This document shows positions 1 through 39,193 of a DNA stretch of 39,193 nt, piece by piece (positions within the stretch are counted from its first letter, which is position 1; each line of letters starts with the position of its first letter). The stretch lies in the NCBI GenBank assembly GCA_017483665.1, contig JAFUVM010000090.1, forward strand, positions 1 through 39,193, in the 5' to 3' direction. Source of the DNA: Bacteroidaceae bacterium (GTDB lineage: Bacteria; Bacteroidota; Bacteroidia; Bacteroidales; Bacteroidaceae). The position numbers and the translations under genes are program-made. The notes beneath the pieces were generated by a model. That model did not search any database, was not told where the DNA came from, and saw only the letters and a program-made list of their open reading frames with translations.

Positions 1-124
1 CCGTAAGATGAAAGCCAAGAAGTAAACAGGGTAAAATAAAAATGACCCCGCCAGTCAGGACTTTAGAGGGGTCAAAATAAAAAAGTTTTCGGGGGTCAAC
101 ATCGCTTTGCCCTCGGGGGTCAAA
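1..124. mobile_element. Probable terminal part of an IS21-family-like insertion sequence
   Basis: The word GGGGTCAA(A/C) occurs at 68-76, 92-100 and 116-124, and an inverted copy, TGACCCC, lies at 44-50. Clustered short repeats of this type are known as transposase-binding sites in the ends of IS21-family elements, whose tips end in CA. The repeats start exactly where the WYL reading frame on the minus strand loses similarity to its family. The element tip is probably near 101 (GGTCAACA) or 124, and the body would lie to the left, outside the window. No transposase is visible, so the family assignment is inferred from the repeats alone. Confidence 0.45.
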
Positions 125-619
125 CGCGCTCGGCTTTTCCATCAGGCAATAGGGATGCACGATGGCATCATAGGGATCTGGGTCACCAAACTTCTGATAG
201 GTGATTTTCAGCTTCCGCTTGTCTCTCAACGCTTGCCCGATCTGAGAAAGATAGCATGCGCCTGTCTCTATCTGTTCGGGCTGGATGAGGTTGCCAAGCT
301 CCTTGTACTCTTGCAGGAACACAAAGTTCTGGATGCTCTTCATCAGGTCGTTGGCAAGTGTGTCAAGAGCCAAGGCTTCGGAATTCACAATACGATAGTG
401 CATCCTGTCCGGTGTCTGAATCTCCACGCCAAGAAACTCCCTGATGCTCTTCCGGTGGGCTGTGAGCATGTCGCGGGAGAGATTTGCTTTGCGGCCGGGC
501 ACATCCTGCCATCTGTGCCTCAGTTCGCCAAGTGTCAGCCCTGGAAACGGGGCGTTTCTTAACTGCTCTATTAGCCAGACATCGAATTTGAACTGCGAGA
601 GGGAATGAAACCTGTTCAT
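125..619 (-). pseudogene. WYL-domain transcriptional regulator, 3' end disrupted
   Basis: Reading the minus strand from ATG at 619 gives a protein starting MNRFHSLSQFKFDVWLIEQL. The first ~60 residues look like the DNA-binding region of Bacteroidetes WYL regulators. A WYL domain begins at about residue 132 (RKLKITYQKFG, then HPYCLM), but it stops after about 30 residues, before the WYL triad. The frame then runs openly into GGGGTCAA repeats and to the window edge with no family-like sequence. WYL proteins are ligand-responsive transcription factors often linked to stress or defence genes. Without most of the sensor domain this copy is probably inactive, unless it works as a DNA-binding fragment. 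The opposite-strand frame across this region is only an antisense shadow. Confidence 0.65.
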
Positions 620-729
620 ATTTTTGCAAATTAACGATTTCGACCGCTAATTTACAAAATAAATAGTTCCCACAAAAGTCTTTAATATGTTTTTTCGCAG
701 GAGTTGTGGCTTATGACCCTACAACCTCG

Positions 730-3700
730 CTATTGCACTGCGAATTTCCGTCCGTTTATGACGTAGATGGCGGGGGCGGATGTCTTTCCTGCGGGGTGCG
801 GGGCGGGACGGCCCTGCAGGTCATACACGGGTCCGGCGGAGGCGGCAGCAGCGGATGTCGGGGCTGAGATGCCGTCCGTCTGACCGACGGTGAATGTGCC
901 CTTTGTGAACTTCGACCCTGTGCGCCTGCCGTCTACGGCCTGCACGCCCCACTCGTAGCGGCCGTCGGGTAGGGTGTAGGTGACGGACGTCGCGCATCCC
1001 TGCTTGCCGAAGTCTTCGCATTTGCGCTGTCCTTCACGCTCGCCGTCGAGATAGGCCCTGGGGCATCCCAAGAGGACGCCGTCGGCTTTGCGGATGTACA
1101 GCTCGTACGTGGTGCTTTGCGGTGCGCCGTCGGCGGGGGTCCACGAGAGGGTCACGCTGTCGCCCTTCACGGTCTGGCTGACGCTTCGCGGCTGGGCGGG
1201 CTGGCCGGTGATGCGCTCTTGGCTGAGGGTGATGCGTGTGGTGCGGCCTGTGGGCTGTCCGGTGAGGAGTGTGCCGTCCTCGCATTTGCCGATGTTGAAG
1301 AGATCCTTCCTGCCGTCGCCGTCCCAGTCGACGAGGCAGCTGGCGGCTTCGGAGCCTCCTGCCCAGCGGTAGACGCGGCGGAAGGCGGGGCCTGCGCTGC
1401 CGGTGTTGTTTTGCCAGATGTAGCCTGTCTGGGTGTTCTCGTCGGGGCTCCAGCCCTGATAGATGATGTCGATGAGTCCGTCGCCGTCCCAGTCGTAGGC
1501 TTGGGCGCATCCGGAGGTGCTGTTCCAGTTGCGGAGGACAAACCGGTCGAAGTCTTCGTAGGGCATGGGTGCGAAGTGGCCCGTGCCGTCGCCCAGGACG
1601 ACGAAGGTGTGGTCCCAGTAGTAGCTGAAATAGCCTCCGGAGCCTTGCAGGAAGATGTCGAGGCAGCCGTCGCCGTTGTAGTCGGCGATGGCTATGCCGC
1701 CGTCGGAGACGGAGGGATTCTGTCTGTCGTCGGCATTCTCGCCCAGCGACTGTGCGAAGTATGTACGCGTGAAGCTTGTGCCGTCGCCGCTGTTGAGGTA
1801 GACTTCGGTGAAGCGTTCCCAGTCGGCGCCGTAGTTCTGCCGTTCCCAGTTGTTGGCGGAGATGAGGATGTCGGCGTACCCGTCGTTGTTGAAGTCTTGT
1901 GCGAAGACCATTCCGCAGTCGAAGTTACGACCGGGATAGGGGGCTCCGCCTGTCCTGTCGCGGTCGGGGTCGGTGATGCCGTTGTCGAAATAGACGGGTT
2001 TGAATTTTATTGTGTTCCCGGTGATGCCCTGGTTAAGCAGTACGGCTGTGGGGGACGTGTGATAGCCTATGCAGACGAGATCCGTCAGTCCGTCGTTGTT
2101 GAAGTCGGCAATGTCAGCTGCGAGCACTCCGGCCAGTCCGTTCATGGGTGCTGTGTAGTTGCGGGGGAGCCCTTCGCGCGGTGAGACGAAGCGTACAGTC
2201 ATCTTGGTGAATGTTCCGTTGCCGTTGCCGCGGTATATGCCGTCGGAGGTGTTGCCGGTCTGCTCGAAGACGATGAGGTCCATGTTGCCGTCGCCGTCGA
2301 TGTCGCATGGCGAGAACGAGGGGCGGTCGCCAACGTTGAAGGGCGATTTGTTTTCCTTCCATGTGCCGTCGGCGGCGGGTTCGAGAAGGACGCTGTGGCG
2401 CGGTGTCTCGGTGCCGTGCTTGAACCATCCGGCGATGAACAGCTGCTGCTGTCCGTCGTTTTTCGTGTCGAGGGGTACGAGGTTGCCGTACTGGTAGCCC
2501 CAGTCGTGGGTGACGACGGAGGGGCTGAGCGTGATGCTGCGGTGGTACTCTTCGTAGTCTTCGCCCCGAAGCCACACCATCATCTTGCCGGCTGTCCGGT
2601 TGTCCCAGGCATAATACGGTATCATCCGCAGGGTTTTCCCGTCGGTGGTGGCGGTGATGCGGCGGATGCCTCCGAGCAGGCTTGCCGCTTTTTCCTCGCA
2701 GGTGGTTTCCGCTGTCAGCCGGAAGTCGCTGAAGACGGCGGGGGAGTTGTCTGCCATTTCTGCGCAATACACCAACGGTCCGCGCTGTATGGCCCGGCAT
2801 CCCAGGTCCTCCACGACACGTTCGTCAGCCGTGACTACTTCAATCGGCATGTCGAGGGTCAGTTCGACGACGGTTGCTGCCCCGGGCGAGAGGACGGCAT
2901 AGCCTTGTTCCAGGGCGGGCTCTGCCTTCTGGCCTCCGACGCTCACGCTGTAGCTTTTGCACCAGGCGGGGATGCGCAGCCGCAGCTGCCCGGCGCGGAG
3001 CGGGCGGTCGAGGGATATGGTGACTGTGCCTTCCCACGGATAGCTTGTCGTCATCGTGACCTTCACCTCTTCGTCGCCTACTTTCAGGGTGGCTTCGTTA
3101 CCGATATACAGGTTCACCCACAGGGCATCGTCGCTGGTTCCGTATATGTAGTTACCCAGCGAGGGCAGGAAGCGCGACAGGTTGCTCGGGCAGCAGGCTG
3201 TTCCGAACCAGGCTTGCCGGTGATGATTGCCGTCCGACTCCAAGGGGTTGACATAGAAGAACCTGTTGCCAGCGAGGTTGACACCTGCGAGCAGGGCGTT
3301 GTAGAGCGAGCGCTCCAATACGTCGGCATATTTCCCCTCGCCCGTAAGGAGGTTCATGCGGTGGTTCCAGAGCACCATGCCCACCGAGGCACAGGTCTCG
3401 CAGTAGGCTGTGGCGTTGGGGAGGTCGTAGTCGTGCGTGAAGCCTTCGTTTGCTGCCGACGAACCAATGCCGCCGGTCACGTACATATTGCAGTCGACGG
3501 TGTTGTGCCAAAGGGCATCGAGGGCTGTCATGTAGTCGGTGTCGCCGATATACGATGCCACGTCGGCCATACCGCAGAAGAGGTACATGGCACGTACGGC
3601 ATGGCCGCCTATCTTCCGCAGGTCCTTGACGGGCATGGAGTCCTGATAGTAGTTCTTGTTCCAGTTGTTGCTGCCGTCCCCTTTGGAACCATATCCGTGG

Positions 3701-4392
3701 CCGCGCTCCTCCAAGAGCCAGTGAGCGAAGTCGAGGTATTTCTTCTCGCCGGTCACCTCGTAGAGCTTCACCAGAGCGAGCTCTATCTCTTCGTGTCCAG
3801 CCACCCAGTGCTGCCGGTCAGGTCCGAAAAGCGTCATCATGTGGTCCGCCATTCGCCGTCCCACATTCAGCAGCTTGTCTTTGCCTCGCGCTTTGTAGTA
3901 GGCTATTCCGGCCTCTATCAGATGTCCGGCACAGTACATCTCGTGCTTGTCCATGTCGGTCCAGCGCGGATGGTCGGTCAGGGTGAAATAGGTGTTTATG
4001 TATCCGTCGTCTTGCTGGGCGCCTGCGATGTTGTTCACCCATTCGTCGAGCTTGGCCTCAAGGTCGGCATCGGGCCGCACCACAAGCGAGTAGGCCATGC
4101 CCTCCATCGCCTTGTAGACATCGCTGTCGTCGAAGAAGATGCCGGAGTGGCCTCCCGTGCCTTTGCCCGCATTGATGAAGTTCTGCATGCGACCGGTCTG
4201 GTTTTCTATCTGGTCGATGCACACGGGCAGCGTTGCCGAGGCATGCTTTTCCAGGCGGGGCGACCAAAACGAGTCGTTGATTGTCACTTGCGAGAAGTCC
4301 ACCTGGTGAATCGTTCTTGCAGGCTTGTCCGTTTCGCACCATGCCGTCAGCGGCACTATACACACTAATAGAGACAGAATCTGTTTTTTCAT
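730..4392 (-). CDS. Secreted GH127/GH146-like beta-L-arabinofuranosidase fused to FG-GAP repeats and an Fn3-like domain
   Basis: The start at 4392 (MKKQILSLLV) gives a clean Sec signal peptide ending near WCE, so it is preferred over the upstream GTG at 4413. Residues ~30-620 match the DUF1680 family of retaining beta-L-arabinofuranosidases. Key residues are visible: E316 (NEGF), the zinc/cysteine motif YCETC (E332, C334) and the CC pair C400-C401; one of the paired cysteines is the nucleophile in the characterised enzyme HypBA1. Residues ~640-1030 hold about six DxDxDG calcium-type FG-GAP/VCBS repeats (for example DIDGDGNMD, DFNNDG, DWDGDG). An Fn3-like domain follows (VTLSWTPADG), then a C-terminal tail YDLQGR...YVINGRKF. 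The gene lies 20 nt after the LPG-synthase-like gene, on the same strand. It likely releases L-arabinofuranose from plant glycans at the surface or outside the cell; the substrate is not certain. Confidence 0.85.
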   Translation of the reverse strand: MKKQILSLLVCIVPLTAWCETDKPARTIHQVDFSQVTINDSFWSPRLEKHASATLPVCIDQIENQTGRMQNFINAGKGTGGHSGIFFDDSDVYKAMEGMAYSLVVRPDADLEAKLDEWVNNIAGAQQDDGYINTYFTLTDHPRWTDMDKHEMYCAGHLIEAGIAYYKARGKDKLLNVGRRMADHMMTLFGPDRQHWVAGHEEIELALVKLYEVTGEKKYLDFAHWLLEERGHGYGSKGDGSNNWNKNYYQDSMPVKDLRKIGGHAVRAMYLFCGMADVASYIGDTDYMTALDALWHNTVDCNMYVTGGIGSSAANEGFTHDYDLPNATAYCETCASVGMVLWNHRMNLLTGEGKYADVLERSLYNALLAGVNLAGNRFFYVNPLESDGNHHRQAWFGTACCPSNLSRFLPSLGNYIYGTSDDALWVNLYIGNEATLKVGDEEVKVTMTTSYPWEGTVTISLDRPLRAGQLRLRIPAWCKSYSVSVGGQKAEPALEQGYAVLSPGAATVVELTLDMPIEVVTADERVVEDLGCRAIQRGPLVYCAEMADNSPAVFSDFRLTAETTCEEKAASLLGGIRRITATTDGKTLRMIPYYAWDNRTAGKMMVWLRGEDYEEYHRSITLSPSVVTHDWGYQYGNLVPLDTKNDGQQQLFIAGWFKHGTETPRHSVLLEPAADGTWKENKSPFNVGDRPSFSPCDIDGDGNMDLIVFEQTGNTSDGIYRGNGNGTFTKMTVRFVSPREGLPRNYTAPMNGLAGVLAADIADFNNDGLTDLVCIGYHTSPTAVLLNQGITGNTIKFKPVYFDNGITDPDRDRTGGAPYPGRNFDCGMVFAQDFNNDGYADILISANNWERQNYGADWERFTEVYLNSGDGTSFTRTYFAQSLGENADDRQNPSVSDGGIAIADYNGDGCLDIFLQGSGGYFSYYWDHTFVVLGDGTGHFAPMPYEDFDRFVLRNWNSTSGCAQAYDWDGDGLIDIIYQGWSPDENTQTGYIWQNNTGSAGPAFRRVYRWAGGSEAASCLVDWDGDGRKDLFNIGKCEDGTLLTGQPTGRTTRITLSQERITGQPAQPRSVSQTVKGDSVTLSWTPADGAPQSTTYELYIRKADGVLLGCPRAYLDGEREGQRKCEDFGKQGCATSVTYTLPDGRYEWGVQAVDGRRTGSKFTKGTFTVGQTDGISAPTSAAAASAGPVYDLQGRPAPHPAGKTSAPAIYVINGRKFAVQ

Positions 4393-4433
4393 AGCATTCG
4401 ACCTAATTTTCACAGCACATCCATATAACTTTC

Positions 4434-5498
4434 TTACGCTCGCTGCCCTGGCGACCTTGAACTACGATCGAGCTCGGCCCTGGCGACCTTCATCAAGGCG
4501 ATGCCGATGAAGATCCAGATGATTTCACGGACTCGACAGATGATGCTGATGAAGAAGCCTTGTTCGACGGTCAGGCCCATTGCCGCGGTGGAGACAGCGA
4601 AACCGCCTTCCTGCACGCCGAGCTGCATGGGCAGGAAGCCGATGAGGTTCGACAGAAGCGTGGTCAGCGAGACGATGAGGATGCTGTGGAGGAAGGTGAG
4701 GGTGATGCCGCTGAACCCTCCGCCGCCATCGATGCCGATGAGCAGGAGCATAAAGAGCACCTCGGCACTCTGCACGATGCGCGAGAGATACTCGAGCCCC
4801 AAAGCTGCATAGAAGTTCTTACGGCTCTGCTGATGCAGGGCAGCTATCTGTGCATCGACGTTATGCAGGGCTTCTGCGTGGGCGGAGAGGAATCTGTCGC
4901 TCCAACCTTTGAGTCCTGGCAGATGACCTATCCAGCGGATGAGCCTCACGACAAGTCCGTACTTGTAGCCCCTGTAGAAGAGGTAGAAGGCAATGAGGCA
5001 GAAGACGACGATGATGCCCAAGATGATGCCGACGGTCGTGTCGAAGGGGAGGTCGCCTGCCAGCGCGAGCGCCAGGTAGAGGAAGACGGAGGTGAACCAG
5101 AACCAGAAGTGCGCGAAGACGTGGAACATCGCATAGAGAATGACCGAAGAGGTGGCGTGCTGCTTGGAGATGTCCTTGCTCAGCTCCATGATGCGGTAAG
5201 GTTCTCCGCCAAGGCCGCCTACGGGTGTGGCATAGTTGAGAGCATATCCGCTGATGGTCAGCTTGTATATCCGCCAGAAGCTCACTTTCTCGTCGGGGTC
5301 GGTATTGCCCTTGATGACTGCCATCCACGCAAGTGCATTGATGCCATACACGACAATCCAGATGCCCACGATGGGGATGAGCCAGTAACCTGCGCGGCAG
5401 ATGTGGCCCCAGAGCTCCACAAAGCTGACGTCGAAGGTGAAGAGCATCACCACGACACAAGCAAGTCCGAGGACGAAGAAGAAGTTATTCCAATTCAT
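4434..5498 (-). CDS. LPG-synthase transmembrane-domain (UPF0104/AglD-like) integral membrane protein
   Basis: A 354-residue polytopic membrane protein with about eight hydrophobic segments. The family signature GGLGGEPYR follows YATPV at about residue 95, as in the membrane part of lysylphosphatidylglycerol synthases and in stand-alone UPF0104 proteins. There is no C-terminal aminoacyl-transferase domain. It is encoded about 100 nt downstream of the CDP-alcohol phosphotransferase on the same strand, so a role in moving or modifying the lipid made by that enzyme is plausible, but this is inference. The C-terminal end lies in sequence where GCCCTGGCGACCTT occurs twice (4444-4457 and 4480-4493), so the last residues may be a recent duplication. 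Confidence 0.8.
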   Translation of the reverse strand: MNWNNFFFVLGLACVVVMLFTFDVSFVELWGHICRAGYWLIPIVGIWIVVYGINALAWMAVIKGNTDPDEKVSFWRIYKLTISGYALNYATPVGGLGGEPYRIMELSKDISKQHATSSVILYAMFHVFAHFWFWFTSVFLYLALALAGDLPFDTTVGIILGIIVVFCLIAFYLFYRGYKYGLVVRLIRWIGHLPGLKGWSDRFLSAHAEALHNVDAQIAALHQQSRKNFYAALGLEYLSRIVQSAEVLFMLLLIGIDGGGGFSGITLTFLHSILIVSLTTLLSNLIGFLPMQLGVQEGGFAVSTAAMGLTVEQGFFISIICRVREIIWIFIGIALMKVARAELDRSSRSPGQRA

Positions 5499-5516
5499 TG
5501 AGCTAAATCATTCTTT

Positions 5517-5613
5517 AATTCTTAATTCTCAATTCACAATTCACAATTATTTCTTTCGCCAAGCTTTAGGGCGTAGCCTAATTTTGAATTATGAATTATG
5601 AATTGTGAATTAT
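5517..5613. repeat. Heptanucleotide tracts forming an inverted pair
   Basis: Two 7-bp tandem tracts face each other: AATTCTT/AATTCTC/AATTCAC/AATTCAC at 5517-5544 and GAATTAT/GAATTAT/GAATTGT/GAATTAT at 5586-5613. They are largely complementary (AATTCACAATT against AATTGTGAATT) and enclose GGGCGTAGCCTAATT at 5569-5583. That 15-bp word recurs in exact inverse at 31278-31292. The second tract encodes the last residues (IIHNS) and the stop codon of the CDP-alcohol phosphotransferase. Confidence 0.8.
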
Positions 5614-6603
5614 TTTTTCCCTTATCCTCCTGCAACAGGCTTCGTGATGGCGGTTGATGCAATAGGCGAGGAGCCCCATGCAGATGATTTCGAAGAGGAA
5701 GTTGGCGGTCGGCAGGTCTATGAGGCAGAAGAGGAAGAACATGCCGGAACGGAAGTTGAAGGTGAGCATCGCGTTCCAGGGCATGATGAGGCGCGACTCG
5801 CGGAGCAGTTCTTCGCGCAGGGCTGCAGGCATGTTGGAGGGTGTGCCATACTTCTGTCGCAGGGTTGCCATGAGCTTCTGGAACTCGGGGGTAGCCTTCT
5901 CCTGCTTGCGCGTATAGTCGATGTAGGTCTTGAGGAAATACTTCCAGAGGCGGTTCCCTTCGGTGGGCGTCTCGTCGTAAGCCTTTTGCTGCTGTTCGGA
6001 GGTGTCCAGCTCGCTGCCTTTCTCGCCCTTGAGCATGAAGAGATGTATCTGGATGTAGTAGTCGGCCATGCGTTGCTGCCCGCCCATGCCTGCGAAGCCC
6101 GAGTAGAGGGCCAGCGCCGTGACGACAGCTGTGGCGATGAGGACGTTCTGCTCTGTGTCGGCGATGCCGAGCCATCCGAACTCCAGCGAGTGATGATGGT
6201 AGAAGCGGAGCATGAGGGCGATGTAGATGGGGATGAACCAGACGAAGCCTGCCATGCCGTCCAGGATGCGTCCCAGCCGGCTCTTCTTGCCTGTCAGGCG
6301 GGCCAGCTGTCCGTCCGTGCAGTCGAAGATGTCCGCCATGCAGAGCAGCAGGATGGCAACGACGTTGAGCCACAGGCCATGCCAGCCCTCGTAGTAGTAG
6401 CTGCCGTGGGCAAAGAAGACACAGCTGCCGGCACCGATTATCATGGAAAGGATGGTGACGGTGTTGGGATGGATGTCGAGCTTGGCAAAGAACAAAGCCC
6501 AGAGATAGCTGAAGGGCCGCACTATGCGGTAGTCGAGCCAGTCCTCTGTCTCGGAGGACTTGATGGTTGACATTACACGTCGTTTCAGGTCTTGTATATT
6601 CAT
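5596..6603 (-). CDS. CDP-alcohol phosphatidyl/phosphotransferase family membrane enzyme
   Basis: 335 residues. The family transfers an alcohol phosphate from a CDP-activated donor to an acceptor alcohol within the membrane. The signature begins at about residue 113: DCTDGQLARLTGKKSRLG, followed by RILDGMAGF. It supplies D1, D2 and D3, but the fourth, catalytic-base aspartate (D-x3-D) is glycine here and the next position is Phe. Several hydrophobic helices surround the motif (for example PNTVTILSMIIGAGSCVFF). It is the first gene of a minus-strand run, with the LPG-synthase-like protein after it, and is divergent from an aminotransferase and a sugar/choline-type nucleotidyltransferase, which suggests an unusual CDP-linked head group. 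Its last residues are written by a heptad repeat tract. Confidence 0.85.
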   Translation of the reverse strand: MNIQDLKRRVMSTIKSSETEDWLDYRIVRPFSYLWALFFAKLDIHPNTVTILSMIIGAGSCVFFAHGSYYYEGWHGLWLNVVAILLLCMADIFDCTDGQLARLTGKKSRLGRILDGMAGFVWFIPIYIALMLRFYHHHSLEFGWLGIADTEQNVLIATAVVTALALYSGFAGMGGQQRMADYYIQIHLFMLKGEKGSELDTSEQQQKAYDETPTEGNRLWKYFLKTYIDYTRKQEKATPEFQKLMATLRQKYGTPSNMPAALREELLRESRLIMPWNAMLTFNFRSGMFFLFCLIDLPTANFLFEIICMGLLAYCINRHHEACCRRIREKIIHNS

Positions 6604-6633
6604 TGGTTACTATCCTTTTCTCTTATGAAACTG

Positions 6634-6641
6634 CAAAGGTA
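6634..6641 (-). promoter_or_regulatory. Bacteroidetes -7 box (TACCTTTG)
   Basis: A perfect TAnnTTTG element on the minus strand, 31 nt before the start codon of the CDP-alcohol phosphotransferase. It implies a leader of about 20-25 nt. Confidence 0.6.
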
Positions 6642-6757
6642 CGAAGAAAAGATTAAAGATTAAAGATTATGGAACAAAGATTAAGGAAAATGTGCAAAAA
6701 AAGGCATGCAGACAAACATTTTTCGTGCTTTACGTCCCTTCTTTCGGTTAAAAGTCG

Positions 6758-6765
6758 TACCTTTG
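6758..6765 (+). promoter_or_regulatory. Bacteroidetes -7 box (TACCTTTG)
   Basis: A perfect TAnnTTTG element 29 nt before the aminotransferase ATG. Together with the box at 6634-6641 it makes a divergent promoter pair driving both arms of the proposed lipid head-group cluster. Confidence 0.65.
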
Positions 6766-6794
6766 TGCGCTAAACATAAAAGAAAGACACAGAA

Positions 6795-7829
6795 ATGAAT
6801 TATCTGGACAGAAACGAATTTAACTTCGAACCATCGGAAAAAGTAATAGAGGCAATAAAGAACTTCGACCCGCACACGCTCTGCTTCTACACCCGCATCT
6901 ACGACCAGGGCAAGAAGAGCGTCATCAGCGTCCGCCTGAGCGAAATCTACGGCGTGCCCGAAGAGCAGGTGCTGCTGGGCTACGGCGGCGAGGAGATGCT
7001 GAAGAACGCCATCCACTACTTCCTCATGGAGGGTGACAACAAGACCATCCTCATCCCCGAGTTCTCGTGGTGGTACTATAACCGTGTGGCCGGCGAGTGC
7101 GGCGGTTCGTTCGAGATGTATCCCCTGCACGAGACGGGCGACACTTTCGCCTACGACGTGGACGAGGTCATCGCCTACACCAACCGCGTACATCCCCGCA
7201 TGCTGCTCCTCGCCTCGCCCAACAACCCGACGGGCAACAGCCTGACGAGCGAAGAGATAGGGCGCATCATGGAGAACATCCCCTCCGACACGATGGTGCT
7301 CGTGGACGAGGCATACGCCAGCTTCATCACCAGCGACGTGGACTACATCGCTCCCCTGGTGAACAAGTACAACAACCTCATCATCTCGCGCACCCTCTCC
7401 AAGTTCTACGGACTGCCCGGCCTGCGCGTTGGCTTCGCCTTCATCGGCAAGGGCCACGACCAGTTCCTCAGCTACTGCAACAAGTACCTTGGCTACAACC
7501 GCTTCTCGGAAGCCGTTGCCCTGGCTGCCCTGGAGAGCGATGAGCACTACCGCCGCGTAGCCAACGAGATGGAGTGGGACCGTCAGCTCTTCCAGAAGGA
7601 ACTCGGCAGCCTGCCCGGCTTCAAGGTCTACAAGAGCGTGGCAAACTTCATCCTCATCAAGTACCCGACAGCCATCAAGGAGAAGCTGCAGAAGGCGCTG
7701 GCCGACCAGAACTACAAGATTAAGTTCATGGCCGACAAGGGCCTGGAGGACTGCCTGCGCATCACCCTCGGACGCCGCGAACAGATTCAGGCTGTGGTGG
7801 ACACCATCAAGTCTTTAATTAAGAATTAA
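6795..7829 (+). CDS. PLP-dependent class I/II aminotransferase, HisC-like
   Basis: 344 residues, fold type I. Visible motifs are ASPNNPTGN (substrate/PLP contact), VDEAYASF (the Asp that pairs with the pyridine nitrogen), SRTLSKFYGLPGLRVGF (K is the PLP Schiff-base lysine) and LRITLGRREQ (carboxylate-binding Arg near the C-terminus). It resembles histidinol-phosphate aminotransferase and threonine-phosphate decarboxylase-like enzymes, which act on small phosphorylated amino compounds. No other his genes are nearby. The neighbours are a nucleotidyltransferase and a CDP-alcohol phosphotransferase, so production of an amino-alcohol phosphate or aminophosphonate head group is more likely than histidine synthesis. 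That function is inferred from context. The final residues (SLIKN) run into a heptad-like AT-rich tract. Confidence 0.8.
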   Translation: MNYLDRNEFNFEPSEKVIEAIKNFDPHTLCFYTRIYDQGKKSVISVRLSEIYGVPEEQVLLGYGGEEMLKNAIHYFLMEGDNKTILIPEFSWWYYNRVAGECGGSFEMYPLHETGDTFAYDVDEVIAYTNRVHPRMLLLASPNNPTGNSLTSEEIGRIMENIPSDTMVLVDEAYASFITSDVDYIAPLVNKYNNLIISRTLSKFYGLPGLRVGFAFIGKGHDQFLSYCNKYLGYNRFSEAVALAALESDEHYRRVANEMEWDRQLFQKELGSLPGFKVYKSVANFILIKYPTAIKEKLQKALADQNYKIKFMADKGLEDCLRITLGRREQIQAVVDTIKSLIKN

Positions 7830-7830
7830 A

Positions 7831-7920
7831 AATGAAGAATGAAGAATTTGCTACCGCCTTTAGCATCTCCTCTATGACATGTAAGGAGTGAGGGCGGTAG
7901 CAAATTCTTCATTCTTCACT
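7831..7920. repeat. Long inverted repeat (28-bp arms) carrying the word GAAGAATTTGCTACCGC
   Basis: Arms 7831-7858 and 7893-7920 are reverse complements with one mismatch and enclose 34 nt. The word GAAGAATTTGCTACCGC recurs at 27281-27297, so it is an interspersed element rather than a simple terminator. The outer parts of both arms are heptad tracts. It lies between the aminotransferase and the nucleotidyltransferase and could fold in their joint transcript. Confidence 0.85.
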
Positions 7921-7950
7921 CTTCATTCTTCACTCTTCATTCTTCATTCT
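7904..7950 (+). repeat. Heptanucleotide tract (ATTCTTC/ACTCTTC)
   Basis: Six 7-bp units plus a partial unit end directly against the ATG at 7951, forming the whole proximal leader of the nucleotidyltransferase gene. Confidence 0.85.
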
Positions 7951-8706
7951 ATGAAAGCCATCATCCTTGCAGCGGGCACGGCCTCACGGCTTCGTCCGCT
8001 CACGTCCAACACACCCAAATGCCTGCTCAAAGTAGGCGAACGAACCCTCCTGCAACGCTCGATGGACGCGCTCATCGAGGCGGGCATCAGCCAGTTCGTC
8101 ATTGTGACGGGCTACTTGCACGAGCAAATCGAAAGCTTCGTCCAGCAGACTTATGGCGACAATATCAGTGTCTGCTTTATCCACAACAAGGACTTTGAGA
8201 CGACCAACAACATCTACTCTCTCTGGCTGGCACGCCCGGAAGCGGAAGGACAGGAGGTCCTGCTGCTCGACAGCGACCTGCTCTACGACGGACAGATCGT
8301 GAAGCGTGTCCTCGCGGACAAACACGAGAATGTCTTGACGCTTATCCGCCACGAGCTGGGCGAAGAGGAGATGAAGGTGGTGACAGACAAGGACGGAGCC
8401 ATCACGGAAATCAGCAAGACCTGCAACCCTGCTACTGCTGCCGGCGAGAGCCTCGGCATAGAGCGCATGGGCAAGGCTTACACGACGGCTCTCTATAAGG
8501 AGCTGGACATCATGATGAACGCCGAGCACCTCGAGAACACGTTCTACGAACTGGCCTTCCTCAGACTCATCACCAAGGCACAGACCTCGAATGACGCCAA
8601 CCTTCGGTTTTCCGTGCTCGACGTCACCGACCTCTTCTCGTGCGAACTCGATACGGTAGAGGATTTCGAGAACGCCAAACAGCACATCCCTGCACATCTC
8701 TTCTGA
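7951..8706 (+). CDS. Nucleotidyltransferase of the LicC/PntC/inositol-phosphate cytidylyltransferase type
   Basis: The start is set at 7951 (MKAIILAAGTASRL), because the upstream GTG frame only translates a heptad repeat. 251 residues with the NTP-binding loop LAAGTASRLRPLT, PKCLLKVGERTLL, the TNNIYSLWLA motif seen in choline-, phosphonate- and inositol-phosphate cytidylyltransferases, and LLLDSDLLYD, which carries the metal-binding aspartates. It would activate a small phosphorylated or phosphono compound as a CDP derivative for the CDP-alcohol phosphotransferase encoded at 5596-6603. Glucose-1-phosphate thymidylyltransferase-like activity is the alternative, but no sugar-nucleotide genes are near. 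Confidence 0.8.
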   Translation: MKAIILAAGTASRLRPLTSNTPKCLLKVGERTLLQRSMDALIEAGISQFVIVTGYLHEQIESFVQQTYGDNISVCFIHNKDFETTNNIYSLWLARPEAEGQEVLLLDSDLLYDGQIVKRVLADKHENVLTLIRHELGEEEMKVVTDKDGAITEISKTCNPATAAGESLGIERMGKAYTTALYKELDIMMNAEHLENTFYELAFLRLITKAQTSNDANLRFSVLDVTDLFSCELDTVEDFENAKQHIPAHLF

Positions 8707-8725
8707 GATTCCCAAGATACTCCCT

Positions 8726-8818
8726 GCCGCTTCCGAAATAAGAGCGTGCCGTGTTCGACATAAGAGCGTGGCGCGTTTGACATAAGAGCGTGCCGTGTTC
8801 GACATAAGAGCGTGGCGT
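8726..8818. repeat. 22-bp period tandem array, core ATAAGAGCG
   Basis: The core ATAAGAGCG starts at 8738, 8760, 8782 and 8804, exactly 22 bp apart. The intervening sequence varies around TTCGAC/TTCCGA and GTGCCGTG/GTGGCGCG. It lies between the nucleotidyltransferase stop and the terminator hairpin. The array shares its core and phase with arrays near 29167 and 38220. Confidence 0.9.
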
Positions 8819-8828
8819 GATAAAAGAA

Positions 8829-8855
8829 GGGGACATTCCTATGCGGAGTGTCCCC
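8829..8855. terminator. Bidirectional terminator-like hairpin
   Basis: GGGGACATTCC at 8829-8839 pairs with GGAGTGTCCCC at 8845-8855 (one G-T pair, loop TATGC). On the minus strand it is followed by a T-rich stretch (TTCTTTT). It sits between convergent units and would end the cobalamin operon after the 54-residue gene. Confidence 0.7.
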
Positions 8856-8876
8856 TTTCGTATGTAAGGTGCCAGG

Positions 8877-9041
8877 TCAGTCTTCGTCGTCCTGGTCCCA
8901 GATGTTCCAACCGTTGTATTCCTTCGCGAGGGCTTCGCTGCCGTCGAGGGTTGAATTGGCTATCTTCAGGCTCTCGGCAATCATCTGTGCTGCCTCTGCC
9001 TCTTCCACCTGCATAGCAGGAATCAAATATGTTTTCTTCAT
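8877..9041 (-). CDS. 54-residue uncharacterised peptide at the end of the cobalamin operon
   Basis: Reads MKKTYLIPAMQVEEAEAAQM, then IAESLKIANSTLDGSEALAK, and ends EYNGWNIWDQDDED. It has no signal peptide or membrane segment. The N-terminus is mildly basic and the C-terminus is aromatic and strongly acidic. It begins 39 nt after the stop of the DUF4465 gene on the same strand and is followed by a terminator-like hairpin, so it is probably the last gene of the riboswitch-controlled operon. As I recall, short proteins with a similar plan (MKKxYxxP start, M(I/L)AxSL middle, acidic W-containing end) are frequent in Prevotella genomes, but I know of no assigned function. Translation is not proven. 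Confidence 0.6.
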   Translation of the reverse strand: MKKTYLIPAMQVEEAEAAQMIAESLKIANSTLDGSEALAKEYNGWNIWDQDDED

Positions 9042-9080
9042 AGTATGCAACTTAACAATTTTGAATTTATCAATTTTGAA

Positions 9081-12000
9081 TTAATAGAGTGTCTTCTTCC
9101 CGTTCACGATGTTGATGCCTTTTTGCAACTTCTGCAGGCGCTGGCCGGCGAGGTTATAGATTTCTTCGCCCTTTAATTCTTCATTCTTAATTCTTAATTC
9201 TTCATTTAAGCCTGTTGCGTCGTCGTTGTCGAAGCGAAGTGCCTTCACGCTGGGGGCGGAAACCTCGATGTAGCCCTTGCCTGCGGCAATCGTGCTTCCT
9301 ACAACAGCCTGATAGAAAGCGATGCCCTCTGTGCCGTTGCCCAGGATGAACTGCTTGCCGTCGGCGGTGACGTCTTCCTTGGCAGCTTTCAGCAGGTTGC
9401 CTTCCAGGGCGGCAGGAGTCGTGGCAGGAGCAGACAGGACGAACATGCCGGGAGTAGCCTTCAGGATAACGGCCTCGCCTGCGGGTGCAGCCGTGACAGG
9501 ATTCAGGTGAACCTGACCTTCAATGACGGATTCTGTTACGGCAAAAGCTTCGCCTGCGGCCTTCGAGAAGTCCACATCCTTCGTTGCAACATAAGTGGCA
9601 TAGCCTGCGGCAGGAACGAACGTGACGTTGCTCTCGGGCAGCACCTCTGTGCCCTTGGCTCCGAAGTTGTCGAAGCAGAAGTAAGCAGGCGTGTTCATGC
9701 CGTAGGTGCCATTGTCTGTGCTGGTCAGCTCGAAGCCAATCTTAGCCACTTCGCCCAGGACGGAGAGGTCGACGTAGCGCCAGTCGTTGATGATGTAGGC
9801 CGTCTTCTCGTCGCGCAGGTCGGCCAGGTAGTATTCCTTCGTGGCGGTCTTGTTGTCGTCGGCATCATAGCCTGTGATGGTCAGCTTGAACCAGTCGCCC
9901 TTGTCGAACTTCTTGGCAGAAGCATCGCCGTTCGTCATCGAAGTGTAGGCATAGCTGCTGTTGGTGATGTAGAAGCCGGGCACTACGGCAGGCTCGGTGA
10001 GCAGCTCTACGTAGCACGGACCGTTGAAGGCAGCAGCATAGGCAACGCCATAGGTTGCAGAGCCGTCGTAGCCGCTGCCCACGATGTTGTTCCACTGGTC
10101 GTCGAGCGTCTCGAACTTCGTCTCGGCGCGGTTGGCGTAGCCGAACCAGTACCAGTAGTCGTAGTCGCTCATGCAGCCGCTGTTGAAGGCGAAGTCGCCG
10201 CTGGTGTAGAACTCGCGTTCGTCGTCGTCCTCTGTGCTGACGCTCATGTGTCCGTCGACAGGCTCGGTGATGTCCTCAACGTCCTCGAAGGTGGCAACGG
10301 CCAGAGTGACGGGCATGTCGACATCAACCGTCAGGGCAGGAACACGACCGAAGACGGCCGACTGCGAGATGGCGGTGAAGTTGGGAGCACGGCCTGTCAG
10401 CTTCGACGTGGAACGATGGTTGCCGACGGGGTCACCGAAACCGCCGATGCCCAGGACACCGTCGCTGAGCTCAATCTCTTTCTCCGTCCAGTCCTCAGGC
10501 ACGGTGAAGGTGACAGACTGCGCAGCGGCGTTGGAGCCGAATGTGTACTGGTTGGCCTTGCCGTTCTTTACGGTAATGCCTTCCGTTGCCTTCTTGTAAG
10601 ATAAGCCTGCCGAGAAGTTGTGGATGCCTGCCAGCTTGCCTGCGGGGTGATAGAGACCTGTGTACTGTACGGTGACTTCATCGCCGGGCTTCACGCTCGT
10701 CACGCTCTCGCCGCCCACGAGGATGTCGCGGTGGCAAGGCTTGGCGGTCAGCACCTGATAGAGGCTCTTGCCGGCTGCGTCGGTCAGGCAGACGATGTTG
10801 CGGCCCTTGGTGAGGTGCAGGGTATAGCTTCCGTCGTCGTTCTTCGTCACGCCTTCCGCAGAGAAGCCGTTATAGGAAGCGGCATTGGTGCCGATGACGG
10901 GACGGGCCAGGGTGACGGAGGCCACGCCTTCGGGTGTGAAGGTATAGTCGAAGCCGTCCTCTGTGTCGAGGTAGTAGAGCACGTCGAACTCGGCATCGAC
11001 ATTCTCCATCGAGAGCTTGGTGTCGATGGGATCGCCGCCGCCCCAGGGCGTCACAGTGGTTAGGTAGTCCTTATTAATAATAATGTTGGGCGTGATGTCG
11101 GTGGCAGCCTGGCCTACGGTAACGACGAAGGCTGCTGTGTTCTCCGGCCAGATGGCTCCCCAGTCGGCGCCGCCCACGAAGTCCTTCTTCGTCGTGCCGC
11201 TCCAGGTGTTGAGGTGAATGGCATCGTAGGTAACGAGCACGATGGCTGTGCCTTCGCCCACGGCGGTCAGGAGCTCGTCCTCTATCTTCACAACGGAATC
11301 ATCCTCCTGTCCGTTCACGTCCACGACGGTGAAGTGGAAGTCGGGCTCGATGAAGTAGTTGCTCGTGATGCCGTCGATGAGTTCCCAGTTGCGCAGGGGC
11401 AGCAGGTCGTAGGTGTCGCCTGCGCCGTCGAGCTGCAAGTGGCCTGCGGGATTGATGTTGAGGAACATGTCGCCCACGTTGTAGCCGCCGTTGGAAGCGA
11501 CGTCGCGGTCGATGAACTTCGGGTCCTTGGCCGTCAGGTCCTCGTCGGTGAAGGCGAGTTCAGGACGCTTCGCCTCGTCGATGCTCATGGTGAAGATGCC
11601 GCCTTGCGTCAGCTTGCCGGGAGCCGAGACGCGGTAGTTGTACTGCTGCTTGTCGGCCAGGCGATAGGTGTAGCTCTTGGTGCTGCCTTCGGTAGCGACG
11701 CTCTCGGGAGCCACTTCCTTGAACTTCACGAAGTGGGCCGTCTTTGTGCCTATGAACAGGGAAGCGTCGGCAGGTACGCTGATGGTGTAGAGCTGGCTCA
11801 TGGGAGCCTCGGCCTGGATGGTCGTGTTGAAGTTGACGGTTCCCGTGTAGGTGACGGGCAGATAGCCTTCTGCCTGGTGCTCTGCGGAGGGAACGAGGTC
11901 GACGTAGTAGGTGTTGCCGTTGAAGACGAGGAACATCTTGTGGCCGTTCGTGTACTCGCCCATCGTGGTGTTCACTTCGTTGCCGGCTTTGTCCGTCACC

Positions 12001-12356
12001 TTCACGCTGAGGTTATAGTCGGTGCCGTACGCCCAGTCGGCGTTCTTCACGTTTACCTCTGGCGAGAAGATGGAGAAGGCCGTGTTGTCGGCGTTGATGT
12101 CGAGCTGGATGGTGCCGGAGACGGTCTCGCCGTCGGCAGCCGTGGCCGTCAGGAGATAGCACCCTTCGGGAGCTTCGAAGGTGTACTTGTTTCCGCTGGC
12201 AGGTTCGCCCACTTCGACATTTTCGCTGGTAGCTGTGTTGACCAGCGACTGGATAAGTTTGCTCTTGGCGTTCATCGTCACCGTGACTTCCGTGGCAAGG
12301 GCGTTGCCGGCGGTCAGCAGGGAGATTGCCATGAGACTCAGTAGTTGTCTTTTCAT
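9081..12356 (-). CDS. Large secreted DUF4465 protein of the corrinoid-uptake operon
   Basis: 1091 residues with a Sec signal peptide (MKRQLLSLMAISLLTAGNALA). Residues ~20-680 form beta-rich repeats of unknown type, including a stretch with NFSAGLSYKK and a GDPVGNHRSTSKLTG segment. Residues ~690-897 match DUF4465: FEDVEDI, then FAFNSGCMSDYDYWYWFGYA, GSGYDGSATYGVAYA and AYFCFDNFGAKG. As I recall, DUF4465 proteins are common near Bacteroidetes B12 loci, and BtuH-type cobalamin binders are related; I could not check this. The C-terminus ends in the tail IYNLAGQRL...INIVNGKKTLY. Just before it, a heptad repeat (9175-9202) is translated as NEELRIKNEELK. It lies 40 nt after the BtuG-like gene in the same operon. 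The likely role is a surface or secreted corrinoid-binding or complex-capture protein. Confidence 0.75.
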   Translation of the reverse strand: MKRQLLSLMAISLLTAGNALATEVTVTMNAKSKLIQSLVNTATSENVEVGEPASGNKYTFEAPEGCYLLTATAADGETVSGTIQLDINADNTAFSIFSPEVNVKNADWAYGTDYNLSVKVTDKAGNEVNTTMGEYTNGHKMFLVFNGNTYYVDLVPSAEHQAEGYLPVTYTGTVNFNTTIQAEAPMSQLYTISVPADASLFIGTKTAHFVKFKEVAPESVATEGSTKSYTYRLADKQQYNYRVSAPGKLTQGGIFTMSIDEAKRPELAFTDEDLTAKDPKFIDRDVASNGGYNVGDMFLNINPAGHLQLDGAGDTYDLLPLRNWELIDGITSNYFIEPDFHFTVVDVNGQEDDSVVKIEDELLTAVGEGTAIVLVTYDAIHLNTWSGTTKKDFVGGADWGAIWPENTAAFVVTVGQAATDITPNIIINKDYLTTVTPWGGGDPIDTKLSMENVDAEFDVLYYLDTEDGFDYTFTPEGVASVTLARPVIGTNAASYNGFSAEGVTKNDDGSYTLHLTKGRNIVCLTDAAGKSLYQVLTAKPCHRDILVGGESVTSVKPGDEVTVQYTGLYHPAGKLAGIHNFSAGLSYKKATEGITVKNGKANQYTFGSNAAAQSVTFTVPEDWTEKEIELSDGVLGIGGFGDPVGNHRSTSKLTGRAPNFTAISQSAVFGRVPALTVDVDMPVTLAVATFEDVEDITEPVDGHMSVSTEDDDEREFYTSGDFAFNSGCMSDYDYWYWFGYANRAETKFETLDDQWNNIVGSGYDGSATYGVAYAAAFNGPCYVELLTEPAVVPGFYITNSSYAYTSMTNGDASAKKFDKGDWFKLTITGYDADDNKTATKEYYLADLRDEKTAYIINDWRYVDLSVLGEVAKIGFELTSTDNGTYGMNTPAYFCFDNFGAKGTEVLPESNVTFVPAAGYATYVATKDVDFSKAAGEAFAVTESVIEGQVHLNPVTAAPAGEAVILKATPGMFVLSAPATTPAALEGNLLKAAKEDVTADGKQFILGNGTEGIAFYQAVVGSTIAAGKGYIEVSAPSVKALRFDNDDATGLNEELRIKNEELKGEEIYNLAGQRLQKLQKGINIVNGKKTLY
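9175..9202. repeat. Heptanucleotide tract inside the DUF4465 coding sequence
   Basis: Four 7-bp units (AATTCTT, CATTCTT, AATTCTT, AATTCTT) lie within the gene and encode a charged linker NEELRIKNEEL just ahead of the conserved C-terminal tail. The same kind of tract is intergenic elsewhere in the window. Confidence 0.85.
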
Positions 12357-12396
12357 GCTGTGTTAAACTTTAATGGTTAGTATTTGGTGATTGATG

Positions 12397-13671
12397 TCAT
12401 TTCGTGAAGAGAGTCTTCTTTCCGTCCTTGACGTAGATGTTGCCGCGTCGCATCGTGGCCCGGTCGGCGACACGTCCCTGGAGGTCGTACCACACGTCGT
12501 CCGGCGTCTCACGACACGTGATTCCGCCGATGCCGTCGTAGTATCCTGCCGGAGCCACAGCCAGGAAGTGCCCGGGATTGATGTAGACCTTGTGCTTGCC
12601 CAGCAGCTGTCCGGCGGGCGACCATTGGTAGAGGTAGCCTGCGCCTTCGAACGAACCGGCATCCGTGCCGTAGATGTAGCCTGTATAGGGGTTGACGTAG
12701 ATGCCGTAGGGCTGGGTCATGGCGGCAAAGTCGCTGCCCACGGAGCCTGGGAGCGAACGCGAGATGCCGTTTGCCCCGCGGCTCTCTATCATCTGGCGGG
12801 GATTGATGGTGAGGTAGGAGAACTCGTATTCGCCTGTGATGTACGAGAAGTCCGAGCCGACGACGAGGAAGCTGCCGTCGGTGGTCGTGCAGTTGTAGGT
12901 GGCGGGATAGTTGAAGCGGACGAAGCAGTCGTCCGAGGTGAGTGCCTTCGCGCAATCGAAGATAAGTCCGCAGGCCGTCGTCTCGTAGTAGTCGCCCGAA
13001 GAGTTGATGCAAAGGTAGCGTCCGCTCTGCGACATCTCGCCGAAGAGGTTGGGAACATGTGTGTCGATGTTCTTCTCCAAAGTCATCGTGCTGGCATTGA
13101 CGATGCTTACCGTCGTCTCGTAGTCATGGTCGCCCTCCTGTTCGGCATAACCACCGGTGTTGGCGATGAAGAGGCGTCCGTCGTAGAGCGCGATGCCCTC
13201 AGGTTCGTAGCCCACCTCGCAGGCGCCCACCACCTTGAAGTTGCCGAGGTCGATTTTAGCCACGTAGCCTTTCGTGAAGTATCGCGTGCCGTAGACGGTC
13301 TCGCACTCGTGGCCGTAGCTGGTGACGTAGACGTACTTGTCGTCGGAGCACAGGCGGCGGTTATTGGGGATGTCCTCCGTGGCGGCAACGGCATAGCCCG
13401 AGGGCGTGATGAACTGCACGATGTTCGACCAGTTGATGGCAATGGCGATGAGGTTGTCGTTAATCTGGATGATGTCGTTGGGCGTGTCGCCGAGCTTGCG
13501 TCCGTTCTTGTCGCGGAACCATTGGTTGCTCACCACGGAGCCGTTCTCGAAGTACGTCAGCCGCCCGTTGTCGGCCTGCCACATGCCTTCGTTCAGAAGG
13601 ATAATCTTCTCCTCTGCGCGCGCGCCTATTATATATAATGTAAGGAGAAGAAGAGTAAAACATTGTTTCAT
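12397..13671 (-). CDS. btuG: BtuG-like beta-propeller (DUF5074/YncE-type) corrinoid-binding protein
   Basis: 424 residues. Sec signal peptide MKQCFTLLLLTLYIIGARA, with no lipobox. The body contains beta-propeller strands such as GRLTYFENGSVVSNQWF, DTPNDIIQINDNLIAIAINW, YVAKIDLGNFKVVGACEVGY, EPEGIALYDGRLFIANTGGY and QPYGIYVNPYTGYIYGTDAG, as in DUF5074 proteins. BtuG is known to bind cobalamin very tightly on the outer surface and to sit on BtuB. The gene lies 42 nt downstream of a BtuB-like receptor, itself downstream of a cobalamin riboswitch, which fits that role. Unlike the classical lipoprotein form, this copy has a C-terminal tail WYDLQGR...IYVKDGKKTLF, implying another way of surface retention. 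The symbol rests on context and fold, not on ligand residues. Confidence 0.75.
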   Translation of the reverse strand: MKQCFTLLLLTLYIIGARAEEKIILLNEGMWQADNGRLTYFENGSVVSNQWFRDKNGRKLGDTPNDIIQINDNLIAIAINWSNIVQFITPSGYAVAATEDIPNNRRLCSDDKYVYVTSYGHECETVYGTRYFTKGYVAKIDLGNFKVVGACEVGYEPEGIALYDGRLFIANTGGYAEQEGDHDYETTVSIVNASTMTLEKNIDTHVPNLFGEMSQSGRYLCINSSGDYYETTACGLIFDCAKALTSDDCFVRFNYPATYNCTTTDGSFLVVGSDFSYITGEYEFSYLTINPRQMIESRGANGISRSLPGSVGSDFAAMTQPYGIYVNPYTGYIYGTDAGSFEGAGYLYQWSPAGQLLGKHKVYINPGHFLAVAPAGYYDGIGGITCRETPDDVWYDLQGRVADRATMRRGNIYVKDGKKTLFTK

Positions 13672-13713
13672 ATCTTTCAGAGTGCTTTGTTCGACGTTTA
13701 TTTATGAGTTGAA

Positions 13714-15795
13714 TTAAATTCCAAAGGACAGGGTTAGCTTGTAGTTGCGGCCCGGCATGGGGTAGCGCGGGATGTGTTCGTACTGGATGTCGAGCACGTC
13801 GCACACTTCCAGGCAAAGGCCGACGCTGGTCTGGGCGAGAATCCTGGGCTGACGCTTCCCATAGAAGAGGCGGTAGATGCGGTCCACAGTCGTGTTATAC
13901 TGCAGCTTCATGTCGACGTTATGGTAAGGCTCCAGGATGTCCTCGGGGTCGGCTTTGCTCCACATGCGTTCGCCGACGTAGAGGTAGGACGTCGTGAACT
14001 GCAACGTACGCCAGCCGGCGATGGCGGTGAGGCCGGTCGAGAAGGCAGGCGCATAGCAGATGGGCTTGTCGTACATGTCTTCGTCCTCGGGGTCGGTACG
14101 GTCCACGTCGCGCTGCCAGGTGATGGTGTTCAGGAGCGAGAAGGCCCATTGTCCCGTTCGCATGTGTGCCTTGATCGTGGCGTTCAGGCCGCGGCAGAAC
14201 GTCTGGCCGTAGTTCATCATGGACCACGTGTAAGTGCCCTTCATGGGAAGGCAGACGATGCGGTTCTCTATCTTGTTCCAGTAGACGTCAGCCTGAGCTG
14301 AGAGGTCGAAAGTTGAACGGCGGGCGTTGAGAGCCGTATGATACTCCAGCCCGACGTTGAACTGCTTGGTGTATTCGGGCTTCAGGCTGCGGTTGCCCGA
14401 CTGCGTGTAGTAGAGGTCGTTGAGCGTGGGCGCACGGAAAATCTGTTTGTACCAGCCCCTGAGGGTGACGCCGGCCAGGGTGTAAGCCAGCGACGCGGCG
14501 GGCGTCCAGCGGTCCAGCGGGTCGGCAGCCCCGGCATTCACGAAGGTGTCGTCGCTGTAGTGCTGGTGGAGCACCGATGCCGCCGCTTGGATGCCGTGGT
14601 AGTTCATTTGTGCGGCAAACACCTGCTTCTGGTCGAGCCGCTTCACGTCCTCGAAGCGTTTCAGGTCGGCGCTGAGGAAACTGTAGCGGATGTCGTAGCT
14701 CGTGGAGAGCGTCAGCCAAGGCCAGGGCATGGCGGCATAGCAGAAGGCGGCATAGGCATCCTGCTGCCGGTAGTGATTGTCCACGCGTGGCGTGTTCTGG
14801 TTCTCAGGATAGTTGGTATTGTAGCGCAGGTATTCGTTCGCGTACTTGGCGTTTATCTTGACGATGTTCTTCTCCATGAAACGCGCCTGATAGCTGGCCT
14901 GCACGAAGAAGTCGCGGTCCCATTCGCGCCCCACGTTGGTGTACTTGTCGCTCAGACGGCGCACGATGCCGCCAGGACAGCCGCGCTCGGAGTCGTAGTA
15001 ATATATGTGCGAGGAGAAGCCTCCACGGAAGAGTGCCGCCTCGACGCGCCCGTAGCGGATGTCGCTGTTGGCTCGGTGGCCCACCGTGTCCTCGTACTCC
15101 GACTTGTAGCGGAAGGGGTAGTCGCCGCGAGAGGTGCAGTATTCGCCGTCGATGAAGCCCTGCCATCCGCGCCAGCAGAACTGGGCGTTGGCCTTCGCCA
15201 TCCACGTGGAGAACGAAGCCCTGCGGAGCTGCACGGAGACGCTGTCGGTGGTGGGGCGGCGCGTCTGCAGGTAGACGGTGGCGCCCGACGCGTACTCGCT
15301 GGCCGACTGGCAGTAGTCGAGCTTGTTGGCATTGTAGAGCGAGACCGACTCCATCGAAGAGAGCGAGAACTTGCCCAGGTCGACGGTGCCGTTCTGCGCG
15401 TTCGTCAGACGTATGCCGTCCACGTAGACACCCACATGTTGGGAGCCCAGCGAACGCACATTGACAGTCTTCAGTCCGCCCAGCCCGCCGTAGTCTTTTA
15501 TCTGTACGCCCGAGAAGTACTTCAGCGCATCGGCCACCGACGTGGTGCTGAGCGCCTGCAGGTCGGCTCCGCTCAACGTCTGCGACGTGGCAATGGTGCG
15601 CTTGGGCTGCCGTGCCGCCACGGTCACCTCGTGCAGCTGCCGGGTGCTGTCATTTTCCTCTCCCACAAAAGGGGGGTGGGGGGTCTTATCTTGATTCTGC
15701 GCACTGGCACTTACAGTCGCAGCAAATGCCAGTACGATAGCCAGAATCGCATGCAGATAGTAATTTCTTTTCTCAGTCATTCCGTTGTTTTTCAT
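13714..15795 (-). CDS. btuB: TonB-dependent outer-membrane receptor, BtuB-like (corrinoid import)
   Basis: 693 residues. The start is at 15795 (MKNNGMTEKRNYYLHAI), or 15 nt later; a signal peptide ends near SASAQ. A plug domain covers ~45-150 (LSGADLQALSTTSVADALKY, LKTVNVRSLGSQHVGVYVDG), followed by a 22-strand-type barrel ending in a C-terminal aromatic strand (YKLTLSFGI). There is no N-terminal carboxypeptidase-like domain, so it is BtuB-type rather than SusC-type. Residues between the signal peptide and the plug (DKTPHPPFVGEEN) are translated from a GC-rich repeat also found in rimM. The cobalamin riboswitch directly upstream and the BtuG-like gene directly downstream support corrinoid uptake, energised by TonB. 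Confidence 0.85.
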   Translation of the reverse strand: MKNNGMTEKRNYYLHAILAIVLAFAATVSASAQNQDKTPHPPFVGEENDSTRQLHEVTVAARQPKRTIATSQTLSGADLQALSTTSVADALKYFSGVQIKDYGGLGGLKTVNVRSLGSQHVGVYVDGIRLTNAQNGTVDLGKFSLSSMESVSLYNANKLDYCQSASEYASGATVYLQTRRPTTDSVSVQLRRASFSTWMAKANAQFCWRGWQGFIDGEYCTSRGDYPFRYKSEYEDTVGHRANSDIRYGRVEAALFRGGFSSHIYYYDSERGCPGGIVRRLSDKYTNVGREWDRDFFVQASYQARFMEKNIVKINAKYANEYLRYNTNYPENQNTPRVDNHYRQQDAYAAFCYAAMPWPWLTLSTSYDIRYSFLSADLKRFEDVKRLDQKQVFAAQMNYHGIQAAASVLHQHYSDDTFVNAGAADPLDRWTPAASLAYTLAGVTLRGWYKQIFRAPTLNDLYYTQSGNRSLKPEYTKQFNVGLEYHTALNARRSTFDLSAQADVYWNKIENRIVCLPMKGTYTWSMMNYGQTFCRGLNATIKAHMRTGQWAFSLLNTITWQRDVDRTDPEDEDMYDKPICYAPAFSTGLTAIAGWRTLQFTTSYLYVGERMWSKADPEDILEPYHNVDMKLQYNTTVDRIYRLFYGKRQPRILAQTSVGLCLEVCDVLDIQYEHIPRYPMPGRNYKLTLSFGI
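15658..15690. repeat. GC-rich interspersed element inside the TonB receptor gene
   Basis: CTCTCCCACAAAAGGGG at 15658 runs on through TGGGGGGTCTTAT to 15689. The same arrangement (CTCTCCC, A-run, G-run, TGGGGGGTCTTAT) occurs at 27366-27395 at the start of rimM. Here it is read on the minus strand and adds a proline-rich segment after the signal peptide. Confidence 0.8.
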
Positions 15796-15814
15796 TTCAG
15801 ATCATACCTCATGG

Positions 15815-15853
15815 ATGCCGACAGACAATTCCGCACGGACGCTTTGTCCGGCA
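15815..15853 (-). promoter_or_regulatory. Candidate riboswitch expression-platform hairpin
   Basis: On the minus strand TGCCGGACAA can pair with TTGTC...CGGCA across a loop, with a 2-nt bulge, about 20 nt before the receptor start codon. It lies between the B12 box and the ATG, where a cobalamin riboswitch would control translation or termination. The fold was drawn by eye. Confidence 0.35.
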
Positions 15854-15924
15854 GAACTGAAGCCAGTGACACTTCGATTGTTGTGCTTTCTCCATATCCT
15901 TGTCCCGAGGCTGGTCTGTTTCTA

Positions 15925-16112
15925 TGCAGAGTGGCAGGTTTCCTGGCTCTTGCCCGGCAGCGCGTCTTCCCAGGGGTCATTTTCCCCCAGTGACGTGTTG
16001 GTGCGCTGCACGCAGAAGGCAATTACAGTAGCGGGCACTGCTCCGGTCTTCCACCGGATTCCCTCTCTACCCGTCGTTCCCTGCGGAAAGGCGGGTATCA
16101 CCATTTGCGCCG
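15925..16112 (-). promoter_or_regulatory. Cobalamin (B12) riboswitch
   Basis: The minus strand carries the B12 box AGCCAGGAAACCTGCC at 15948-15933. Upstream are the other conserved blocks in the expected order: GGTGATACCCGCC near 16102, GGGAATCCGGTGGAAGACCG, then GCAGTGCCCGCTACTGTAAT, and CACTGGGGGAAAATGACCCC before the box. This is the standard adenosyl/methylcobalamin aptamer layout. A promoter -7 box sits directly before it and the BtuB-like gene follows by about 140 nt, so the whole corrinoid operon should be repressed when cobalamin is plentiful. Confidence 0.95.
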
Positions 16113-16120
16113 CAAAGTTA
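16113..16120 (-). promoter_or_regulatory. Bacteroidetes -7 box (TAACTTTG) for the cobalamin operon
   Basis: TAACTTTG on the minus strand matches TAnnTTTG and lies about 10 nt before the first conserved block of the riboswitch, so the transcript would begin at the aptamer. Confidence 0.65.
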
Positions 16121-16250
16121 CGGAAAATTATGCAAACGGCAAAGGAGACTGTCGTTTTTTTCCTTTTAGCAAGGAAGAAAGTCCGTTTCTGCACACTATA
16201 AAATACGGAAGTCCGAATCATAAAATTCCGAAGCCCGCGGATAAAAACAA

Positions 16251-16332
16251 TTTCAAAAGCTCTGAAATATATTTCAAAGGCTTGGAAATAGATTTCAAAG
16301 GCACTGAAATATATTTCCAAGCCACTGAAAAA
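16251..16332. repeat. AT-rich 21-bp period array with GAAATATATTTC palindromes
   Basis: GAAATA starts at 16264, 16285 and 16306, with a degenerate unit at 16327; TTTCAAA(A/G) starts at 16251 and 16272. The spacing is 21 bp. Units 1 and 3 contain the perfect 12-bp palindrome GAAATATATTTC. The array lies in the ~380-bp intergenic space between the cobalamin promoter and the padR promoter, and could be a tandem operator or a structural repeat. I see no gene in this stretch. Confidence 0.8.
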
Positions 16333-16464
16333 GTTTTATGGCACGGAGTGACGATTTTGTATACATGGGAAAAAGGATTTGTATCTTCGTCCTTAGATAC
16401 TTCCCAAAGTGTTAAATGACGTTAAATTATAGTACCTTGTATTGCATAGTTCCAAGGGAATGCC

Positions 16465-16472
16465 TACCTTTG
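16465..16472 (+). promoter_or_regulatory. Bacteroidetes -7 box (TACCTTTG) for padR-pspC
   Basis: A perfect TAnnTTTG element 30 nt before the PadR ATG at 16502. Confidence 0.65.
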
Positions 16473-16501
16473 CAGCGGAATTACAACAAAAGCGGAATAC
16501 C

Positions 16502-16828
16502 ATGAACGTGGAAAACTCGAAGTCGCAGATGCGGAAAGGGATGCTGGAGTACTGCATCCTGCTGTTGCTCAGGCAGCAGCCAGCCTATGCAAATGAAATA
16601 ATCTCGCGCCTGAAGGAGGCCGACATGATAGTGGTGGAGGGCACGCTCTACCCGCTCCTGACGCGGCTGAAGAACGACGGACTGCTCCGCTACGAGTGGC
16701 AGGAGAGCACGCAGGGGCCGCCACGAAAATACTACGCGCTGACGCACGACGGACAGGCGGCGCTCGAACAGCTCGACATCGCGTGGCAGGAACTGGCACG
16801 GACCGTCGGTTATTTAAGCGAAAAGTGA
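16502..16828 (+). CDS. PadR-family transcriptional regulator
   Basis: 108 residues, the normal size for the short PadR type. The start at 16502 (MNVENSKSQMRKGMLEYCIL) is preferred over the upstream in-frame ATG at 16442, which would lie before the promoter box. Winged-helix motifs are clear: GMLEYCILLLLRQQPAYANEI, then VVEGTLYPLLTRLKNDGLL and GPPRKYYALTHDGQAALEQL. PadR proteins repress nearby genes in response to small molecules or stress. The gene is 43 nt upstream of a PspC-domain membrane protein, a pairing often seen in Bacteroidetes, and probably regulates this operon. Its last codons (SEK, stop) lie in a 7-bp repeat tract. Confidence 0.9.
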   Translation: MNVENSKSQMRKGMLEYCILLLLRQQPAYANEIISRLKEADMIVVEGTLYPLLTRLKNDGLLRYEWQESTQGPPRKYYALTHDGQAALEQLDIAWQELARTVGYLSEK

Positions 16829-16844
16829 AGAGTGAAAAGCGAAA
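16817..16844 (+). repeat. Heptanucleotide tract at the padR stop codon
   Basis: Four 7-bp units (AGCGAAA, AGTGAAG, AGTGAAA, AGCGAAA) span the last padR codons, its TGA and the spacer before the PspC gene. Confidence 0.75.
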
Positions 16845-16871
16845 CAACACATCTCATAAACGAACAATACA

Positions 16872-17699
16872 ATGAAAAAGAACATCACCATCAACCTCTT
16901 CGGAGAACTTTACGCCATCGACGAGGATGCCTACGAGTTGCTCGACAACTACCTGAACAGCATGAAACGCTACTTCTCGCGCCAAGCGGACGGAGCCGAG
17001 ATAGCCGACGACATCGAGCACCGCGTGGCGGAACTCCTCTGGGAGAAGCGCAAGGCGGGAATGAGTGCCGTCAACATCGAGACGGTGCGCGGCATCATCG
17101 CCATCATCGGCAACCCGCAGGACATCGGCAGCGAAGGCTCGGGGGCATCGTCGACAGGCGGCTACAACAAACAGGAACGCAGCGACTCTGCCAGCGGAGA
17201 GTGGAGCGAACGCGTGAAGGACTTCGGCCGGCAGGCTGAACAGGCGTTCACGAACGTCACCGACGACGTGAAGAAACGCACGCGCGGCCGCAAGCTCTAC
17301 CGCGACCCGGAGCAGCGGATGCTCGGAGGCGTCTGTGCAGGTCTGGCAACATACTTCGGCGACGCAGACATCATGCTTGTCCGCATCATCACCCTGGTCA
17401 GCATTTTCCTGCCCGTGCCCACACTCATCGTCTATCTGGTGCTGTGGATTGTCGTGCCAGAAGCCCGCACGACGGAGGACCGCCTGCGCATGCAAGGCAT
17501 CGACGTCACGCCCGAGAACCTCAACGAGGAACTGCTCCGCAGTGGTCTGAAAAGCGGAGAGCAGGGCGATAAGCCCCGCCGCTCCGGCTGCCTCTGGGCG
17601 CTGATCATCGTCATTGCCCTGCCCGTCCTGGCTATCGCAATGCTCTGGCTGTCCTTCTTCCTTCAGTTCTTCAAGATTATTCCCGAAATGATTTTCTGA
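16872..17699 (+). CDS. PspC-domain membrane protein
   Basis: 275 residues. The N-terminal ~75 residues are soluble (MKKNITINLFGELYAIDEDA) and resemble the domain that precedes PspC in Bacteroidetes proteins. A polar linker follows (~85-135). The PspC domain begins at about 140: KLYRDPEQRMLGGVCAGLAT, YFGDADIMLVRIITLVSIF and LIVYLVLWIVVPEA. A final hydrophobic segment closes the protein (LWALIIVIALPVLAIAMLWL). PspC proteins sense or answer inner-membrane stress. It is co-transcribed with padR, which is likely its regulator. The next gene is convergent, with only 12 nt between. Confidence 0.88.
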   Translation: MKKNITINLFGELYAIDEDAYELLDNYLNSMKRYFSRQADGAEIADDIEHRVAELLWEKRKAGMSAVNIETVRGIIAIIGNPQDIGSEGSGASSTGGYNKQERSDSASGEWSERVKDFGRQAEQAFTNVTDDVKKRTRGRKLYRDPEQRMLGGVCAGLATYFGDADIMLVRIITLVSIFLPVPTLIVYLVLWIVVPEARTTEDRLRMQGIDVTPENLNEELLRSGLKSGEQGDKPRRSGCLWALIIVIALPVLAIAMLWLSFFLQFFKIIPEMIF

Positions 17700-17711
17700 C
17701 GCGAACAAGGT

Positions 17712-18803
17712 TTATCTGCGTCCGCCACGGCTGCTGCCGCCACCCGACATGCCGCCGTCACGGCTGCCACCCCGACTGCCGCCGTTGGAACCCGAACCGC
17801 CGCTGTAGCTGCGCGTCGTGCCGCTGCCCCGGCTGGAACCCATGCTGGAGCCCGAACCGCCGCTGTAACTGCGTGTCATGCCGCTGCCCCGACTGGAGCC
17901 ACTGCTGTAGCTGCGCGATACACCAGAGCCCTGATAGCTGCCACGGCTGCCACCCGTGCGGGAACTGCTGCCGTCGAAGGAATTGCCACGACCGACGGGA
18001 CTGCCCGAGATGATGCCGCTGCGACTGCTGCCGTGCTGACCGGCAGCGGCATTATGACTGCTGCTATTGTCGCTGTGCCTACCGTAATTGGAACCGCCTT
18101 GGTGCTGACCGTAATTCGAGCCGCCCTGGTGATTACCATAATTTGAACCGCCTTGGTGCTGACCATAATTCGATCCGCCTTGATGCTGACGGTTTGAGCC
18201 GCCGCCCTGACGTCCGTTCAGGTCGAAGTGATAGCCTCTGCCGCTTCCGCCTCGCATGCCGCCACGACCGACCATACCGCCGCTACGACCGTGCATGCCG
18301 CCATGATGCGGACCCATGTCGCGACCGCGAAGGCCTCCGTTCCATACGGGACGACGATGCATGTAGAAGCCTGCGGAGTGGTAGAAACGGCTGTGACCGC
18401 CTCGATACGTTACCCATACGCGGGGACGACCGTAGAAGAAGCTGCTGCGATCGTAGTAGCTGTAGATGGGGAAGAACCAGCCGCCGGCACGCCACGTAAT
18501 GGGGCGGAGGAAGTAGTCGGCTGCGACCAGAAGACTGTACTGCCAGTCGTGGAGGATGCAGCGCAGGTCGCTCAGGCGGTAGTCGTAGTAGTAGCCGTAA
18601 GCATCGGAGGGCGACTCCATCCTGAGGAAATAGTCGAGGTTGATCTCGTAGGCGTCGTTGTACTGCTGGTCGTTGAGGTTAAGCTCGTAGGCCATCTTGT
18701 CCGTCAGGTAGAGAGCCTCTGCCTGTGCACGACTAAAGCTCATGGCATTGGCGCCTGCGAAGGCTGCCATCGAGAGTATCAGGGAAAGGAAAAACTTCTT
18801 CAT
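17712..18803 (-). CDS. Secreted Gly/Ser-rich repetitive protein
   Basis: 363 residues with a Sec signal peptide (MKKFFLSLILSMAAFAGANA). Residues ~21-150 form a conserved-looking domain rich in Tyr (LTDKMAYELNLNDQQYNDAY, DYRLSDLRCILHDWQYSLLV, WFFPIYSYYDRSSFFYGRP). From ~165 it is low-complexity: GGM/GRSGG runs, then the nine-residue unit QHQGGSNYG in near-perfect tandem copies (nucleotides ~18065-18190), then Ser-Gly-Arg repeats such as SRGSGMTRSYSGGSG. The tail is very basic and flexible, suggesting an extracellular matrix- or nucleic-acid-binding role, but I do not recognise the family. The repeats may vary in number between strains. Confidence 0.75.
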   Translation of the reverse strand: MKKFFLSLILSMAAFAGANAMSFSRAQAEALYLTDKMAYELNLNDQQYNDAYEINLDYFLRMESPSDAYGYYYDYRLSDLRCILHDWQYSLLVAADYFLRPITWRAGGWFFPIYSYYDRSSFFYGRPRVWVTYRGGHSRFYHSAGFYMHRRPVWNGGLRGRDMGPHHGGMHGRSGGMVGRGGMRGGSGRGYHFDLNGRQGGGSNRQHQGGSNYGQHQGGSNYGNHQGGSNYGQHQGGSNYGRHSDNSSSHNAAAGQHGSSRSGIISGSPVGRGNSFDGSSSRTGGSRGSYQGSGVSRSYSSGSSRGSGMTRSYSGGSGSSMGSSRGSGTTRSYSGGSGSNGGSRGGSRDGGMSGGGSSRGGRR

Positions 18804-18852
18804 AGCTGTATCGTTTTATGTCGTTAGGTACTTTTGTTTTTTAATCACAACG

Positions 18853-18860
18853 CAAAGGTA
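18853..18860 (-). promoter_or_regulatory. Bacteroidetes -7 box (TACCTTTG)
   Basis: A perfect minus-strand TAnnTTTG element 50 nt before the start codon of the Gly/Ser-rich protein. Confidence 0.6.
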
Positions 18861-18920
18861 CGACATAAAAGGCAAGGGGGAAGAAGGATTTTCCCTAAAC
18901 CCTCGGGGAAAAAGCCTATA

Positions 18921-20069
18921 TCAGTCCATCCGGTCGCGGTAGTCCTCGTAGCGGTACTCGCGGAGCGTCTCGCGCGTGCCGTCGGCATGCTCCAGGACAA
19001 TCGAAGGGTGCATGATGCCGTTGAACATCGTGGTCTTGACGGTCGTGTAGTGTATCATGTCCTCGAAGACGATTTCCTGCCCGATACGCAAAGGCTCGGG
19101 GAAACGCCAGCTGCCCATGTAGTCGCCGCTCAGACAGCTGTTGCCGCCCAACCGGTAGATGTTCTGCTCCTTGGCGTCGGGCCGGGAAGCGGCCTCGAAG
19201 GGAAGGCTCTCGGCGCCGCGCACCTCGGGCTGGTAGGGCATCTCCAGGCAGTCGGGCATGTGGCAGGTGAAGGAGACGTTCAGGATGGCCGTGCGGATGC
19301 CGTGATTCTCCACGATGTCGACCACTTCGCTCACCAGCGGACCCGTCTGCCAGGCAAAGGCGCTGCCGGGCTCCAGGATGATGCGCAGGTGCGGATGGCG
19401 CGCGTGAAGTCCCTTTAATATATTAATAAGGTGTACGACGTCGTAGTCTTTTCTCGTCATCAAGTGCCCGCCGCCCAGGTTGAGCCACCGCAGCTGGGGG
19501 AACCATCGGCCGAATTTCTCTTCAAGATGCGCGAGCGTATGCTCCAAGGCAGAGGCGGGACTCTCGCAATGGCAATGGCAATGGAAGCCCTCGATGCCTG
19601 CGGGAAGCACGTCGGGCAACTGTTCGCAGAGCACGCCGAAGCGCGAGCCAGGGGCACAGGGATTGTAGAGCTCCGTCTCTATCTCGCAGTACTCGGGGTT
19701 GACACGAAGCCCGTACGACACGGGGTGTTCGCTGAAACGCTGGCAAATGGGGCGCAGGCGTTCGTACTGCGAGAGGGTGTTGAAGGTGACGTGACCGCTC
19801 AGGTGCAGTATCTCGCCGAACTCGTCCTCCTCGTAGGCGGGGCTGTAGGTATGGCAGAGCGAGCCGAACTCCTCGAACGCAAGGCGCGCCTCGCACAGGC
19901 TGCTGGCTGTGGTGTGACGTATATACTCGCGGAAGATGGGGAAGGTGCGCCACAGGGCAAAAGCCTTGAAGGCAAGGATAATCTCCACGTCGGCTTCGTC
20001 GGCCACGCACTTGATGAGCTCCAGGTTCCGCCGGAGCAAACTCTCTTGAAGCAGATAGTACGGACGCAT
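18921..20069 (-). CDS. nspC: Carboxynorspermidine/carboxyspermidine decarboxylase
   Basis: 382 residues, alanine-racemase-fold PLP enzyme that removes the carboxyl group from carboxy(nor)spermidine in the alternative polyamine pathway. Visible motifs are the PLP lysine in ILAFKAFALW, GLRVNPEYCEIETELYNPC, GFHCHCHCE, LNLGGGHLMT, ILEPGSAFAW and GGNSCLSGDYMG. Length and motifs fit the family well. Its ATG overlaps the stop of the PCMD gene by one base (TGATG), indicating translational coupling. The partner dehydrogenase (carboxynorspermidine synthase) is not in this window, although the pathway needs it. It ends the yicC-gmk-nadD run. Confidence 0.93.
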   Translation of the reverse strand: MRPYYLLQESLLRRNLELIKCVADEADVEIILAFKAFALWRTFPIFREYIRHTTASSLCEARLAFEEFGSLCHTYSPAYEEDEFGEILHLSGHVTFNTLSQYERLRPICQRFSEHPVSYGLRVNPEYCEIETELYNPCAPGSRFGVLCEQLPDVLPAGIEGFHCHCHCESPASALEHTLAHLEEKFGRWFPQLRWLNLGGGHLMTRKDYDVVHLINILKGLHARHPHLRIILEPGSAFAWQTGPLVSEVVDIVENHGIRTAILNVSFTCHMPDCLEMPYQPEVRGAESLPFEAASRPDAKEQNIYRLGGNSCLSGDYMGSWRFPEPLRIGQEIVFEDMIHYTTVKTTMFNGIMHPSIVLEHADGTRETLREYRYEDYRDRMD

Positions 20070-21022
20070 CAGTACACCAGCTTTACGTTATCGACCCAAA
20101 GCGTATTGTCAATGGTGCCGGTAAACGGTTCGCCATAACTGCTGTCGAAGATCAGTATCATGTGTGTAGGCGTCTCGTCTGCTTTTGCCCATCCGTCCTC
20201 TTGAATGGGGACACACTTCCCTTTGCTGTTGAGGGCATGATAGACCTTGTCGCCCTTCATCAGTCCCATGCCTTCCTTGTAGAAGCTCTCGTGTGTGATG
20301 TCGCCATAGTGGATGTCAAAGGACTGGCCTTCCTTCCAATCGGATGTATTCTGGGTGAAATACCGGAGCATGGTGCCTACCCGCAAGGCATGGATCTTGC
20401 CGTCGGCATCTTCCCATCGCTTCTGCAAGAGACAGATGCACTTGCCCATGTCCTTCCCGCCCAGCGTCTGGCGGCGACCGAACCCCGATTCGCGGATACG
20501 CTCCCCTCCCGTCGTGTAGTACTTATAGTCGAACTTCACAGCCTTGGGCTTCTTGGTGAAGGGAATGCCGGTGTTCATCTTGCTCAAAGGGTCGGACGCA
20601 CTGGTGACAGGCTCCAAGAGAGAGCCCAGGAAGATGCTGCCCGGGGCGAGGACCGTGATGTTGACTATCCCGAGAGCCTTGCACTTGAGAATCTGCGTAT
20701 GGAGCTTGGCACACTGTCCGCTGCCGTGCTTGTCGGGAAAGACGCTGGAATTTGTCTTCACTATGCCCGACACCTTGGCGTAGGCATTGCTGCTTCCCCA
20801 GGGAGAGCCGCCCTGGTTGGTATAGGCGCGGGCACCGTCGAAGGTTCCCTTCGGGCCAATCTCGTAGATTGTCTGTTTCTTTCCGCCGATGATTGCGCTC
20901 TCCTCGATGGTGCGCGATATCCACGATTCGAAGTCGCCGAACTTCACGAGTTCCTCTTCTGCCGACAGGCTGGCAAAAAGCATGCAGCAAATGGCGGCTA
21001 ATAAGTCTTTGTTTGGTTTCAT
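20069..21022 (-). CDS. PCMD-domain (putative carbohydrate-binding/metabolism) secreted protein
   Basis: 317 residues from ATG at 21022 (MKPNKDLLAAICCMLFASLS), which follows the nadD stop by 4 nt and gives a signal peptide; longer in-frame starts would overlap nadD. The sequence has the layout of the PCMD family (PF13201): FGDFESWISRTIEESAIIGG near the N-terminus, GTFDGARAYTNQGGSPWGSS, VKFDYKYYTTG, DMGKCICLLQKRWED, HMILIFDSSYGEPFTGTIDN and a final TLWVDNVKLVY strand. PCMD proteins are found at Bacteroidetes cell surfaces and are thought to bind glycans. Cys14 in AICCMLFAS could be a lipobox, but it is a poor one. Its place inside a housekeeping run is unusual. Confidence 0.75.
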   Translation of the reverse strand: MKPNKDLLAAICCMLFASLSAEEELVKFGDFESWISRTIEESAIIGGKKQTIYEIGPKGTFDGARAYTNQGGSPWGSSNAYAKVSGIVKTNSSVFPDKHGSGQCAKLHTQILKCKALGIVNITVLAPGSIFLGSLLEPVTSASDPLSKMNTGIPFTKKPKAVKFDYKYYTTGGERIRESGFGRRQTLGGKDMGKCICLLQKRWEDADGKIHALRVGTMLRYFTQNTSDWKEGQSFDIHYGDITHESFYKEGMGLMKGDKVYHALNSKGKCVPIQEDGWAKADETPTHMILIFDSSYGEPFTGTIDNTLWVDNVKLVY

Positions 21023-21026
21023 AGTT

Positions 21027-21626
21027 TTATTCCGTTTGTTGAGTGTTTGAAGCTGATGCATACAGGCCCTTTTCCTTAATCTCATGCCAGACAGCCGGCG
21101 GGAGACCTTCGCCGGCATAGCCGGGTTCGTTGGCTATGCGGCGGCGGATGTCGGTGCTGCTGACGTCGTACAAAGGTGTATCGGCCACGATGACACCCTC
21201 CGGAACATCGGGAAGGACAAAGCCCGGACGCGGGTAGATGATGATGCGATAGCCGGAGAGGATGTCCTGACTGCGATACCACATGGGAAAACGCTCCCAG
21301 TTGTCGGCTCCGATGACGAGGACAAACTCGCGGTCGGGATGCTCGCGGCTCAAGGCCTGGAGGGTATGGAACATATAGGAAGGCCGCGGCAGGAAGAACT
21401 CGCGGTCGCAAGCCTCCACGCCCGGCACGTCGGCCACGGCAAGGCGCGCCAGGTGCAGACGCACCTCATCGTCCATGAGCTGCGCGTCCACCTTGAAGGG
21501 ATTCTGCGGCGACACCAAGAGCCACACCTCGTCGACAAGACGACTGTCGGCAAGAGCCTTCGCCAGACGGACATGCCCCAGGTGAATGGGATTGAAGCTG
21601 CCGCCGTAGATGCCCGTGCGTTTCAT
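21027..21626 (-). CDS. nadD: Nicotinate-mononucleotide adenylyltransferase
   Basis: 199 residues. It joins ATP and nicotinate mononucleotide to give deamido-NAD in NAD synthesis. Nucleotidyltransferase motifs are GIYGGSFNPIHLGHVRLAKA at the N-terminus (HxGH), FVLVIGADNWERFPMWYR and the C-terminal YDVSSTDIRRRI (SxTxxR). The start overlaps the gmk stop by 4 nt (ATGA), so the two are translationally coupled. Confidence 0.95.
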   Translation of the reverse strand: MKRTGIYGGSFNPIHLGHVRLAKALADSRLVDEVWLLVSPQNPFKVDAQLMDDEVRLHLARLAVADVPGVEACDREFFLPRPSYMFHTLQALSREHPDREFVLVIGADNWERFPMWYRSQDILSGYRIIIYPRPGFVLPDVPEGVIVADTPLYDVSSTDIRRRIANEPGYAGEGLPPAVWHEIKEKGLYASASNTQQTE

Positions 21627-22219
21627 TTTGAAATGACGTTGGGAGTGAGGCTTAGGAACTCCCTCAGCATTGCCACTGCCTCCTGCTTGGCTGTCTCGAG
21701 GTCGTCGTTGACGAGGATGCGGTCGAACTGCGGAGCGAACGTCATCTCGTATTCCGCCTTTGCCAGACGTTCCTCTATCTGCTCAGGGCTGTCAGTGGCA
21801 CGGCCAAGCAGGCGCTCGCGCAGAACGTCGACCGAAGGCGGCTGGATGAAGATGCTCAGGGCCTTGTCGCCGTAGTGCTTCTTTATGTTGATGCCGCCCT
21901 TGACGTCGACGTCGAACACGACGTTCCAGCCTGCGGCCAGCTTCTCGTCCACCTGGCTCTTGAGGGTGCCATAGAAACGGTTCTCGTAGACTTGCTCAAA
22001 CTCGAGGAAGTCTCCGTCCTTGATATGCTGGCGGAACTCCTCGGGCGTAAGGAAGTAGTAGTCCACGCCGTTCTGTTCGGTGCCTCGCGGCGGCCGGCTG
22101 GTTGCACTCACGCTGAACGCCAGACGGAACTCGGGATGCTCCTTCATCAGATAGTTCACAATCGTGCTCTTCCCGCTCCCCGAAGGAGCCGAGACAATCA
22201 ACAATTTACCATTAACCAT
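21623..22219 (-). CDS. gmk: Guanylate kinase
   Basis: 198 residues. Converts GMP and ATP to GDP and ADP. The P-loop is APSGSGKST near the N-terminus, followed by the GMP-binding stretch FSVSATSRPPRGTEQNGVDY, the FVY-like segment FLEFEQVYENRFYGT, DVKGGINIKKH and the lid region RLLGRATDSPEQIEERL. The order yicC-gmk-nadD is conserved in Bacteroidales. Confidence 0.96.
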   Translation of the reverse strand: MVNGKLLIVSAPSGSGKSTIVNYLMKEHPEFRLAFSVSATSRPPRGTEQNGVDYYFLTPEEFRQHIKDGDFLEFEQVYENRFYGTLKSQVDEKLAAGWNVVFDVDVKGGINIKKHYGDKALSIFIQPPSVDVLRERLLGRATDSPEQIEERLAKAEYEMTFAPQFDRILVNDDLETAKQEAVAMLREFLSLTPNVISK

Positions 22220-22247
22220 ACGTACATTAACATTTAGGGTGAGGCTT

Positions 22248-23126
22248 TTACATCACATTCAGCACCTGTTCCTTTATCTGCTCCAGCTCGTCCTTCATGC
22301 GGACCACGATGTTCTGCATCTCGGCCAGATTGCTTTTGCTGCCCGTGGTGTTTATCTCGCGGCCCATCTCCTGGGCGATGAAGCAAAGCTTCTTGCCCTG
22401 GCCGTGACCATCCTGCATCGTCTCGCGGAAATAACGCAGGTGATTGGCGAGGCGCTGCTTTTCCTCGCTGATGTCGAGCTTCTCGATGTAATATATCATC
22501 TCCTGTTCCAGGCGGTTCTTGTCGTACTGCACGTCGGGAATGGCGGCCAGCCCTTCCACGATGCGCTGCCGTATCTTCTCCACGCGCTGCTTCTCGTAGG
22601 GCTCGATGCCGGCCAGCAGAGCGGCGATGTTGTCCAGCTTCTCCTCGAACTTCTTCTGCAAAGCTTCGCCTTCCTGCCTGCGGAACGCCACGAGCTGGTC
22701 GACGGCCTGCTGCACGACGTCGCGTGCCACACTCCACTCTTCCTCGCTGAGTTCCTGCTGCACTTCGCCCCGCGAGAGCACGTCCGGCATGCGCAACAGA
22801 GCCTGCCACCAGTCGCTGGGTTCGGGCACACCGCAACGCGACGATATATCCTTCATCTGCCGGTAGTAGGCACCCAGCAGGTCGGCATTGATGGGACTGG
22901 CATCCGCCTGGTCCTGCTGTTCCGTCCAGAGATTGAACTCCACCTTGCCGCGCTCCAGAGCCTGCGTTATCATGGCCCGCACCTCCATTTCCTTCTCGCG
23001 ATAGACGGACGCCACGCGCGTCGAAAGGTCGAGGGCTTTACTGTTGAGCGACTTCACCTCTGCTATAATCTTCTTCCCCTGGTATTCGGCCGAGGCTTTG
23101 CCGTATCCAGTCATCGATAGTATCAT
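22248..23126 (-). CDS. yicC: YicC/YloC-family endoribonuclease-like protein
   Basis: 292 residues from ATG at 23126, giving the family start MILSMTGYGKASAEYQGKKI; an upstream in-frame ATG at 23150 would add only eight residues and lies at the promoter box. The conserved ends are present: SLNSKALDLSTRV in the N-terminal domain and RLANHLRYFRETMQ, GKKLCFIAQEMGREINTTGS, KSNLAEMQNIVVRMKDELEQ and IKEQVLNVM in the C-terminal domain. YicC proteins are known to act in RNA turnover. It is first in the minus-strand run with gmk and nadD. Confidence 0.94.
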   Translation of the reverse strand: MILSMTGYGKASAEYQGKKIIAEVKSLNSKALDLSTRVASVYREKEMEVRAMITQALERGKVEFNLWTEQQDQADASPINADLLGAYYRQMKDISSRCGVPEPSDWWQALLRMPDVLSRGEVQQELSEEEWSVARDVVQQAVDQLVAFRRQEGEALQKKFEEKLDNIAALLAGIEPYEKQRVEKIRQRIVEGLAAIPDVQYDKNRLEQEMIYYIEKLDISEEKQRLANHLRYFRETMQDGHGQGKKLCFIAQEMGREINTTGSKSNLAEMQNIVVRMKDELEQIKEQVLNVM

Positions 23127-23147
23127 ACTTATTAAATGTTTTGCCTG

Positions 23148-23155
23148 CAAAGATA
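23148..23155 (-). promoter_or_regulatory. Bacteroidetes -7 box (TATCTTTG) for yicC-gmk-nadD
   Basis: Minus-strand TATCTTTG matches TAnnTTTG and lies 22 nt before the yicC ATG. A short leader follows. Confidence 0.65.
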
Positions 23156-23261
23156 CTACAAAAATGTGAAAAAGAGAAGCACGAAGAACGAAATTTCTGT
23201 TTCCGCCCCGAATGTTGACCGTTGCCGTGCCCTACCCCTTTGTTCTATGCTCTTTTTTTCG

Positions 23262-23269
23262 TACCTTTG
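23262..23269 (+). promoter_or_regulatory. Bacteroidetes -7 box (TACCTTTG), very close to the start codon
   Basis: A perfect TAnnTTTG ends only 4 nt before the carboxypeptidase ATG at 23274, so the transcript would start at or just inside the coding region. Either the gene is leaderless or the true start is downstream. Confidence 0.6.
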
Positions 23270-23273
23270 CGGC

Positions 23274-24191
23274 ATGAAAACGACAACTGTACTCATGGCG
23301 TGTGCGATGCTTCTGCTCTGCTGTTTCGCATGCGAGAAAGGGGAGACGCTCAGCCCCGAAGAGCAACGTATGCTCAAGATTGCAACGCTGGACTCCACCC
23401 TGGCCGACTTCGTGCCGCTCGACTCCATCGAGGGCTACGACCAGCTGGCCGGGCTTTCGGCAAAGGCATGGCTGCTCGTCGACGACTCCACCGGCTTCAT
23501 CATCAGTCAGAAGGATGCCGACCGCAAGCTCTTCATCGCCTCCATTACGAAAATGATGACGTGCCTGCTGGCCCTGGAGAACGGCAACCCGGACGATACG
23601 GTCTGCATCGCTGCCGAGGACTGCATCACGCGCAACTCGTGGGTGAAGGCGGGCGACACCTTCCTCCTGGGCGACCTGATACGCGAGATGATGATGGTCA
23701 GCGACAACGACGCGGCATACACCGTGGCCCGACACATCGGCGGCGACACGCTGACGTTCTGCGACATGATGAACGCCAAGGCCCGGTATCTGGGTATGGA
23801 CAGTACGCACTTTGCCAACCCCAACGGCATGCCCAACAACGACAACTACAGCTCGGCGAGCGACCTCGTCCGCCTGACGAGGTATTGCCTGTGCGACAGT
23901 GTCTTCAGCGAGATTGTCAGCACGACGGAGGCCGACCTGCCGCTCCTCGACGGGCGGCACATGCCGTGCTACAACACCAACCTCCTGCTCACCAGCTACG
24001 AGGGCTGCATCGGCATCAAGACCGGCTATACACGCCAGGCCGCAGGCTGCCTTGCCTCCGCCGCCACGCGCCGCGGCACGACCCTCCACCTCGTCCTCCT
24101 TGGCAGTCCGGGCCGCTCGGCACGTTTCCGCGAGTCGGCCATCCTGCTCGACTACGGTTTCCGCGTGATGGATGCTTGTGATTTCCGTTAG
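23274..24191 (+). CDS. D-alanyl-D-alanine carboxypeptidase (S11/PBP type), probable lipoprotein
   Basis: 305 residues from ATG at 23274, giving a signal sequence with a possible lipobox (LLLCCFAC, Cys20 as the lipidated residue). Penicillin-binding motifs are in order: SITKMM (SxxK) near residue 98, SDNDAA (SxN) near 141 and IKTGYT (KTG) near 248. The enzyme trims the terminal D-Ala from peptidoglycan stem peptides in the periplasm. It lacks the extra C-terminal beta domain and membrane anchor of PBP5/6, so lipid anchoring at the N-terminus fits. A longer in-frame start at 23136 exists but is upstream of the promoter box. Confidence 0.9.
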   Translation: MKTTTVLMACAMLLLCCFACEKGETLSPEEQRMLKIATLDSTLADFVPLDSIEGYDQLAGLSAKAWLLVDDSTGFIISQKDADRKLFIASITKMMTCLLALENGNPDDTVCIAAEDCITRNSWVKAGDTFLLGDLIREMMMVSDNDAAYTVARHIGGDTLTFCDMMNAKARYLGMDSTHFANPNGMPNNDNYSSASDLVRLTRYCLCDSVFSEIVSTTEADLPLLDGRHMPCYNTNLLLTSYEGCIGIKTGYTRQAAGCLASAATRRGTTLHLVLLGSPGRSARFRESAILLDYGFRVMDACDFR

Positions 24192-24238
24192 AGATTCAGG
24201 ATTCGGGGGGCCTTTCCGCAAGCATACTTTCCAGTACT

Positions 24239-24301
24239 CCCGCGGTGGTACTGGAGTTTTCCCACGGTGGTACTGGAGTTTTCCCGCGGTGGTACTGGCA
24301 T
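24239..24301. repeat. 22-bp period tandem array, core CGGTGGTACTGG
   Basis: CGGTGGTACTGG starts at 24243, 24265 and 24287, exactly 22 bp apart, with TTTTCCC(A/G) between. A partial inverse copy, CCAGTAC, precedes the array at 24231. It is in the ~300-bp gap between the carboxypeptidase and tsaB. The rest of the gap holds the tsaB promoter and a GC palindrome, with no gene visible. Confidence 0.9.
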
Positions 24302-24396
24302 CGGGGCAAGGGGCATTTTGACGGAGGTACGGAGCACTTCCCGCGACCTACGTACATTTTTGCACGAAAAAGCACGGTTTATTGGCAAATATTTAG

Positions 24397-24404
24397 TATC
24401 TTTG
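24397..24404 (+). promoter_or_regulatory. Bacteroidetes -7 box (TATCTTTG) for tsaB
   Basis: TATCTTTG matches TAnnTTTG. It lies 86 nt before the tsaB start, so the leader includes the palindrome at 24436-24453. Confidence 0.6.
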
Positions 24405-24435
24405 CAGCGCGATAAAAAAAGCCTTACCACCCCTG

Positions 24436-24453
24436 CCCCTCTCCGAGGAGAGG
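24436..24453. repeat. GC-rich palindrome CCCTCTCC-GA-GGAGAGGG
   Basis: A perfect 8-bp stem with a GA loop in the tsaB leader. It is the same word family as the element at 31558-31577 inside the CCA-adding-type gene. Confidence 0.7.
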
Positions 24454-24489
24454 GCTGGCAACTGATAAAACGACTAAACCGAAAAGAAA

Positions 24490-25269
24490 GTGTCCTGCAT
24501 ACTACATATCGAGACGAGCACGAAAGTGTGTTCCGTAGCCCTGAGCGAGAACGGCAGCCTCATCTTCCACAAGGAGGACCTGGAGGGACCGAACCACGCG
24601 GTCGTCTGCGGCGTGTTCGTCGACGAAGCCCTGTCCTTTGCCAACTCCCACGCCATCCCCGTCGATGCCGTGGCGGTGAGCGAGGGTCCCGGCAGCTACA
24701 CCGGCCTGCGCATCGGCGTCTCGCTGGCGAAAGGCGTCTGCTACGGGCGCGACCTGCCTCTGCTCGCCGTGCCGACCCTGAAGCTCCTCTGCGTGCCTGT
24801 CCTGCTGGGAGCCTCCCCCGACCCCTCCAAGGGAGGGGGGAATGGCGAGGCAGACGGACGGTTCTCCCCTCTTTTGGAGGGGTCGGGGGAGGCTGAGCCC
24901 CTGCTCGTGCCCATGATAGACGCACGCCGCATGGAGGTCTATAGTGCCGTCTACGACCGTGCGCTTCGCGAAGTGCGTCCCGTGGGAGCCGACATCGTGG
25001 AGCCCGACACCTACCTGCCCTACCTCGAGGAGCACCCCGTCTGGTTCTTCGGCAACGGCGCCGCCAAGTGCCGGGACGTCATCCAGCACCCCAACGCCCA
25101 CTTCATCGACGGCATCCAGCCGCTGGCTAAGTGGATGTTCCCCTTGGCAGAACGTGCCCTCCACCTCGGAGAGAAGCAGGACCTGGCCTACTTCGAACCC
25201 TTCTACCTGAAGGAATACGTGGCCGGAACGCCGCATTCTCCCCTGTCGAAGATTGAGAATATGTCCTGA
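24490..25269 (+). CDS. tsaB: tRNA threonylcarbamoyladenosine biosynthesis protein TsaB, with an in-frame palindromic insertion
   Basis: 259 residues from a GTG start (MSCILHIETSTKVCSVALSE); no better ATG is in frame. TsaB is the partner that stabilises TsaD in making t6A37 of tRNAs. ASKHA-fold motifs are ILHIETST, SEGPGSYTGLRIGVSLAKG, LAVPTLKLL and IDARRMEVYSAVYD. Between LCVPVLLG and LLVPMIDARR there are ~28 extra residues (SPDPSKGGGNGEADGRFSP...), encoded by an element with perfect 20-bp inverted repeats. This accounts for the protein being longer than the usual ~230 residues. The insertion sits where family members vary, so the protein may remain active. Confidence 0.92.
   Translation: MSCILHIETSTKVCSVALSENGSLIFHKEDLEGPNHAVVCGVFVDEALSFANSHAIPVDAVAVSEGPGSYTGLRIGVSLAKGVCYGRDLPLLAVPTLKLLCVPVLLGASPDPSKGGGNGEADGRFSPLLEGSGEAEPLLVPMIDARRMEVYSAVYDRALREVRPVGADIVEPDTYLPYLEEHPVWFFGNGAAKCRDVIQHPNAHFIDGIQPLAKWMFPLAERALHLGEKQDLAYFEPFYLKEYVAGTPHSPLSKIENMS
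24811..24893. repeat. GC-rich palindromic element inserted in frame in tsaB
   Basis: The left arm GCCTCCCCCGACCCCTCCAA (24811-24830) and the right arm 24874-24893 are perfect reverse complements over 20 bp. The interior includes GGGAGGGG and CCCCTC. Length ~84 bp keeps the frame. The word CCCTCCAAGGGAGGG in the left half recurs at 29295-29309. Confidence 0.95.
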
Positions 25270-25278
25270 CCCCACCCT

Positions 25279-25327
25279 AAACTCTGAACTCTCAACCCTA
25301 AACTCTAAACACTCAACTCTAAACTCA
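25279..25327 (+). repeat. Heptanucleotide tract (AAACTCT type)
   Basis: Seven 7-bp units (AAACTCT, GAACTCT, CAACCCT, AAACTCT, AAACACT, CAACTCT, AAACTCA) fill the gap between tsaB and the GTG start at 25333. Confidence 0.88.
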
Positions 25328-25332
25328 AACAC

Positions 25333-25929
25333 GTGCAGTACAATACTCAAAGAGAACAACTCGTGATGCCGGAATACGGCCGAGGCGTACAGATGATGGT
25401 CGACATGGCCGTGCAGATAGAGGACCGCGAAGAGCGCCAGCGTTGCGCCGCCACGATTGTCAAGATCATGTCGGGCCTGCTTCCCTCGACAGCCAGCAAG
25501 AGCGACGACGAACACCGCCTGTGGAACCATCTGGCACGCATCTCGCACTACAAGCTCGACGTTGACTATCCCGTCGACATCCTGCCGCAGGAAGAGGTGC
25601 AGGCGCATCCCGCCCCGCTGTCCTACCCCATGAAGTCCATACGCCGCCGTCACTACGGATACCTCGTAGAGCAGGCCCTGGCATACGCACAGACGCTGGA
25701 CAACGAGCAGCAACGCCAGTTCATCACCGAATGCGTGGCCAACCAAATGAAGCAAGACCTCTTCATCTGGAACCGCGACTCGATGGACGAGGCGCTCGTG
25801 GCACAGGACATCGAGCACTACACGGGCGGCAAGCTCCGTCTGAACGCGGAAAGCTTCATCTTCGACCCCGTGGAAGAGTCTCCCCTTCAGCACGGCGACA
25901 ACCTGAAGAAACGCAAACGGAAGAAATAG
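25333..25929 (+). CDS. DUF4290-family conserved Bacteroidetes protein
   Basis: 198 residues from GTG at 25333, because family members begin with a (M/V)xYNTQR...MPEYGR pattern and this reads MQYNTQREQLVMPEYGRGVQ. Other conserved stretches are WNHLARISHYKLDVDYPVDI and MKQDLFIWNRDSMDEALVAQ. The protein is soluble, with a basic tail (KKRKRKK). Its function is unknown. In Bacteroidales it sits directly before murA, as here (6-nt gap), which hints at a link with cell-wall synthesis or merely a conserved operon. Confidence 0.9.
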   Translation: MQYNTQREQLVMPEYGRGVQMMVDMAVQIEDREERQRCAATIVKIMSGLLPSTASKSDDEHRLWNHLARISHYKLDVDYPVDILPQEEVQAHPAPLSYPMKSIRRRHYGYLVEQALAYAQTLDNEQQRQFITECVANQMKQDLFIWNRDSMDEALVAQDIEHYTGGKLRLNAESFIFDPVEESPLQHGDNLKKRKRKK

Positions 25930-25935
25930 GCAGGC

Positions 25936-27240
25936 ATGGCATCATTCATCATCGACGGCGGCCACAGGCTCCAAGGCGACATCATGCCCCAGGGCGCGAA
26001 GAACGAAGCGCTCCAGGTGCTTTGCGCCGTCTTGCTGACCGGCGAACCGGTGCGCATCAAGAACCTGCCCGACATTGCCGACGTGAACAACCAGATACAG
26101 TTGCTACGCGACATGGGCGTGGAGGTGACACGGCACGATGCGCACGACTACACCTTCTCGGCCGCCAGCCTCGACGACCGCTACCTCGGCAGCGAAGCCT
26201 ACATCCGCCGGTGCCAGCAACTGCGCGGCAGCGTGATGATGCTCGGGCCCCTGCTGGCGCGGCGCGGGCGAGCCATCGTGCCGAAGCCGGGCGGCGACCA
26301 GATAGGACGCCGGCGCCTGGACACACACTTCCTGGGCATGCAGAAGCTGGGCAGCCGCTTCACCTACGACGACACCCTACATATATATAATGTAACGGCA
26401 GAGAAACTCACGGGCTCGTACATGCTCCTGGACGAAGCCTCCGTGACCGGCACGGCCAACATCATCATGGCTGCGGTCCTGGCACAAGGCACAACCACCA
26501 TCTACAACGCTGCCTGCGAGCCTTACATCCAGCAACTTTGCCGCATGCTCTGCCGCATGGGAGCACGCATCGCAGGCATCGGCTCGAACCTGCTCACCAT
26601 CGAGGGCGTCACAGCCCTGCACGGCACGGAACACACCATACTGCCCGACATGATCGAGGTGGGCTCGTTCATCGGCATGGCGGCTATGGTGGGCAACGGC
26701 ATCCGCATTCGCGAGGTGGGCCTGCAGCACTTGGGCATCATCCCCGACACGTTCCGACGCCTGGGCATCTGCATCGAGCAGGACGGCGCTGACCTCGTCG
26801 TGCCCAGACAGGAGCACTACGAAATTGAGTCGTTCATCGACGGCTCGTTCATGACGCTGAGCGATGCGCCGTGGCCCGGCTTTACGCCCGACCTCCTGAG
26901 CGTCCTGCTTGTGGTCAGCACGCAGGCCAAGGGCTCGGTCCTCATCCACCAGAAGATGTTCGAGAGCCGCCTGTTCTTCGTGGACAAGCTCATCGACATG
27001 GGTGCGCAAATCATCCTTTGCGACCCGCACCGCGCCGTTGTCGTGGGGCACGACCGCCAGCGGCAGCTCCGCGCCGGACGCATGACGAGTCCCGACATCC
27101 GCGCAGGCATCGCCCTGCTCATCGCGGCCATGAGCGCAGACGGCACCAGCTGCATCGACAACATCGGGCAGATAGACCGCGGCTACGAGAACATCGAGGG
27201 GCGGCTCTGCGCCCTCGGAGCAAAGATAACGAGGGAATAA
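25936..27240 (+). CDS. murA: UDP-N-acetylglucosamine 1-carboxyvinyltransferase (MurA) with Asp in place of the catalytic Cys
   Basis: 434 residues. It transfers enolpyruvate from PEP to UDP-GlcNAc, the first committed step of peptidoglycan synthesis, in the cytosol. Motifs are GAKNEALQVLCAVLLT, RGSVMMLGPLLARRGRAI, PKPGGDQIGRRRLDTH and LDEASVTGTANIIMAA. In the loop that carries the active-site Cys115 of E. coli MurA (PGGCAIG), this protein has Asp121 (PGGDQIG). Asp at this place is known to keep activity and block fosfomycin alkylation, so intrinsic fosfomycin resistance is expected. It follows DUF4290 by 6 nt and precedes rimM. Confidence 0.95.
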   Translation: MASFIIDGGHRLQGDIMPQGAKNEALQVLCAVLLTGEPVRIKNLPDIADVNNQIQLLRDMGVEVTRHDAHDYTFSAASLDDRYLGSEAYIRRCQQLRGSVMMLGPLLARRGRAIVPKPGGDQIGRRRLDTHFLGMQKLGSRFTYDDTLHIYNVTAEKLTGSYMLLDEASVTGTANIIMAAVLAQGTTTIYNAACEPYIQQLCRMLCRMGARIAGIGSNLLTIEGVTALHGTEHTILPDMIEVGSFIGMAAMVGNGIRIREVGLQHLGIIPDTFRRLGICIEQDGADLVVPRQEHYEIESFIDGSFMTLSDAPWPGFTPDLLSVLLVVSTQAKGSVLIHQKMFESRLFFVDKLIDMGAQIILCDPHRAVVVGHDRQRQLRAGRMTSPDIRAGIALLIAAMSADGTSCIDNIGQIDRGYENIEGRLCALGAKITRE

Positions 27241-27243
27241 AGA

Positions 27244-27285
27244 GCGAAGAGTGAAAAGTGAAGAGTGAAGAATGAAGAGTGAAGA
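27244..27285 (+). repeat. Heptanucleotide tract (GTGAAGA type) with the GAAGAATTTGCTACCGC word
   Basis: Six 7-bp units, from GCGAAGA to GTGAAGA, begin 4 nt after the murA stop and lead into GAAGAATTTGCTACCGC (27281-27297), which also occurs twice, inverted, at 7841-7910. Confidence 0.88.
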
Positions 27286-27300
27286 ATTTGCTACCGCACT

Positions 27301-27328
27301 CAATGGTCAATGTTCAATGGTCAATGGC
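27301..27328 (+). repeat. Heptanucleotide tract (CAATGGT type) containing the rimM start
   Basis: Four units: CAATGGT, CAATGTT, CAATGGT, CAATGGC. The ATG used for rimM (27324) is in the last one. Confidence 0.85.
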
Positions 27329-27884
27329 AAGTGAAGATATAATAGACGCTAAAGGTAATGAAAGACTCTCCCTAAAGGGGGATGGGGGGTCTTATAAGAT
27401 AGGACAGATCGGGCGGACGCACGGCGTGAAGGGCGAGGTGACGTTCCAGTTCACGGACGACGTCTGGGACCGCGCCGAGGCGGAATACCTCTTCCTGCGC
27501 GTGGACGGACTGCTCGTGCCGTTCTTCCTGGAGGAATACCGCTTCCGCAGCGACACGACGGCGCTCGTGAAGTTTCTCGACTACGACTCGGCCAACGACG
27601 TGCAGTTCATGCTGGGTTGCGACGTCTTCTTCCCGCATGCGCTGACACCCGAGGCGGGCGAGGACGACGAGTACACGTGGCGATACTTCACGGGCTTCAG
27701 TCTCTACGACGAGAAGGCGGGCCTCATCGGCACTATCGACCGCGTGGACGACACGACGCAGAACGTGCTCTTCCTGGTCGGCGAGCGGTTCATCCCCGCT
27801 GCCGAGGCTTGGATAAAGGACATCAACCACAGGGAGCGCACCATCCGCATGGAGCTCCCGGAAGGATTGCTTGAACTCAACTGA
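27324..27884 (+). CDS. rimM: 16S rRNA processing/ribosome maturation factor RimM
   Basis: 186 residues from ATG at 27324; the in-frame ATG at 27279 only translates repeats. RimM binds S19 and helps 30S maturation. The family start YKIGQIGRTHGVKGEVTFQF appears at residue ~25, followed by the PRC-barrel part (GFSLYDEKAGLIGTIDRVDD, NVLFLVGERFIPAAEAWIKD, EGLLELN). The preceding residues (RLSLKGDGGSYK) come from a GC-rich repeat shared with the TonB receptor gene. This N-terminal extension is absent from typical RimM proteins, so it is either a true extension or the start is misplaced inside it. Confidence 0.9.
   Translation: MASEDIIDAKGNERLSLKGDGGSYKIGQIGRTHGVKGEVTFQFTDDVWDRAEAEYLFLRVDGLLVPFFLEEYRFRSDTTALVKFLDYDSANDVQFMLGCDVFFPHALTPEAGEDDEYTWRYFTGFSLYDEKAGLIGTIDRVDDTTQNVLFLVGERFIPAAEAWIKDINHRERTIRMELPEGLLELN
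27366..27395. repeat. GC-rich interspersed element at the 5' end of rimM
   Basis: CTCTCCCTAAAGGGGGA, then TGGGGGGTCTTAT. It is nearly the same sequence as 15658-15689 in the TonB receptor, where it is translated from the other strand. Confidence 0.8.
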
Positions 27885-27903
27885 GGAAAGAAACGAGTAG
27901 TCA

Positions 27904-27995
27904 GTAGTTAAGTAGTTAAGCCATCACCTCTTGGCAATAAGATTCCGCTGCCATCGCATTTGGCTTAACTCCTGACTTCATAACTACTTAACTAC
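27904..27995. repeat. Inverted AT-rich repeat between rimM and dxr
   Basis: GTAGTTAAGTAGTTAAGCC (27904-27922) faces GGCTTAACT (27962-27970) and AACTACTTAACTAC (27982-27995). The resulting imperfect hairpin may stabilise or terminate the upstream message. No gene lies in the 119-nt gap. Confidence 0.65.
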
Positions 27996-28003
27996 GACAG
28001 ATA

Positions 28004-29155
28004 ATGACAATGAAGAAAAAGATATGTATATTAGGCTCCACGGGCAGCATCGGCACACAGACACTTGAGGTCATCGCCGAGCACCCCGACCTTTTCGAGG
28101 CATACGTGCTGACTGCCGGACGGAACGCCGACCTGCTCATCCGGCAGGCCAAGCAGTTCCAGCCGCAAAGCGTAGTGATTGCCGACGAAAGCAAGTACGC
28201 CTACGTCTGCGAAGCCCTGAAGGACGAGCCGATACAGGTATATACCGGAGCCGACGCCCTCTGCCAGGTGGTGCAGATGGAGCCTATTGACGTGGTGCTG
28301 ACGGCTCTGGTGGGCTTCAGCGGACTGCGCCCCACCATCAGCGCCATCCAGGCGGGCAAGCCCATCGCCCTGGCGAACAAGGAGACATTGGTGGTGGCCG
28401 GAGAACTCATCACCGGGCTCTGTCTGGAGCATAAGGTGCCCCTGCTGCCCGTCGACAGCGAGCACAGCGCCATCTTCCAAAGTCTGATGGGCGAGGAGAG
28501 TCCCGTCGAGAAGATTATCCTCACGGCCAGCGGCGGTCCGTTCCGCACGTTCACGCTCGACCAGCTCCGCGACGTCACGCCTGCACAGGCCCTGAAGCAT
28601 CCCAACTGGGACATGGGGGCGAAAATCACCATCGACAGCGCTTCGATGATGAACAAAGGCTTCGAAGTCATCGAGGCCCGTTGGCTGTTCGACGTCACGC
28701 CGGAGAGGATTCAGGTCGTGGTGCATCCGCAGAGCATCCTGCACAGCGCGATCCAGTTCGAGGACGGCGCCGTGAAGGGGCAGATGGGCATGCCGGACAT
28801 GCGCGTCCCCATCCAGCTGGCCCTCTCCTACCCGCTGCGCCTCAAGAGCAGCTTCCCGCGCATCGACTGGTGGGACCTCCGGGACCTCACCTTCGAGAAG
28901 CCCGACCCCGAGAAGTTCCGCTGCCTCGGGATGGCCTACGAAGCCATACGTATGGGCGGCAACGCAGCCTGCATCGTCAACGCCGCCAACGAGGTGGTCA
29001 ACCTGGCCTTCCGCGAGGGACGCTGCAGCTTCCTCCAGATGGCCGACATCATCGCGCAGACCTTGCAGAAAGTGCCGCACCAGGAGAAGCCCTCGCTGCA
29101 GGACTATCTCGACTGCGACCGCGAGTCGCGAAGGGTGGCGCAGGCCCTGCTCTGA
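28004..29155 (+). CDS. dxr: 1-deoxy-D-xylulose-5-phosphate reductoisomerase
   Basis: 383 residues. Makes MEP from DXP with NADPH in the non-mevalonate isoprenoid pathway. NADPH-binding motif ILGSTGSIGTQTLEV at the start (ATG at 28004, or 28010, two codons on), LANKETLVVAGE, the metal/substrate site PVDSEHSAIFQ, LTASGGPFRTF, and the C-terminal MGMPDMRVPIQLALSYP and GNAACIVNAANEVVN. All catalytic motifs look intact. It heads a run with an RseP-like protease, a common pairing in Bacteroidales and proteobacteria. Confidence 0.96.
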   Translation: MTMKKKICILGSTGSIGTQTLEVIAEHPDLFEAYVLTAGRNADLLIRQAKQFQPQSVVIADESKYAYVCEALKDEPIQVYTGADALCQVVQMEPIDVVLTALVGFSGLRPTISAIQAGKPIALANKETLVVAGELITGLCLEHKVPLLPVDSEHSAIFQSLMGEESPVEKIILTASGGPFRTFTLDQLRDVTPAQALKHPNWDMGAKITIDSASMMNKGFEVIEARWLFDVTPERIQVVVHPQSILHSAIQFEDGAVKGQMGMPDMRVPIQLALSYPLRLKSSFPRIDWWDLRDLTFEKPDPEKFRCLGMAYEAIRMGGNAACIVNAANEVVNLAFREGRCSFLQMADIIAQTLQKVPHQEKPSLQDYLDCDRESRRVAQALL

Positions 29156-29166
29156 AACACGGCACG

Positions 29167-29275
29167 CCGCGTCGGCCATAAGCGCCCTGCGCTTCCAAAA
29201 TAAGCGCCCTGCGCTTCCAAAATAAGCGCCCTGCGCTTCCGGGATAAGCGCACGCCGTGTCTGACGGCACGGCAC
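29167..29275. repeat. 22-bp period tandem array, core ATAAGCGC
   Basis: ATAAGCGC starts at 29178, 29200, 29222 and 29244, exactly 22 bp apart, with two identical units (29189-29210 and 29211-29232) between CTTCC and CCCTG flanks. Partial GGCACGCC words flank it. It lies between dxr and the protease gene. Confidence 0.92.
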
Positions 29276-29292
29276 GCCCAAAGAAAAACAAC

Positions 29293-29311
29293 CGCCCTCC
29301 AAGGGAGGGCG
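29293..29311 (+). terminator. GC-rich hairpin CGCCCTCC-AAG-GGAGGGCG
   Basis: A perfect 8-bp stem between the 22-bp array and the protease gene. It belongs to the same word family as the element in tsaB. There is no T-run, so termination is uncertain and it may simply be another palindromic repeat. Confidence 0.5.
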
Positions 29312-29338
29312 AAACAGACACAAGATAACACAAAACAA

Positions 29339-30877
29339 ATGGAAATAGTACTCATCAAAGCCCTGCAGCTGCTCTGCTGCCTCAGCCTGCTGGTCGTCCT
29401 GCACGAGGGCGGACACTTCGGTTTCGCCAAGCTGTTCAAGACACGCGTCACACGCTTCTACATGTTTGCCAACTACGGCTTCCACCTCTTCAGCACCTAC
29501 GACGACTGGTTCCGCCGCCTCCTGGGCAAACCGCTCGTCACGAAGCGCGGCAACGAGGGACAGAACTTCTTCGCATGGCTCCGCAACAAATACTTCCTCC
29601 TCTCGGGACAGAAGGATAAAATCGTGACCGAAAACATCGGCAACAAGGTGTACGACGACACGGTAGGCACCGAATATGGCATCGGATGGCTGCCCATCGG
29701 CGGCTACGTCGCCATCGACGGCATGATAGACGAGACGAACCAGAAGCTCTCAGCCGAACCCAAGCCTTGGGAATTTCGCTCGAAGAAGATATGGCAACGC
29801 TTCCTCATCATGTTCGGAGGCGTGCTGATGAACCTCATCACCGCCTGGGTCATCTACTCCGTCGTCCTCTTCGCATGGGGGCGCGACTACATCCCCATGA
29901 CCAGCATCGAAAGCGGCTTCGAGTACAACGAACAGGCCCACAGCATCGGCTTCCAGAACGGCGACATCCCCATCCGCGCCGACGGGAAGGACATCGTGGA
30001 GTACAACGGCGGCGCCGTCATGCGCACCATCTCGGGCGCCTCGACCGTCACCGTCCTGCGCGGAGGCGAGGAGATTGAACTCACAATGCCCGAAGAAGGC
30101 CTCTCCATGCTCAAGATGATACAGGCACAGCCCATGTTCCTCGCTCCCCTGGCAGAGGCTCTCATCGACTCCGTCGTGCCCGGCTCGGCAGCTGACAAGG
30201 CTGGCATCGTGAAAGGCATGCGCCTCGTCAGCGTCAACGGCAAGGACATCAAGACCTGGGGCGACTTCGACTTCGAAGTGACCCTGCGCCGGCAGGATGT
30301 CCTCACCTCGCCCGACTGCACAGCCGCCGACAGCCTCCGCTGGCGCACACTCAATGCCGTGGTCGCTTCCGCCGACATGAGCCGCATGGACACCCTGAGC
30401 TTGCAGCTCGACGAAAACTACCTGATGGGCGTCACACGCCACATGCCCGACTTCAAGACCGTCCACCTCGACTACAGCCTCGCCGCCAGCATCCCCGCCG
30501 GACTGGACTACGGATGGCGCGTCCTCAAGAACTACGTGAGCGACCTCCGCTACGTGGCAAGCGCCGACGGAGCAAAGAGCGTAGGCTCCTTCATCACCAT
30601 CGGCAACATCTTCCCCTCCGCTTGGGACTGGCAACAGTTCTGGCTGCTCACAGCTCTCATCAGCATCATCCTGGCCGTCATGAACATTCTGCCCATCCCG
30701 GGACTCGACGGCGGACACATCGTACTGCTCCTCTACGAAGGCATCACCGGCCATCAGCCCTCCGACAAGGCAATGGTCTGGATCGAGCGCATCGGCCTCG
30801 GCATCCTCATGGCACTCATGCTCCTCGCCATCAGCAACGACTTCCGCAACTTCGTCCTGCCCCTCTTCGGACTATAA
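29339..30877 (+). CDS. rseP: RseP-like site-2 (M50) intramembrane zinc protease
   Basis: 512 residues. The active-site HEGGH (H22-H26, HExxH type) lies in the first membrane helix and the second zinc motif LDGGH is near residue 458 in MNILPIPGLDGGHIVLLLYE. Two PDZ regions lie between, about 190-250 and 275-340 (VPGSAADKAGIVKGMRLVSV). A soluble insert at ~50-110 follows the first helix, as in Bacteroidetes homologues. It cleaves membrane-spanning regulators such as anti-sigma factors. No anti-sigma gene is seen in this window. Confidence 0.93.
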   Translation: MEIVLIKALQLLCCLSLLVVLHEGGHFGFAKLFKTRVTRFYMFANYGFHLFSTYDDWFRRLLGKPLVTKRGNEGQNFFAWLRNKYFLLSGQKDKIVTENIGNKVYDDTVGTEYGIGWLPIGGYVAIDGMIDETNQKLSAEPKPWEFRSKKIWQRFLIMFGGVLMNLITAWVIYSVVLFAWGRDYIPMTSIESGFEYNEQAHSIGFQNGDIPIRADGKDIVEYNGGAVMRTISGASTVTVLRGGEEIELTMPEEGLSMLKMIQAQPMFLAPLAEALIDSVVPGSAADKAGIVKGMRLVSVNGKDIKTWGDFDFEVTLRRQDVLTSPDCTAADSLRWRTLNAVVASADMSRMDTLSLQLDENYLMGVTRHMPDFKTVHLDYSLAASIPAGLDYGWRVLKNYVSDLRYVASADGAKSVGSFITIGNIFPSAWDWQQFWLLTALISIILAVMNILPIPGLDGGHIVLLLYEGITGHQPSDKAMVWIERIGLGILMALMLLAISNDFRNFVLPLFGL

Positions 30878-30917
30878 AACCCATAAGTCCTATAAGACCC
30901 ATAACCCCCATAACCCC

Positions 30918-31262
30918 ATGAAACCCCACCTCATGCTTTCCCTGCTGGCAGCCACCCTGCTGACTGCCTGCACCCAGGAGACCACCGACGAGCGTGCCGC
31001 CAACATGCTCAAGGAGGCACGCTATGCCCTCCACCACCACCTCTACAACGAGGCACGCGACACCATCCTCTCCCTCCGCCGCAACTGCCCCACTGCCATC
31101 GAAGCACGACAGCAAGCCATCCTCCTGCTCGACAGCATCGAGATGAATGCCGCCGCCGACAGCTGCAAGCTTGCCACCGGCGAGGAATGGAAACGCCTCA
31201 ACGTGAAACGCCAGTTCTTCGAACGCAAACTGCAAGAAGACCTGAAGTCAATTCACAATTAA
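30918..31262 (+). CDS. Small lipoprotein
   Basis: 114 residues. N-terminal signal with lipobox LLTAC (Cys18). The remainder is helical and charged (ERAANMLKEARYALHHHLYN, ATGEEWKRLNVKRQFFERKL), suggesting a coiled-coil-like or helical-hairpin protein in the periplasm. I do not recognise the family. It follows the protease by 40 nt of CCATAA-type short repeats. The last residues (SIHN) and the stop are written by a heptad tract, so the natural C-terminus may have been longer or shorter. Confidence 0.75.
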   Translation: MKPHLMLSLLAATLLTACTQETTDERAANMLKEARYALHHHLYNEARDTILSLRRNCPTAIEARQQAILLLDSIEMNAAADSCKLATGEEWKRLNVKRQFFERKLQEDLKSIHN

Positions 31263-31284
31263 GAATTCATAATTCATAATTAGG
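31250..31284 (+). repeat. Heptanucleotide tract (AATTCAT type) with the AGGCTACGCCC word
   Basis: Units AATTCAC, AATTAAG, AATTCAT, AATTCAT, AATTAGG lead into AATTAGGCTACGCCC (31278-31292), an exact inverse of 5569-5583. The tract contains the lipoprotein stop codon. Confidence 0.85.
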
Positions 31285-31302
31285 CTACGCCCTTCGACAA
31301 CA

Positions 31303-31344
31303 ACTATGGACTATGAACTATGAACTATGGACTATGAACTATGC
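31303..31344 (+). repeat. Heptanucleotide tract (ACTATGA type) containing the start codon
   Basis: Six exact 7-bp units of ACTATG(G/A/C). Each holds an ATG in a rotating frame; only the last (31341) opens the long frame. Confidence 0.88.
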
Positions 31345-33005
31345 ACTTAGTTGACGCCATAAAGGAATACGACGACTTCCGCCAGCGCACACGCCAGACG
31401 GACCCGCTCCGTCTCATCGACACCCCTCTGCTGCGGCGCATCGGCGAGAAGGCCGACGAGCTGGGCCTGGAATGCTACGTCGTGGGCGGCTACGTCCGCG
31501 ACATCATCCTGGAACGTCCCTCGAAGGACATCGACGTGGTGGTAGCCTCACCCCCAGCCCCTCTCCGGGGAGAGGGGAGTTTCGCGGCAGAAAGCCTCCA
31601 TCCTCGGGGGGAGGTTGGAGGGAGGCTGGGGCCTGGCATCCTCCTTGCCCAAGCCCTTGCCAAGGACATGGGGCGAGGCGCACACGTCAGCGTCTTCCGC
31701 AACTTCGGCACAGCACAACTCAAATGGCACGGGCAGGAGATTGAATTCGTCGGAGCCCGACGCGAGAGCTACCAGCGGGACAGCCGCAAGCCCATCGTGG
31801 AGGACGGCACACTCGACGACGACCTGCATCGCCGCGACTTCACCATCAACGCCCTGGCCGTCTGCCTCAACAGGGAGCACTACGGCAAACTCATCGACCT
31901 CTTCGACGGACTGCTCGACCTGGAGGACGGCATCATCGCCACACCCCTCGACCCCGACATCACCTTCAGCGACGACCCCCTGCGCATGATGCGCTGCATA
32001 CGCTTCGCCACACAGTTGCGCTTCCAGATAGAGGACAAGACACAGGAAGCCCTCCGACGCAATGCCGAACGCATCAAGATTATCTCGCAGGAGCGCATCA
32101 TCGACGAGCTGAACAAAATCATGATGGCTCCCGCCCCGAGCATCGGCTTCATCGAACTGAGCCGCAGCGGACTGCTCCCCCTCATCCTCCCCGAAATCGC
32201 CGCCCTCGAAGGCGTAGAGACCCGCAACGGCCGCGCCCACAAGGACAACTTCTACCACACCCTCGAGGTGCTAGATAATATAAGTAAGGCCAGCCCCCTC
32301 CCCGCTCCCCCTTTGGGGGAGTGCCCCAATCTCGCTGAACAGGAAAGTATGAGCGGCAATGAGGCACTTCCCCAAAGGGGGAACGGGGAGGGGGCTTCAC
32401 TCTTCTTGCGTTGGGCTGCCCTCCTGCACGACGTCGGCAAGCCCCGCAGCAAGCGATGGGACAACCAGGCGGGCTGGACGTTCCACAACCACAACTACAT
32501 CGGGCAGAAAATGGTGGCACCGCTCTTCCGCCGCATGAAGCTGCCGACGGACGAACGCATGGCCTACGTCGAGAAGCTCGTCGGCCTGCACATGCGCCCC
32601 ATTGCCATCGCCGACGACGTGGTGACCGACAGCGCCGTCCGCCGCCTGCTCTTCGAGGCCGGCGAGGACATCGACGACCTGATGCGCCTCTGCGAAGCCG
32701 ACATCACCAGCAAGAACCGCGAGAAGAAGCGGCGCTTCCTCGAGAACTTCCAGCTCGTCCGAGAGAAGCTCGCCGACCTGCAGGCCCGCGACAACTACCG
32801 CACCTGGCACAACCCCATCACAGGCGAGGAAATCATGCAGACCTTCGGCCTCAAGCCCTGCCGCCAGATAGGCATCCTCAAACAAGCCGTCAAGGACGCC
32901 ATCTGGGACTCCGTCATCCCCAACGACCACGCCGCCGCCTTCCAGTTCATGCTCAACAAAGCAAAGGAAATGGGTCTGGAGCCAACCACACCCGCACAAA
33001 CATAG
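31341..33005 (+). CDS. cca: CCA-adding-type tRNA nucleotidyltransferase with HD domain, carrying two in-frame repeat insertions
   Basis: 554 residues. The nucleotidyltransferase head begins at ~48: CYVVGGYVRDIILERPSKDI and DVVV, with GTAQLKWHGQEIEFVGARRE and DLHRRDFTINALAVCL. The neck and RNA-binding region follow, then an HD domain (LLHDVGK, FHNHNYIGQKM). Such proteins add CCA to tRNA ends or act as tRNA/poly(A) nucleotidyltransferases. Two segments do not belong to the family: about 30 residues after DVVV (SPPAPLRGEGSFAAES...) and about 35 residues before LFLRWAALLHD (SPLPAPPLGECPNLAE...). Both are coded by GC-rich inverted repeats and keep the frame, which explains the protein being longer than family members. 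Activity is likely if both loops tolerate the additions. Confidence 0.9.
   Translation: MHLVDAIKEYDDFRQRTRQTDPLRLIDTPLLRRIGEKADELGLECYVVGGYVRDIILERPSKDIDVVVASPPAPLRGEGSFAAESLHPRGEVGGRLGPGILLAQALAKDMGRGAHVSVFRNFGTAQLKWHGQEIEFVGARRESYQRDSRKPIVEDGTLDDDLHRRDFTINALAVCLNREHYGKLIDLFDGLLDLEDGIIATPLDPDITFSDDPLRMMRCIRFATQLRFQIEDKTQEALRRNAERIKIISQERIIDELNKIMMAPAPSIGFIELSRSGLLPLILPEIAALEGVETRNGRAHKDNFYHTLEVLDNISKASPLPAPPLGECPNLAEQESMSGNEALPQRGNGEGASLFLRWAALLHDVGKPRSKRWDNQAGWTFHNHNYIGQKMVAPLFRRMKLPTDERMAYVEKLVGLHMRPIAIADDVVTDSAVRRLLFEAGEDIDDLMRLCEADITSKNREKKRRFLENFQLVREKLADLQARDNYRTWHNPITGEEIMQTFGLKPCRQIGILKQAVKDAIWDSVIPNDHAAAFQFMLNKAKEMGLEPTTPAQT
31551..31631. repeat. GC-rich palindromic element inserted in frame (first site in the CCA-adding-type gene)
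   Basis: An inner perfect palindrome CCCCTCTCC-GG-GGAGAGGGG lies at 31558-31577. The outer words CCCCAGCC (31552-31559) and GGCTGGGG (31624-31631) are inverse. The translated segment interrupts the nucleotidyltransferase head between DVVV and GILLAQALAK. Confidence 0.85.
32292..32396. repeat. GC-rich palindromic element inserted in frame (second site in the CCA-adding-type gene)
   Basis: The 34-nt arms 32292-32325 and 32363-32396 are reverse complements with two mismatches and contain CCCCCTTTGGGG. The whole is 105 bp (35 codons). It lies between the neck helix and the HD-domain motif LLHDVGK. Confidence 0.95.
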
Positions 33006-33028
33006 AACAGCATCAAGGAGGTAACACA

Positions 33029-33073
33029 GAAAAGCCTAAGACTTCCGATCACTTCGGATTTCTTAGGCTTTTC
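33029..33073. terminator. Bidirectional terminator between convergent genes
   Basis: A perfect 13-bp stem, GAAAAGCCTAAGA (33029-33041) with TCTTAGGCTTTTC (33061-33073), enclosing a second stem-loop TCCGA-TCACT-TCGGA. It has A/T-rich edges on both sides and lies between the CCA-adding-type gene and the convergent dockerin protein gene. Confidence 0.85.
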
Positions 33074-33128
33074 AAGTATTCCTGCAGTCGGGCACAAGGT
33101 CCGGCTGCAAGAAATGAAAAGGACTGAA

Positions 33129-36100
33129 TTAATTCTCTGCCATGAGATTCAGGACCGTCACGAAGTCGGCGATATCCACCTTGCCGTCGCCATTGAGGTC
33201 GGCGGAAGAATCATTGGTTCCGTCGGCCATGACGTTGAGGACAGTAACTGCGTCAGCAATGTCAATCTTGCCGTCACCGTTCAGGTCACCCTCTATACCA
33301 TTGAGCGTCTTGCCGCCTTCGGCCTTCATCTGAGCCTTCGTCACGAATCGGAAGTTGCGGACCTTCAGCTGGAGGCTTGCATCCGAAGCTCCCTGATAAT
33401 AGATATACCAGCGAATACCATGGTCGGTAGCCGAACCGAAGTTCAGGCTGCTGATTCCCTTCTGGACTGTGACGTAAGCCGTCTGCCACTCGCTTGCTGC
33501 AGGGATTGCACTAAGTTCCTCTACAACATTTGTCAGGAAGTTAGGCGTGTTGTAGTACATACGTCCACCCTCAATGTCCTTCTCCGAAACGTAGTCGAAG
33601 GCAAGGATAACCTCGTCTTCCTTCAAGGGTTCATAGAGGTTCTTCAGGTCAAGATAAGGGCTGTTGCCGTTTGTCGTGATGTTGAATTCAAAGCCTTCCT
33701 GTTCGTAGTTCAGAAGCCTTGAGTCGGTAATCTCAAGATAGCTGGGATACTCAGCATAGAACTGTGCCTTGGCTTCCTTAGCTGCTTCTTCATCGGCGTA
33801 TGCACCTGCTTCCAGACTGTCGCGGACATCGTAGACAGCATCTTCGGCATCATAGACTCCGGCATATTCGAACCACTTGAGATAGACCTTTTCCGATGCT
33901 TTGAAGAGGTCGAGATATGCGTTCTTGGTCTTGTAGACGGACTGCATAGTCTCGCTGATGGTTTTCTCCGCTTCGTAGGTGGGGGCACCACTATTCTCGG
34001 CAAGGATTGCCTTTTGAGCAGCGCCGAAGCCAGGAGCGTCAGAGTAATCCTCTGCTTCTGTGGTTGACTCGTAGAGTTCGGTCAGCGTAGCGATACGTGC
34101 GGCATTGTACTCAGCGGCCTGGGCAAGAGCCTCAGCAGCGTCCGCCTCAGTTTCTCCGAGATAAACGAGGCCGAAGTTACCGATGCCGGTCCACTCATTA
34201 CCCTTAGTGCCCTCGTTCCTTACGCCGAAGGTCAGGTTGCCGTCGGTTACCTGAGCAACCAACGTGACGGCATAGCGTCCCTGGCCTATTGCATGAGACA
34301 TACCTTCCGGACTCCATACGACGTATGCCACCTCGACAGAGTCAACTTCGGGATTGCCTGTAGGCGCTTCGAAATCGCACTGATAGAGCACGTTGTCCTG
34401 ATAGCTGCCTGTCAGCCAAGCGTCCTCTTTGTTTTCAACGGCATCCTCGCGGATGACGGGGACATAGGTCTGAACGCTATTGGCATACGCCATAGCAGCA
34501 TAGTTGTAGCTGAGGCGGGAGCCGTTGGCACGGTAGGCAGCATTGAGCTTGAGCTGATAGAAGCCGTTCTTCATGCCTGTGAGCGTCTGGCTGACGTCGA
34601 ACTTAGCATTCTCGTTGCAGAACTCGGCAGCATAGTTCTCGCCGTCTGTTCCGCGGCGGAAGATGTAGCCGTCCCATCCTTCAGCCTCGCGTCCGAGGTT
34701 GTTGCCGGCCTCGTCCTTGAGCGTTTCGCCGGCCTTGGCGAATGTGCTGTTGACGATGAGCGAACTGATGTCGGTGCCCTTGCCATATCCTGCAGCAACA
34801 GCAGCGACCTTAAGAGACTCGAGGAACTCAGCTTCGGCCGTTACGACGCTGTCGGCCAGGACGTGTTCGTCGAGGATGTTCTTGGCAGAACCGTTGGGAT
34901 AAAGCTCGGAAGCTTCTTCGTCCTCGTTCAGGTAGTTCACGAAGATGGTCTTAGCCTCGCTGTCGGCCAGGTTGTTCTCCTCGAGATAAGTCTTGGCAGC
35001 ATCTACCTGCTCCTGATAGTAAGTATAGGCAGCAGCACTCTTGGTAATCTGCTCCTGGAGGCTTTCGATGACGTAGTTTGCACGGAAGAGAGCCTCCATG
35101 TTAAGGCACTCGTCAATGTCGCTGATTGCTTCCTCATACTGGTCGATGAGAGCCTGCTCTGCAATAACGTCATAGTCGAACTCGCCTGCCTTGGCGATGT
35201 ACTCGTCCTTGATTTCCTCGAACTCACTTTCTGTGCCGAAGTGCAGTTCGTTCATCTGGATGGCATTGCCACTGTAAGCTTTCGTGACGACAACCTTATA
35301 GTAAGTATACTCTTCGGTGGTCTCGGTGCTAAAGCCGAAGTAAGAAGGTTCTGCATTTACCGGATGTAACCGATCCTGGCCGATATTTTCCTTACTATCG
35401 ATGAGAACCCATCCTTCGGCATCCTTGGTGGCATTGCCATCATATTCGAAGTTAGCACCGTAGATGTACCATGTGCCCCAGTTGCGTCCGGGATAGGAGC
35501 CGGTATCGTTGCCTGTGGTCAGGGTGTAGAAGTAGGGATTCACGGGGCTTGCAGTGCGGAAGATGATGTAGGTGTCACCGTTCTCGTCGGCCTGTCCTCC
35601 CCACTTGGTGGCATTGATTGTGATGGGATTGCCGTCGTCGTCGGTGCCTTCCGTATTAAGTGCGATGCCGTCGATGAGGTTACCGTAGAAGCCGTCGCCC
35701 CACTCGCCGACGGTGTGACCGCCGAGCAGGATGTAGAGACCGTCGTTGCTGGCATTGATGATATCCTGCAGGTATTTTGTTTCGGCGTCTATCCCGTCGT
35801 TGTCGAGGTAGAGGTTCTCCAGGATATACTCGTAGGTGCCGCGAATGTACTTGGCGCTGGGACCTTCGTTCTCGCTGCTGTAGCCTTCGAACCAAGCGCT
35901 CAGGCTCTCGGAATCAAGGTTGGTATTGGAGAGCTCGTCGTAAACAGCCAGGTAGTTGGCATACTTCTCGGCAGATGCTGTGATAGCGTCCATTATCTCC
36001 TTGAGGTCGTTGTAGGCCTTCATCACGTCGGGAGCGTTGGTAGCATTCAGCAGAGTCTCGTACTTCTCCTTATATTCATTGATGTAGCCGATGTAGGCGG

Positions 36101-38168
36101 GTTCAGCTTCGGGATCGTAGTCCTCGAACTCAGCCACGAAGTCCTGACGGTACTCGTTCAGGTTGCCGAGGTTGTAGAATGTGAACTCGTTCATCTGCAT
36201 GGTGCCACCGCCTGCACTCTCCACTTCTATCCTGAAGTATTCGTAGGGTTCGGTGCATCCGATGGAGAGATTGATGTAGCTCTCGTATACATTGTAGGTC
36301 TTGAGTACGTCCGTGCCGACGTTGTTCTTCTCGTCGATGAGCACCCATTTGTCGGATTCGCGGGTAGCCTCTTCGTCGCTGTCGAAGTTGGCGGCATAGA
36401 TTTTCCACGTCTTCCAGTTACGGTCGGGGTAGCTGTACGTGTCGCCGCCGGTGACGAGTCCGTAGTATGTGGGCTTGATGGGTTCGCTGCTCTTGAAGAT
36501 GAGGTAGCCGGGGATGGTGGTGGTACACCACTTTGTGCTCTGGCTGTCGCCGTCGATGAGTTTGTCGTGCTCTTCTCCGCCGAAACCGCCGGAGCCGCTG
36601 AGGGCCTCGTAGGTAGCGTAGATGGGATCGTCCACAATCTTGACATTAGCCAGGATGTATTCGTTGACGCGCTTGGCTTCGGCCAGTGCCTCTGCACCCG
36701 TAAGCTGACGGTTGGCCTTGATGTAGGCGAAGTTTCCCACAGGGTATTCCGCATTGGGGGCGATGACGTCTGTCTCGCTGATCCATGCCGTGACGTATGT
36801 TTCGGCCTCGGCGTTCAGGTTGTCGTCGCTGATGTAGTTGATGGCTACGTTGCGGGCAGTAACCAGTTCGGCATAGCTGCCTGCGGAGGCATTGATGGCA
36901 TCTGTCATGACACCCACCTGGTCGTTCAGGCTGCCGATGGCAAAGGGACTTGTGGCAGCCTTGATTTGTGCGATGAGGTCAGCCATCTGGTCGAGCAGGG
37001 CTTTCTCGGCGAAGAGGTCGGGGTCATAGACGGCCTCGGCTGTACTGGCAAGCGCGTTCTTGTCGAGGGCGAAGGTGTATTCGTCACCCAAGGCGAACTC
37101 GCCCAGCTGGCAGTAAGTGTCGCCGAAGTTGCTGCCTATCTCCACTTTGAAGTACTGGTAGGCCTCCGAGGTTCCGGGGTCGAGGTTGAAGAAGACGGTG
37201 AACATGTTCTTGTCGGGCATTTCCTCGGCGGTGACGTTCTTGTCGTCGATGAGTACCCAGTTGTCTGATTCGCGTGCGGGCTTGCCGCCTGCGACATAGG
37301 CAGAGGCCATGCCGTAGACTTTCCAAGTCTTCCAGCCACGGTTTTTCCAACTGGCATTGTCAGTGCCTGTGACAAGCTTGCAGTAGGAGGGGACGATGGC
37401 ACGGGAGGTCTTCACGATGAAGTAGGGACTGCCTTCCCAGAAGAAGCCGTACTTCGTGGTGATGTCACCGTCGAAAAGTTTGTCCAAGGCTTCGCCGTCG
37501 CCATTGCCGGCTGTACCCTCGATAATGTTATAGACTACGGGCTCGTCGGTACCGGTCTCCTGATTGGCAAGGTCGTCGAGGTACTTGTCGAGGTCGCCCT
37601 TGGACCCGAGTCCCCATTCAGACATCTGCTGATAGACATTGGCACCTTCTACGGTCCGCTCCACCTCAATCCAGTAGTACTGGTAGGCTTCCTTGGGAGC
37701 TTCGCTGAACTGCAGGTTTGCCACGCCGAAGTCTGCAGCGGGCAGCGGTTCGCCGTCCTTGTTGTCGATGAGCACCCAACCATCTGCGCCGCGGACGGCG
37801 TCGGCATCGCTCTCGAAATTGCCGCCATAAATCTTCCATGCCTCCCAGTTGCGACCAGGGTTGCTGCCCGTGTCGTTGCCGGTGACGAGGAAGTACCATT
37901 CGGGCACAACGGCTTTTTCGGCCTTCACGATGACCCACGACTCGGTGGAGGAGTCTGCGGTGTTGCCAGAGGGGTCGAACCAGTGTCCCCACTTGGAGCT
38001 TGTCTTAGTGTCCACCAGCTTGGCATAGCCTTCGCCGCCTGTGCCGCCGACACCGTCCAATGCCGTGAGCTTGACATACTCGGCCCACGCACTCTGAGAG
38101 GCCATCATCATCGCCAAGGCGAAGAAGCACGACCAAAGAGAGCTTGAAGATGTAAAGATTCTCTTCAT
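33129..38168 (-). CDS. Giant secreted protein with four discoidin-like (F5/8C) modules and a C-terminal dockerin
   Basis: 1679 residues with a Sec signal peptide (MKRIFTSSSSLWSCFFALAM...AWA). Four related modules lie at ~30-190, 215-370, 515-690 and 840-1005. Each has a SSKWG/TTKYG/STKWC/ATKWG motif, a (V/L)TGxDT...PxRNWxxWKIYGxNF segment, a WVLID strand and an AYQYYxxE(V/I) strand, as in carbohydrate-binding F5/8 type C domains. Helical linkers join them. Residues ~1150-1370 and ~1490-1620 are further beta-sandwich segments. The C-terminus is a type I dockerin-like pair: DLNGDGKIDIADAVTVLNVM and DLNGDGKVDIADFVTVLNLM. The dockerin suggests attachment to a cohesin partner outside this window. 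Role inferred: surface or complex-bound glycan binding; there is no catalytic domain that I can recognise. Confidence 0.85.
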   Translation of the reverse strand: MKRIFTSSSSLWSCFFALAMMMASQSAWAEYVKLTALDGVGGTGGEGYAKLVDTKTSSKWGHWFDPSGNTADSSTESWVIVKAEKAVVPEWYFLVTGNDTGSNPGRNWEAWKIYGGNFESDADAVRGADGWVLIDNKDGEPLPAADFGVANLQFSEAPKEAYQYYWIEVERTVEGANVYQQMSEWGLGSKGDLDKYLDDLANQETGTDEPVVYNIIEGTAGNGDGEALDKLFDGDITTKYGFFWEGSPYFIVKTSRAIVPSYCKLVTGTDNASWKNRGWKTWKVYGMASAYVAGGKPARESDNWVLIDDKNVTAEEMPDKNMFTVFFNLDPGTSEAYQYFKVEIGSNFGDTYCQLGEFALGDEYTFALDKNALASTAEAVYDPDLFAEKALLDQMADLIAQIKAATSPFAIGSLNDQVGVMTDAINASAGSYAELVTARNVAINYISDDNLNAEAETYVTAWISETDVIAPNAEYPVGNFAYIKANRQLTGAEALAEAKRVNEYILANVKIVDDPIYATYEALSGSGGFGGEEHDKLIDGDSQSTKWCTTTIPGYLIFKSSEPIKPTYYGLVTGGDTYSYPDRNWKTWKIYAANFDSDEEATRESDKWVLIDEKNNVGTDVLKTYNVYESYINLSIGCTEPYEYFRIEVESAGGGTMQMNEFTFYNLGNLNEYRQDFVAEFEDYDPEAEPAYIGYINEYKEKYETLLNATNAPDVMKAYNDLKEIMDAITASAEKYANYLAVYDELSNTNLDSESLSAWFEGYSSENEGPSAKYIRGTYEYILENLYLDNDGIDAETKYLQDIINASNDGLYILLGGHTVGEWGDGFYGNLIDGIALNTEGTDDDGNPITINATKWGGQADENGDTYIIFRTASPVNPYFYTLTTGNDTGSYPGRNWGTWYIYGANFEYDGNATKDAEGWVLIDSKENIGQDRLHPVNAEPSYFGFSTETTEEYTYYKVVVTKAYSGNAIQMNELHFGTESEFEEIKDEYIAKAGEFDYDVIAEQALIDQYEEAISDIDECLNMEALFRANYVIESLQEQITKSAAAYTYYQEQVDAAKTYLEENNLADSEAKTIFVNYLNEDEEASELYPNGSAKNILDEHVLADSVVTAEAEFLESLKVAAVAAGYGKGTDISSLIVNSTFAKAGETLKDEAGNNLGREAEGWDGYIFRRGTDGENYAAEFCNENAKFDVSQTLTGMKNGFYQLKLNAAYRANGSRLSYNYAAMAYANSVQTYVPVIREDAVENKEDAWLTGSYQDNVLYQCDFEAPTGNPEVDSVEVAYVVWSPEGMSHAIGQGRYAVTLVAQVTDGNLTFGVRNEGTKGNEWTGIGNFGLVYLGETEADAAEALAQAAEYNAARIATLTELYESTTEAEDYSDAPGFGAAQKAILAENSGAPTYEAEKTISETMQSVYKTKNAYLDLFKASEKVYLKWFEYAGVYDAEDAVYDVRDSLEAGAYADEEAAKEAKAQFYAEYPSYLEITDSRLLNYEQEGFEFNITTNGNSPYLDLKNLYEPLKEDEVILAFDYVSEKDIEGGRMYYNTPNFLTNVVEELSAIPAASEWQTAYVTVQKGISSLNFGSATDHGIRWYIYYQGASDASLQLKVRNFRFVTKAQMKAEGGKTLNGIEGDLNGDGKIDIADAVTVLNVMADGTNDSSADLNGDGKVDIADFVTVLNLMAEN

Positions 38169-38219
38169 TTTGTTTGGTTTTTGAAGTTATTAATAAGGTT
38201 AACTAATACTGTTCTGCTT

Positions 38220-38360
38220 GCTCTTCCGAAATAAGCGCCGTGCTCTTCCGAAATAAGCGCCGTGCTCTTCCGAGATAAGCGCCGTGCTCTTCCGGGATAA
38301 GCGCCGTGCTCTTCCGAAATAAGCGCCGTGCTCTTCCGGGATAAGCGCCAGGCTCTTCCC
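38220..38360. repeat. 22-bp period tandem array (six units plus a partial), core ATAAGCGC
   Basis: GCTCTTCC starts at 38220, 38242, 38264, 38286, 38308, 38330 and 38352. Each full unit continues (G/A)-rich into ATAAGCGCC. Variation is confined to GAA/GAG/GGG before ATAAG. The array is ~50 nt upstream of the dockerin-protein start. The minus strand has no stop codon in any frame across it, which makes spurious short reading frames. Confidence 0.95.
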
Positions 38361-38497
38361 GACACACGGGCTGGAGCGTCCTATTTTCTATTTATGTCGT
38401 CCCATGCACATGAATGCAGTTTGGGTGGTGGTCCAGAGAAAAAGTTCCCGCGTTTCACAACGAAGGAAACCCAATTTATTACATTAAAAACCAGTTG

Positions 38498-38505
38498 CAA
38501 AATTA
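38498..38505 (-). promoter_or_regulatory. Possible -7 box (TAATTTTG) for the dockerin protein
   Basis: Minus-strand TAATTTTG matches TAnnTTTG. If used, the leader would be ~320 nt and would carry the whole 22-bp array in the transcript. Confidence 0.4.
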
Positions 38506-38613
38506 CGGGCATAATCAATACGAAAGGTACTTCCAGCATCCCTTTCTGTTGCTTTGTTACACTTTGTTACATTGTAAAACAGCTTGAAACATCCTTTTGT
38601 TACATATTTTTTG

Positions 38614-38621
38614 TACTTTTG
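38614..38621 (+). promoter_or_regulatory. Bacteroidetes -7 box (TACTTTTG)
   Basis: TACTTTTG matches TAnnTTTG, 38 nt before the lipoprotein ATG at 38659, with TTTG upstream at 38596-38599. Confidence 0.55.
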
Positions 38622-38645
38622 CAGGCAAAAAGCTTCAATTGGGTA

Positions 38646-38656
38646 AAAAGGAGGAT
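38646..38656 (+). promoter_or_regulatory. Strong Shine-Dalgarno site (AAAGGAGG)
   Basis: AAAGGAGG lies 5 nt before the ATG at 38659. Clear Shine-Dalgarno sites are rare in this phylum and none of the other starts in the window has one this strong; it decides for 38659 over the ATG at 38668. Confidence 0.65.
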
Positions 38657-38658
38657 AC

Positions 38659-39193
38659 ATGAAAACCATGTCGCAACTCACAGGGATTTCACGTGCCATA
38701 CTGGGCATCGCGGTTTTCAGCATTGCTGGCAGCCTGGTTTTGGCTTCTTGCTCGGACAGGCACGTCCTGAAGGAAATGGAGCGAATCCGCGCCCTTTCGG
38801 ACGAAAACCCTGCAGAAGCTCTCGGGATGCTCGACTCCCTGGCTGGCGAGATGGAGGACGAAAGCAAGTATGCGAGGAAGAAGTACGACTTGCTGCACCT
38901 CATGCTCTGCGACAAAGCAGACATCAAACCGCGTTTTCAGCACGATGCCTTATGGAGGCTGATAGCGTACTTCGAGGAAAAGGGCTCTCCTCTCGAGAAG
39001 CAGCAGGTCTATTACTACGCAGGCAGAGCTTTCCGCAAAATGCAGAACACAGCAGGAGCCTTCGACTGCCTTGTCCGCTCTGCAGATTATGCCATCGCAG
39101 GCGGAGAGTGCGACTCCGCACTGCTCCGGGCCACATTCCGAAACATCTACGAACTGCACATCTCCATACAAGACTACGCTGACGCCCTGACAG
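38659..39193 (+). CDS. TPR-like lipoprotein, 3' end outside the window
   Basis: 178 residues are visible. The signal sequence MKTMSQLTGISRAILGIAVF leads to the lipobox LASC. Next are ERIRALSDENPAEALGMLDS and YARKKYDLLHLMLCDKADI, and then TPR-like helical pairs (KQQVYYYAGRAFRKMQNTAG, AFDCLVRSADYAIAGGECDS). This is the start of the long family of Bacteroidales TPR lipoproteins, some of which continue into a transmembrane helix and a C-terminal HTH DNA-binding domain. Whether this one does cannot be seen here. Confidence 0.8.
   Translation, partial: MKTMSQLTGISRAILGIAVFSIAGSLVLASCSDRHVLKEMERIRALSDENPAEALGMLDSLAGEMEDESKYARKKYDLLHLMLCDKADIKPRFQHDALWRLIAYFEEKGSPLEKQQVYYYAGRAFRKMQNTAGAFDCLVRSADYAIAGGECDSALLRATFRNIYELHISIQDYADALT

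Follow-up and report, generated by a model that had tools for sequence, protein, structure and literature searches.

The three arrays of the window, that is, the whole 39,193-nt stretch of a Bacteroidaceae genome that was analysed (contig JAFUVM010000090.1 of assembly GCA_017483665.1), belong to a population of non-coding tandem repeats with a 22-bp unit found throughout the genus, a constant-size repeat class in which the length of the unit persists among species and its sequence does not. The first-pass annotation had claimed three arrays of the core ATAAG(C/A)GC at a strict 22-bp period, and all 14 cores lie exactly where it placed them, at 8738-8804 (four cores), 29178-29244 (four) and 38231-38341 (six), with every step equal to 22 bp and no core elsewhere in the window. 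None of 100 dinucleotide shuffles reached 14 cores (mean 1.66, maximum 5), and Tandem Repeats Finder (TRF) returned period 22 for each of the three. Array 1 (8734..8819, plus strand, about four units of the ATAAGAGCGTGCCGTGTTCGAC type; TRF and core search) has an NTP-transferase gene (+) on one side and a DUF4465 gene (-) on the other; array 2 (29156..29275, plus strand, four cores, TRF span 29178-29251), whose end units read AACACGGC... and ...GCCGTGTC, lies between dxr and an M50 protease gene (rseP-like); and array 3 (38219..38359, plus strand, 6.4 units of ATAAGCGCCGTGCTCTTCCGAA; TRF and core search) lies upstream of a dockerin-bearing ORF on the minus strand (33129-38168). The distance of 20-50 nt from a gene end or start that had been given for the arrays needs correction for array 3, which begins 51 nt from the ATG of ORF 33129-38168 and is therefore at a gene start; the first cores of arrays 1 and 2 are 32 and 23 nt past a stop codon. 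A fourth 22-bp array of different sequence, found by TRF at 24238..24298 with no strand assigned (2.8 units of TCCCGCGGTGGTACTGGAGTTT), is without the ATAAG core and was also detected, as a gap with a lag of 22, in a comparison of syntenic gaps. At gathering scores Rfam gave no match at the arrays and only a cobalamin riboswitch elsewhere in the window.

In the source genome (G000, which includes the window; 3.06 Mb in 150 contigs, 78% complete), the genome-wide core search that the same annotation had proposed as a check returned 306 ATAAGNGC-N14-ATAAGNGC pairs at 22 bp versus 2 for a reversed control pattern, so that further arrays do exist. A 394-kb sample of G000 stretches, window included and picked for the listed arrays that they contain, holds 27 arrays with 2-6 cores and 21 single cores, and its core-to-core distances up to 120 bp are exclusively 22, 44, 66, 88 and 110. 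The midpoints of all 27 core arrays fall between genes predicted by our own codon-based gene finder, which bears out the intergenic location first suggested. The unit is mostly ATAAG(C/A)GC-N3-GC(G/T)CTT-C-N4 and contains the imperfect palindrome AAGMGC-N3-GCKCTT; array copy number varies, and neighbouring units are alike. Relative to the strands of the upstream and downstream genes, the core strand shows no clear preference (++ 6, -- 7, +- 6 and -+ 3 among the 22 arrays with both neighbours).

Across the genus, it is the period that persists; the ATAAG(C/A)GC core is not the constant feature and is abundant in a few species only. Pairs of ATAAGNGC are numerous in just 4 of 139 same-genus genomes (G000 306, G144 216, G020 194, G077 190) and number 1-8 in ten further ones; CCGCANGCGG-N12 pairs are abundant in three (G027 278, G076 276, G155 69), with 1-2 in nine more, and AAGTACNNGTACTT-N8 pairs in one (G129 179), with 1-6 in four more, each of the three species words thus being abundant in one to four of the 139. 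Some 22-bp arrays of a genome are without its word, the one at 24238-24298 of the window among them. A universal core across the genus was rejected, since the recurring words are only short: GCGTGCC/GGCACGC is found near arrays of seven genomes, ATAAG...CTT in the units of G000 and RUG837, and a minor family of CACGTG type is common to G027, G076 and G036. Contigs C3, C20, C22 and C36 of G137 carry eight ATAAGAGC pairs whose unit is similar but not the same (e.g. ATAAGAGCAAGGTCCTACAGCC) and may represent an intermediate family.

Stretches totalling about 1.7 Mb in 26 genomes were surveyed for tandem repeats. The 534 arrays found comprise 389 non-coding ones (at most 30% in genes), 129 that lie more than 70% in genes, and 16 intermediate ones that were assigned to neither group. 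Among the non-coding arrays, 124 have a 7-bp step (the heptad kind); the other 265 have period 22 in 129 cases and 44 in 13, followed by 21 (13), 18 (12), 16 (12), 9 (12) and 8 (11), with 23 found four times and 20 twice. Period 22 was found in one of the 129 arrays located mostly in genes, and at least one non-coding 22-bp array in 20 of the 26 genomes. The survey stretches of G000, much of those of G020, one of G013 and those of ten synteny genomes lie near known arrays or dxr, the others being first contigs, and G000 and G020 together contribute 75 of the 129 non-coding period-22 arrays.

Replacement of the unit can be followed within a single gap. Between dxr and rseP, 22-bp arrays occur in eight species with six different unit sequences, namely the ATAAGCGC type in G000, GCAAAGACCTATACCTCTTTGA in G005 (RUG606), the CCGCACGCGG type in G076 and G027, the CACGTG type in G036 (RGIG9965), the CTTAACCATTAT type in G024 and G012 (RGIG9433) and the AAGTACACGTACTT type in RUG837, the types of G000 and RUG837 having ATAAG...CTT in common. 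Close species without a significant array there have gaps of 12-40 nt (G008, G025, G006, G013 and others), 78 nt (G077) or 104 nt (G035). The comparison draws on the 56 of 61 genomes in which dxr was found, 30 of which gave loci, and on named relatives reached via dxr (80 of 586 kept), mostly ruminant or other herbivore gut genomes labelled Bacteroidaceae, Prevotellaceae or Bacteroidales. Three of the 30 genus loci (L139-L141), in which dxr and rseP overlap, were dropped, two of the 80 named loci (L169, L189) were without an rseP match beside dxr, and duplicate loci were counted once (L145=L116, L149=L122, L150=L124). At dxr identities below about 75% (403 kb), the dxr neighbourhoods hold non-heptad arrays of period 22 in four cases (2.0-3.2 copies), 21 in four and 23 in two, and the nearer loci (147 kb) hold three arrays of period 22; because some of the 80 named loci beyond that line belong to the genus, the split was not used as a test of what lies outside it. 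Across 13 syntenic gaps in 11 species, the arrays concentrate in the same few gaps, seven species having one between dxr and rseP and six of the 11 between a guanylate-kinase gene and a cytidylyltransferase-like gene. Species pairs with a common array-bearing gap number 39, against 10.8 expected under even placement (0 of 20,000) and 16.6 under gap-length weighting (p 0.0003), and the fullest single gap has p 0.0007 (uniform) or 0.026 (length-weighted), a test that is generous because close species share arrays by descent and it treats related species as independent. The genus is unusually well suited to asking why some bacteria keep tandem repeats whose length is fixed but whose sequence changes: in its many species a given gap may be empty, hold an array or hold another one, and such comparison could separate selection on spacing, dispersal and sequence replacement.

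The length of the unit is held despite considerable drift of its sequence. Among 168 adjacent unit pairs from five genomes, 614 of 2,088 non-core sites differ (29%; 24-45% across units), and of the 180 core spacings up to 60 bp in five genomes, 169 are 22, ten are 44 and one is 43. Spacings in G077 are 22 (32 cases) or 44 (five), and a G129 pattern with any spacer of 0-30 gave distances of 22 and 44 only, among the matches listed (of 200). The irregular spacing in relatives that the first-pass annotation had named as counter-evidence was therefore not encountered in the relatives examined. Array-free gaps in three close species pairs contain 16 indels per 122 substitutions over 1,062 sites and 13 gap comparisons (gaps with N, shorter than 20 nt, differing in length by more than 25 or less than 75% identical were excluded, as were two array gaps), and tens of length changes would therefore be expected in the arrays, by a yardstick that is small and has 7 of its 16 indels within heptad-repeat gaps. 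The spacings are not independent events, because the spacer order common to G129 loci shows copying of whole arrays; and since families share short words, the descent of all of them from a single 22-bp repeat could explain the constant length with no selection on it.

Close species can differ by a whole array. At two orthologous array sites with flanks 91-95% identical, G000 carries an array and G077 a short gap; the search covered about 0.37-0.39 Mb of each genome, and the 27 arrays of G000 gave these two sites, the 18 of G077 none. The empty dxr site of G077 retains GACACGGCACGG, which resembles end units of the G000 array, so that G077 may have lost the array by recombination just as well as G000 may have gained it. 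Many of the 22-bp arrays of G129 are enclosed by a dispersed element whose terminal inverted repeats are about 17 bp long (L256 3390-3545 and other loci), with a left flank TATGATAATCCGCAAAA...CCTATGGAAA and a right flank ATCTGACC...TTTTGCGGATTATCATA whose ends are inverted copies (a consensus by eye, from which single copies deviate). The left flank accompanies 11 of the 21 G129 arrays, the right flank 11 and both flanks nine; unit and spacer variants recur in identical order at several loci, and short direct repeats (6-8 nt) beside three copies, seen by eye only, are possible target duplications. Flanks that resemble another flank make up 20 of 54 in G000 and 29 of 50 in G020, no single flank being shared by the majority of arrays. 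In G000 the best match covers 150 nt at 81%, and three arrays account for the longer matches; part of the resemblances in the two genomes we took to be outlying units and heptad repeats. The end words ACACGGC (5') and GCCGTGT (3') occur in only 8 and 7 of the 27 G000 arrays and together in two, and for this reason fixed terminal inverted repeats were rejected for G000 and its arrays were not filed as MITEs.

The symmetry of the units and their ability to fold were examined together. The full-circle (whole-unit) palindrome score is below p 0.05 in 34 of 129 period-22 arrays, among them 2 of the 38 from G000. Arrays with other periods (16-32) reach this level in 9 of 63 cases, and full-circle palindromy was rejected as a defining trait on that comparison. 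The variable arm positions of the G000 unit do not pair as folded RNA would require: of the 64 units with a C-N-CTT arm (the other 25 of 89 were omitted), 33 combine C at position 6 with T at position 14. Because of this, and because both strands fold alike, an in-unit RNA hairpin was rejected as the main reading of the palindromic core. The CACGTG- and CCGCANGCGG-type cores leave too little loop for a hairpin inside one unit, which would fit recognition of double-stranded DNA, and we read the symmetry of the arrays as probably that of double-stranded sites rather than RNA. Dyad symmetry is widespread, though some arrays do not show it. Compared with a null in which the 22 columns are shuffled identically across all units, the 103 of 129 period-22 arrays that are at least 55 nt long fold better (mean z -1.68, median -1.07), and each of the 18 genomes, several of which contribute only one or two arrays, has a negative mean z; the transcribed strand folds better in 32 of 56 (p 0.12), no significant strand difference. 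Ten strands, both of the three window arrays and one each of four other dxr-gap arrays, were folded against dinucleotide shuffles, and nine have z -1.9 to -5.0; the exception is the minus strand of array 1 (z +2.0). When folded as RNA, five of the six families of the dxr gap gave good multi-unit folds (z -2.2 to -5.0 against dinucleotide shuffles), and long multi-unit hairpins are possible.

With respect to genes, the 123 arrays of period 22 or 44 with both neighbours (19 of 142, at stretch ends, being unclassified) lie in co-directional (77), convergent (29) and divergent (17) gaps, and these account for 62%, 14% and 24% of gap bases. Most arrays are closer to a stop codon than to a start codon: among the 77 co-directional ones, 58 have the upstream stop as the nearer of the two (median 56 nt, versus 171 nt to the following start). 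One of the exceptions is array 3 of the window, which precedes a start codon.

Our preferred reading, held tentatively and with the case for and against it nearly in balance, is that the arrays are tandem sites for a symmetric putative DNA-binding protein that needs two-turn spacing, and that they have spread as small non-autonomous elements. Each unit would be a site for this symmetric, probably dimeric protein; an array would work only if neighbouring sites are two helical turns apart, with the bound proteins touching along one face; the sequence word would change with the species' own protein and be replaced across the genome; and the arrays may serve the cell, at a guess, in supercoiling, in packing of the nucleoid or as insulators behind gene ends. 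The first-pass annotation had already suggested proteins bound along one helical face, or a product whose length is selected, and the suggestion is compatible with the nearly invariant spacing and with symmetry that is about equal on both strands, the protein itself being putative. Counting against two-turn sites, relaxed DNA completes two turns in closer to 21 bp than 22, full-circle symmetry reaches significance in only 2 of 38 G000 arrays, and short words are shared between families. That a fast-evolving putative chromosome-binding protein co-evolves with the 22-bp sites, so that spacing is conserved and the word is replaced genome-wide, is a further step that we consider unlikely as matters stand; species with replaced words have dxr proteins that are about 90% identical. 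If true, it would be a bacterial parallel to eukaryotic centromere satellites and their binding proteins. Apart from that step, the species-specific words could serve as probes for fishing out the candidate protein.

A somewhat unlikely but serious alternative is a selfish satellite library, in which an ancestral 22-bp repeat was inherited genus-wide, diverged, and was dispersed by transposition on MITE-like carriers and by recombination, its length being kept since whole units alone are copied or lost, with no host function or need for binding. The G129 element with its terminal inverted repeats and recurring order of unit variants is what such a library would produce, as are the whole-array difference at two of two orthologous sites, the similar flanks in G000 (20 of 54) and G020 (29 of 50), the CACGTG type in three genomes (G027, G076, G036) and GCGTGCC near arrays of seven, yet neither G000 nor G020 has a flank common to most arrays (best G000 match 150 nt at 81%), the virtual lack of 21- and 23-bp spacings where 29% of non-core sites differ goes beyond what a copying model requires, and the fold surplus in every sampled genome is not predicted by it. 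Improbable in our view is a function in RNA, by which transcribed arrays would form long hairpins at mRNA 3' ends and stop transcription, protect the mRNA or separate operon genes: the position of co-directional arrays near the upstream stop (58 of 77) and the folding of nine of ten strands speak for it, but no strand preference was found (32 of 56, p 0.12), the core strand is mixed relative to genes, the 6-14 pair is C with T in 33 of 64 G000 units, the minus strand of array 1 has z +2.0, and no terminator-like site was found on the plus strand at the dxr gap. Ordinary replication slippage or an assembly artefact, with the common 22-bp step a matter of chance, could draw on the varying copy number (2-7 cores), the likeness of neighbouring units and the fact that the genomes are draft assemblies, the dxr-named ones largely from metagenomes; it is made highly improbable by the same period with different sequences in 20 of 26 genomes, by the 306 G000 pairs against 2 for the reversed pattern, and by the period histogram, which already contradicts it.

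The first-pass annotation knew of no described family with these properties, which was mistaken. Tandem repeats outside coding DNA, with a unit of one size (20-23 nt) whose sequence is peculiar to each species, have been described in bacteria; a genome can hold several families, and all repeats of one species tend to have a short word in common. Small RNAs, or proteins that polymerise along DNA at regular intervals, have been proposed to explain them, 20-21 nt corresponding to two turns (Subirana and Messeguer, 2021; PMC8161180). That study covers Bacillus, with repeats of 20-21 and 52 nt, the latter partially conserved among strains (PMC8161180). On the parts of that source at hand, the window arrays belong to this known class, sharing with it the constant unit length, the species-specific sequence, the non-coding location, the several families and the short species word: one length is found across different sequences (129 of 265 at 22, 13 at 44), all 27 G000 core arrays lie between predicted genes, and one of 129 gene-internal arrays has period 22. 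The abstract of an earlier paper by Subirana and Messeguer (J Bacteriol, 2020) reportedly gives the two repeat sizes as 22/44 and 52 nt, and the agreement with this genus would then be exact. A word search of the main text of PMC8161180 gave neither 'Bacteroid' nor 'palindrom', and replacement of the unit in one orthologous gap at an unchanged step was not seen described in the parts of it at hand. Literature searches for 22-bp intergenic repeats in Prevotella/Bacteroidetes and for constant-size repeats gave no paper on this genus among the matches listed.

Porphyromonas gingivalis is a member of Bacteroidales. Its BrickBuilt family comprises 19 elements in which a 23-nt minisatellite lies inside a MITE (PMC4596501). 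As far as the available parts of that source go, the arrays here resemble BrickBuilt in their intergenic location, nearly identical unit length and terminal inverted repeats in some copies, the plan of the G129 element being similar, but the unit is 22 nt, the richest species have about 180-310 core pairs per genome, and G000 and G020 arrays are without a leader or tail common to most. The period of a CRISPR array, repeat plus unique spacer, is well above 22 bp; here the core-to-core period is 22, and the inter-core stretches of 8-14 nt are partly recurrent. REP and BIME sequences are abundant, extragenic, palindromic and variable between species, bind proteins, and have suggested roles in chromosome organisation and transcription termination; the REPs listed start with GTAG or GTGG (with or without a preceding T) and alternate in orientation within BIMEs (PMC2817692). 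The likeness, judged on part of that source, extends to abundance, extragenic site, palindromic character and difference between species, but the units here stand head to tail, and neither the G000 nor the G129 unit contains GTAG or GTGG. The RAYT domain PF01797 was found in 9 of 22 genomes and in none of G020, G076, G005, G012, G024, G036 and G008 (62-89% complete), among others, and REP spread driven by RAYT was set aside as probably not general.

Heptamer repeats (TAACTGA and relatives) are intergenic tandem repeats of Bacteroidetes and others, and in Beggiatoaceae they mostly precede start codons (PMC4679880). By the parts of that source at hand, their 7-bp unit makes them a class separate from the 22-bp arrays; similar repeats also occur in the window, with 7-bp-step units such as ATTCTTC, AATTAAG, AACTATG and others, at 5510-5613, 7817-7950, 9052-9206, 25274-25332, 27240-27327 and 31302-31347. 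The cobalamin riboswitch lies at 15916-16120 on the minus strand (86 bits), and near it, at 16250-16330, is a strongly palindromic 21-bp array of 3.9 ATTTCAAAGGCTCTGAAATAT units, a unit also present in G077. The minus-strand ORF at 33129-38168 (1,679 aa) bears a C-terminal type I dockerin domain (PF00404, E 1.8e-6), which is of interest for cellulosome-like assemblies in a Bacteroidales.
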